From the NCBI GenBank assembly GCA_022072125.1, contig JAJVIH010000021.1, positions 64,700 through 107,196 of the forward strand: DNA of 42,497 nt. The letters run 5' to 3'. This DNA is from Myxococcota bacterium (GTDB lineage Bacteria > Myxococcota > JAJVIH01). Of the stretch, positions 1 to 42,497 are shown piece after piece (the stretch's first letter is position 1; every line of letters starts with the position of its first letter). The translations under genes were made by a program, and so were the position numbers. Below the pieces are notes generated by a model. It was given only the letters and a program-made list of their open reading frames with translations. It was not told the DNA's origin and made no database searches.

Positions 1-155
1 GAACAAACCAGTTCGCCCAGGCCGGGCGATTGGTGAGCCGGGCTGAAACGCACGGGTTTCTGCTCGATCAGACGCACGGCAACGCCCCGCCGGGCCAGTT
101 GCCAGGCTGCTTCACTGCCCGCCAGTCCGCCGCCGATGACCGTAACCCTGTTCAT
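1..155 (-). CDS. trmFO: TrmFO, folate-dependent tRNA m5U54 methyltransferase (5' end only)
   Basis: Only the first 51 codons are in the window; the gene runs off the left edge. The N-terminus shows the dinucleotide-binding motif [19 protein letters not shown], followed by the SPAH and GELVC stretches that in TrmFO (formerly Gid) lie just after the FAD-binding fold. The family uses methylenetetrahydrofolate and FADH2 to make 5-methyluridine at position 54 of tRNA. The ATG at 155-153 directly follows the TGA of a 26-codon ORF, and a GGGAG stretch lies about 11 nt upstream. trmFO follows topA in many bacteria; here a restriction-modification cassette separates them. Assignment rests on the N-terminal motif alone. 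Confidence 0.85.
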
Positions 156-236
156 TCAGGCCGTGCTCCCGGTTTTTTTTTTAAGATGTTTGGCCTCGTG
201 GTTTTCCCGGAGGACTCCGAGGTGCTCATAATCCAT
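156..236 (-). pseudogene. 26-codon ORF, possible truncated start of a DUF3375 (Wadjet jetA) gene
   Basis: The ATG at 236-234 overlaps the methyltransferase stop in a TGATG, and the frame runs 26 codons to a TGA that abuts the trmFO ATG. It begins MDYEHLGVLRENH and then turns into lysine-rich sequence over a run of ten A (plus-strand T10 at 173-182). As I recall, DUF3375 proteins (JetA of Wadjet anti-plasmid systems) start with a pattern close to M-D-Y-x-x-L-x-x-L-R-x-x-H-P-A-W-R-L-L. The match stops after the His. I infer that a following defence gene was deleted, leaving its start codon and about 13 codons joined to the trmFO leader. A chance ORF is the alternative. Confidence 0.4.
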
Positions 237-3088
237 CACTCCACCCTGAAAACCTTCATCACCTCGTCGCCGAGGTGGTTGATGACCTTCACCGCGATGC
301 GTCCACTGGCGGGTTTGTCGAAGGGGCGGGATGTGTCGCTACGAAGGCTCTCCCAGGCTTCCTCGTTGATCTCCGCTTTGAGTGTTGTCTTGAGCGCTTT
401 GTAGGGATCGTTGGCGCCGAGGAAGTACGCCTGCCGGACGAAGAAGCTCTCCTCGTTGTAGTCCGTGTCGATGAACCAGCAGGCAATCCCCTCCGCTCCG
501 TCGCTGCGGACCTTGCCGGTCTGTGGGTGGAATACGTCCACGCCGTTCACTTTCACCCGGATCCGCCCACTCGCCACCTTGTAGCGGTAGAGGCCGCTGG
601 AGGTGATCTCGTGGTCAATTCGGCCTCCAGCCTCAGTGAGGATTTCAATGTCCGGCTCGCCGAAGATGACGAACAGGTTCCCCTTGCCCGTGTTCTTCAG
701 GTCGTCGGCCATGTGCAGGTCGGCATTCATCCGCGCCTTGAGCACCGGGATGCGGCCCAGCTTCGTGAACTCCGTGGCGTGGGCCTCGTAGTTGAAGGCG
801 CAGGCCACCAGCACGTCGAAGTCCGCGTCTCCGGCCTCCCTGGCGGCGGCTACCAGGTCCTGCCGCTGCACCGTGCCGAACTCCGGGCCGATGAAGATGG
901 CGGCGCGCTTCTCTCCTTCTCCCTCGCTATACCGCCCCTCGGCGCAAATGTACGTCCCCGGCCAGGGCGTCAGCGAGGTGAAGGTAATCTTGTCCTCCTT
1001 GTGCGCCTGCTGGACGCCCGCCGTCTTGAGGTTCTCCAGGATCATCTCGACGAAGCCGTCGCCCCGGCCCTTGCCCGTCTTCTTCTCCACCAGCGGGTCA
1101 ATCAGCTCATCGTTCTCGTCCACGCCCAGGGTCCGGTGCGGGGAGATGCTCTCCACCGTGAACGGACCGGCCACGCGCACCTTCTTCTTGTCCTCGTAGG
1201 GTTTGTCATAGAGGTACTCGTATTCGGCCTTGGCTGCTATGCTGGCGTCAATCTCCTTCTGGCGCTTGATGCGCAACTCCCACCAGGAGGCATGGGCCTG
1301 CTTCGCCTCAGGGGACCAGGAGGTTTCGGCCTCGCGGGGGATTTCCCACTCCTCCCACTTCTTACCAAGGGCGCTGTTCAGCTTCTCCCGCAACGGCTCC
1401 AATTGCGCCTGAAATTTCTCCCAAATCACATCAATTTCGGCGTTGTTGGCGATGGACTTGAGGGTGATGTGCGGCACGCGCTCGTAGACGAAACCGTGGC
1501 GGATGTCGCCGCGGGTCGGAGCGGAGCTTTGCGGCGAGCGGGAGACCTCGGCCTCCTTGCGCTGGCCGTCCACGCTGTCGGCGAGGGTATAGTAGGAATA
1601 GCGGGCACCCATGATGCGGGCACGAGCCAGAGCCAGGGCGACACGGGAGGTATCGATGGTGATCCAGCGGCGGCCCCATTGCTCGGCGACGTAGGCCGTG
1701 GTTCCGGAGCCGCAAGTGGGGTCCAGGACGAGGTCACCGGGGTCAGAGGCCATGAGGAGACAGCGTTGAAGGACTTTTGGCGCAGTCTGAACGACATATA
1801 ACTTCTCTTGTCCAAATCCACTTTGCCTTGTATCACTCCAAAGATTGTTAACGGGGAACGCAGGAAAATCGTCTAGATACCTAACATAGGTCAAGGTCTT
1901 CCCAATTCCCGCTAGTCTCGAGGAGAACTTCAATCTCTTTGCTCCCAGTTCGTTCGTCTTCCATCCTCCCTTATTGACCGTATATTCGATACCTTCAACA
2001 ATAATCGGTTGTTGGGTGGATTCAGCGCCAGATTGAGATGTAAATTGATCGTATCGAAACACCTTATAGGAATCGTTAAGAGCATCAAGAGAATTAATGG
2101 ACATCCGCTTCCCGAAATGATCCTCTGCATATCGGTATTGGTCTGTGCCTTCGTCTCCGAGCACTTTCTCTCTATACTGCTGCCGATATTTTATGTTCGG
2201 CAAACTCTTTGCGTACCAAACAATCACATCATAGGTTCCAGCCACTGTATTGGTGCCAATTGCCGGACTGCCTGCCCCGCTTGTCTTCAAAAATACAATT
2301 TCAGACACAAAGTTGGTATCTCCGAAAACCTCATCCATCAACGCCCTTACCCGATGGACATTCTCATCCCCGATCTGCACGAAAATACTCCCTGAATCCG
2401 TCAACAGATCCCTCGCCACCGTCAGCCTGTCCCGCAAATAGGTCAAATACGAGTGAATCCCATCCCGCCATGTGTCCCGGAACGCCTTGACCTGCTCGGG
2501 CTCGCGGGTGATGTGGCCGGTGTCGCCGTCCTTCACGTCGCGACTGGTAGTGGACCACTGGAAGTTGGAGTTGAATTTGATGCCGTAGGGCGGGTCGAAG
2601 TAGATGCACTGGACCTTGCCGCGCAGGCCCTCGCGCTCGGCCAGGGAGGCCATGACCTGGAGGCTGTCGCCGAGGATCATGCGGTTGGACCAGTGGGCGT
2701 CGTGCTGGTAGAACTCGGTCTTGGCGTCCTCGGAGGGCAGGCCGTTGAAGTCGGCGAAGAGGTCGAACATGGACTGCTGGGCGGCCGCCTGCTTCTGCTG
2801 CGCCTCGGTCTGGCGGCGGAGGTCGTCAATGAGCACCTTGGGATGGACCTTCTCCTGGATATAGAGGGGCGGTGCATGGACGACGAGGTCGGACCAGTCC
2901 TGCTCGTCCTTGCCGCGCCAGACGAGTTGCGGGTCGAGGTCGCGGTTGCGCCGTTCGTAGGCGAGGCGGACGGGCGAGGCCTGGCGCTTGTCGAGGAGGG
3001 GCTGGTACTCGGCGGTGGGAATGTTCTTCCGCGAGGCCTCGTCGTGGGTGAGGGTTTCGATGGATTTGATGTCCTTGGGCTTGGGCAT
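236..3088 (-). CDS. Site-specific adenine DNA methyltransferase (type III Mod-like, beta class)
   Basis: Modification subunit of the cassette, 950 aa, expected to methylate adenine in the recognition site. Catalytic motif IV is DPPY at residues 165-168, and the SAM-binding motif LDPTCGSGTT lies later, at about 455-464. This IV-before-I order defines the beta class, to which type III Mod proteins belong. Residues about 230-433, the position of the target-recognition domain, are encoded by DNA of markedly lower GC (33-47% in sampled 60-nt lines, against 58-70% in the flanks), which suggests a swapped specificity cassette. A long C-terminal extension (about 520-950) has no motif I recognise. The start lies 8 nt after the DinD-fragment stop, with AAAGGTGAGG as ribosome binding site. 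Confidence 0.9.
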   Translation of the reverse strand: MPKPKDIKSIETLTHDEASRKNIPTAEYQPLLDKRQASPVRLAYERRNRDLDPQLVWRGKDEQDWSDLVVHAPPLYIQEKVHPKVLIDDLRRQTEAQQKQAAAQQSMFDLFADFNGLPSEDAKTEFYQHDAHWSNRMILGDSLQVMASLAEREGLRGKVQCIYFDPPYGIKFNSNFQWSTTSRDVKDGDTGHITREPEQVKAFRDTWRDGIHSYLTYLRDRLTVARDLLTDSGSIFVQIGDENVHRVRALMDEVFGDTNFVSEIVFLKTSGAGSPAIGTNTVAGTYDVIVWYAKSLPNIKYRQQYREKVLGDEGTDQYRYAEDHFGKRMSINSLDALNDSYKVFRYDQFTSQSGAESTQQPIIVEGIEYTVNKGGWKTNELGAKRLKFSSRLAGIGKTLTYVRYLDDFPAFPVNNLWSDTRQSGFGQEKLYVVQTAPKVLQRCLLMASDPGDLVLDPTCGSGTTAYVAEQWGRRWITIDTSRVALALARARIMGARYSYYTLADSVDGQRKEAEVSRSPQSSAPTRGDIRHGFVYERVPHITLKSIANNAEIDVIWEKFQAQLEPLREKLNSALGKKWEEWEIPREAETSWSPEAKQAHASWWELRIKRQKEIDASIAAKAEYEYLYDKPYEDKKKVRVAGPFTVESISPHRTLGVDENDELIDPLVEKKTGKGRGDGFVEMILENLKTAGVQQAHKEDKITFTSLTPWPGTYICAEGRYSEGEGEKRAAIFIGPEFGTVQRQDLVAAAREAGDADFDVLVACAFNYEAHATEFTKLGRIPVLKARMNADLHMADDLKNTGKGNLFVIFGEPDIEILTEAGGRIDHEITSSGLYRYKVASGRIRVKVNGVDVFHPQTGKVRSDGAEGIACWFIDTDYNEESFFVRQAYFLGANDPYKALKTTLKAEINEEAWESLRSDTSRPFDKPASGRIAVKVINHLGDEVMKVFRVE

Positions 3089-3096
3089 GGGTTACC

Positions 3097-3333
3097 TCAC
3101 CTTTCCGAAGAACCAACCATTTTGCTGACGTCAGCAAAATGATCCAATAGCGAGTATCCGGAGACTTCGCAGGTGGTCTTGGCCTTCGAAACCACATCGA
3201 GGAAGTTCCTCCACTGGTCATGGCCCAGGAGGAACTGCAGGTCGCGGGCGAGCCAGTATTCCACGCATCCTTCGGTCTGCTGGGCGTGGGCTTCGAACGT
3301 CCCCGTAAGGGTTTGGACGATCTCGAATTTCAT
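3097..3333 (-). CDS. Truncated DinD-like (BRO-N type) protein between the restriction and methylase genes
   Basis: A 78-aa ORF resembling the N-terminal part of DNA-damage-inducible protein D: an EYWLARDLQ-LLG segment, then WRNFL, then a DHFADVSKMV segment at 64-73. Full DinD proteins are about 270 aa; here the frame ends five residues later, at the point where the family normally continues with a GSG-A-ER segment. The ATG overlaps the nuclease stop (ATGA, 3330-3333) and its own stop is 8 nt before the methylase ATG, so it may act as a coupling ORF. Codons 65-72 coincide exactly with a 24-bp palindrome. Whether the short protein is functional is unknown; it could be a fragment kept for translational coupling. 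Confidence 0.65.
   Translation of the reverse strand: MKFEIVQTLTGTFEAHAQQTEGCVEYWLARDLQFLLGHDQWRNFLDVVSKAKTTCEVSGYSLLDHFADVSKMVGSSER
3118..3141. repeat. Perfect 24-bp palindrome inside the DinD-like ORF
   Basis: The sequence reads CATTTTGCTGAC followed by its exact reverse complement, centred between 3129 and 3130 on the core TGACGTCA. All twelve base pairs match. On the coding strand it encodes His-Phe-Ala-Asp-Val-Ser-Lys-Met. It lies 30 nt upstream of the methylase start codon, so it could be a dimeric protein-binding site or, in mRNA, a hairpin affecting the methylase ribosome binding site. Chance occurrence of a perfect 24-bp palindrome in a 42-kb window is roughly 0.003 under a uniform-base model. 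Confidence 0.9.
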
Positions 3334-6300
3334 GCTTCCACCTGTTCATCTTGCCTGGTCGCGTCCCCGATCATCTGATTAAACCGCGCCTCTACCTTCG
3401 CCTTGAAATCCGCATCCATGGCATACACGTCGGTAAACTCCGCGAACGCCCATCGTCCGTATTTCTCCAGGTTGTTGACGCCGGGTATCCAGTAAGTTTC
3501 CATTGTTTCCTTCTTGTCCTTGGCATCCTCTCCACGGTAACCCTTGATCTCGACAATCAGGTGGAGCAAATCGTCCTCGCCATGCCCGTCCTCCACCAGG
3601 ACAATGAAGTCGGGAAGGTACTTCCTCGTTTCGGACCCATACCGATACGGGACCTCCAGGCCGAGGCTGTGGTTCTTGACGTAGGCGCGGACACGAGGGT
3701 GGACCTCCGCCACCCGGCAGAACTCGGCTTCCCAGTCGCTATCCAGGATAACCCAGTTGATCTGGCATTTGTTCGGGGCTGTCCGCCAGCGATTCAGCTT
3801 CGAGGTGGTGAAGTTGACGTGGGTTGTCGATCCCGATGGGTTGTACGGGTCGAGAACAGCCTTGATGGGGCGCTCTTCCTGGAACGAACGGGTGATGGCG
3901 GCCGTGATGCGCTCGCAGGCCATATCGGCGAGGGACAGATACATGAGTTGGGTGGGATATGTTCCACCACGGCAGACCAGGCAGGAATCCATCCACTGCT
4001 TCACAATCCGTTTGAGTTGGCCAAACAGGAAGAGCGGCGGGTCCTGCCCGGGCTCCCTCCACCTGGTCTCGATGAGCCTTTTGGTCACATGGAAAAGGAT
4101 GGTGGAGGGCCTGATGTCCCCGGTATGAACCAGGTTCAGGTCCACACCTTCACCTATGATGCCCTCGTTCCTGGTGTTCGAAGGCCCGACGAGGTCAGGG
4201 GTCAATTCGAGTCTGGAGTCGTCGTTGAACACGGCTGTCAGCCGTTCCTCCGGGAGTTCGATCCGATAACCCTCCACCCGAGGGAAGCGAATCTCGAGTT
4301 CATCCCGATCTGGCCGAACCGCCTTGACGTGAACGGTCTGACGGGATGGTTGAGGCGGAGCCACAACCGGCTTGGCCGTGAAGTCAAAGGGTATCCCAAG
4401 GACGTCGGCGTACTCCACGTTGAAGAGGCCTTCCTCGTTCAGATCGTAGGACTGGCGCCGGAGGGCGCGGCCGATGACTTGTTCACACAGAAGCTGTGTT
4501 CCGAAAGCTCGGACCCCGAGGACGTGGGTCACGGTATTGGTATCCCAGCCCTCGGTGAGCATCGAAACGGAGACCACGCAACGGATGGATTCACCGAGGC
4601 GGCCCTTCTTTCCAACAGTGTTCATGACCTCCCGGAGGAGTTCCTGGTCGGTGATGTTCTCGGCGCGCTGGCGATCCCCGGTTCGTTCCAGGATATCCCG
4701 GCGAAACTGGTAGATTTCCGCCGAAACCATGTCCCGGAAATTCACGTCGAACTTGTCCCCGGACTCCAATTGCTCGCTGTCAATGAGCAGGGTGTGCGGA
4801 CGGGCGAGCGGGTTTCCGTGCTCGTCGAAGTTGCGAAACAGCGCAAGGCGGCCATTCTCCAGCGTGGTGGAGCCATCCTCGTTCACCCGATGGAACCCCG
4901 AAATGTAATCGTAGACCAGCTTGGATGTGGACGTGTTGTTGCAGACGACAATGAAGCATGGGGGAACTTCAATGTTCTGCTCGCACCAAAGGTTGAACGT
5001 GCGCTCGTAGTGACCATAGAGGGCCTCGAGCGCGGTCTGGAGCGTAACTGGAAGACGGAGGGGGTCGAGGGACGTCGCCTTGCCCCGGCCCTTCTTCGGC
5101 ATATCCTTGCGGATGTTCTCCCAAAGGTTGCGGAACGTGGGCATATCCCCGCCAGGGATATTGTCGGCAACGGGTACTCGGGGGAGTTTGACAATGCCAC
5201 ACTCGATGGCATCCATAAGGGAGAAGTCGCTCATCGTCCAGGGGAAGAGCGTGCCTTCCGCGTAGCCTGAGCCCCGAAGGAAAAACGGGGTGGCGGAGAG
5301 GTCAACGACCTGATTTATCCCCAGATTCCGGTTTACGATTTCAAGCCCTCGAATCCAGATCCTGGCGGCTTCATTGTTCTTCGTCGCCTCGTCCTTGTCC
5401 TCACCCCTAAGGTCCGCTTCGTCCTCGGTCCCCGGCTTTTCCCTGTAGCAGTGATGGGCTTCATCATTGAGGACCATCATGTTCTTGATCCCCATCAGGT
5501 CCGGCATTACTCGCTGGATCATCTGGCCTTCGGTTTCGAGGGTCTGCAGTGGGCCCCCACGGCCCTGTAAAAGAGAGCGGCCGCCCTTGGAAATATCCAT
5601 CCGTTCCCGGGGTTTGAAGGCGTGGTAATTGGTGATGACAATCTTGGCGCGGTCCAGATCGCCGAGCATATCGTTCGGAACAAGCTCCCGAGATCGGAAA
5701 TAGCTATCCGGATCGTGTGGTTGAAGAACCCGGAGGCGGTCCTTAATGGTAAGGCCCGGTGTGACTATGAGGAACCCTCGGGTGAACTTCCTGCTTCCGG
5801 GACGGCGGACGGCGTTGATGGTCTGCCAAGCGATGAGCATCGCCATGACGGTCGTCTTGCCCGCGCCGGTCGCCAGCTTCAGCGCCAAGCGTATAAGTCC
5901 CGGATTTGCATCGTTATTCGCATTTTCAAGGTATTCGAGGAAGCGCTTTCCGGTCCTGCCAATTTGGGGAGCCACTTCCGTCAACCAAATCGCTGTCTCC
6001 ACGGCCTCCACTTGGCAAAAAAACGGACGAATTTCGTTGAACTTGTGATGTCGCCAGTGCTGGAGCAATCGGGCAGTTTCGGGGAAAACATTCCAATCAT
6101 TTGAGTTGGGCTTCGCCCGCCAGGAATCAACCTCCTTACGAAGGGAGTTGATCATTCTGGTTGCATCGTACGGTTGGTTTTCCGTTGAAAGGCCACTGCC
6201 TTCGTCGAGGACCAGGAACCTCTGTGTTCTCTGTTTCTTGGGTTTGGGAATTGGAGTAATGAACTTTGCGCCGCGCCTATTCTCAACAATTCGCTGGGTA

Positions 6301-6389
6301 GGTTGGCCATGCTCATCCAGCTCCCAGTGCCTGGCCGGATATGCGTATGGGGAGTTGAGAATGGGCTTTTCGAAGAATCGGTTATCCAT
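3330..6389 (-). CDS. Restriction endonuclease, superfamily 2 helicase with PD-(D/E)xK nuclease domain
   Basis: ATP-dependent restriction subunit (about 1019 aa from the chosen start), partner of the downstream methylase. Helicase motifs are visible in order: Walker A LATGAGKT, Walker B NDEAHH, motif III SATPFF, and motif VI QVIGRALRRQ. Near the C-terminus PDFIVLV is followed by LIVEIKGY, a PD-(D/E)xK nuclease core. The N-terminus, MDNRFFEKPILNSPY, resembles the family I know as BPTD_3080-type restriction endonucleases, which are about this long. Longer starts exist at 6446 and 6395; I prefer 6389 because GGGAGTGA is well spaced there and the start at 6446 has its GGGAGG directly against the ATG. 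An inverted repeat (TTCTC-N6-GAGAA, 6407-6422) sits just upstream. The stop overlaps the DinD-like ORF. Confidence 0.9.
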   Translation of the reverse strand: MDNRFFEKPILNSPYAYPARHWELDEHGQPTQRIVENRRGAKFITPIPKPKKQRTQRFLVLDEGSGLSTENQPYDATRMINSLRKEVDSWRAKPNSNDWNVFPETARLLQHWRHHKFNEIRPFFCQVEAVETAIWLTEVAPQIGRTGKRFLEYLENANNDANPGLIRLALKLATGAGKTTVMAMLIAWQTINAVRRPGSRKFTRGFLIVTPGLTIKDRLRVLQPHDPDSYFRSRELVPNDMLGDLDRAKIVITNYHAFKPRERMDISKGGRSLLQGRGGPLQTLETEGQMIQRVMPDLMGIKNMMVLNDEAHHCYREKPGTEDEADLRGEDKDEATKNNEAARIWIRGLEIVNRNLGINQVVDLSATPFFLRGSGYAEGTLFPWTMSDFSLMDAIECGIVKLPRVPVADNIPGGDMPTFRNLWENIRKDMPKKGRGKATSLDPLRLPVTLQTALEALYGHYERTFNLWCEQNIEVPPCFIVVCNNTSTSKLVYDYISGFHRVNEDGSTTLENGRLALFRNFDEHGNPLARPHTLLIDSEQLESGDKFDVNFRDMVSAEIYQFRRDILERTGDRQRAENITDQELLREVMNTVGKKGRLGESIRCVVSVSMLTEGWDTNTVTHVLGVRAFGTQLLCEQVIGRALRRQSYDLNEEGLFNVEYADVLGIPFDFTAKPVVAPPQPSRQTVHVKAVRPDRDELEIRFPRVEGYRIELPEERLTAVFNDDSRLELTPDLVGPSNTRNEGIIGEGVDLNLVHTGDIRPSTILFHVTKRLIETRWREPGQDPPLFLFGQLKRIVKQWMDSCLVCRGGTYPTQLMYLSLADMACERITAAITRSFQEERPIKAVLDPYNPSGSTTHVNFTTSKLNRWRTAPNKCQINWVILDSDWEAEFCRVAEVHPRVRAYVKNHSLGLEVPYRYGSETRKYLPDFIVLVEDGHGEDDLLHLIVEIKGYRGEDAKDKKETMETYWIPGVNNLEKYGRWAFAEFTDVYAMDADFKAKVEARFNQMIGDATRQDEQVEA

Positions 6390-6562
6390 GGTCATCTCAC
6401 TCCCGATTCTCTTGTTCGAGAAACTTCCTTTTGAGAGTCGCGCCATCCTCCCGGGATCCGTTTCAAACGCGGGAGCCTGTTGCGCCTCTCCGCCGGTTTG
6501 CGCGCGCCGTCATCCGGGTTGTGAGCCCATAACGGCGGAATCAATTTCCGCCATGGGCGGCC
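6390..6562. other. Gap between topA and the restriction cassette
   Basis: This 173-nt stretch holds a hairpin just after topA (6534-6552), a short inverted repeat at 6407-6422 (TTCTC-N6-GAGAA) close to the nuclease start, and 17 to 19 possible extra codons if the nuclease starts at 6446 or 6395. I see no convincing sigma-70 promoter for the minus strand, so the cassette may be read from topA or from an unusual promoter. Confidence 0.5.
6534..6552 (-). terminator. Hairpin after topA
   Basis: GGCGGAA and TTCCGCC form a 7-bp stem around a 5-nt loop, ending 11 nt past the topA stop. No U-tract follows on the topA strand, so it would be a weak or factor-assisted terminator, or a 3'-end stabiliser. 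Confidence 0.35.
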
Positions 6563-8878
6563 TTACGCCGCTCTGGCTGCTGGTGAAGCGGCGGGTTCCG
6601 CGCCGGGCAGGTCCTCGTGGTAGCCGCAGCCGCGCACCGGGCACCCGATGTGTGGACCGATGCGTTTGGATTCCTTGTACACCAGGTAGGGGTTGCCGCA
6701 GGAGGGGCATTTTTTATCCACCGGCCTGGCCCAGGAAACCATGTCGCATTCCGGATAACGGTTGCAGCCGTAGAATACCCGCTGGAATTTGCCCTTGGTG
6801 CGCCTCTCCACCAGTTCGCCCACCTTGCATTTGGGACAAGCCACGCCAATCGGCAGGGGCATGGCGGTCTTGCAGGTGGGATAGTCGGAGCAGGCGAGGA
6901 ATTTGCCGAAGCGTCCGCGCCGGATGACCATGAACTTTCCGCAGGTGGGGCATTTGCGGCTGGTGGGCTCACTGTCCGGCAGGACCTCGATTTTGCCATT
7001 GACGTTCCGGAACTCCTTGGTGTTTTTGCATTCCGGATAGTTCGAGCAGGCGAGGAAGCTGCCGTTCCGCCCGAACTTGATGACCATCATATTGCCGCAT
7101 TTCTCGCAGACCACATCCGTCGGCGTCTCCTGACGCTTGACGTCTTTCATCTTCTTCTTGGCTTCGTCGAGGGTCTTGACGAAGGGCTGGTAGAAATTCT
7201 TGAGCACGCTCTGCCAGGCCGCCTTGCCATCCTCGATTTCGTCGAGGCGGTTCTCCATGCTGGCGGTGAAGGAGACATTCATGACATCGGGAAACGCCTG
7301 CACCAGCAGATCGCTGACGATAAAACCCAGTTCGGTGGGGGCCAGGCGTCCCTGATTGCGGGTGATGTATTCCTTATCCAGCAGGGTGGACATGATCTGG
7401 GCGTAGGTGCTGGGGCGGCCAATGCCCTGCTCCTCCAGTTCCTTGACCAGGGTGCCTTCCGAAAAGCGGGGCGGGGGCTGGGTGAAATGCTGCTCGGGCA
7501 GCACATCCTTCAGGCGGAGTTTTTCCCCTTCCTTCAACTGCGGCAACACCCCTGGTCCGGCGCCGTCGTTTTCTTCCTTCTCGGCGGCGTCATTATCGGA
7601 AGTATCCGCGACCACGGCTTCGGCGCGGTACAGGGTGAGGTAGCCGTCAAACTTGAGCACCGATCCGGTGGCGCGGAAGGTCAGGCGTCCCGCCTCGATT
7701 TCAGCCGTGGTCTGATCAAATACCGCCTGATTCATCTGGCAGGCGATGAAGCGCTTCCAGATCAGGGTGTAGAGCTTGAGTTGATCGGCGTCCAGGTATT
7801 TGGCCATGGCCTCCGGCGTGCGGCTTGCGCTGGTCGGGCGAATGGCCTCGTGGGCGTCCTGGGCGCTGGATTTTCCCTTGTAGAACTGCGGGGAGTCCGG
7901 CAGGTATTCCTTTCCGTAATTCTTCTGGATATGCTCCCGCGCCATTTCAAGGGCGTCGTTGGAGAGCCGCACCGAGTCGGTGCGCATGTAGGTGATGAGA
8001 CCCACGGTTTCGTCGCCTACCTCGACGCCTTCGTACAGCCCCTGGGCGATGCCCATGGTGCGCGCGGCGCTGAAGCCAAAGCGGGCGGCGGCGTCCTGCT
8101 GCAGCTTGGAAGTGATGTAGGGCGGCGGGGCCTTGCGCCGGCGTTCCTTGATTTGCAGCGAGGCGACCTTGTAGGCGGCCTTTTTGGCCTCTTCCGCCAG
8201 GGCCAGGGTTTCCGGCCCCTGTTTGAGGTCCACCTTCTTTTTGTCCACATGGGTCAGGCGGGCCTTGAAGCTGGGCGGCAGGGCGGCGTCCAGCAGAACC
8301 TCCAGGGTCCAGTATTCCTGCGGCTTGAAGGCCTGGATTTCCCGCTCCCGCTCGACCACCAGGCGCAGGGCGACGCTCTGCACACGGCCGGCGGAGAGCC
8401 CGCGGCGCACCTTATCCCACAGGATGGGGCTGATCTGGTATCCGACGATGCGATCCAGCACCCGGCGCGCCTGCTGGGAGTCCACCTTGTTCATGTCAAT
8501 GGGGCGTTCGTCCTTGAGCGCCTTCAGAACCGCGGACTTGGTGATTTCATTGAAGGTGATGCGGCGGATATTGGGATTGTCCTTTTTGAGGATTTCCTCG
8601 ATATGCCAGGCGATGGCCTCGCCTTCACGGTCCGGGTCGGGGGCGAGCAGGACCTTCTCCGCCTTTTTGGCGGCGTCATGGAGTTCCTTGAGGACCTTGG
8701 TCTTCTCCTTGATGGTCTGGTAGTGCGGAATAAAGGTCTCCAGATCCACTCCTATCTTGCTTTTGGGCAGATCGCGCACATGTCCCACGGAAGCCTTCAC
8801 GGAATAGCCGCGGCCCAGGTACTTCTGCAGGGTCTTCGCCTTGGCGGGCGATTCCACGATGACCAGCGTATTTGGCAT
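6563..8878 (-). CDS. topA: DNA topoisomerase I
   Basis: Type IA topoisomerase that relaxes negative supercoils; 771 aa. The N-terminal TOPRIM domain shows IVESPAKAK with the catalytic Glu at 9, and DPDREGE at 81-87. The transesterifying tyrosine is Tyr297 in ITYMRTDS. Four C-terminal zinc-ribbon units follow (about residues 585-755): CEKCG...C..YPEC, CPTCG...C..YPTC, CPKC...C..YPEC and CPSCG...C...C. The ATG has GGAG 8 nt upstream. It lies 19 nt after dprA on the same strand, the common dprA-topA order. Confidence 0.97.
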   Translation of the reverse strand: MPNTLVIVESPAKAKTLQKYLGRGYSVKASVGHVRDLPKSKIGVDLETFIPHYQTIKEKTKVLKELHDAAKKAEKVLLAPDPDREGEAIAWHIEEILKKDNPNIRRITFNEITKSAVLKALKDERPIDMNKVDSQQARRVLDRIVGYQISPILWDKVRRGLSAGRVQSVALRLVVEREREIQAFKPQEYWTLEVLLDAALPPSFKARLTHVDKKKVDLKQGPETLALAEEAKKAAYKVASLQIKERRRKAPPPYITSKLQQDAAARFGFSAARTMGIAQGLYEGVEVGDETVGLITYMRTDSVRLSNDALEMAREHIQKNYGKEYLPDSPQFYKGKSSAQDAHEAIRPTSASRTPEAMAKYLDADQLKLYTLIWKRFIACQMNQAVFDQTTAEIEAGRLTFRATGSVLKFDGYLTLYRAEAVVADTSDNDAAEKEENDGAGPGVLPQLKEGEKLRLKDVLPEQHFTQPPPRFSEGTLVKELEEQGIGRPSTYAQIMSTLLDKEYITRNQGRLAPTELGFIVSDLLVQAFPDVMNVSFTASMENRLDEIEDGKAAWQSVLKNFYQPFVKTLDEAKKKMKDVKRQETPTDVVCEKCGNMMVIKFGRNGSFLACSNYPECKNTKEFRNVNGKIEVLPDSEPTSRKCPTCGKFMVIRRGRFGKFLACSDYPTCKTAMPLPIGVACPKCKVGELVERRTKGKFQRVFYGCNRYPECDMVSWARPVDKKCPSCGNPYLVYKESKRIGPHIGCPVRGCGYHEDLPGAEPAASPAARAA

Positions 8879-8897
8879 GGACTGACTCCAAGGGGCG

Positions 8898-10064
8898 CTA
8901 GCGCGCCGCGAGTTCGTATCGGTTTCCCGGCAATTTATTGACCGCCCCCTTCAGTTCGAGGGCCAGAAGAAGACCGGAAAGGGCGGGGCTGTCAAGTTTC
9001 AGGGCCGATAACAGTTCATCAAAGAACTGTGGACCGCCTTCCAAACGCTGGATCACCGGCAATTCCTCCGGCTCCAAATCTAAGCGTTCTGTCAAGGGGG
9101 GGGACGGCGGCGGAACCGGTTGGAGGACCGCCAGATTCAGTTGTCCGTCCGCCCGGTGATTCTCCCCGGATTGAACCGTCATGCCCAGACAGGCCCAGAT
9201 GTCTTCGGGCGATATGCAACAGATGGCGCCATCGCGAATCAGGGACAGGGGACCGGCGGCCATGGGATCGGCAGCCCGCCCGGGAACCGCCAGCAAGGGG
9301 CGTCCAATGGCGTCGGCCCGCCTGGCGGTGATCATGGCGCCGGAATCCACCCCTCCCTCGACCACCACCACCGCCTGGGAGAGTGCGGCGATCAGATTAT
9401 TCCGGTAGGGAAAATTACCGGGCAGGGGAGGGGTTCCCGGCAAGAAGGGCGAGATCAGACATCCGGTCGCGGCGAGTTGGCGGAACAAATCCTGGTTGGC
9501 GGGCGGATAGGTCTTGTCTATTCCCGAGCCGAGGATGCAGGTGGTTCCGCCGGGGGCGTCCAGGGCGTTGCGGTGAACGGCGGTATCCACGCCGCTGGCC
9601 CCGCCGGAGACCACGCGCAGGTTGACTTTGGCGCATTCATTGGCGAGCAGGGCGGCCATGCGCAGCCCATAGGCGCTGGGTTTCCGGGTGCCGACAATCC
9701 CCACCGCCTTCACCGGAAACGGCGCGCCTCCTCCCTTCCAGAACACAAATGGCGGCGGATTGGGCAGATCCAGCAACGCGGAGGGATAGTCCTTCTGGCC
9801 CAAAATCGCCCAGAAAACCCTGTCTTTTTCAATCAGTTCAAAGGTGCGTTGGCGATGAGCGGCGGCGCGGGATTCATCTGGTTTGAGGGGATGACCGCCT
9901 GGATTGAGGGAGGGAAGGGCCTCCAGCGCCGCCTCCGCGGACCTGTATTGCCGGAGCAGGCGGGAGATGCCGGTCAACCCCAGTCCCGGAATGGAACAGA
10001 GGCGCAATAGCGCCTCCAGTTCACGGGTTGCGGAGCCTTGGTCCGCGGGTGAAACGCCGGTCAT
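8898..10064 (-). CDS. dprA: DNA-processing protein DprA/Smf
   Basis: Single-stranded-DNA-binding protein that loads RecA on incoming DNA during transformation. The 388-aa product has an N-terminal SAM-like helical region (about 15-60), the DprA Rossmann-like domain (118-285) with GIVGTRKPSAYG, SGGASGVDTAVH and the PYRNNLIAALS strand, and a C-terminal winged-helix-like region (about 325-388). The usual SGxARGID signature is SGGASGVD here, so the Arg is replaced by Ser. The linker between domains contains a run of eight C on the coding strand (plus-strand G8 at 9096-9103). The start overlaps the LysM gene stop (ATGA, 10061-10064). Confidence 0.95.
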   Translation of the reverse strand: MTGVSPADQGSATRELEALLRLCSIPGLGLTGISRLLRQYRSAEAALEALPSLNPGGHPLKPDESRAAAHRQRTFELIEKDRVFWAILGQKDYPSALLDLPNPPPFVFWKGGGAPFPVKAVGIVGTRKPSAYGLRMAALLANECAKVNLRVVSGGASGVDTAVHRNALDAPGGTTCILGSGIDKTYPPANQDLFRQLAATGCLISPFLPGTPPLPGNFPYRNNLIAALSQAVVVVEGGVDSGAMITARRADAIGRPLLAVPGRAADPMAAGPLSLIRDGAICCISPEDIWACLGMTVQSGENHRADGQLNLAVLQPVPPPSPPLTERLDLEPEELPVIQRLEGGPQFFDELLSALKLDSPALSGLLLALELKGAVNKLPGNRYELAAR

Positions 10065-11293
10065 TTTTGCATCTTCATTTCCACCACGTCGCCCACCTCA
10101 AGCGCCTCCATGGACCGGATGATGAGGCAGGTGGAGACGGTTTCGGATACGTCAATCACCAGCAGCCGGGCGATGGTTTCGATTGGCAGACGATCCCGGT
10201 CGTATTCTTCCTTGCGGGTTTCGTACAGTTCATCGCCCCGGCGGATCACCTCGAAGGTGTTGCCGATAGAAACGCCATCGCGGGAGCCGCGGTCCACGAA
10301 GACCACTTCTTCATTCGCCATGATGGATCCATGGTGCTCCAGAAGAATGATGCGGCCGGTGGTGGCGGCTTCGTTGGGGCGGGGCCTGATGCGCGAACTG
10401 AGTTCCCGCATGGGGATCACCATGTCGCCGCGCATCACGTCGCTGAAGGTGCGGCTGATCACGCCAACCGCATATTCGTTGGTGATCCGGGTGATGCGGA
10501 CCTCGCCCTTGTTTTCGGTCCAGTACCCCACCAGCGCCTCGGACACCGGGTGTTGCACCTCCCGGGTGCGCCCGACAATGACAAAGGTCTCGTCCAGCCG
10601 GATGTTTTTCAGATCCTTGAACTTCAGGTAGACCTCGTCGTGCTGGACGAACATGGTGCGGCCGGAAAAGGCGTGACTGACCGTGCCGGCGGCGCGCAGC
10701 AGGCCGGGAGAAATGAATGAGTTGCGGCGGATCAGCACCGTGCCGCGGATTTTTTCCTCCAGGTTCATGCCGATCTGGCCCATCACCACCACTTTTTCGT
10801 CCTTGGGGTCCTGGCTGGCGTATTTGCCATCCGTGCCCAGGGCGGAAATCGTGATGTCTTCGTCCTCGGGCTTGTCCGGACCGTCTTCCAGCCCTTTGAC
10901 ATCGCCGGTCTGAACGGGGCCTTCCGCCACCGCCTCGCCGCTGGGGTAGAGGCGAAGGACCGTGCCGGGTTCAATCCAGTGCGGGTTTTCCAGTTCCGGG
11001 TTCCAGGCCCAGATCTGGCGATAGTACCAGGGGTCGTTGGGTTTCTGCTGCTTGGCGATATCCCACAGGGTGTCGCCTTTTTTGACCGTGTATTCCTGGT
11101 TGCTGCCCTGTTGCGGCTCATCCGGAGCGATATTCGCCGCGGGAGGATTCATGTTGGGCTCCTGAATCTCGGGGCCGCTGGCGAACTGGCCGCGCCCTTC
11201 CGGGCCGATGGGCGGATTCTGCGCCATCACGGTCAGGGGGATCAGAATCAGACCCCCGGTCTGCATCATCATGCGGCGAAGGCTGGTTTTCAT
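10061..11293 (-). CDS. Secreted LysM-domain protein
   Basis: A 410-aa envelope protein with an N-terminal signal peptide (about 1-24, ending VMA-Q), a proline-rich spacer, and one LysM peptidoglycan-binding domain at about 67-116 (EYTVKKGDTLWDIAKQQ... WIEPGTVLRLYP). The remaining 290 residues are rich in beta-strand-like segments and carry no motif I can name; similar LysM-plus-long-tail proteins are common in deltaproteobacteria. It starts inside the stop of the upstream TPR lipoprotein gene (ATGA, 11290-11293) and ends overlapping dprA, so these three are probably one operon. A role in wall attachment is inferred from LysM only. Confidence 0.8.
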   Translation of the reverse strand: MKTSLRRMMMQTGGLILIPLTVMAQNPPIGPEGRGQFASGPEIQEPNMNPPAANIAPDEPQQGSNQEYTVKKGDTLWDIAKQQKPNDPWYYRQIWAWNPELENPHWIEPGTVLRLYPSGEAVAEGPVQTGDVKGLEDGPDKPEDEDITISALGTDGKYASQDPKDEKVVVMGQIGMNLEEKIRGTVLIRRNSFISPGLLRAAGTVSHAFSGRTMFVQHDEVYLKFKDLKNIRLDETFVIVGRTREVQHPVSEALVGYWTENKGEVRITRITNEYAVGVISRTFSDVMRGDMVIPMRELSSRIRPRPNEAATTGRIILLEHHGSIMANEEVVFVDRGSRDGVSIGNTFEVIRRGDELYETRKEEYDRDRLPIETIARLLVIDVSETVSTCLIIRSMEALEVGDVVEMKMQK

Positions 11294-12198
11294 GGCGCGA
11301 GCGCTCCTTTTTGATCAAGGGATTGGATGTCGTCCCGGGCGAGGGTGGCCGCCCGGCTGTCCGGATAGGTCCGCATCACCCGCTCCAGAACTTCGCGGGC
11401 GCGCACCTTGTCATTCAGCGCGAGGTAGGACCTGGCGATCTTGTGCAGGGAATCCGGAACCTTGTTGCCCTTGGGGTACAGGGTGGAGACCCGCTGGTAT
11501 TCGTTGATGGCCAGCTGGTACTGCTTCCGCTGGAAATAACTTTCTCCAATCAGGAAGATGGCGTTGTCGGCGTAGTGATGGTCCGGGTATTTGCGGATGA
11601 ATTCCTCCATCAGCTTGACGGAGTCATCGTACTGGCCGGCGGCGAAGCGGGTGTAGGCCAGATGGAACTTCAGATCCGCTTCATTCTCCTTGGAAGACTG
11701 CGGCGGCGGGGCGGTGGAAGCGGCAGGCGCGGACGCCGCCTTCTTCGCCGGGATTTCATCGGGATCCAGATCCCCGCTTTTCACCGCTTCGGACAGGCGG
11801 GCGATTTCCTTGTCGCCGCCGGATTTGTCCAGCAAATCGCTTGATGCGCCGGAAATCCGGATGGGGGGCGCGTTGTCATAACGGCTTTCCCGGGGCGCCG
11901 GGGCAGGGGCGGTTGGCGCGGGCCGCGGGGCCAGCTTCACCACTTTCAAATCGTCGTCCTGCGCCGCCGCGGGAGCAGGGGCGGCCGCCGCTGTTTCGAG
12001 CCGTTTCTGCAGGATTTCCATGCGGGATTTCAGCGCCCGGATCTCGTCGTCCTGCCGGGTGTTCTGGGCCTGCAAACGGTCCACGCGCTCCGCCAGAATG
12101 GCCGGGTCCGCCGCCTGTTCCGCGCGGGAAGCAGCACAACCCGCCAGCAGCCTGGAAGCGCAAATGCCTGCGGTAAGCATCATGGAGAACCGTTGCAT
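11290..12198 (-). CDS. TPR lipoprotein, CpoB/YbgF-like
   Basis: A 302-aa lipoprotein. From the ATG at 12198 the signal peptide is MQRFSMMLTAG... with a lipobox LLAGC (Cys21). A coiled-coil segment (about 33-65, ILAERVDRLQAQN..., ALKSRMEILQKRL) is followed by an Ala/Pro linker and about three C-terminal TPRs (FHLAYTRFAAGQYDDSVKLM, DNAIFLIGESYFQRKQYQLA, PDSLHKIARSYLAL). This matches the coiled-coil plus TPR plan of CpoB/YbgF, a Tol-Pal partner that coordinates outer-membrane constriction with wall synthesis, although no tol genes are nearby. Longer upstream starts lack a signal peptide. A candidate promoter and a start-proximal hairpin precede it. Confidence 0.8.
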   Translation of the reverse strand: MQRFSMMLTAGICASRLLAGCAASRAEQAADPAILAERVDRLQAQNTRQDDEIRALKSRMEILQKRLETAAAAPAPAAAQDDDLKVVKLAPRPAPTAPAPAPRESRYDNAPPIRISGASSDLLDKSGGDKEIARLSEAVKSGDLDPDEIPAKKAASAPAASTAPPPQSSKENEADLKFHLAYTRFAAGQYDDSVKLMEEFIRKYPDHHYADNAIFLIGESYFQRKQYQLAINEYQRVSTLYPKGNKVPDSLHKIARSYLALNDKVRAREVLERVMRTYPDSRAATLARDDIQSLDQKGALAP

Positions 12199-12199
12199 G

Positions 12200-12215
12200 G
12201 AAGTTGTAAAACTTC
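12200..12215 (-). promoter_or_regulatory. Hairpin at the ribosome binding site of the TPR lipoprotein
   Basis: GAAGTT and AACTTC pair around a 4-nt loop, ending one nucleotide before the ATG at 12198. On the coding strand the left arm contains the GAGAAG purine stretch that would be the ribosome binding site, so folding would hide it. Confidence 0.4.
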
Positions 12216-12231
12216 TCAAAACCTTGTCCGG

Positions 12232-12259
12232 ATTATACCCCCGGTTGGCGCCCCCGCAA
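12232..12259 (-). promoter_or_regulatory. Candidate sigma-70 promoter for the TPR lipoprotein operon
   Basis: On the minus strand a perfect TATAAT (plus 12232-12237) lies 16 nt after TTGCGG (12254-12259). Transcription would start near 12225, giving a leader of about 27 nt that contains the start-site hairpin. The region is AT-rich relative to its surroundings. Confidence 0.5.
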
Positions 12260-12303
12260 GAAAACCGATGGTTTTTCAGGGAAAGCTGCGGCATAGTTCA
12301 GCC

Positions 12304-13710
12304 GTGAAGCAGTGGATTCAGCGGGCGCTGTTGTGCGCTGGCATCAGTGTGACGGCGATGGCGCCGCAACCCCTGGCCGCCGCCGGCCGGGAGGAGGCTC
12401 CGGCGAGCGGGGCGCTGCTGCTTTTGCCCCTGTTCAGCGATGACCCGGCGGTCGAGCCTTCGGCGCTGGATCGCATCCAGAGAAACGTGGAAACCGCGCT
12501 CCGCCGTTCCCGGGACTGGAAAACCATTCAACTGGAAGCCGCGCTGGCGGCCGCCCGGGCGGAAGAAGCCCCCGCCCCGGTGCGCCAGGCGCTGGGTCAG
12601 GCGGTGGTGGAGTTTCACCGCGGGATGAAGGCGGTGGAAGCCCTGGACCCGGCGGAGGCTGTCCGCGCTTTTGAATCCGCCCGGGATCTGGCGGTCGCCA
12701 ACGCCCTTCACCTGCAGGATTCCCGCCTGCTGACCCTGCTGCTGACCCAACTCGCGGTGCTTTACCGGCAGACCGGACGGCTCGACCTTGAATCCCTGAC
12801 TTTGGAGGACCTGGCCCGCCTGGATCCGCAATACCGGGCGGACCCCGCGTTGATGCCGCCCGACACCGCGCGAAACTTCGAACTCATGCGAAAAACCGTG
12901 ACTTCCGGCCCGGCCGGCAAACTGGTGCTGGATATCGAACCAGGCGTCCGCGTGCTGCTGGACGGCCGTGTGGTTGGCATGACGCCGCTGCCCGTTCAGC
13001 CGGTTCTCGCCGCCGGACCATTCCAGGGCAAGCATGTCCTCTCCCTGGAGCGGGAAGGTTATCTGCCCATCCGCAAGGCCCTGGAAGTCGTCCAGGGTCA
13101 AACCCACAGGGTAACCGATCTGGATTGGGTGGAAGACCCCAACGCCGCTCAGGTCAACCGGTTGATGAACCTGCTCCGCGAACGCAAATCCAGGGAGCGC
13201 ATTCGCGACGCAGCCGCGCCGGTCATGTCCCGTCTGGGTGTGGGACGCATGATCTCCGGCCGGGTGGTGATGGCCGGGGATGGATTGGCCCTGATTCTGG
13301 GACAACATTGGGGGGATTGGCGGGATATCCGGGAGGCCCGGCTGGTGATTCCGTTGAATCCCGATTTGTCCGATCTGGCCGCCCGCCTGGACGCGGACGA
13401 TCTGAACCGCTGGGTGATTTCGGGACAGGATATCATTCACCCGGCGGAGGCGCCCCAATCCGTGCTGAATTGTGAATCCGTCTTTTTATGTGTAAATAAA
13501 AAGCATGTAAAATCAATCGGATTTAAAGATAAATCTGAAGTGATTGCCGCGGATTCTCCGTGGTACAAGCAATGGTGGTTCTGGACCATCGCCGGCGGCG
13601 TCCTGCTGGCCGGAGCGGGAACAGGTATCGGCATCGCCATGGCCTCCAGTGATTCGCCTCCTCCTCCCGCCGCAACCTTGGAGCTTAGCGGCGCCATTCC
13701 CCGGCGTTGA
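12304..13710 (+). CDS. PEGA-domain protein with C-terminal membrane segment
   Basis: About 468 aa from a GTG at 12304, chosen because a signal-peptide-like stretch (VKQWIQRALLCAGISVTAMA) follows at once; a longer frame from 12193 lacks one. The N-terminal half is helical and TPR-like (about 85-190). A PEGA domain sits at about 203-270 (LDIEPGVRVLLDGRVVGMTPL). A hydrophobic segment at about 424-447 (WWFWTIAGGVLLAGAGTG) precedes a short tail. PEGA modules are usually extracytoplasmic surface domains. Codons covering 13481-13540 are only about 23% GC and encode a Lys-rich linker unlike the rest. It probably forms an operon with the Kelch lipoprotein, which starts 10 nt after the stop. Function unknown. 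Confidence 0.75.
   Translation: MKQWIQRALLCAGISVTAMAPQPLAAAGREEAPASGALLLLPLFSDDPAVEPSALDRIQRNVETALRRSRDWKTIQLEAALAAARAEEAPAPVRQALGQAVVEFHRGMKAVEALDPAEAVRAFESARDLAVANALHLQDSRLLTLLLTQLAVLYRQTGRLDLESLTLEDLARLDPQYRADPALMPPDTARNFELMRKTVTSGPAGKLVLDIEPGVRVLLDGRVVGMTPLPVQPVLAAGPFQGKHVLSLEREGYLPIRKALEVVQGQTHRVTDLDWVEDPNAAQVNRLMNLLRERKSRERIRDAAAPVMSRLGVGRMISGRVVMAGDGLALILGQHWGDWRDIREARLVIPLNPDLSDLAARLDADDLNRWVISGQDIIHPAEAPQSVLNCESVFLCVNKKHVKSIGFKDKSEVIAADSPWYKQWWFWTIAGGVLLAGAGTGIGIAMASSDSPPPPAATLELSGAIPRR
13481..13540. repeat. AT-rich double-palindrome patch inside the PEGA gene
   Basis: This 60-bp stretch has 14 G or C (23%) against about 60% around it. It holds two inverted repeats: CTTTTTAT-GTGTAA-ATAAAAAG (13482-13503) and GATTTA-AAGA-TAAATC (13520-13535). 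The reading frame stays open through both. Confidence 0.75.
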
Positions 13711-13720
13711 TGGATTTGGC

Positions 13721-15247
13721 ATGGTTTGGCGGCGGATTCTGACCTGTCTGGGGATTTTCCTTGCGGCCTGCGGCGGGGAGCCTCCAGCCCCCCGGACCGT
13801 GGGGGTGGATATTCAGTTCCGGTTGGGAAAAACCGGCACGGACCCGCTGGATGGGGTGGATCGCCTGCGCTTCACCGCCACGCCGGAATCCGCCGGAAAG
13901 ACGGGTGTCGCCGAGTTCAGGTTGCCGCCCCCTTCCCGGCACTTCCGGGTCAGCCTGCCGGTTCCGGCCGGTCCATTCAGGCTCTTGCTCGAATGCCTGC
14001 GCGGGGATCAGGTTCTCTCCCGTGGACGGTCGCCCATGGTCAACGCCGATGGGGTGGATTCCCTGCTGGTCCCAATGGTTCTCGGCCGGGTGGGCGAAAG
14101 CACCCAGATGGCCCAATTGCCGCGTCCAGTCTGGGGCGCGGCGGCGGTCGCCACCCCGTCCGGCAAGGTGTTCGTGTTCGGCGGGGCCGAATCGGGCAAG
14201 TCCTCCTTTGAATTTGAAGGGCTTTTGGGGCGTCTTCAGGTTTACAACCATTGGACGGGAACTGTGTGCGCCCAGGGGGAGGGTGATTGTCCGCCCGCGC
14301 CTCCATCATTATGGAGGGGACTGTTCACGGCCACCCGCCTGCCCAACGGCCAAGTGGTGGTGGCCGGGGGGGTCAACGAAAAGGGCCAGCCCGCCATGGA
14401 AACGGTGCTGTTCACCCCCGAAACCGAGCAGTTTGAGACCGCGGCGGCCCCGGTTCATGTCGCCGCGCACGCCGCCATTGTACTGCCCGATGGAAAAATC
14501 CTCATTGTGGGCGGCCGCCGGTGGGATGGCGCGGCGTGGAAAATTTCCAACCGGGTAGGCGTGCTCTCCTTGAATCCTCCCGCATATGAGGAGGCGCCGG
14601 AATTGCTGTTCGAGCCCCGCCTGTTCGCCAACCTGGCGCCGATGCCCGATGGAAGCGTGTTGATCGCCGGTGGAGAGGATGAACTCGGCAAACCGGTGCG
14701 TGGGCTGGAGCGGTGGCGTCCCGGTCAGGTTGAGCAACTGAACGCCGGAGAGGCCGCCGCGATCTGGCAGGATGGGCGCACCGGTGGGGTTTCCACCCTG
14801 GCCGCCGGCTCATTCTGGCTGATCCTGGGCGGATACGACGGCAAGCAGTCGCAGGCGGGCGGCGTCGCCTGGGATTATGGGGCCCGGACGCCCCAGTTCA
14901 GGAATGTCCGCCTCACCCGGCCCGAAACCCCCGCCATAGAAGGAACCATCCCCCGCCACCAGCATCTGGGCTGGATGCTCGAAGACGGCAGCCTGTTGTT
15001 GATGGGGGGCAGGCGCACCCTGCCCAATGGCTCCAGCGGTTTCGTGCAGAGCATCGAGCGGATCACCGCCATTGGCCTCGACAGAAACACGGTTGTGGGA
15101 ACGGTGGTCCGCGCTGGGAATATGTCCGGCCGGGCGTTGTTCGCGGTCGCCGGCCTGCCGGATGGCAACCTGGCGATGATCGGCGGCTACCGTGAGGTGG
15201 AAGGCCGTCCCGTCCCCGCTCCCGAAATCGAGATGTATACGCCATGA
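13721..15247 (+). CDS. Kelch-repeat lipoprotein
   Basis: A 508-aa surface lipoprotein. From the ATG at 13721 the signal peptide MVWRRILTCLGIFLAACGG carries a lipobox with Cys17. An N-terminal beta domain (about 25-125) precedes at least six Kelch-like blades, each with a hydrophobic strand ending in two glycines: VFVFGG, VVVAGG, ILIVGG, VLIAGG, LLLMGG and LAMIGG. Kelch propellers are binding scaffolds; no catalytic motif is evident. The longer open frame starting at 13544 overlaps the PEGA gene and lacks a signal peptide, so I reject it. The gene follows the PEGA protein by 10 nt. Confidence 0.8.
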   Translation: MVWRRILTCLGIFLAACGGEPPAPRTVGVDIQFRLGKTGTDPLDGVDRLRFTATPESAGKTGVAEFRLPPPSRHFRVSLPVPAGPFRLLLECLRGDQVLSRGRSPMVNADGVDSLLVPMVLGRVGESTQMAQLPRPVWGAAAVATPSGKVFVFGGAESGKSSFEFEGLLGRLQVYNHWTGTVCAQGEGDCPPAPPSLWRGLFTATRLPNGQVVVAGGVNEKGQPAMETVLFTPETEQFETAAAPVHVAAHAAIVLPDGKILIVGGRRWDGAAWKISNRVGVLSLNPPAYEEAPELLFEPRLFANLAPMPDGSVLIAGGEDELGKPVRGLERWRPGQVEQLNAGEAAAIWQDGRTGGVSTLAAGSFWLILGGYDGKQSQAGGVAWDYGARTPQFRNVRLTRPETPAIEGTIPRHQHLGWMLEDGSLLLMGGRRTLPNGSSGFVQSIERITAIGLDRNTVVGTVVRAGNMSGRALFAVAGLPDGNLAMIGGYREVEGRPVPAPEIEMYTP

Positions 15248-15427
15248 CGGGAATGATGGATTGGCTTCCCCGGGTTTCCGCGGCCAGCCGCCGGACCGGT
15301 CCGGTCAGCGGAAGAGAGGATGGCGATCCCGTATTTTGTCCATGAAATGGCGATTTGCGGGGGCGAGCATCGCCGGAAATGGGTGACCCAAACCGGTTTT
15401 CCCGCGGCCCGGGCGGCCGCCCTTTCA
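15248..15427. other. Convergent intergenic region with a palindrome
   Basis: Separates the convergent Kelch and plsC genes. It contains a perfect 14-bp palindrome CCGGACCGGTCCGG at 15291-15304, possibly part of a two-way transcription end. I see no gene and no clear U-tract terminator. Confidence 0.5.
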
Positions 15428-16132
15428 TTACAAAGACAGAATGGCTTCCCTGACCAATTCCGCGAGTTTGGCCCGGCGCTGTTCGATATCGCCCGCGACG
15501 AGGTCCGCATCAATCGGGTCGCCGATATGCACCCGCACTTTTCCGCTGCGGATTTTCAGCGATCCGGGCGGCATCAATTCGCCCATGCCCCGGATGCGCA
15601 CCGGGATGACCGGCGCCCGCGCCTGTTCCACCATGTGAAAGGGACCTTTCTTGAACTCCTGAAGCACGCCGTCGCGCGAGCGCGTGCCTTCTGGAAAGAT
15701 GATGATCGTATGTTTTTTGCGGACGATATTCTCCGCCGCGCGGGCGATGGTGCGGATGGCGGCCGCCCGGTTGCGCCGGTCAATGAACGGAAATCCCGCG
15801 AACCACAACATTTGTCCGAACAGGGGCAGGTACATCAGTTCCTTTTTCGCCACGAAGCGGATATTCACTGGAAGGGCCAGGGTCAGCGCCACGATATCCA
15901 GGTTCGAGCAATGGTTGGCCATGACGATATGGGCCTTGGACCAATCAATCTTTTCGGCCCCGGTGGTTTCGACCTGGATGCCAAACACCTTGAAGAGCCC
16001 CGGGGCCCAGATGTTCCGCTTCATCCAGTACATGACGTTTCCGCGCGGCGATATCAGAAATGACAGAATGGCCAGCGTGACCATGACCTCGGTGAAGAGC
16101 ACCCCCCACAACCAGCGCAGGAAGTAGATCAA
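15428..16132 (-). CDS. plsC: 1-acyl-sn-glycerol-3-phosphate acyltransferase
   Basis: Membrane-bound acyltransferase making phosphatidic acid from lysophosphatidic acid; 234 aa. Motif I is NHCSNLD (73-79, His74 and Asp79) and motif III is FPEGTRS (146-152). A hydrophobic N-terminal segment (about 8-28) anchors it. I choose the TTG at 16132 because GGGAGG lies 6 nt upstream and it overlaps the preceding stop (TTGA). The open frame extends further upstream to 16468, but that part is an out-of-frame shadow of the membrane-protein gene. The NHxxxxD spacing is intact. Third gene of truA - membrane protein - plsC. Confidence 0.93.
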   Translation of the reverse strand: MIYFLRWLWGVLFTEVMVTLAILSFLISPRGNVMYWMKRNIWAPGLFKVFGIQVETTGAEKIDWSKAHIVMANHCSNLDIVALTLALPVNIRFVAKKELMYLPLFGQMLWFAGFPFIDRRNRAAAIRTIARAAENIVRKKHTIIIFPEGTRSRDGVLQEFKKGPFHMVEQARAPVIPVRIRGMGELMPPGSLKIRSGKVRVHIGDPIDADLVAGDIEQRRAKLAELVREAILSL

Positions 16133-16713
16133 GCCTGTCCTCCCGGAGGCGTGCGGCGCGGGGAAAACCTTCCACGGAAACACCAGTGGTTCCAGGCCAT
16201 GCACGCGCCCAGCACGATCAGCGCGCCCAGGGAATAAGGAGCGGTGAACAGAAACATCTCCAGATTCAGCGAGAACATGGTGGCGAGCAGATCGATCAAC
16301 AGCGAGAATCCCAGCGTGAATGCAGAATAACGCCAGGGAGACACGGTCATCAACCGCGCCGCGACAGGGGCCAGGGGAATCTGCGTCAGCAGCTTGGGGA
16401 TATTCAGGATGAAGCCCGCATAAAAATCTCCCAGGTCCAGGTCTTCCGGAGACCACAGGCCAATCCACTGGAACTGGGCCATGTTCACCAGCGGGCGCTC
16501 GGCGATGACCGAGACAAAAACAAATATCAGCATCCAGGCGGAGTTGCTGACACCCTTGGGAGCGGAATCCTCTCCGGCGGCTGGTCCGGGCGAAACCCCT
16601 CCCGGCTGGAAGTATGCCTTGAAATCAAAATCCGGAGGCGAAGCGGGGGGCCCGCCGGAACCCGCCGGCGTCTCTGGCTGTTCAGGGTGTTCGCCGTCAG
16701 TTGGAGTGGTCAT
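16129..16713 (-). CDS. Small integral membrane protein of unknown function
   Basis: A 194-aa protein whose first 55 residues are Pro/Gly-rich and acidic, followed by about four hydrophobic segments (around 58-75, 100-120, 130-150 and 155-175) and a basic C-terminus. I do not recognise a family. It overlaps truA by 17 nt at its start and plsC by 4 nt at its end, so it is embedded in a truA-plsC operon. The position suggests an envelope or lipid-related role, but this is context only. Confidence 0.65.
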   Translation of the reverse strand: MTTPTDGEHPEQPETPAGSGGPPASPPDFDFKAYFQPGGVSPGPAAGEDSAPKGVSNSAWMLIFVFVSVIAERPLVNMAQFQWIGLWSPEDLDLGDFYAGFILNIPKLLTQIPLAPVAARLMTVSPWRYSAFTLGFSLLIDLLATMFSLNLEMFLFTAPYSLGALIVLGACMAWNHWCFRGRFSPRRTPPGGQA

Positions 16714-17500
16714 ATTCGGCTGGGCTCGCTTCCCGGGGGCCGTCGCCGTATTCCACGCGTACGAGAGTCAGGCCGCGGGCTGGCGCCGTCATGCCCGCCC
16801 GGGTGCGGTCGCGTCCTTCCAAAATCGCCCGCATGTCCTGCGCCGGCATGCGGCCCCGGCCAATCTCCAGCAGCGTCCCTGCGATCACGCGCACCTGGTG
16901 TTTCAAAAACGCCGTGCCTTCGCAGCGGTACACGAGTTCGTCATCCCGGCGCTCCATCCTGGAGACATACAACTCACGGATGGCGTGGTCGGCGGGGCAG
17001 TCCGCCGCCCGGAATGCGGTGAAATCATGGCGCCCTTCCAGGGATTGCGCCGCTTGGGCCATGGCGTCGAAATTCAGTTCGCTTTTCCAGTGCCAGACAT
17101 AACGGCCGCGCAGAGGAGACTCCGCGGTCCGGTTGAGGAACCGGTATTCGTAAATGCGGCGTACGGCGTCGCGGCGGGCGTCGAAACTGCGCCACCGGCG
17201 GACCAGGCCTGTAATGGCGATATCCTTGGGAAGGATGGCGTTGACGCCGGTGATGAATTTGTAGGGGTCCAGGTCGTCATCGGTGCGGAAACCGGCGGCT
17301 TGCCCCGTGGCGTGGACGCCGGCGTCGGTCCGGCCGGAACCAATGACCGTCACCGCCTTGCGGAGAAAGGTGGATATGGCGCGATTCAGTTCGCCCTGAA
17401 CCGTCCGGCCTTCAAGTTGGACCTGCCAACCCTGAAAGTCTGTCCCGTCGTATTCGACGGTGAGACCGTAATCAATGATTTCACCGGGGTTTGACGCCAT
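16697..17500 (-). CDS. truA: tRNA pseudouridine synthase A (positions 38-40)
   Basis: Converts uridines 38, 39 and 40 of the tRNA anticodon arm to pseudouridine; 267 aa, the usual length. The catalytic aspartate is Asp59 in GSGRTDAGVHA. Other family hallmarks are LTVEYDGTDFQGWQ near the start and FLKHQVRVIAG near residue 200. The ATG at 17500 has GGAG 9 nt upstream. The downstream membrane-protein gene begins inside its 3' end. Confidence 0.96.
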   Translation of the reverse strand: MASNPGEIIDYGLTVEYDGTDFQGWQVQLEGRTVQGELNRAISTFLRKAVTVIGSGRTDAGVHATGQAAGFRTDDDLDPYKFITGVNAILPKDIAITGLVRRWRSFDARRDAVRRIYEYRFLNRTAESPLRGRYVWHWKSELNFDAMAQAAQSLEGRHDFTAFRAADCPADHAIRELYVSRMERRDDELVYRCEGTAFLKHQVRVIAGTLLEIGRGRMPAQDMRAILEGRDRTRAGMTAPARGLTLVRVEYGDGPREASPAEYDHSN

Positions 17501-17522
17501 GCGTTATCACTCCGCCGCTGGA

Positions 17523-17550
17523 ATTATCACGCGGTTTCCAGAGCCGGCAA
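17523..17550 (-). promoter_or_regulatory. Candidate truA promoter
   Basis: On the minus strand TTGCCG (plus 17545-17550) and GATAAT (17523-17528) are 16 nt apart. The heptamer GTGATAA occurs here and again 20 bp downstream, just before the truA ATG (plus strand TTATCAC at 17504-17510 and 17524-17530), which may be a pair of regulator half-sites. Confidence 0.35.
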
Positions 17551-17575
17551 GCGCGGGGCTTCTCCCGGCTTGCCG
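17545..17575. repeat. Inverted repeat upstream of truA
   Basis: CGGCAAGC and GCTTGCCG are perfect 8-nt arms around a 15-nt loop with further internal G/C pairing. It overlaps the -35 element of the candidate truA promoter, so it could be an operator or the end of an upstream transcript. Confidence 0.5.
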
Positions 17576-17824
17576 CCCCCAATCCGGAAGGGGGAACGCC
17601 AAAGGGGGGCCCAGCCTCCCACCACACTCCGGAAACCTCAATCTCTGTGTTGTTGCGGCGGTCCCCTTTCCATTGCCTGCCCAATGGAGAAGGGCCTCGA
17701 TCTTGATTACTCAACCCGCGGCCCGCTGTTTCCCTCTCCGCGTTCGCGGGCGACAGGGCGCGGTATGCACAATCCGCTCCCTTTCCCGGCCCTGGTTGTG
17801 GGCGGAATATGAATGTATCCGGAC

Positions 17825-17852
17825 GCATGGCGAACGGAACCGTCCGCCATGC
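17825..17852. repeat. Long imperfect hairpin
   Basis: GCATGGCG and CGCCATGC form an outer 8-bp stem; after one A/C mismatch, ACGG and CCGT add four pairs around an AA loop. First of a run of four hairpins before the GST 3' end. Confidence 0.6.
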
Positions 17853-17856
17853 AAAA

Positions 17857-17879
17857 CCGGGAGCCGTGAAGTCTCCCGG
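17857..17879. repeat. Hairpin with 7-bp stem
   Basis: CCGGGAG and CTCCCGG pair around a 9-nt loop. Second hairpin of the cluster, 4 nt after the first. Confidence 0.55.
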
Positions 17880-17888
17880 AAGAAGCTG

Positions 17889-17916
17889 AACAGCCCCGCC
17901 CGGGTGCGGGGTTGAG
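17889..17916. repeat. 28-nt hairpin repeat, copy 1
   Basis: Identical over 28 nt to the second copy 55 bp away. The core CCCCGCCCGGGTGCGGGG folds as a 6-bp GC stem with a 6-nt loop, and three more pairs (one a G-T wobble) extend it. Confidence 0.8.
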
Positions 17917-17943
17917 GCGGCGGCGCGGAGTTCCGCCAGGATC

Positions 17944-17971
17944 AACAGCCCCGCCCGGGTGCGGGGTTGAG
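17944..17971. repeat. 28-nt hairpin repeat, copy 2
   Basis: Exact copy of the repeat at 17889-17916, separated from it by 27 nt of unrelated sequence. It ends 26 nt before the GST stop. Its size and palindromic core resemble a CRISPR repeat unit, but only two copies exist and no cas gene is nearby. Confidence 0.8.
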
Positions 17972-17997
17972 ACCGGTTCAGCCCGCCGCCGCTGTTC

Positions 17998-18606
17998 TCA
18001 CGAAGTCGCCCGCTTGTAGGCGGGGCGGGACTGGTGGAGGTCCACATAGCGGTTCAGGTTGGGGAACCCCTCCAGTTGACCCATGAAGCGTCCCCACATC
18101 AATAGCGAGGCTGTGATCAGGTCGGCGGTGGTGAAGTGGTCTCCCACCAGCAGGTTCTTGCCCTCCAGGGCGGTTTCCAGCACGCCCGCCGCCTTGCGGA
18201 AATCCTGGATGGCCTTGAGCTTCAGTTCCTCGTTGCGCTCGTGCTCCTTGAGCCGGTACCCATGGGTGAAAATGACGACCAGATGGGGCTCCAGGTTGAC
18301 CACGGCGAACAACAACCACTGGTAGTAGGCGGCGCGTTCCGGGCTGCCCACCGGCGGAGCCATGCCGCTCCCGGGCGCCAGGTCGGCCAGTTGCATGCAG
18401 ATGGCCACGCTCTCGATCATGCGTACGCCATCAATTTCAATCGCGGGGACCACTCCCAGGGGATGGATATCCAGGTAGTCCGGCTGCTTGTGTTCCCCCC
18501 GGGACAGGTCAACCCGCGAGAGTTCGTAGGGCAAACCCAGTTCTTCCAGCATCCAGCGCGGGCGGGTGGAGCGTGTCTTGGGGGCGTAGTACAGTTTGAT
18601 CTGCAT
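17998..18606 (-). CDS. Glutathione S-transferase family protein
   Basis: A 202-aa cytosolic GST. The N-terminal thioredoxin-like domain begins MQIKLYYAPKTRSTRPRW, has the cis-proline strand GVVPAIEIDG and the glutathione-contact MIESVAI (Glu-Ser pair) near residue 65. The all-helical C-terminal domain includes LVGDHFTTADLITASLL, the N-capping-box region typical of GSTs. I choose the ATG at 18606 (GAGG 7 nt upstream); longer frames run into the divergent amidohydrolase. Substrate unknown. Its start codon is 25 nt from that of the amidohydrolase. Confidence 0.88.
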   Translation of the reverse strand: MQIKLYYAPKTRSTRPRWMLEELGLPYELSRVDLSRGEHKQPDYLDIHPLGVVPAIEIDGVRMIESVAICMQLADLAPGSGMAPPVGSPERAAYYQWLLFAVVNLEPHLVVIFTHGYRLKEHERNEELKLKAIQDFRKAAGVLETALEGKNLLVGDHFTTADLITASLLMWGRFMGQLEGFPNLNRYVDLHQSRPAYKRATS

Positions 18607-18631
18607 GGAAAACCTCGAGAAAGGGTGAAAA

Positions 18632-19951
18632 TTGAGCGCGGTGTTGTTTAATGCGGAGAAGATCTGGACGCAATCGGGTTGGCTGGAGAACGCGGGAGTG
18701 TTGACCGGCAACGGTTTCATTCGCTCGGTGGGTCCGGCGGAGGAACTGCGCGCCAGTGTGTCCGGAGAGGCCGTTCGCGAGCACCACTTTCCCGGCAAGG
18801 CCCTGATTCCGGGGACGATCAATGTCCACAACCACAGCTTTCAATCCCTGCTGCGGGGGTTTGGCGATGACCTCCGTTTCCTCGAATGGCGGGCGAACTC
18901 CCTCTACAAATATTCACCCCGGATTGATCGGGAAGGCGTCCACACCGGCGCCCTGCTGGCCTTTGGGGAGATGCTCAAATACGGCGTGACGACGGTCTGC
19001 GACTTCTTTTACCTGCATGACGGCGGCAATGAAAACAGCCGGGCGGTCATTCAGGCCGCGAAGGAATTGGGAATCAACCTGGTGCTCGCCCGCTGCATGT
19101 ACGACTGGCGGGGGGCGCCGGCGCGTTACCTGGAAAATCCGGATGACTCCTTTCACCGGACCGTCGAACTGCACCGGGAATTTCAGTCCGATCCGGGGGT
19201 GCTGGTTTGCCCGGCGCCGCACAGTCCCCATGGCGCCAGTGTGGAAATGTTCCGGGCGGGGGTGGCCGCGGCGGCGGAACTGGGGTGCAAACTGCATTTC
19301 CACCTGGCTGAAGAGGAATATCAGGTCAAGGAACTCCAGGAAAAACAAGGATTTACCATGCTGGAGTTTCTGGATCAGTCAGGGGCCGCCAACTCCAGCG
19401 CGGTTGCGGTGCATTGCTGCTGGCTTAACGAGGAGGAAATCCGGGAAATGGGGCGGCGCGGCATGGGCCTGGCTTATTGTCCGGCCAGCAACATGTTTTT
19501 GGGAGACGGCGTCACCCCCATCCCGCGGTTTATCGAGGCGGGCTGGAAGATTGGCCTGGGCACCGATGGCGGATGCACCAATTCCCGGACCAGCGTTTTT
19601 GATGAAATGCGCACCTGCGCGCTCCTGCACAAGGTGGACAGGCGGGATGCGGCGGCCGTCGCAGCGGAGCAGGTATTTGAAATGGGGACAGCGGGCGGAG
19701 GCGAGGTACTGGGCGTTCCGGCCGGCCGCCTGGAGACGGGCAGGCGCGCGGATTTCGTGGTGATCAACCCCGGCGATATTTCCCTGCAACCCGCCAACCG
19801 CCTGATCAAAAACGTGGTGTATTCCATGGCGCCTTCGGCCATTGAATCGGTGTGGGTCCGGGGGGAGTGTGTTTGCCGGGAAGGACGGCTGCTCGGGTTG
19901 GACGAGGAGAAGATCGTGGAACGGGTCCGGCGCCTGACAGCGGACTGGTGA
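18632..19951 (+). CDS. Amidohydrolase, TRZ/ATZ-type deaminase family
   Basis: Metal-dependent hydrolase of 439 aa, probably a deaminase of a cyclic or amidine nitrogen compound. Metal ligands appear in the expected order: HNHSFQSLLRG (around 67), HFHLAEEEYQ (around 230), a His in AVHCCWL (around 255) and the Asp in GLGTDGG (around 310). The HNHSFQS form resembles both chlorohydrolase/SAH-deaminase and formiminoglutamate-deiminase branches, so the substrate is open. The start is a TTG at 18632 with AAGGGTG 5 nt upstream. It is divergent from a GST, hinting at a shared detoxification role, which is inference. Confidence 0.82.
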   Translation: MSAVLFNAEKIWTQSGWLENAGVLTGNGFIRSVGPAEELRASVSGEAVREHHFPGKALIPGTINVHNHSFQSLLRGFGDDLRFLEWRANSLYKYSPRIDREGVHTGALLAFGEMLKYGVTTVCDFFYLHDGGNENSRAVIQAAKELGINLVLARCMYDWRGAPARYLENPDDSFHRTVELHREFQSDPGVLVCPAPHSPHGASVEMFRAGVAAAAELGCKLHFHLAEEEYQVKELQEKQGFTMLEFLDQSGAANSSAVAVHCCWLNEEEIREMGRRGMGLAYCPASNMFLGDGVTPIPRFIEAGWKIGLGTDGGCTNSRTSVFDEMRTCALLHKVDRRDAAAVAAEQVFEMGTAGGGEVLGVPAGRLETGRRADFVVINPGDISLQPANRLIKNVVYSMAPSAIESVWVRGECVCREGRLLGLDEEKIVERVRRLTADW

Positions 19952-20148
19952 AGATCGAATCCATGTGTCAGACGTCAATCATGTCAGCGCGCATGTAACA
20001 AAATGCGCCGGAAACCCACGGAATACAAGGCGCTTTTGACACCAGGCCCCCCAACATTTATTCATGGATCAAGAGGTGAGGGATGCTTGACTTTCGAGGG
20101 TAGATCGGATTGTGTCCTGACCCGAATCATTCCTGACAGCCCCGCGCC
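19952..20148. other. Intergenic region upstream of the PEGA kinase
   Basis: A 197-nt AT-richer stretch. It contains an inverted repeat GCGCAT-N8-ATGCGC at 19989-20008 and a sigma-70-like promoter at 20036-20064. No open frame of note. Confidence 0.5.
20036..20064 (+). promoter_or_regulatory. Candidate promoter for the kinase operon
   Basis: A perfect TTGACA (20036-20041) is followed after 17 nt by TATTCA (20059-20064), a weak -10 with three consensus bases. The kinase start codon lies about 85 nt downstream. Confidence 0.35.
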
Positions 20149-22530
20149 GTGAAGAAGCCGATTCCATTTGGCCGTTATTTTTTGTTGGACCGCCTGAATG
20201 TCGGCGGCATGGCGGAAGTGTTTCTGGCCAAGGCGTTCGGCGCGGAGGGTTTCGAGAAACTCCTCGCCATCAAGCGCATCCTGCCGAATATCGCGGAAGA
20301 CGAAGAATTCCGCACCATGTTCATTGACGAGGCGAAGATTTCCGTCCAGTTGACCCACGCCAACATCGCCCAGGTGTTCGACATGGGCAATGTGGATGGC
20401 AACTACTTCATCGCCATGGAATTCATCCATGGGCGGGATGTGCGCGCCATCTATGATCGCTGCCGGAAAAACGGGGACATCATGCCGTTGGGCATGGCCT
20501 GTTACATGATCGCCCGGGCGGCGGAAGGCCTGGACTACGCACACCGCAAAAAGAACGCCCGTGGGGAACAACTCAATATCGTTCACCGGGATATTTCTCC
20601 GCAGAACATTCTGGTTTCCTATGAAGGCGAGGTCAAGGTCATTGATTTCGGCATCGCCAAGGCCACCGACAAGGCGACCAAGACGCAGGCAGGCATCCTG
20701 AAAGGCAAATTCGGCTACATGTCGCCGGAGCAGGTTCGCGGCTATCCCCTGGATCGCCGTTCCGACCTGTTCAGCCTGGGCATCGTGCTGTACGAGTTGA
20801 TCACCGGCGAGCGCCTGTTTGTCGGCGAAAGCGATTTCGAGACGCTGGAAAAGGTGCGCAACGTGGAGGTGATGCCTCCAACCACCTTCAACCGGAAAAT
20901 CCCCAAGGACTTGGAAGCCATCGTCATGAAGATGCTGGCCAAGGATCCGGACACCCGCTACCAGTGGTGCTCGGAGGCCGCCGAGGCTCTCCAGCGCTTC
21001 ATGATGTTGAACACGGAGTTCAACTTCACGCGGACGGACCTGGCGAATTACATGAAGCAGACGTTTGAGCCGGAATACAACCGCGATCTCAAACGGCATG
21101 AAGAGTTCCGTTCGGTCACCGCCGAAAGCGTTCAGGGATTGTCCGCCCCGCCATCCCGCCAGGAATCGCCCAAGGCGCCATTGACGCCGCGCGCGCCGCC
21201 TCCCGCACCGCCCAAAACCGGGCTTCAGCCCAGAACACCGGCCGCGCCCCAGGCGCCGCCGCCTCCCCCCCCGGCGGCGCCTTCGAGCGCGCAGGCGGTC
21301 AAGGTATTGGGCGGCGGACATGAATATCGTCCGCCTGACGCATCCGGCGGTGGGCTGGAACTGGCGATTGATCCCAACAAGGATGAATTGCCGAAAACCC
21401 GGTTTGATCGCCGCAATACCGAACAGGGAATGGGACAGGCCCGTCCGGCGCCGGACTCGGGACCGGTTCAGGCCCCCAGGTTGTCGTCGGGCACGCAGTC
21501 ATTGCCCGCCCTTGGCTCCAAACGTTCCCCGATGCCCACGGCGGGTGGAACCGGCAGAAGCAAGGCCCCCGCGAGCAACCGGATCATGATCCTCGCGGCC
21601 GCCTCGCTGTTGATCATTGGAGGAGGCGCCGCGGCGTTTTTCCTGTTGCGCAAACCCGAAACTCCCGGCAAACCCACGGTTTCCCCGGATAAACCGGTTG
21701 CGGCCGCGCCGACATCCAACCTGACGGTGCATGTTGTTCCCAACTGGGCGGTGGTGCGTATTGACGGCATGCATGCGCGGGGAGATCGCGGACCATATGA
21801 TTTCAAACAGTTGCCGCGCGGCCGCCATCGCATGGTGATCGAAGCGCCAGGATACGAAAAGGTCGAACGCGATCTGGAAATCGTTAGTGAAAAGGAACTG
21901 ATCAGCGAGGAAATGCGCCCGGTGAACATGGAAAACACCGGCGTTCTTCGTATTGACACCAAACCGCGCGGCATGAGCGTCATTGTCAATGGCAAATCCG
22001 TGGGCACCACGCCGGTCACGGTTTCGGCCCTGCCGGTGGGACCGGAACATCAGGTGACTATCATCTCTCCCGACGGGCGGCATGATCGGGTGGTGCGCAC
22101 CCGGGAAAAACGCGAAACCCTGATTTTCTATCCGGAAGACGAAATGCCGGATATCCGTCCGGCCCAGCCGGTTCAGCCGCCGCCGCAACCGGTGGTCAGG
22201 GATGGCGGCAAACTCCAGGAACTGGGGGAGACTCCTCCCGATGCTGTCGCTGTCGAGGATACAACGCCGGGGTTGCTGACCATCAACAGCCAGCCGTTTT
22301 CCCAGGTATCCGTGGATGGAAAGAAGCTGAATAACGTCGGACCCGTTTATCAGCACCGGCTTCCCAACGGGAAACACAAGATCAAACTGGAAAACCCCAA
22401 CTTCAATTACACAGCGGAGTTTGAGGTGGATATCAAGCCGGGCAAGCACGCCGTGGTCTCCAAGAACCAGCAGAATCCCCATACCGTTGTGTACAAGGAC
22501 GCCCCCCCGGACAAACTGAAGGGCCCTTGA
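20149..22530 (+). CDS. Hanks-type Ser/Thr protein kinase with PEGA domains
   Basis: A 793-aa transmembrane kinase. The cytoplasmic kinase domain (about 8-285) has catalytic Lys42 in LLAIKR, Glu61 of helix C, HRDISPQN (146-153), DFG (166-168) and SPE (192-194), all intact. The HRDISPQN loop is typical of myxobacterial kinases. A Pro/Ala-rich linker (about 335-480, with eight consecutive C at 21265-21272) precedes a membrane helix at about 480-503. Three PEGA modules follow outside (about 522-590, 595-645 and 708-765). PEGA modules probably sense or bind wall or surface material. The start is a GTG with no strong ribosome binding site. It heads an operon with pabB 3 nt after the stop. Confidence 0.93.
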   Translation: MKKPIPFGRYFLLDRLNVGGMAEVFLAKAFGAEGFEKLLAIKRILPNIAEDEEFRTMFIDEAKISVQLTHANIAQVFDMGNVDGNYFIAMEFIHGRDVRAIYDRCRKNGDIMPLGMACYMIARAAEGLDYAHRKKNARGEQLNIVHRDISPQNILVSYEGEVKVIDFGIAKATDKATKTQAGILKGKFGYMSPEQVRGYPLDRRSDLFSLGIVLYELITGERLFVGESDFETLEKVRNVEVMPPTTFNRKIPKDLEAIVMKMLAKDPDTRYQWCSEAAEALQRFMMLNTEFNFTRTDLANYMKQTFEPEYNRDLKRHEEFRSVTAESVQGLSAPPSRQESPKAPLTPRAPPPAPPKTGLQPRTPAAPQAPPPPPPAAPSSAQAVKVLGGGHEYRPPDASGGGLELAIDPNKDELPKTRFDRRNTEQGMGQARPAPDSGPVQAPRLSSGTQSLPALGSKRSPMPTAGGTGRSKAPASNRIMILAAASLLIIGGGAAAFFLLRKPETPGKPTVSPDKPVAAAPTSNLTVHVVPNWAVVRIDGMHARGDRGPYDFKQLPRGRHRMVIEAPGYEKVERDLEIVSEKELISEEMRPVNMENTGVLRIDTKPRGMSVIVNGKSVGTTPVTVSALPVGPEHQVTIISPDGRHDRVVRTREKRETLIFYPEDEMPDIRPAQPVQPPPQPVVRDGGKLQELGETPPDAVAVEDTTPGLLTINSQPFSQVSVDGKKLNNVGPVYQHRLPNGKHKIKLENPNFNYTAEFEVDIKPGKHAVVSKNQQNPHTVVYKDAPPDKLKGP

Positions 22531-22533
22531 GCC

Positions 22534-23856
22534 ATGTCCAGCCCGGCTGATCGCAGGGCGGAGTCTCCCGTTTTCCGGGCGGATCCGCTTGCGGTGTTGC
22601 GCGCGCTGCCCAGGGGTGGGCCCGTGGTCCTGCTTCACCGTGGAATGGATTCCCCCGCCGCGGGAGATCATTCCGTTCTGGCGATATCCCCCCGCGGCAT
22701 ACTCCGCGCCCCCGCCAATGGGCTCGGACGGGAGAACGTTGAGGCCGGGATATTCGATGCATCCAGCCAATCCAGCGACTGGTTGGACCGGTGGTTTGGA
22801 TTTTTTACCTTCGAGTGGGGCGTCAAGTGGGTGGATGAAACCGTCATCACCCCGGCGGGACCGTTGCCAGACGCCTGGTGGATGCAAGCCGGCGCGCTGT
22901 ACCTTTGGGATCATGCTGAAGAATCGGGCCGGATTCTGGCGCGGAACGCTCCGGCTTACGCGGTGATGCTGCAGGCGGTGGAGGATGCGAATCCGCCGCC
23001 GCTCACCACGTATGAAGCGGATATCCCCCGGCCCTTGATTCAATACCCGGCGTATGAACAGGCCATTCTGGCCATCCGGGAGCATCTGCTGGCGGGGGAT
23101 ATCTACCAGGCCAATTTCACCCTGCCATTTGAATGCGGCTTCGCCGGAGACCCGCGCGAGTTATTCATCCGTCTGGCCGCGCAATCGCCCGCACCATGGG
23201 CCGCCTATATTGACGCGGGGGATTTCCAGGTGATCTGCAATTCGCCTGAACTCCTGCTGGATTATGATCCGCAATCCCGTCTGGCCGTCACGCGGCCCAT
23301 CAAGGGCACCCGTCCCCGCGGCTCCAGCCCGGAAGAGGACCAAAGGCTGGCCGCGGAACTGAGGGCGTCGGAAAAAGACCGGGCGGAACATGTGATGATC
23401 GTTGACCTGGAACGCAATGACCTGGGGAAGGTTTGCGAGTACGGCGGCGTGCAGGTCCCGGTGTTCATGGAGACCGAGACCTTTCCCACCGTGCATCACC
23501 TGACTTCGACGGTGACGGGCCGGGTCCGTGCGGACGTGACAGGCCGTCAGGTGCTGGAGGCTTTGTATCCGGGCGGGAGCATCACAGGGGCTCCAAAACG
23601 GCGGGCGATGGAAATCCTGCGCGGGTTGGAGGCCTGGCCGCGATCCGTCTATTGCGGCGGACTGGGCTGGATCGCCCCAACAGGCGCCATGAAAATGGCG
23701 TTGCCCATCCGCACGGGATATCTTTCTGGCGGAAGATTTCGCTTCCACGCAGGGGGAGGGATCGTGGTGGATTCCGATCCCCGGCATGAGTGGGACGAGG
23801 TACATGCCAAAACCGCTGCGATCCGGAGGGCTCTTGGCGCCGGGGGCAGGGGGTGA
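22534..23856 (+). CDS. pabB: Aminodeoxychorismate synthase component I
   Basis: Chorismate-binding enzyme of the folate pathway: with the PabA glutaminase it converts chorismate to 4-amino-4-deoxychorismate. The 440-aa product carries the motif PIKGTRPRG near residue 255; the Lys in PIKGT is typical of PabB, where anthranilate synthase has PIAGT. The chorismate-binding core continues with DLERNDLGKVC, YPGGSITGAPKRRAMEIL and FHAGGGIVVDSDP. No glutaminase or PabC domain is fused, and neither gene is in the window. It starts 3 nt after the kinase stop and its 3' end overlaps the next gene by about 50 nt. Confidence 0.92.
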   Translation: MSSPADRRAESPVFRADPLAVLRALPRGGPVVLLHRGMDSPAAGDHSVLAISPRGILRAPANGLGRENVEAGIFDASSQSSDWLDRWFGFFTFEWGVKWVDETVITPAGPLPDAWWMQAGALYLWDHAEESGRILARNAPAYAVMLQAVEDANPPPLTTYEADIPRPLIQYPAYEQAILAIREHLLAGDIYQANFTLPFECGFAGDPRELFIRLAAQSPAPWAAYIDAGDFQVICNSPELLLDYDPQSRLAVTRPIKGTRPRGSSPEEDQRLAAELRASEKDRAEHVMIVDLERNDLGKVCEYGGVQVPVFMETETFPTVHHLTSTVTGRVRADVTGRQVLEALYPGGSITGAPKRRAMEILRGLEAWPRSVYCGGLGWIAPTGAMKMALPIRTGYLSGGRFRFHAGGGIVVDSDPRHEWDEVHAKTAAIRRALGAGGRG

Positions 23857-26407
23857 TGCCGCGCTGGATCGCCTGCCCCCCTGGCTGAGTGCAGGGCCAT
23901 TGCGGCGGGCCGAGTCCGCCCTGCTCCGGTTGTTCTGGAGGCATGGGCCGGTTTTCCGCCAGAAGATGCTGGTGGCCTCGCTGGCGGCGGCCATTGGGGT
24001 GGCGTGGTGCTCCATGGACGCCAGCGAACCTGTGGGGCTTCCCGGCGAACCAATCAGCGCGTACCTGCAACGCAGCCTGGGATGGACAATCCATCAATGG
24101 GCCGCGCCGGGACTCGATAACCCCCTGAACCAGCCCCACCGGACTCTGTTGCAGTCCTTTGTTTCCCATCCCGTCTTGTTCACGGCGTCCGGCGCGCCGG
24201 GCCAACCTGCTGAACTGTACCTGGGGCAACTTCAACTGACGCGCGAGGGGCAGCCCAGCCGGCTGGAGTCCGCCGTCAATCTCTCCCGATCCCGCGACAG
24301 CCACGAGGAAAATATCCAGGTTCAGGGGAATGTGGTGGTTTATCAATCGCGGGTCCGGGAGGGAGTGGAATCGGTCACCGTACTGAATTTTGATGGTGAA
24401 CCAGACTCCGTGACCAGGCATCTGGGATGGGTGGGACGTCTCGCATCCCGCCTGTCAAACTTGCTTGAACTGGGCTCCAGCAAGGGGGTTGAACGTACGA
24501 CCTTCGCCCTGGATGAGGCGGCGGACGGTGTCCGGGTTCAGGCGTCGGGCGGCCGCCTGCTTCTGGAGATCGCGGGAGACGCCGCTCCAACGCGCTGGGA
24601 ATATGATCTGGTTGAGCGCCGGCATCTGGCCGGTCCCGCGGATCAGGTGAGCGTGCGCCAATGGAAACGGGAGTTTCCCGGGGTGGTGATATGGATGCTC
24701 AACACCGTGCGCAACCTGTCGTGGGTGGGCTCCCGCAAAATCGAATATATTGAAGAAAAATTTTATTCCCTTCAGGACAGCGTGCAGCGTATCGCCAGCC
24801 GTCCCGCCGATCCGCCTCCGGAAGAACCGGAATTTGTATTGAAGCCGCACGCCGCCACGGCGGGTTCCGCCGCCTGGCCCGCGCCGGCGTCCCTGACGCC
24901 GATGGTGACCACGCCCGCGCCCGGAGAGGGGGTGTGGCAGGAAGAGGATTTTTACCCATCCCGTCCCGGCGCGCCGCCATTGGCCTGGACCACCACCGTG
25001 CGGACCGATTCCGCCCGTCCCCATCAATTCGTGAAGATGATCCGGTTCGATGGCCGCCGGGTCCGGCTTCACGCCGTGGCGGGGACGGAGGAGCCCGTTT
25101 CGACGACGGGCATTCCCGGAAGCGGACGCATTCCCAAGGAAGTGCTGGACAGCGGCAAACTGGTGGCGGGATTCACCGGGGGGTTCCTGTCCCTGCATGG
25201 AGGTTATGGCATGAAGGTGGATGGCCGCATGGTGGCCCCGCCGTCGCCAGGTATCGCCACGGTGGGCATGGACGCCAATGGGCATGCCAGCATGTTCACC
25301 TGGCGGAAAGGCTTTACCGCCCCGGCGGAGATGAGGAGCTTCCGCCAGAATCTCTATCCGTTGATCGAAAATGGGCGCATCAATGAAGCAGAGACGCGTT
25401 CCTGGGGCATCACCGGACCAGGGCGTGATCCGGTTTTTACCTCGCGTTCGGCGATAGCGGTCACCGGCAGCGGCGATCTGATCTTCGCCTGGGGCAGTTT
25501 TTCCAGCGCCATCAGCCTGGCGCGGGCGCTCAAGGCCTCGGGCGCGGTATATGCGGTCCACCTCGACATGAATATCAATCACATCAATATGGAGATGTAC
25601 CGGACCATGGAAGGGGACGGGTACGAGGCGAAGCCATTCGCCGAGACCATGCGCAAACCGGAATTTCCGGCCTTTCTCAAAACCCGTTCGCGGGACTTCT
25701 TCTATCTGGCGGAGGCCCCGGCCGGGCTGGACTCCCTGGCGCCAGGGGGTGATGCGCCAGCCACCGCGCCGGCGTGGAGCCAGCCTTTGGCGCGCCCGGG
25801 CGTTTATCCTCCTCCCGCTCTGTTCGCCGCGGACCCAGGCAAGGGATGGTCCGCGTTGTTGACGGATTCCCGCGCCTTGCCTCTGGCGTTGGGCGCCAGC
25901 GGCGTCTGCGCCAAACCCCATCTGGTGGCGGCGTTCATCAAACCAGAGAAGCCCCCCAAACGGGCGGGGGCCCCGGCGGAGATCAACATTTCCAGGGATG
26001 GATTGACCGTCGCTGCCGGCAATTCAGGTGGAGTGACCGGATGGCTTTGGCCGGATAAAGCCCCGGCGCCCAAATCAAAAGGCCGGTGGCTGTTTGTTTC
26101 CCCGGTTGAGGGGCTGGGAACCCTGTTCCTGTTGCTGCCGTCCGGCGCGGCCCCTTCCACGGTGAATCTGGAATTGATGGGACGCAGGCCTTCCCAGTGG
26201 GTATTGCTCGGGGAAGCGGAAGCCCTGGCCACGGCGTCCATATCCCGGCAAACGCCCTGGACAGACTTGTTGACGGGCGGCGGGCTGGAGCGTCTTAAAA
26301 TTGATCCTGCCGCGGTGCTGATCAAGGGCTGTCTTTCCACCCATACTTCGTGGTTCAACGCCCTGAATCCAGCGGATAATTTGGGTCAGGCCGCCGTCCA
26401 GCCGTAA
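23804..26407 (+). CDS. Membrane-anchored phosphodiester-glycosidase-like protein
   Basis: An 867-aa protein with a basic cytoplasmic N-terminus, one membrane helix at about 55-71 (MLVASLAAAIGVAW) and a large outer part. Near residues 440-610 the pattern GFTGGFLSLHGGYGMKVDG, followed by a conserved Gly/Trp region and VHLDMNIN, resembles the NAGPA/DUF2233 phosphodiester glycosidase fold. That family removes GlcNAc from phosphodiesters and occurs in exopolysaccharide proteins. The terminal 230 residues look like a separate beta domain. I prefer the ATG at 23804 (GAGG just upstream) over 23786; either overlaps pabB by 50-70 nt. The exact substrate is unknown. Confidence 0.7.
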   Translation: MPKPLRSGGLLAPGAGGDAALDRLPPWLSAGPLRRAESALLRLFWRHGPVFRQKMLVASLAAAIGVAWCSMDASEPVGLPGEPISAYLQRSLGWTIHQWAAPGLDNPLNQPHRTLLQSFVSHPVLFTASGAPGQPAELYLGQLQLTREGQPSRLESAVNLSRSRDSHEENIQVQGNVVVYQSRVREGVESVTVLNFDGEPDSVTRHLGWVGRLASRLSNLLELGSSKGVERTTFALDEAADGVRVQASGGRLLLEIAGDAAPTRWEYDLVERRHLAGPADQVSVRQWKREFPGVVIWMLNTVRNLSWVGSRKIEYIEEKFYSLQDSVQRIASRPADPPPEEPEFVLKPHAATAGSAAWPAPASLTPMVTTPAPGEGVWQEEDFYPSRPGAPPLAWTTTVRTDSARPHQFVKMIRFDGRRVRLHAVAGTEEPVSTTGIPGSGRIPKEVLDSGKLVAGFTGGFLSLHGGYGMKVDGRMVAPPSPGIATVGMDANGHASMFTWRKGFTAPAEMRSFRQNLYPLIENGRINEAETRSWGITGPGRDPVFTSRSAIAVTGSGDLIFAWGSFSSAISLARALKASGAVYAVHLDMNINHINMEMYRTMEGDGYEAKPFAETMRKPEFPAFLKTRSRDFFYLAEAPAGLDSLAPGGDAPATAPAWSQPLARPGVYPPPALFAADPGKGWSALLTDSRALPLALGASGVCAKPHLVAAFIKPEKPPKRAGAPAEINISRDGLTVAAGNSGGVTGWLWPDKAPAPKSKGRWLFVSPVEGLGTLFLLLPSGAAPSTVNLELMGRRPSQWVLLGEAEALATASISRQTPWTDLLTGGGLERLKIDPAAVLIKGCLSTHTSWFNALNPADNLGQAAVQP

Positions 26408-26453
26408 CTTTTCCGTCCCGGCGCCGTAGTTCCATGGAGAAAAGGGGAGGGCG

Positions 26454-27041
26454 TTGAGCAAATCCAGGGACATCGCACCCTTGACTGAGTGCATGATCCG
26501 CTATTGCGACGGCGATCCGTCCGCATTGGCCCCCCTTCACGCTGAAATGGCCCCGCGGCTTCGCGCATTCCTGCTCAAGCGGGTGCGCGATCCCGATTTG
26601 GCCGAGGATCTGGTGCAGGTGACGTTTCTCAAAATTCATATGGCCCGGGATCGTTTTGATCCAGGGGATGGCGGCCCGGGAGTGGTCGAGGCGTGGTGTT
26701 TCGCCATCGCCCGCAATGCAGCCCTGGACGCCCTGCGCAGCCGCCAGCGCCTGAACGCCCGCTTGATCAGCGATGAGGATGCGCCCGAGCCCGGCTTCGC
26801 CGAATGGGTGGAACGGGAAACCGACGCCAGTCTGCACCATGTGGTCCGGGAAGCCATGGAGCAACTCAGCCCATCCCAGCGGGAGATCATTGATCTGCAC
26901 AAGCTGCAGGAGTTGTCCATGGCGGAGATCGCCCAACGGCTGGGGGTCAACGAAGGAGCCGTGCGGGTACGCGCTCACCGGGCGTACCAGCGCCTCAAGG
27001 AGGTTCTGGAACCCCTGTTCGGGAAGGGAGGCGGAGCATGA
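26454..27041 (+). CDS. ECF-type RNA polymerase sigma factor
   Basis: A 195-aa alternative sigma factor with region 2 (about 15-85, including LAEDLVQVTFLKIH, the core-binding helix and -10 recognition) and region 4 (about 130-185) with a helix-turn-helix LSMAEIAQRLGVNEGAVRVR. Regions 1 and 3 are absent, as in the ECF group. The start is TTG at 26454 with an excellent ribosome binding site, GGGGAGG, 3 nt upstream. Its stop overlaps the start of an NrsF-like membrane protein (ATGA), the usual pairing of an ECF factor with its anti-sigma. Confidence 0.92.
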   Translation: MSKSRDIAPLTECMIRYCDGDPSALAPLHAEMAPRLRAFLLKRVRDPDLAEDLVQVTFLKIHMARDRFDPGDGGPGVVEAWCFAIARNAALDALRSRQRLNARLISDEDAPEPGFAEWVERETDASLHHVVREAMEQLSPSQREIIDLHKLQELSMAEIAQRLGVNEGAVRVRAHRAYQRLKEVLEPLFGKGGGA

Positions 27042-27649
27042 TTGATCAGGCCCAGGTGATTGGCGCCATTCAGCAGGACCTGAACGCCGGGGCCCGGCGC
27101 CGCCGGACCATGTGGACATTTCTGTCGACCCTTCTCATCGCCGGCGTTCTGGTGCTGGTCAAACTGCTTGGAGTGCGTGCCACCTTTGATTTGGAACATC
27201 TTCTCGCCCATGTGGCCGTGCCTGGCATGGCGGTGGGCGCGGCCATTCTCTCCCTGGGGGTCGCCATGGGGGTGTTTTTCCCCGGGCGGGCGCTCATGGG
27301 GGTGATTTGGGGGCTCAATACCGTGGCGGCGGCGTTGATGCTCGGCATCGAGACGGAGCCCGCCGACTCCCTTCAACCCGTTCTGGGGTGTTTTACCGGC
27401 GTGTGGTTTTTTGGCGTGATGTGGATGTTATTGCTGGGAGGAGCGGCGAAGGCGTCATTGCGCAAGCGGATCAACGTGGCGTCGTGGCTGGCGGCTTCGG
27501 CCACCCTGGCGGCCCTGCTGATTCTCGATATTCATTGTCCAAACCAGTCCCCCGCCCATTTGTGGATATCCCATGGCGGCGGCGCCGCGGCCTTCCTGCT
27601 GGTGGCCGGATTGTTGTCCCGCGCCTTCCGCCGCCGCAAAACCGGTTGA
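27038..27649 (+). CDS. NrsF-like (DUF1109) membrane anti-sigma factor
   Basis: A 203-aa protein with a short basic cytoplasmic N-terminus (Gln/Arg-rich, 1-24) and about six membrane helices, ending in a basic tail. It has the late motif HCPNQSPAHLWISHGGG, similar to the Cys-Pro/His-Gly pattern of DUF1109/NrsF proteins, which hold their ECF sigma factor at the membrane until a signal arrives. The 4-nt overlap with the sigma gene supports this. Weaker alternative: an unrelated multi-spanning protein. Confidence 0.75.
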   Translation: MIDQAQVIGAIQQDLNAGARRRRTMWTFLSTLLIAGVLVLVKLLGVRATFDLEHLLAHVAVPGMAVGAAILSLGVAMGVFFPGRALMGVIWGLNTVAAALMLGIETEPADSLQPVLGCFTGVWFFGVMWMLLLGGAAKASLRKRINVASWLAASATLAALLILDIHCPNQSPAHLWISHGGGAAAFLLVAGLLSRAFRRRKTG

Positions 27650-27797
27650 ACCCGGGCGAATGGCGTTTCCACGCCCGCGAAAAATCATCACTCCGGGCAA
27701 TCCGCGGGGGAATGGAATCCAGCGCCATCCGCCCGAAGGCGCCGTTTTCAGCCGTCCTCTCCCCATCGCATGCAAGGGAGCCGGGAGGAGAGGCGGA
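27650..27797. other. Convergent intergenic region
   Basis: 148 nt between the anti-sigma gene and argG, which converge. It is GC-rich with several small inverted repeats (for example CCTCTCC near 27757 and GGAGAGG near 27786). No gene and no classical terminator with a U-tract is evident. Confidence 0.4.
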
Positions 27798-29018
27798 TTA
27801 CCGTTCTTCGTTGCGCGCATGGGCGGCCAGCGCGCGGATGCGCAGCCGCAACGCATTCAGACGGATGAAACCCTCGGCGTCCTTCTGGTTGTAAACCGTG
27901 TCCTTTTCAAAGGTTGCAAATTCCTTCGAGAACAGGGAATTGGGCGATCTGCGTCCCAGCACGGTGACATTTCCCTTGTATAACCGCAGCCGGACTTCTC
28001 CTGTCACCACGCGCTGGATATCGTCCACCAGATTTTGCAGCATCTCGCGCTCGGGTGAATACCAGAAACCGTTGTAGACCAGCCTTGCATATTCGGGCAC
28101 GAGTTGGTCGCGCAGGCGCAATACTTCCCGGTCCAGGGTCAGGCTCTCCAGCGCGCGGTGGGCGCGGTAAATGACCGTGCCGCCGGGGGTTTCGTATACG
28201 CCGCGGCTCTTCATGCCGACAAAGCGGTTTTCCACCATGTCCACCCGGCCGGCGCCATGTTCTCCCGCCAGGCGATTGAGGCGGCTCATCATTTCAGCGG
28301 GCCACAGCGGCTCACCATCGAGCGCGACCGGGTTGCCTCCGTCAAAGGTCAGGGTGATCTCCAGCGGGCGATCAGGCGCATCCACCGGAGATTTGGTCAG
28401 CTTGAACATGTCCTCTGGCGGGGCCGCCCAGGGGTCTTCGAGAACACCGCCTTCAAACGATAGGTGCAGCAGGTTGCGGTCCATTGAATAAGGTTTTTCC
28501 GCCGTCACCGGAACGGGAATCTTGTGCGCCCGGGCGTATTCGATCAGATCGCTGCGGGATTTGAAGCTCCACTCCCGCCATGGAGCAATGATGCGGATGC
28601 CGGGTTCCAGCGCATAGGCGGTCAACTCGAAACGCACCTGGTCGTTTCCCTTGCCGGTGGCGCCGTGGGCGATGGCGTCCGCGCCTTCCTGGCGGGCGAT
28701 TTCGACGAGCCGCTTGCCAATCAGCGGACGGGCCAGACTGGTGCCCAGCAGGTATTCCCCCTCGTAAATCGCCTTGGCGCGAAAGGCCGGGAAGACGAAG
28801 TCCCGGACAAATTCCTCGCGCAGATCATCAATCACGCATTTTTCGGCTCCGGTGGCGCGGGCCTTGGCGTCGAGCCCATCCAGTTCTTCCTCTTGGCCGA
28901 TGTCCGCCGTGAAGGCGACAACCGGACACCCGTATTGTTCCCGCAGCCAGGTGAGGATCACGCTGGTGTCGAGTCCGCCGGAATATGCAAGGACGATCTT
29001 GTTGGGACGTTCAGCCAT
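27798..29018 (-). CDS. argG: Argininosuccinate synthase
   Basis: ATP-dependent ligase joining citrulline and aspartate in arginine biosynthesis; 406 aa, standard length. The ATP-pyrophosphatase motif YSGGLDTS is at 11-18. Other family stretches are [13 protein letters not shown] (around 115), IIAPWREW and [15 protein letters not shown]. The ATG at 29018 has GGAGG upstream (in TGCGGAGGCTTCC before the ATG). No other arg gene is adjacent. It is divergent from the epimerase across a 168-nt gap. Confidence 0.97.
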
Positions 29019-29186
29019 GGAAGCCTCCGCAATCAGGCGCGGCGCAACTTAGTGGATCGCTACATCCTGGGCAAGAACGCCCGGCGCCGTCCAGGGACCC
29101 TCCATCGCGCATTGAACATGCGCGGCGCCAGTGATAATCCCTCGCCGTTTGTTTGTGTCGTCCGGAATCATGAGGGGTGGCTTTTT
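29019..29186. promoter_or_regulatory. Divergent control region argG / epimerase
   Basis: 168 nt between two divergent start codons. An inverted repeat CGCGCAT-TGAAC-ATGCGCG lies at 29106-29124 and overlaps a TTGAAC that could be a -35 for the plus strand, with GATAAT 15 nt on. For argG a TTGCCC-17-TAAGTT pair is present on the minus strand. The repeat could be an operator controlling one or both genes. Confidence 0.4.
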
Positions 29187-30098
29187 ATGAGAATAGCGGT
29201 TTCGGGGGCTTCCGGTCTGATTGGGGCCGCCGTGGTCGAGGACCTGCGCCAGGCGGGACACGATGTTCGTACGCTCCGGCGGGCCAACAAGGGAACCCGG
29301 TTCACCGATGCGGTCGCTTGGTCGCCGGAAGAATCCAGCGTGGATATAGAGGCGTTGAACGGCGTGGAGGCGGTGATTCACCTCGCCGGACATGGCGTGG
29401 CCGAAGGCTCCATGGACGCCGCGCACAAGAAGAAAATCCGGGATTCCCGGGTCTTGGGCACGCGCACCCTGATCTCCGCCATGAAACAACTCCATCCTCC
29501 GCCGCGGGTGTTCATCAGCGCCTCGGCCAGCGGGTATTATGGCGACCGGGGCGACAATATCCTGACCGAGGCTTCCGGTCCGGGAGAAGGTTTTTTGTCC
29601 GAGATGGTGAGGGAATGGGAAGCGGAATCCTCCAAATATGACGCGCCGGGAACCCGCACCGCCATTCTGCGTTTCAGCATTGTGATGGATCCGGCCGGCG
29701 GCGCGCTTGAGCGCATGATCACGCCATTCAAACTCGGAGTGGGGGGGAAATTGGGTAATGGCCAGCAATGGTGGTCCTGGATCACCCTCGACGACGCCGT
29801 GCGGGTCATCCGTTTCGCGCTGGAAGATGAACGGGCGAAGGGGGTTATCAACGCCACCAGTCCGAATCCCGCCCGCAACAGTGAAATCGCCGCCGCACTG
29901 GGAAAAATCCTGAAGCGTCCCGCCGTGATGACCGTTCCGCGCTTCGTCCTCCGGTTCGGGCTGGGCCGCGAGATGGCGGATACCCTTCTGCTGGCCAGCC
30001 AGCGTATTCTTCCAGCCAAACTCAACGAATGGGGCTTTGTTTTTCAACATGACACCATCGGGAAATGCATGGCCCGCATGGCGGAGAAAATGAAATGA
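29187..30098 (+). CDS. TIGR01777-type NAD(P)-dependent sugar epimerase/SDR
   Basis: A 303-aa short-chain dehydrogenase of the SDR39U1/YfcH family. The Rossmann motif GASGLIG is at 7-13, and AVIHLAGHGVAEG and ASASGYYGDRGD are family-specific. The C-terminal DUF1731 region is recognisable near the end (FVLRFGLGREMADTLL, LPAKLNEWGF). The precise reaction of this family is poorly known. The longer open frame from 28524 overlaps argG on the other strand; I start at 29187, where a purine-rich GAGGGGTGG lies upstream. Its stop overlaps the start of the aldolase fusion (ATGA, 30095-30098). Confidence 0.9.
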   Translation: MRIAVSGASGLIGAAVVEDLRQAGHDVRTLRRANKGTRFTDAVAWSPEESSVDIEALNGVEAVIHLAGHGVAEGSMDAAHKKKIRDSRVLGTRTLISAMKQLHPPPRVFISASASGYYGDRGDNILTEASGPGEGFLSEMVREWEAESSKYDAPGTRTAILRFSIVMDPAGGALERMITPFKLGVGGKLGNGQQWWSWITLDDAVRVIRFALEDERAKGVINATSPNPARNSEIAAALGKILKRPAVMTVPRFVLRFGLGREMADTLLLASQRILPAKLNEWGFVFQHDTIGKCMARMAEKMK

Positions 30099-32194
30099 AC
30101 AGCCGTTGGAACGATGCGGACGCCAGTGAGTTCATCCACAGGTACGCCAGTGCGGGCGAGGATTTGGCCTTGCGCGTGTATTCCTCCCGGCTGATAGGCC
30201 AGGATTCCTCTCTGGTGCTCCACGGCGGCGGCAACACCAGCGTCAAAACCGTCTTCCGCAATCTGCTGGGCGACGAAGTTCCGGCGCTGTATGTGAAAGG
30301 CAGCGGCTCCAGCCTGGACAAGGTGGAGCCCCGCGATCTTCCCGGTGTGGATTTGCGGTATCTCCAGCGTCTGCGCGGGCTGTCGTCGCTGACCGACGAG
30401 GAAATGGTCAACCAGTTGCGCACGCATCTGTTTGACGCCGCCGCGCCCAATCCCTCCATCGAGGCGCTGTTGCACGCTTTCCTGCCGCCGAAATTCGTGG
30501 ACCATAGCCACGCCGACGCCATCCTTTGCCTGACCAACCGTCCGGAAGGCGAACGCTGGGTGCGCGAGGCCATGGGCGATGAAGTGGCGATAGTCAGCTA
30601 CATCAAACCAGGATTTTTGCTCTCAAAAGCCGCTGCGGAAACCTACGACAAGCATCCGGGCAGCATTGGCATGGTGCTGCTCAAACACGGTCTGTTCAGC
30701 TACGGCGGCAGCGCGCGGGAGAGTTATGAACGCCACATCGAACTGGTCAGCCGCGCGGAACGCTTCATCGGCAAAATGGGCCGCACCTCGATTGTGATTG
30801 ATCATGAGCGTTCGCCGGTGGATGAAAAACACGCGCTGGGTGTGGCCGCCCACATGGCGCCTGCTTTGCGCGGCGCCATCGCGCGCACCGATGACTCCCA
30901 CGGCCGCTGGATCCTGCGTTTTCGCACCAGCGGCGCCATCCGCCAGTTCGCGGCGGCGGAGAACCTGGCGGCGCTGGCGATGAGCGGTCCGCTGACCCCG
31001 GATCATATCATCCGCACCAAGGAACTGCCGTTGATCCTGTATCCGGATGATCACCTGGATGCGGCCCATGTGGCGGAGAAATGCGAATCGGCGTTGCGCG
31101 ACTACGCGGAAGCCTATCGCCGTTATTTCGACGAGGGTGTTCTTCACACCGGCGGTTCCTGGAAACGCCTGGACCCCATCCCGCGCGTGCTGCTGGTGCG
31201 CGGGGCGGGATTTTTCACGGCGGGGCGCACCCTGAAGGAGTGCGAGATCGCGGCGGATATCTACGAGCGCACCATCGGCGTGAAATCCGTTGCGGGCGGA
31301 CTGGGCGCCTACGAAGCGCTGCCCCCACGCGAACTATTTGAAATGGAGTACTGGAGCCTGGAACAGGCCAAGTTGGGCAAGACCGCTCTTCCGCCATTGA
31401 CCGGCAAAATCGCCCTGGTGGCGGGAGCGGGCGGCCCCATTGGGGCCGCGGCGTGCAAGGCGCTGGCGGAAGCCGGCGCCCATGTGGCGGCCTTTGATGT
31501 GAATGAACAGGCTCTCAAGGCCGCCCTGGACCACTGCGCGAAGTTCGGCCGGCAAGTGCAGGGCGCGGCGGGCGATGTAACCTCCCCGGAATCAGCGGCG
31601 GAGATGTTCCGGCGGGCCAGCGCGTGGTTTGGCGGGGTGGATATTGTTTTTCTCAACGCCGGCGTGGCGTTTTCCGGCCCGCTGGAGCAGTTGTCCGCAA
31701 AAGACTGGAACCGGATTGTCCAGGTCAATCTGGACGGCGCGTTTCACATCATGCGGGAAGCGGCGCGGATATTCCGGACGCAAGGGACCGGCGGCGACAT
31801 TATCCTCAACGCATCGAAAAATGTGTTTGCGCCGGGAGCGGAATTCGGAGCCTATTCGGCCAGCAAGGCGGGGGCGCATCAACTCGCCAAGGTGGCGGCG
31901 ATTGAACTCGCATCCATGGATGTGCGCGTCAACATGATCAACGCCGATGCGGTGTTTTCGCACGAAGGAATCCAGTCGGGGTTGTGGAAGGAAGTGGGGC
32001 TGGCGCGAGCGTCCGCGCATCAGGTGGATCCGGCCCGGCTCGAAGAATTTTACCGCCAGCGCAACCTGCTCAAAACCCGCGTGACCGCGGATGACGTGGC
32101 GCGGGCGGTGCTGTTTTTCGCCACCCGCCAGACCCCCACCACCGGCGCCACCCTGCCGGTGGATGGCGGCGTCGCGGCGGCGTTTCCGCGCTGA
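30095..32194 (+). CDS. Bifunctional class II aldolase / short-chain dehydrogenase
   Basis: A 699-aa fusion. The N-terminal half (about 20-420) is class II aldolase/adducin-like, with GGGNTSVK, zinc-site DHSHADAIL and HGLFSYG. The C-terminal half (about 440-699) is an SDR: VAGAGGPIGAAACKAL for NAD binding, a Ser region at NASKNVF and catalytic Tyr-x-x-x-Lys in YSASK. Such fusions (RhaD-like) typically split rhamnulose-1-phosphate and oxidise lactaldehyde. No other rhamnose gene is nearby, so the substrate is unsettled. The SDR dinucleotide motif GAGGPIG differs slightly from TGxxxGIG. Confidence 0.88.
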   Translation: MNSRWNDADASEFIHRYASAGEDLALRVYSSRLIGQDSSLVLHGGGNTSVKTVFRNLLGDEVPALYVKGSGSSLDKVEPRDLPGVDLRYLQRLRGLSSLTDEEMVNQLRTHLFDAAAPNPSIEALLHAFLPPKFVDHSHADAILCLTNRPEGERWVREAMGDEVAIVSYIKPGFLLSKAAAETYDKHPGSIGMVLLKHGLFSYGGSARESYERHIELVSRAERFIGKMGRTSIVIDHERSPVDEKHALGVAAHMAPALRGAIARTDDSHGRWILRFRTSGAIRQFAAAENLAALAMSGPLTPDHIIRTKELPLILYPDDHLDAAHVAEKCESALRDYAEAYRRYFDEGVLHTGGSWKRLDPIPRVLLVRGAGFFTAGRTLKECEIAADIYERTIGVKSVAGGLGAYEALPPRELFEMEYWSLEQAKLGKTALPPLTGKIALVAGAGGPIGAAACKALAEAGAHVAAFDVNEQALKAALDHCAKFGRQVQGAAGDVTSPESAAEMFRRASAWFGGVDIVFLNAGVAFSGPLEQLSAKDWNRIVQVNLDGAFHIMREAARIFRTQGTGGDIILNASKNVFAPGAEFGAYSASKAGAHQLAKVAAIELASMDVRVNMINADAVFSHEGIQSGLWKEVGLARASAHQVDPARLEEFYRQRNLLKTRVTADDVARAVLFFATRQTPTTGATLPVDGGVAAAFPR

Positions 32195-32299
32195 GCCGTT
32201 TTCGCTTTGGGGCGGTTGGTCCCGCCAGACCTGGCGAATCTCATCCGGCGTCAGGTGAACCGGATTGTCCGCATTCGCATGGACCGGGAGGAATGGGGG
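32195..32299. other. Convergent intergenic region with an open in-frame stretch
   Basis: 105 nt between the aldolase and deacetylase stops. Read on the minus strand it stays open, in the deacetylase frame, past that gene's TGA, and includes codons reading NPVHLTPDEIRQVWRDQPP with GC-rich third positions. No start codon precedes this stretch, so I do not call it a gene. Confidence 0.3.
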
Positions 32300-33199
32300 T
32301 CAGGAATGCGCGCCGGGATAATCTCCGGCTTCATGGTGATCGCACTGGTGTTCTGAGTCGCGGCCGAAGACATCGCGGAAGCTGGCGATGGTCGCCCCAT
32401 GCCGAAGCGCCATGGCGCGGAACTCACTGGAACACAGGGTTTCGGTTTCGGTGCGGCGCTGATAGCCGCTGGGCTCGTTTTCCGCGCCTGGATGGACCAT
32501 CAACTCGGTAACCCCCCCGGAAATGGTGTTGAAGAGCCGCCGTGCTGCGTCCATGGAAAAACGTCCGCTGTCGAAGAAACCAAAAAAATGATTGGTGGTG
32601 AACATTCCCCGGCGGCGGGCGAGCAGGCGGTATCCCAGGCCCATCCAACTGATCCCCGCGCCGGCGGTCAGCACTTTCCATTCCGAGGCGGTGTCCGTTC
32701 CACGGACTGGCATGGCCTCGACGGGCGCGCGCACGGCCTTGACCGCAAATTCCCGGGCCAGTTTGAGATGCACGGGCCACAACAGCGGCAGCAAATGGAC
32801 ATGCTGATGGCTGTCGGCGTGGCTGGGCGGGGGCAACCCCAATTCCAGAAAACGCTGGTATTGCGCGCGCCACTCGGCCTCGACCTGTTTGACCAGGGCG
32901 GGGCGGCGCAGCAGGCGGCGGAATATTTCCGGATAACGCGGCGGGAAGCGCTCACCGGCCAGCAGTCCGTTTACCTGATTCGCCTGCGCGCAAGGCAGGG
33001 TTTCATTCAGCGTCAGATGAATGCCCACGTCCAGCGTGGGATGGGTCCGCGCCAGAAACGCGGCGTCCTTGGCGGCGTCTCCGCCCGCCATCAGCGTGGC
33101 GCAGGGCAGGCCCCCCGCCAGATGAGCCTCGACAATGCCCCGGTTGGCGGCGCGCGACTGGCCAAAGTCGTCGCCATTGATGATCAGGATGCGGTTCAT
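32300..33199 (-). CDS. ChbG/YdjC-type carbohydrate deacetylase
   Basis: A 299-aa metal-dependent deacetylase-like protein. The metal-site signatures are NGDDFGQS (8-15, Asp pair) and the HADSHQHVHLLP cluster near residue 130. The family removes N-acetyl groups from amino sugars such as chitooligosaccharides; HpnK of hopanoid pathways is a relative. The start at 33199 overlaps the methyltransferase stop (ATGA, 33196-33199); the longer open frame upstream is a shadow of the methyltransferase. Last gene of the ppiD operon, so it probably acts on a glycan or glycolipid made by the neighbouring transferase. Confidence 0.85.
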   Translation of the reverse strand: MNRILIINGDDFGQSRAANRGIVEAHLAGGLPCATLMAGGDAAKDAAFLARTHPTLDVGIHLTLNETLPCAQANQVNGLLAGERFPPRYPEIFRRLLRRPALVKQVEAEWRAQYQRFLELGLPPPSHADSHQHVHLLPLLWPVHLKLAREFAVKAVRAPVEAMPVRGTDTASEWKVLTAGAGISWMGLGYRLLARRRGMFTTNHFFGFFDSGRFSMDAARRLFNTISGGVTELMVHPGAENEPSGYQRRTETETLCSSEFRAMALRHGATIASFRDVFGRDSEHQCDHHEAGDYPGAHS

Positions 33200-33927
33200 C
33201 CCGGCGCGTCTTCCGCCGTCACCAGCACATGCGGATAGGGATACCCTTCCGAGATATCCTCGACCCGCACGCTCAGATTCATCGCGGATAGCGTGTCCGT
33301 CAGCCAGCGGATGGGCGGCGGTTCCGTGCTGGCGCCAGCCGTCCAGCGCAGGCCTTTGACCATGATGGTTTCCTGCGCCTGGTGGATGCGGATGCGCCAG
33401 CCCGCGTCTTCCCGCATGGTTTTGATGAGCATGCGTCCCCGGTGGGCCAGCAGGCCGCGGTAATGCCGGAGAAAATCCTCGCGGCGCCTGGGTTCGACCA
33501 GGTGCAGCACGTCGTTGATCACCACGGCGTCGAAGCGGCGATCGCCCGGCGAATACAATTCTTCCGGCTGAAGCAGGACGTATTCCACGGGCAGATCGTC
33601 CGCCTTGCGCAGGCGCGGCGTATGGACAGGACCGGTGTTCCGGATCCATTCCAGCATGGCGGCCCCGCGCGTGGCGCGGCGGGCGGTTTCGATTTTGCGC
33701 GGGTCCACATCCACGCCCACGCAGGAGAACCCCATTTGCGCCGCGGTGGCGGTGAATATCCCGGCGCCGCATCCCACATCGAGCAAGGATCCGCGCAGCG
33801 GCAGGCGAGCCGCCACTTCCTCGAAGGGGCAGGTGGCAAGGCGGACGAGGATTTTGGCGATTACCCCCGGCGGTTCACGGAGGTAGTAGGGCAGCACCTT
33901 CGGCGTCATGCGTTTGAACGTGGTCAT
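33196..33927 (-). CDS. SAM-dependent class I methyltransferase
   Basis: A 243-aa methyltransferase with motif I LLDVGCGAGIF (about 48-58), motif II VGVDVDPRKIE and a motif IV region DAVVINDVLHLV. The order and spacing fit class I small-molecule methyltransferases. A C-terminal stretch (about 165-243) has no motif I recognise. Both ends overlap neighbours by 4 nt. Placed between a glycosyltransferase and a deacetylase, it most likely methylates a sugar or lipid intermediate, which is inference. Confidence 0.82.
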   Translation of the reverse strand: MTTFKRMTPKVLPYYLREPPGVIAKILVRLATCPFEEVAARLPLRGSLLDVGCGAGIFTATAAQMGFSCVGVDVDPRKIETARRATRGAAMLEWIRNTGPVHTPRLRKADDLPVEYVLLQPEELYSPGDRRFDAVVINDVLHLVEPRRREDFLRHYRGLLAHRGRMLIKTMREDAGWRIRIHQAQETIMVKGLRWTAGASTEPPPIRWLTDTLSAMNLSVRVEDISEGYPYPHVLVTAEDAPG

Positions 33928-34643
33928 GGTTTCCTCATGCGGCGTCTGGCCAGTTCGCGCAGGATATCCACAATCACCGAAGGTCTTGCCAGGGTGGATT
34001 GTCCGCGGGTGCGCGGGGTGTAATGGACGCGGATGGTCTCCACGCGCAGGCCCAGTTCCCTGGCGCGGATGTACATCTCGGCGTCAATGAACGAGCCGCT
34101 GCTCCCCAGGTTCATGCGCCGCAACGCATCCCGCCGGAACATCTTCAGGGAAAAATTCACGTCTTCCAGCCGCAGGCCATACAGGGCGGACACCAGCCGG
34201 TTGTAAATGATGGAATACACGATGCGGTGCGGTCCTTCTCCTGCCCGGTTTTCGCGGATGCCGGCCACCATGTCCGCGTTCATGGCGTCGAGCACCAGCC
34301 AAGCGCGGTGCAACTCCCACATGTCAAACGGCAGGTCGGAGTCGCAGTAGGCGATGATTGACCCGCGCGCCGCATCAAAACCATGGCGGAGCGACGCGCC
34401 CAGCTTCTGGTTGCCGGCATGATGAATTACCTGGATATGGGGAGAATGGTTTCGCGCGAGTTCATCGGCGATGGCGCCCGTTTTGTCGGTGGAGGCGTCG
34501 TTGACGAGGATCAACTCCCACGCGGGATCAATCGCCCGGAGCGGTGGAATGGCCTGTGCGACCGCGTCGCGCAGGTTGTCTTCTTCATTATAAGCGGGCA
34601 GCACCAGCGAAATGACCGGTGTCTGTGTCTGCCCGGCTTCCAC
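33924..34643 (-). CDS. Family 2 glycosyltransferase (dolichol-phosphate-mannose-synthase-like)
   Basis: A 239-aa GT-A glycosyltransferase with SLVLPAYNEEDNL at the start, LVNDASTDKTG and the Asp-x-Asp motif CDSDLP near residue 105. No membrane helices follow, so it is a compact, cytoplasmic-face enzyme of the DPM1/polyprenyl-phosphate sugar synthase type. It starts 6 nt after ppiD ends and overlaps the methyltransferase by 4 nt. Substrate unknown. Confidence 0.88.
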   Translation of the reverse strand: MEAGQTQTPVISLVLPAYNEEDNLRDAVAQAIPPLRAIDPAWELILVNDASTDKTGAIADELARNHSPHIQVIHHAGNQKLGASLRHGFDAARGSIIAYCDSDLPFDMWELHRAWLVLDAMNADMVAGIRENRAGEGPHRIVYSIIYNRLVSALYGLRLEDVNFSLKMFRRDALRRMNLGSSGSFIDAEMYIRARELGLRVETIRVHYTPRTRGQSTLARPSVIVDILRELARRRMRKP

Positions 34644-34649
34644 GGAATA

Positions 34650-36224
34650 TCAGTTGGCGGGCGCGGCTGGGGGCTGGGAGCCGTCCGGCAGTTTGATCAC
34701 GGGTCCCTGGCTGAGGGTCAGGTTGTGAGAAACCTTCGCGTCCCCGCGCAAGGACTCCACCCAGGCCGGAAGGATATTCTCCCGGCGGCCGTTGGACAGC
34801 AGCCGGACATAGAGTTCCTTTTCCTTGTTGAAGTTGGTCCAGTCCACGGAGGTGCGATTCTCAATTTTCATGACGTAGAACTTGCCGCCGATTTCCACCG
34901 GCTCATCCAGCAGTTCACCGGCCTTTTTCAGGAAGATTTTCTTGATGGCGTCCTCGGATACGCCGTCAATTGTTGGAATGAATCCGGTGACATTGCGGGA
35001 AAATTCCCCCGTCGAGGCGGTCTTGTAGCCGGTGGCAGGCTTTGCATCCGCGGTGGGGGTGGCGCTGGTATCGGCGCCGGCGATGGCTTTCAGGCTTTCT
35101 CCCGCCCGGGCGCGCTTGAGAAAACCGTCAGCGATTTCCCGGGCCTTCTGTTTGCCCGCCACATCGCGGAGATACAGTTTGGCGGCGATTTCACCCGTGG
35201 CCTGTTCCAGGGTTTTGTTGATCCCCGGCTTCATGCCCTCGTTGCGGATGAGATGGTATCCAAACGCGGATCTGACGGGGCCCACGACAATATAGGGGCT
35301 GGCGCCGAAAGCGGCCTCCGCGAAGCTCTTGTCCAGGCCATCGCGGGAACGGTATCCAAGGTCGCCGCCCTCGTCCTTTGTGGATTGGTCTTCGGAGTGC
35401 TGTTTGCACAGTTCGACAAAATCCTCGCCCGCGCGGACCTTGGCCAGCAGGTCTTCCGCCTTCTTTTTGGCTTCGGCGTCCTTGGCCTTGTTGTCCGGGT
35501 CTTCCACGGCGATCAGGAGATGGCGGATCCTGGCGGTTTCCGGCTGAACGAAATCGGTTTTGTTGTCGTTATAATACTTTTCGATGTCCGCTTTCTTTTC
35601 GGTGGTGAATTTGGCGATTTCCGCTGGATCCGGGGTCATGCCCTTGGCGGCGGTTTCCGGGTCCACGGCGATGTATTCGACGCTGATTTTTTCGTTGAAG
35701 AAGCGGTAGCGCGCCGCCAGTTCCTCGTAGCTGATATGAACGCCGGCGCGGGCGGCGATGCGCATGGCGTTGGCGGTCAGTTCGCGGGCGCGGCGGGCTT
35801 CAAAGTACCCGCGGTCCACGCCGAGGCCATTGGTCAGAAGCTTCTGGTAGTATTCAAAATCGAATTTGCCGTTTTTCTGGAACGCCGGGTCGGTGACAAT
35901 GCTCTCTTCCTGCACCTTCTGTGGCGTGAGGATATTGTATTCACGGGCCAGTCCGTAAAGCACCGACTCGTCAATGATCGCGTTGAGCGCCGCAATCTGG
36001 GGGTTCAGGGCGTCTGAATCCCGGCGGCGGGTGGTCTGCTGGATGTATTTGAAATCGCGGGTCGAGACCTGTTCCCCGTTCACGGAAATTTGTAGGCCGC
36101 TCCCGCTGCAACCTGATTCTCCGACATTGCCTGGTCCGAAGTTGATGATGAAGAAAAGGATCAGGATCGAAAAGAACAGGATGAATACAGAGTGGCTTTT
36201 GTTCTGCCGCAGTTTGTCGAGCAT
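34650..36224 (-). CDS. ppiD: Membrane-anchored peptidyl-prolyl isomerase, PpiD/SurA-like
   Basis: A 524-aa periplasmic folding factor. A short cytoplasmic lead is followed by one membrane helix at about 12-32 (VFILFFSILILFFIINFGPG). The parvulin domain at about 240-340 has RIRHLLIA, GGDLGYRSRDGL and VGPVRSAFGYHLI. N- and C-terminal chaperone-like helices surround it. The length is a little below E. coli PpiD (623 aa) because there is a single parvulin domain and a shorter tail. A Cys in the stretch after the helix (GESGCSG) is unusual. It heads the operon and the glycan genes follow within 6 nt. Confidence 0.9.
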   Translation of the reverse strand: MLDKLRQNKSHSVFILFFSILILFFIINFGPGNVGESGCSGSGLQISVNGEQVSTRDFKYIQQTTRRRDSDALNPQIAALNAIIDESVLYGLAREYNILTPQKVQEESIVTDPAFQKNGKFDFEYYQKLLTNGLGVDRGYFEARRARELTANAMRIAARAGVHISYEELAARYRFFNEKISVEYIAVDPETAAKGMTPDPAEIAKFTTEKKADIEKYYNDNKTDFVQPETARIRHLLIAVEDPDNKAKDAEAKKKAEDLLAKVRAGEDFVELCKQHSEDQSTKDEGGDLGYRSRDGLDKSFAEAAFGASPYIVVGPVRSAFGYHLIRNEGMKPGINKTLEQATGEIAAKLYLRDVAGKQKAREIADGFLKRARAGESLKAIAGADTSATPTADAKPATGYKTASTGEFSRNVTGFIPTIDGVSEDAIKKIFLKKAGELLDEPVEIGGKFYVMKIENRTSVDWTNFNKEKELYVRLLSNGRRENILPAWVESLRGDAKVSHNLTLSQGPVIKLPDGSQPPAAPAN

Positions 36225-36269
36225 GAGGGCCCTACCGGAGTTTGTCCAGACACGGATTCAAGGGGCGAC

Positions 36270-36298
36270 AGTCTAATGGAAAGCCGGTTTTCAGGCAA
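36270..36298 (-). promoter_or_regulatory. Candidate ppiD promoter
   Basis: On the minus strand TTGCCT (plus 36293-36298) and TAGACT (36270-36275) are 17 nt apart; each matches four of six consensus bases. The start codon lies about 45 nt downstream. Confidence 0.35.
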
Positions 36299-36546
36299 GG
36301 TTGCGGGAAGACCTGCTGGAGGATGACGGAAGCCGGGCGGGATGTACGCCATCGTCAGGCCCATATGCGAGTCCGGCGGAGGGAAAAACATCATAAACCA
36401 TGGGAGGTTGATTCCCCGCGGGGCGGGATGAACGATGTTCAGTCCGTTCGGCCGGAATGGGACGGTAAACTGACGGATGCGCCCCGGAAGCGAATCGGGT
36501 AGGATCCGGATTGGCGCGGCTACCCACACGTGGTTCGGAATTGTGC

Positions 36547-36576
36547 TTGACACCTTCCCGAACGGTCCATTAAAAC
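36547..36576 (+). promoter_or_regulatory. Candidate promoter for the VWA/barrel/TPR operon
   Basis: A perfect TTGACA at 36547-36552 is followed after 18 nt by TAAAAC (36571-36576), four of six consensus bases. The start codon at 36601 would sit within a leader of about 18 nt. Confidence 0.55.
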
Positions 36577-36600
36577 GCTCGTGATTTTGCAGGCAATCCA

Positions 36601-38205
36601 ATGAAAAATTCGCTTTCAGGCCCGTGTAAAAAAACGGCGGCCTCGCCGCCGGTCCTTGTTTGCGGGGGCGGCTTGGTGCTGGGGTTGGCGCTCGCCGCCG
36701 CGGGATGCCAGGACTACATCTTCGTCCAGGATCCGGACATCGAAGAGGCGGTCACCAAGCAGATCATTGAAAATCCCACTCCTCCCGCCAGCGATCTGTT
36801 GTTCGTGATTGACAACTCCGGCTCCATGGCCGAGGAGCAGGACAACCTCAAGAAAAACTTCGGATTTTTCATCCGCAAAATCGCTGGCGCCGCCAACGAC
36901 TTCCAGTTGGGAATCGTCTCCACCGACATGGAAGACCCCACCCAGAGCGGACGGCTTTTGTCCCAGCCCATCCGCAAGGACACCTACCTTTGGGTTGAAG
37001 AGGGATTGAAGGAAGAGGGCGCCGACCTGGATGGCAACGGCAGGGTTGGTGATCAGGTCAACCTGCGCGAGGTCTGCGCCGACTATTTTTCCTCGGACCG
37101 GGAAGAAGGAAAACCATTGCCGCGCATTCTCAAGGCGCCGAAAATCCGCGACCTGACCAACCTGCGCGAGCGCGCCTGCAAACAGGCCATCCTGATTTCC
37201 GAGTTCAAGAACAACGTGGTTCTGGGCATCACCGGCTCCACCTTCGAGCAGCCGCTGGAGGCCATGCGGAAGTCCCTGAGCACCGAAGGCGGATTGGCGG
37301 AAAACAAGGGATTTCTCCGTGATACCGGCCGCCTGACCATCATCCTGTTGACCGACGAGGAAGACTGCAGCCACCGGAAAGGCCAACTGAAGGGCGAGGA
37401 TGGCGGCGAATGTTACAAGAATCCCCAGTTTGTATTCGACGAGAAAGCCAAGACCTTCGTGCAACAGGAGAACCCCTTCTCCCAGTATGAACGGCTGACG
37501 CCCACCAATGATTACATCCGGTTCCTGCGGGAAGAGGTCAAGGCTTTCACCCCCTGCAATCCGGAAAACGACAAGGATTGTCCGGCGGATACCAAGCGCA
37601 AACGCGATCCCAACGGGGCCGACAAGGTCACCATGGCCGCCATCATCGGAGCGGAAGCCCGCCGCGAGCCGGTTGATCCGGATGATCCCGACGGCAAAAC
37701 CGCCATCGTTGAATCCAAGGCCGCCAATTGCTTCTCCGCGTTTGGACAGGCCGCCGCCGGCGAGCGTGTGTTCGAGGTGGTGCGCGCCGCCAACAGCCAG
37801 AACCTGGTGGATTCCATTTGCCAGGAGGACTACCGGCAAACCATGGAGGATATCGCGGATCTGGTGAACGCCCAGAACTGTTTTACCCTCAGCAGCCCGC
37901 CGCCGTGTCCCAATTTCATGACCGTCACCATGAGCGATGGAAAGGAAACCACGGTCATCCCGCGTTCCTGCAAACAAAAGCCGGAGGGCTGGCGCTATGT
38001 GCGCGCCCAGAAAGCGGGAGAGCGGCCGCGCATCTGCTTTGACGGCAAGGCTTCCGGCGATCTGGAAGGAAAGAAACTGGACGTCAAATTCATTTCGGAT
38101 TCTCCCGATTGCAAAGACGTGGATGACAGCGTGCTGGCCGAGTGTCCGGTGGAAGAAAAACCCGCGGACAAGGCGCCCAGCGGCGGAGCAGACAAGAACC
38201 AGTAA
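36601..38205 (+). CDS. VWA-domain surface lipoprotein
   Basis: A 534-aa lipoprotein with a lipobox LAAAGC (Cys36) after a hydrophobic signal, so it is outer- or inner-membrane attached. A von Willebrand A domain follows, with the MIDAS motif DNSGSM at 71-76 and LLTDEEDC around 260 as a likely metal-site strand. Many cysteines downstream suggest disulfides. VWA domains bind protein partners through the metal site. The ATG at 36601 has only a weak ribosome binding site (GCAGG). It is first of four same-strand genes with small gaps, all encoding envelope proteins. Confidence 0.85.
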   Translation: MKNSLSGPCKKTAASPPVLVCGGGLVLGLALAAAGCQDYIFVQDPDIEEAVTKQIIENPTPPASDLLFVIDNSGSMAEEQDNLKKNFGFFIRKIAGAANDFQLGIVSTDMEDPTQSGRLLSQPIRKDTYLWVEEGLKEEGADLDGNGRVGDQVNLREVCADYFSSDREEGKPLPRILKAPKIRDLTNLRERACKQAILISEFKNNVVLGITGSTFEQPLEAMRKSLSTEGGLAENKGFLRDTGRLTIILLTDEEDCSHRKGQLKGEDGGECYKNPQFVFDEKAKTFVQQENPFSQYERLTPTNDYIRFLREEVKAFTPCNPENDKDCPADTKRKRDPNGADKVTMAAIIGAEARREPVDPDDPDGKTAIVESKAANCFSAFGQAAAGERVFEVVRAANSQNLVDSICQEDYRQTMEDIADLVNAQNCFTLSSPPPCPNFMTVTMSDGKETTVIPRSCKQKPEGWRYVRAQKAGERPRICFDGKASGDLEGKKLDVKFISDSPDCKDVDDSVLAECPVEEKPADKAPSGGADKNQ

Positions 38206-38237
38206 GCCCGGACTCCCGGGGCGACCTCAGGAGATAC

Positions 38238-39005
38238 ATGTTGAACATCAAGCAGCGCTGCCTGTTCGCGGGAATCACCCTGATGCTGATTGCGGCCCCG
38301 GCCTGGGCGCAAAATCCTCCGGCTCCCGGCGGTCAGGATGGGCAGGCGCCGGAAGAAACCAAGGAGTCTCCAGTCACCAAATCCCTGGACGACAAAATCA
38401 AGACGGTCGCCAAAAAGTCCTTCATCAAAAAGGGACGTTTCGAGATCCAGCCCTTCGCCTCGTACGCGGTCAACGAGCCGTTCAAACAGCGCCTGATGCT
38501 GGGCGCCGCCGCCACCTACCATTTCGTGGATTCCGTCGCGGTTCAGGCCTTCTTTGGTTACAATCTGAACTTCGCCAACGATGACACGGTCATCATCCGC
38601 AAGCAGGGCGCCCCGGACGACGCCGCGACCGCCGACCTCAAATACAATTTCGCCCTCGACTTCGTCTGGACTCCCATTTATGGAAAGCTCAATTTGCTGG
38701 GCGAATGGATCATTCACCATGACGTGTTTTTCCTGGTGGGTTTTGGCGGTCTTGGATCGGGAATTGATCCCAAGGCGGGGAATCCGGTTTCCAATTTCAA
38801 TCTGGCGGGCAATATCGGTCTGGGAACCCGGGTGTTTCTGACGGACTGGCTGGCGCTGAACCTGGAAGTGCGCGACTTCATCTACAGCACCGAACTGGCC
38901 AACCTGCCCGCGGACAAATCCGGCAACAAGATCACCGATATCCAGCATTCGATTTTCGCCGGACTGGGTTTTGGTTTCTATATCCCGTTCACCTTCGAGC
39001 GCTAG
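38238..39005 (+). CDS. Outer-membrane beta-barrel protein (myxobacterial type)
   Basis: A 255-aa barrel with a signal peptide ending AWA-QN (cleavage near residue 24). Alternating hydrophobic strands and a C-terminus ending in an aromatic/Arg pair (YIPFTFER) fit an outer-membrane barrel. The pattern KGRFEIQPFASYAVNEPF, with the late GLGTRVFLTDWLALNLEVRD, resembles the TIGR04565 family of myxobacteria, related to CglE and other gliding-machinery barrels. The start at 38238 has AGGAGA upstream. It follows the VWA gene by 32 nt. Confidence 0.8.
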   Translation: MLNIKQRCLFAGITLMLIAAPAWAQNPPAPGGQDGQAPEETKESPVTKSLDDKIKTVAKKSFIKKGRFEIQPFASYAVNEPFKQRLMLGAAATYHFVDSVAVQAFFGYNLNFANDDTVIIRKQGAPDDAATADLKYNFALDFVWTPIYGKLNLLGEWIIHHDVFFLVGFGGLGSGIDPKAGNPVSNFNLAGNIGLGTRVFLTDWLALNLEVRDFIYSTELANLPADKSGNKITDIQHSIFAGLGFGFYIPFTFER

Positions 39006-39023
39006 GCCGAAAGGAAGCTGACC

Positions 39024-40937
39024 ATGCTCAAGGCGCGCTTCAGAACGGCAGGCTCATGGATGATCGCCAGCGGCGTGATGGCGGCGGTCTGGCTCGCCAA
39101 CCCCTGCGCATGGCTGGAGGGTGGCGCGGATCAGGGATGGGTGGCTTCCGCCCACGCCCAGAAACGCAAGAAAAAGAAAAAAGCGCCAGTGGAGGATGCG
39201 CCTCCATCCGATTCCGGCGGATTCACCTTTGATGAGGGAGTGAACCTGGGCGGAGAGGCTCCGCCTCCTCCCGCCGCCCCGCCGCCGCCGGCCGCTGTCC
39301 CAATGGGGCCGCCCCCGGCGTCCTCCAGCACGGCGGCGCCAGAGGCCCCCGTGGACGCCGCCGCCCCGGCGGTATTGCCGCCGCCTGCCGCTTCCAGCGG
39401 AGGAGAAGGTGGTGGAGACATGAGTTTTGAAGGCATCCGCACGACGGCCGGCTCCGCTGACAAGGACAAGCTGGATGCGGGCAACAAGGCCATCAAGGAA
39501 GATGATTGCATCACCGGTTCCGTGTTGATGTTCGATGTACTGAACAATCCCAACGCCGGCGATTTTCATCAGGAGGCGGAGTACCGTCTGGCGTTTTGTC
39601 TCTACAAACTCAAGAAATTCCACTCGTCGCTCTATTATGCCTCATCGGTCATTCAAAAGGGCGGATCCCACAATTTCTTTCAGGTGGCGCTGGCGTTGAT
39701 GATCAAAATCAGCGAGGACGTGGTGAACAGCGATGTCGTGCTGACTGATCTCGCGACCTTTGAAAATATTGATCCCCCCGCCAAGTTCAAGGACCAGCTC
39801 AAGTACAGTTTGGCCCGCTTCGCCTACTTCCGGAATGATTTTGAAAAGGCGCAGCGCCTGATCCTTGAGGTGTCCAAGGACCATCCGTTGTATCCCAAGG
39901 CGCGTTTCCTGGAAGCGGTCATCCTGTACCGGCTGGCGTTGACCAACTTCAATCCGGACAGTGAAAACTATTCCGTATTCGAGCCGTCGGTGGCCGCGCT
40001 CAAGGATGTCGTCAACCTGACCAATCCGCGAGGCGGCAAATTTGAAGACCCGGTGCTGCGCCGCAAGGCCTACGCCACCCTGGCCCGCGTTCACTACGCC
40101 GCCCACCAGTTCCGCGCGTCGTTGTTTTATTACGACAAGATCGAGCGCGAAACCGACGAGTGGGTGGACAGCCTGTTTGAATCCGCCTGGGCCAGCTACC
40201 GCCTGAACCGCCACGATCAGGCCTTGGGCAAACTCTACACCCTGCATACGCCGTTCTTCGCCGATGTGTACAATCCGGAAACCCAGTTGCTGGAATCCAT
40301 CATCTATTATGACAACTGCCGGTATGATCGCGCGGAGACCGTGGTCAACGGATTCATTGATCGCTACAACCCCGTGGTGGATCAGGTGAAGAAGATCAAC
40401 AGCTCGAACAGGGGACCGGAAGACACCTACAAATTCATCTTCAGCAAAAACGCGGCTTCCAGTTCTGGCGGGGTGCTGGATCGCATTATTTCGCTGGTGC
40501 TGTCGGACAAGGAACTCAAACGCATCTATCTGACCATTCTGGAGATTGAAAAAGAGCGGAAATCCTTCGACACCATGCCGTCATTCTGGACGGGGTCGGC
40601 GCTGGCGCGGAAGCTGCGCACCGATCTGGAACTGCGCCGCAAGCAGTTCACCCAGATGGCGGGCTCCCTGGCCCAGCGCAAACTGAAGGAAGAAGAGCAG
40701 AACCTCAATTCCTGGATCAGCCAGGCGTATAAAATCCGCCTGGAGACCACGACCAAACAGCAGGAACAGAATCGCGCCCAGCTTTCCGGCGGTGGACTGG
40801 AAATCCAGCTCCGTCCTTACCGCTTCAGCGCGGCCACGCCGGACAACCGCGAGTATTGGCCATTCGATGGCGAATTCTGGCGCGATGAACTGGGAACTTA
40901 CGAAATCACTCTTTCACAGGGATGCCGGGCGCAGTAA
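39024..40937 (+). CDS. Secreted TPR-rich protein
   Basis: A 637-aa exported protein: an N-terminal signal-like helix (about 8-26), a Lys-rich patch (KRKKKKKAP), a Pro/Ala linker (about 70-125), then repeated helical hairpins (about 150-480) that look like TPRs, for example EAEYRLAFCLYKLKKFHSSL and LKYSLARFAYFRNDFEKAQ. The C-terminal motif YWPFDGEFWRDELGTY resembles an ending I recall in myxobacterial gliding-cluster TPR proteins. AAGGA lies 8 nt before the ATG. A scaffold role in an envelope complex is inferred. Confidence 0.78.
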   Translation: MLKARFRTAGSWMIASGVMAAVWLANPCAWLEGGADQGWVASAHAQKRKKKKKAPVEDAPPSDSGGFTFDEGVNLGGEAPPPPAAPPPPAAVPMGPPPASSSTAAPEAPVDAAAPAVLPPPAASSGGEGGGDMSFEGIRTTAGSADKDKLDAGNKAIKEDDCITGSVLMFDVLNNPNAGDFHQEAEYRLAFCLYKLKKFHSSLYYASSVIQKGGSHNFFQVALALMIKISEDVVNSDVVLTDLATFENIDPPAKFKDQLKYSLARFAYFRNDFEKAQRLILEVSKDHPLYPKARFLEAVILYRLALTNFNPDSENYSVFEPSVAALKDVVNLTNPRGGKFEDPVLRRKAYATLARVHYAAHQFRASLFYYDKIERETDEWVDSLFESAWASYRLNRHDQALGKLYTLHTPFFADVYNPETQLLESIIYYDNCRYDRAETVVNGFIDRYNPVVDQVKKINSSNRGPEDTYKFIFSKNAASSSGGVLDRIISLVLSDKELKRIYLTILEIEKERKSFDTMPSFWTGSALARKLRTDLELRRKQFTQMAGSLAQRKLKEEEQNLNSWISQAYKIRLETTTKQQEQNRAQLSGGGLEIQLRPYRFSAATPDNREYWPFDGEFWRDELGTYEITLSQGCRAQ

Positions 40938-40951
40938 CCGGCGGATTTGCC

Positions 40952-42497
40952 ATGAAAGCGGGCATGAACTCATTGAAATTCATCACGATTTTGACGGCTT
41001 TTGCGATTCTGGCGGCGGGTCTGCCCGTCATGGACGCGGCCGCTCAAAAGCGCCAGATCAAGAATGAAGCTCCCGCGGAAGGCGGCCAGCCTGCCCCGGC
41101 CCCGGAAAAGCCCGGCGCCAAGCTGCGCGCCAACTGGGATCGCTTCCGGGCGAAGATTGAATCCAAGGTCCAGGGCCAGCGTGAAAAGGCCATCAAGGAC
41201 ATGCAGGAGCTGATCCGGCGCGGCACCCTGTCCGAGGATGAGAAGCCGGATGTGTACTTCCGTATCGCCGAGGCCTATTGGGAGGAAGCCCAGTTCTGGT
41301 GGATGAAATCCGAGGAGATCACCATTGACTGGACGAAGGAAAAGACCGATCCGGCGGAAAAGAAGAAGAAGGAAGACAAGACCAAATTCAAGAAGGAATC
41401 CGACAAATGGCGTGGAGAAGCCATCAAATGGTACAAGGAAATCCTTCAGAACTACCCGAAATACAAGCGTTATGACGAGGTGCTCTTCTTCCTGGCCTAC
41501 AACCTGTGGCAGGACAATGACCGCGTCGGATCGCTGAAAATCTACCGCGAACTGATCAAGCGCTTCCCGGAGAGCGAATACCTGCCGGAAGCCTACCTGG
41601 CGTTTGGCGAATACTACTTTGACGAAGGCCAGCTCGATAAGGCCATCGAAGCCTACCAGAAGGTGACTGAACTTCCCGACTCAAAGGTCAGGGGCTTCGC
41701 CCTCTACAAGATGGGCTGGTGCTACTACAACCTGGCGGAGTGGGAGCGCGCCCTCGAAAAGTTCAAGGAAACCGTCATCTACTCGGACACCATGCCAGGC
41801 GATGGCAGCCGGGGCGACAAGATCGCGTTGCGCGGCGAGGCGCTCACCGACTATGTCAAGACCTACGCCCAGCTCAACGAGCGCATCGAAGCCGATGAAA
41901 CCCGCCAGAAATTCATGGAAGTGGGCGGCGAGGCCGACTATTTCCGCATGCTGGAAACTCTGGCCCAGTTGCTGTTCGACCAGGGCAACAACAAGCCCGC
42001 CATCAAGGTCTTCAAACTGTTGATTCAGGAAAAGCCGGAGTCGATCAAGATTGTCCGCTACCAGCGGCATGTTATCACCGCGGCCTACCGCCTGAACGTC
42101 AAGCCCTACGTCATCGAGCAGACGAAGACCCAGATTGAATACCTGCGCGGATTCGACGCCAATCCGCCCACTGACGCCAAGGACAAGGAACTGCTGGAGA
42201 AGGAGCGCGAGCAGACCGAAAAGGAAATCGCCACCATCGCCAAGGTGTACCATGACGAAGGCAAGAAACAGCGTGATGACAAGATCATCGGCTACGCCAA
42301 GGACATGTACGGCCTGTTCCTGGACGCCTTCCCCAAGTCAAAGGAAGCCTACGACACCCGCTTCTACTACGCGGAACTGCTCTACAAATTGAAGGAATAC
42401 GCCAAGGCGGGAGAGCAGTATCAGCTTGTGTACGCCACCGATCCCAAGGGCAAGCACACGGAGGATACCCTGAACAACGCGGTTTTCTCCCTGGAGC
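40952..42497 (+). CDS. Secreted TPR protein, partial at the right edge
   Basis: An open frame of 515 codons that continues past the window. It begins with a signal peptide (MKAGMNSLKFITILTAFAIL..., cleaved near ...AAAQ) and then repeated helical hairpins; clear TPR units include DEVLFFLAYNLWQDNDRVGS, PEAYLAFGEYYFDEGQLDKA and GFALYKMGWCYYNLAEWERA. It is Lys/Glu-rich throughout. It lies 14 nt after the previous TPR gene and is probably its partner. Cluster context suggests AglT/PglI-type proteins of the myxobacterial envelope machinery, which I infer rather than see. Confidence 0.8.
   Translation, partial: MKAGMNSLKFITILTAFAILAAGLPVMDAAAQKRQIKNEAPAEGGQPAPAPEKPGAKLRANWDRFRAKIESKVQGQREKAIKDMQELIRRGTLSEDEKPDVYFRIAEAYWEEAQFWWMKSEEITIDWTKEKTDPAEKKKKEDKTKFKKESDKWRGEAIKWYKEILQNYPKYKRYDEVLFFLAYNLWQDNDRVGSLKIYRELIKRFPESEYLPEAYLAFGEYYFDEGQLDKAIEAYQKVTELPDSKVRGFALYKMGWCYYNLAEWERALEKFKETVIYSDTMPGDGSRGDKIALRGEALTDYVKTYAQLNERIEADETRQKFMEVGGEADYFRMLETLAQLLFDQGNNKPAIKVFKLLIQEKPESIKIVRYQRHVITAAYRLNVKPYVIEQTKTQIEYLRGFDANPPTDAKDKELLEKEREQTEKEIATIAKVYHDEGKKQRDDKIIGYAKDMYGLFLDAFPKSKEAYDTRFYYAELLYKLKEYAKAGEQYQLVYATDPKGKHTEDTLNNAVFSLE

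What the first reader, a model, noticed from the sequence alone, without database searches (positions are those of the whole stretch)
1790..2400. Low-GC target-recognition region in the methylase: specificity swap
Methylase codons about 230-433 have 33-47% GC in sampled 60-nt lines, while the flanking gene is 58-70%. This segment lies between motif IV and motif I, where beta-class enzymes hold the target-recognition domain. It looks like a recombined specificity cassette.
Basis: partly seen in the sequence, partly recalled or inferred. Interest (0 to 1): 0.55.

Follow-up and report, generated by a model that had tools for sequence, protein, structure and literature searches.

The report
Swappable recognition domain, always AT-rich
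The AT-rich stretch is the DNA-reading part of a bacterial restriction-modification enzyme, a part that such enzymes trade like a cassette; nearly every relative examined is AT-rich there too, so the base composition marks the part itself rather than one recent swap in this genome.

Summary
In the 950-codon mod gene (236-3088, minus strand) third-position GC drops from 0.875 to 0.455 over codons 231-443 (window 1760-2398). The block is the target-recognition domain (TRD) of a type III-like Mod, between motifs IV and I. Homologues are 87-97% identical in the adjoining flanks and 18-47% inside. TRD distances are uncorrelated with backbone distances (Mantel r 0.00 and -0.05; the two backbone halves 0.43). 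Synonymous identity falls towards chance in the amino-acid-conserved edges on both sides, as exchange with crossovers in the conserved motifs predicts.

This gene's contrast is extreme because its flanks are unusually GC-rich (rank 1 of 84 against Res); its TRD is ordinary (rank 32 of 84). No donor, silent copy, or same-backbone strain with another TRD was found.

TRD exchange is a known kind, and a low-GC modA12 recognition domain is published (PMC3311624). The near-universal synonymous AT offset is the interesting residue.

The parts
236..3088 (-). mod gene, 950 aa, type III-like N6/N4 DNA methyltransferase (modification subunit)
   Evidence: PADLOC MTase_III PDLC03632, E 0, residues 46-949; Pfam N6_N4_Mtase 1.7e-32
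1760..2398 (-). low-GC3 segment, codons 231-443
   Evidence: change-point, GC3 0.455 in / 0.875 out
1754..2305 (-). hypervariable target-recognition domain, about residues 262-445
   Evidence: 18-47% mean identity to homologues in the 25-residue bins wholly inside, against 87-97% at residues 126-250 and 451-500; folded model with EcoP15I Mod as best solved match
2585..2596 (-). catalytic motif IV, DPPY (165-168)
   Evidence: invariant in 30 of 30 aligned sequences
1697..1723 (-). SAM-binding motif I, DPTCGSGTT (456-464)
   Evidence: D456 to T463 invariant in 30 of 30 aligned sequences, T464 nearly so
2306..2488 (-). left exchange edge, residues 201-261, mostly amino-acid-conserved but synonymously divergent and losing GC3
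   Evidence: four-fold identity excess 0.04-0.12 against 0.14-0.26 at residues 126-200; relative GC3 down to -0.22
1619..1753 (-). right exchange edge, residues 446-490, mostly amino-acid-conserved but synonymously divergent
   Evidence: four-fold identity excess 0.03-0.10 against 0.23 at residues 526-550; relative GC3 about -0.12 at 449-456
3330..6446 (-). res gene, 1038 aa, BPTD_3080-family restriction endonuclease
   Evidence: NCBIfam NF046055, 1354.8 bits, cut-off 800; Pfam ResIII and RE_endonuc above cut-off
3097..3333 (-). 78-aa ORF in the slot between res and mod, weakly Bro-N/DinD-like
   Evidence: Pfam Bro-N E 0.035, below the curated cut-off; not alignable with two larger slot ORFs, one of them a Bro-N hit

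Best explanation
The block encodes the target-recognition domain of a beta-class, type III-like modification methyltransferase, inserted between the catalytic motif (IV) and the SAM-binding motif (I); it should set the DNA site that Mod methylates and Res spares. Across this family TRDs are exchanged as cassettes. The conserved motif-bearing sequence on either side offers homology, crossovers fall there, and a new specificity is installed in both Mod and the Mod-Res complex at once. Shown: position, hypervariability, decoupling from the backbone, synonymous divergence reaching into the conserved edges, family-wide AT offset at synonymous sites. Inferred: homologous recombination as the route, change of DNA target. 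Most likely cause of the AT offset (about 0.5, inferred): TRD cassettes circulate between hosts faster than they adapt to any of them and draw on an AT-leaning pool. The offset therefore does not date a swap in this genome.
For: Mod/Res assignments. Divergence confined to about residues 262-445, with adjoining flanks 87-97% identical. TRD identity uncorrelated with flank identity (Spearman -0.12 over 3003 pairs, the two flanks 0.48; Mantel TRD against left and right flank 0.00 and -0.05, left against right 0.43, n 108). Four-fold identity above chance is 0.14-0.26 in the left far flank, 0.03-0.12 in the edges, 0.01-0.03 in the TRD and 0.23 again at residues 526-550 (1246 pairs). TRD GC3 below flank in 146 of 148 rows; flanks equal Res in GC3 on average (difference -0.003, n 84). 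Conserved columns inside the TRD are low (0.63) while variable columns outside are high (0.81), so hypervariability alone is not the cause. Structure: EcoP15I Mod 4zcf is the best Foldseek match, E 4.6e-19.
Against: No donor for this TRD: best relatives are 45-49% identical. No pair with near-identical flanking DNA and different TRDs was found, so no single exchange is seen at base resolution. The observed hosts have on average a higher GC3 than the TRDs, so an AT-leaning pool must include hosts not sampled here, or the TRD has its own equilibrium. The pairs are not independent.
Confidence: 0.82

Rival explanations
1. One reading: a recent import of a specificity cassette into this genome from an AT-rich donor, with the low GC as its scar.
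For: Sharp change-point. The low-GC3 segment begins about 30 codons inside the amino-acid-conserved left flank. TRD GC3 0.44 lies below all 14 other window ORFs sampled, Res included (0.59-0.81).
Against: 146 of 148 rows show the same sign. The window's TRD-minus-Res difference ranks only 32 of 84, while its flank-minus-Res difference ranks 1 of 84. No donor found. No other copy in the genome.
Confidence: 0.25
2. Intrinsic AT equilibrium: TRD DNA does not recombine with homologous partners and so escapes GC-biased gene conversion (or is under another local pressure), and drifts to an AT-leaning mutational balance wherever it lives.
For: Offset present in AT-rich hosts too (flank GC3 0.30-0.45: 12 of 14 rows, mean -0.124). 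Same-TRD pairs have four-fold sites near chance identity (0.279 against 0.257) yet keep the offset. Third positions in GC-rich hosts are nearly uniform (A .22 C .29 G .26 T .24). Type I HsdS shows it too (28 of 29).
Against: TRD GC3 still follows the host (slope 0.66; four-fold 0.52), and the offset is smallest in the most AT-rich hosts, as an AT-rich pool with partial adaptation would also give. No direct measure of conversion was possible.
Confidence: 0.35
3. No recombination: a fast-evolving domain simply has weak codon bias.
For: Low GC3 and low conservation coincide; in Res the two correlate in the same sense (rho 0.52, largest depression -0.067).
Against: Variable columns outside the TRD keep GC3 0.81; columns at least 90% conserved inside it have 0.63. 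Other variable regions of Mod show no such drop. Synonymous divergence extends into amino-acid-conserved edges.
Confidence: 0.05

Closest known systems
modA alleles of Neisseria and Haemophilus influenzae (PMC3311624; passages read)
   Same: Type III Mod with conserved 5' and 3' parts and an en-bloc exchanged DNA recognition domain; the modA12 domain has 28% GC against 40% on both sides.
   Different: Phase-variable regulators in two host groups; no phase-variation repeat was found here. This family is a different, larger Mod paired with a BPTD_3080 Res, spread over many phyla. There the low GC was read as horizontal acquisition; here it is a near-constant of the family.
Type III TRD movement in Helicobacter pylori (PMC3983042; passages read)
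   Same: TRDs described there as mobile and able to move between non-orthologous type III mod genes through conserved methylase motifs.
   Different: Within-species data there; here phylum-wide comparison with no known site. For the window TRD only family-length ORFs (906-1107 aa, one fragment of 596) rang at E 1e-15 among 195 phylum genomes.
EcoP15I Mod (PDB 4zcf)
   Same: Best solved match of the predicted residues 120-560: Foldseek E 4.6e-19; second look Z 21.3, 301 residues, rmsd 8.5.
   Different: 644 aa against 950; sequence match only over residues 120-294 and weakly at 438-468.

Membership tests
Type III restriction-modification system | Mod subunit of the type III methyltransferase family | tested here: met
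   PADLOC MTase_III PDLC03632 over residues 46-949, 1469.6 bits
Type III restriction-modification system | Beta-class motif order IV, TRD, I | tested here: met
   DPPY 165-168, variable block 262-445, DPTCGSGTT 456-464; class order recalled
Type III restriction-modification system | Adjacent Res with helicase and endonuclease domains | tested here: met
   ResIII 30.9 bits (cut-off 22.5), RE_endonuc 24.7 (23.4); BPTD_3080 1354.8 (800); PADLOC's own Res models match only weakly (17.3 bits)
Type III restriction-modification system | Asymmetric site, one-strand methylation, ATP-dependent cleavage at a distance | not testable with these tools
   needs methylome sequencing and enzyme assays
Exchangeable TRD/DRD cassette in Mod | Conserved flanks, divergent block | tested here: met
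Exchangeable TRD/DRD cassette in Mod | TRD genealogy independent of the backbone | tested here: met
   Mantel 0.00 and -0.05 against 0.43; synonymous identity decay
Exchangeable TRD/DRD cassette in Mod | Same backbone with different TRDs among strains of one species | tested here: inconclusive
   host relatives reach only the same phylum; the closest comparison, two Pseudomonas plasmids, has different TRDs but already divergent flanks (about 0.67-0.86 nt identity)
Phase-variable mod (phasevarion) | Simple-sequence repeat tract in or before the gene | tested here: not met
   only one tandem repeat in 1-7000, at 5800-5814 inside res
Inverting or shuffling TRD locus with silent copies | Second TRD copy or flanking repeats | tested here: not met
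   no direct repeats in 1-7000 and one inverted pair, inside res; single copy in the genome (assembly of 78 contigs)

The most novel reading that the evidence does not exclude
TRD-coding DNA, in type III mod and type I hsdS alike, keeps its own AT-leaning synonymous composition in nearly every host, even when its synonymous sites have turned over completely. That would be an intrinsic compositional regime of non-homologous, exchanged cassettes (for example escape from GC-biased gene conversion) rather than the scar of recent import, so low GC in specificity domains could not be used to infer or date transfer.
Probability: 0.35. Interest if true: 0.6.

Novelty: new member of a known kind. Interest (0 to 1): 0.4.

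Why it matters
It shows where TRDs are cut and joined in a widespread, little-described restriction-modification family: the junctions lie in the conserved motif-bearing edges, which is useful for designing specificity chimeras of such enzymes. It also shows that low GC in a recognition domain is a near-constant, so a common argument for recent horizontal acquisition does not hold in this family. Why exchanged recognition domains stay AT-rich at silent sites in almost every host is an open question that public genomes could answer.

Tried and rejected
Donor search for the window TRD: plasmids (43 records, best 45.5%), phages (4 records, 28.5%), phylum genomes (8 of 195 at E 1e-15 including self, best other 48-49%), viral contigs (0). 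E. coli genomes: no DNA match to the whole mod gene. Hypervariability as the cause of low GC3: rejected. Phase variation or silent cassettes: none seen. Whole-protein fold of Mod: poor (mean pLDDT 54.7), replaced by residues 120-560 (79.8). Same-species allele hunt: the order-level search found 13 of 399 genomes, but no recent same-backbone pair. The small slot ORF does not align with two larger slot ORFs.

Literature: ten searches, all used. Passages were read in PMC3311624, PMC3983042, PMC12707154 and PMC7776575; every other paper was seen in search listings only. The only direct statement of a low-GC recognition domain that I read is in PMC3311624. Subscription journals are mostly not held, so I do not claim that the family-wide or hsdS pattern is absent from print. 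An older enterobacterial hsd paper that may mention composition is recalled only and was not seen.

Dropped rows: one search keeps the best 80 of 579 relatives. One search dropped 3 of 80 with stops or a frameshift. One search dropped 4 plus 6 duplicates. In one search, 148 of 184 loci given were kept; the others had no family match or a partial or broken frame. Two identical pairs remain among the 148 rows (L006/L109, L054/L106). HsdS: loci were taken for 30 of 52 matches, and 29 had a usable neighbour, which was not verified to be HsdM.

Full report
What is there. The finding lies in a 950-codon gene on the minus strand (236-3088) next to a 1038-codon gene (3330-6446). The first matches the PADLOC type III methyltransferase model over nearly its whole length. 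The second is a BPTD_3080-family restriction endonuclease by NCBIfam, with ResIII and RE_endonuc domains by Pfam. In 88 of 88 loci where both genes could be placed, Res precedes Mod on the same strand (a few of the 88 are duplicate fetches of one locus). The closest solved relatives by sequence are type III Mods, among them EcoP15I, and CcrM, matching only around the catalytic motifs.

The observation. The composition drop is real and is a synonymous one. GC at codon positions 1 and 2 changes little, while GC3 falls from about 0.9 to about 0.45 and recovers. The best segment is codons 231-443, far outside what shuffled codons give; four-fold sites agree, 46 of 93 against 321 of 358.

It is the TRD. 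In an alignment of the window with 77 intact homologues from named genome records of many phyla, residues 51-75 and 126-250 are 87-97% identical to the window on average, 451-500 92-97%, and the bins between 276 and 425 only 18-47%, with 56-60% in the two bins that straddle the boundaries. Motif IV (165-168) and motif I (456-464) frame the block. A model of residues 120-560 built from 101 sequences reached mean pLDDT 79.8, with about 85-98 in most of the TRD. Its best Foldseek match is EcoP15I Mod; the second look puts M.MboIIA, M.BceJIV and CcrM on top with Z 22-23 and EcoP15I at 21.3 with rmsd 8.5, so domain placement differs.

It is exchanged. TRD identity does not follow backbone identity (Spearman -0.12 over 3003 pairs, while the left and right backbone halves correlate at 0.48). 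In a larger set dereplicated to 108, Mantel correlations of TRD with left and right backbone are 0.00 (p 0.50) and -0.05, against 0.43 between the halves. A sharper sign is at silent sites. Among 1263 pairs whose far flanks still share four-fold sites above chance, 1246 have different TRDs; in these the excess identity falls from 0.26 (residues 151-175) through 0.04-0.12 in residues 201-262 to 0.01-0.03 in the TRD, stays at 0.03-0.10 in 441-490 and returns to 0.23 at 526-550. Most of those edges are conserved in protein, so the DNA next to the TRD shares the TRD's older genealogy, as expected if crossovers fall in the conserved edges. GC3 is lowered in parts of the same edges. Pairs are not independent, so I give no p-value. 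In 41 same-TRD pairs (60-95% identical) four-fold identity in the TRD is near chance (0.279 against 0.257) but well above it in the flanks (0.501 against 0.389); flank excess exceeds TRD excess in 33 of 41.

The AT-richness is not special to this gene. GC3 is lower in the TRD than in the flanks in 78 of 78, 96 of 96, 45 of 46 on viral contigs and, with these pooled and seven plasmid loci added, 146 of 148 rows (mean -0.238; four-fold 145 of 148). The two exceptions, L049 and L193, are in AT-rich hosts. The offset is larger in GC-rich hosts (about -0.28) than in AT-rich ones (-0.124 for flank GC3 0.30-0.45, 12 of 14). Flanks match their own Res on average (difference -0.003, n 84), and the TRD is below Res in 84 of 84. 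In Res itself no 50-residue window departs on average by more than 0.067 (61 full sequences). Type I HsdS genes of the same phylum are lower in GC3 than their longest same-strand neighbour in 28 of 29 loci.

Why this gene looked striking. Its TRD-to-flank contrast is the largest of 96, but its TRD-to-Res difference ranks only 32 of 84, while its flank-to-Res difference ranks first of 84. The flanks (0.875) exceed all 14 other window ORFs sampled, Res included (0.59-0.81), and the TRD lies below them all. So the backbone of this mod is GC-rich for its host: the gene is a mosaic twice over. I cannot say when either part arrived.

What causes the offset. Two readings survive. In one, cassettes circulate faster than they adapt, drawing on an AT-leaning pool; TRD composition follows the host only in part (slope 0.66; four-fold 0.52). 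In the other, TRD DNA has its own AT-leaning balance: silent sites in same-TRD pairs have turned over almost fully, yet in GC-rich hosts the third bases are nearly uniform rather than host-like. Hypervariability alone does not explain it. I lean to the first at about 0.5 and give the second 0.35.

What is known. TRD exchange in type III mod genes is established in Neisseria, Haemophilus and Helicobacter, and one paper reports the low GC of the modA12 domain and reads it as horizontal transfer (PMC3311624, passages; PMC3983042, passages). This is a new member of a known kind. The near-constant silent-site offset over a phylum-wide family is what I would follow.

Noticed in passing
window 3089-3329 and the Res-Mod gap in L063, L010, L053, L080, L021, L030, L018, L217: The gap between res and mod is a variable cargo slot (longer than 150 nt in 43 of 88 loci, up to 2.3 kb). 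In the 10 slot ORFs scanned Pfam finds TIR, Bro-N (two), NYN, Fic, DUF4062 with HATPase and Fic-like_C, and GmrSD_N; one DUF4268 match is below cut-off and two ORFs have none. Several match PADLOC candidate defence models such as PDC-S13, PDC-S11 and SoFic. pAQ5 carries UPF0175 and DUF3368 genes there.
   Followed up: partly
L224, L225 downstream of mod: On two Pseudomonas plasmids mod is followed directly by a gene annotated as 3'-5' exonuclease or UvrD-helicase domain protein, perhaps a third operon member.
   Followed up: no
window 236-1750 and 2400-3088: The conserved parts of this mod have GC3 about 0.87, above all 14 other ORFs sampled in the window, Res (0.71) included, and rank 1 of 84 for flank minus Res: the backbone itself may be a newcomer.
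   Followed up: partly
L122-L151: HsdS genes have lower GC3 than a same-strand neighbour in 28 of 29 loci, mean difference -0.153.
   Followed up: partly
L011, L057, L121: Mod genes in these loci are interrupted by stop codons, so the system may decay in some hosts.
   Followed up: no
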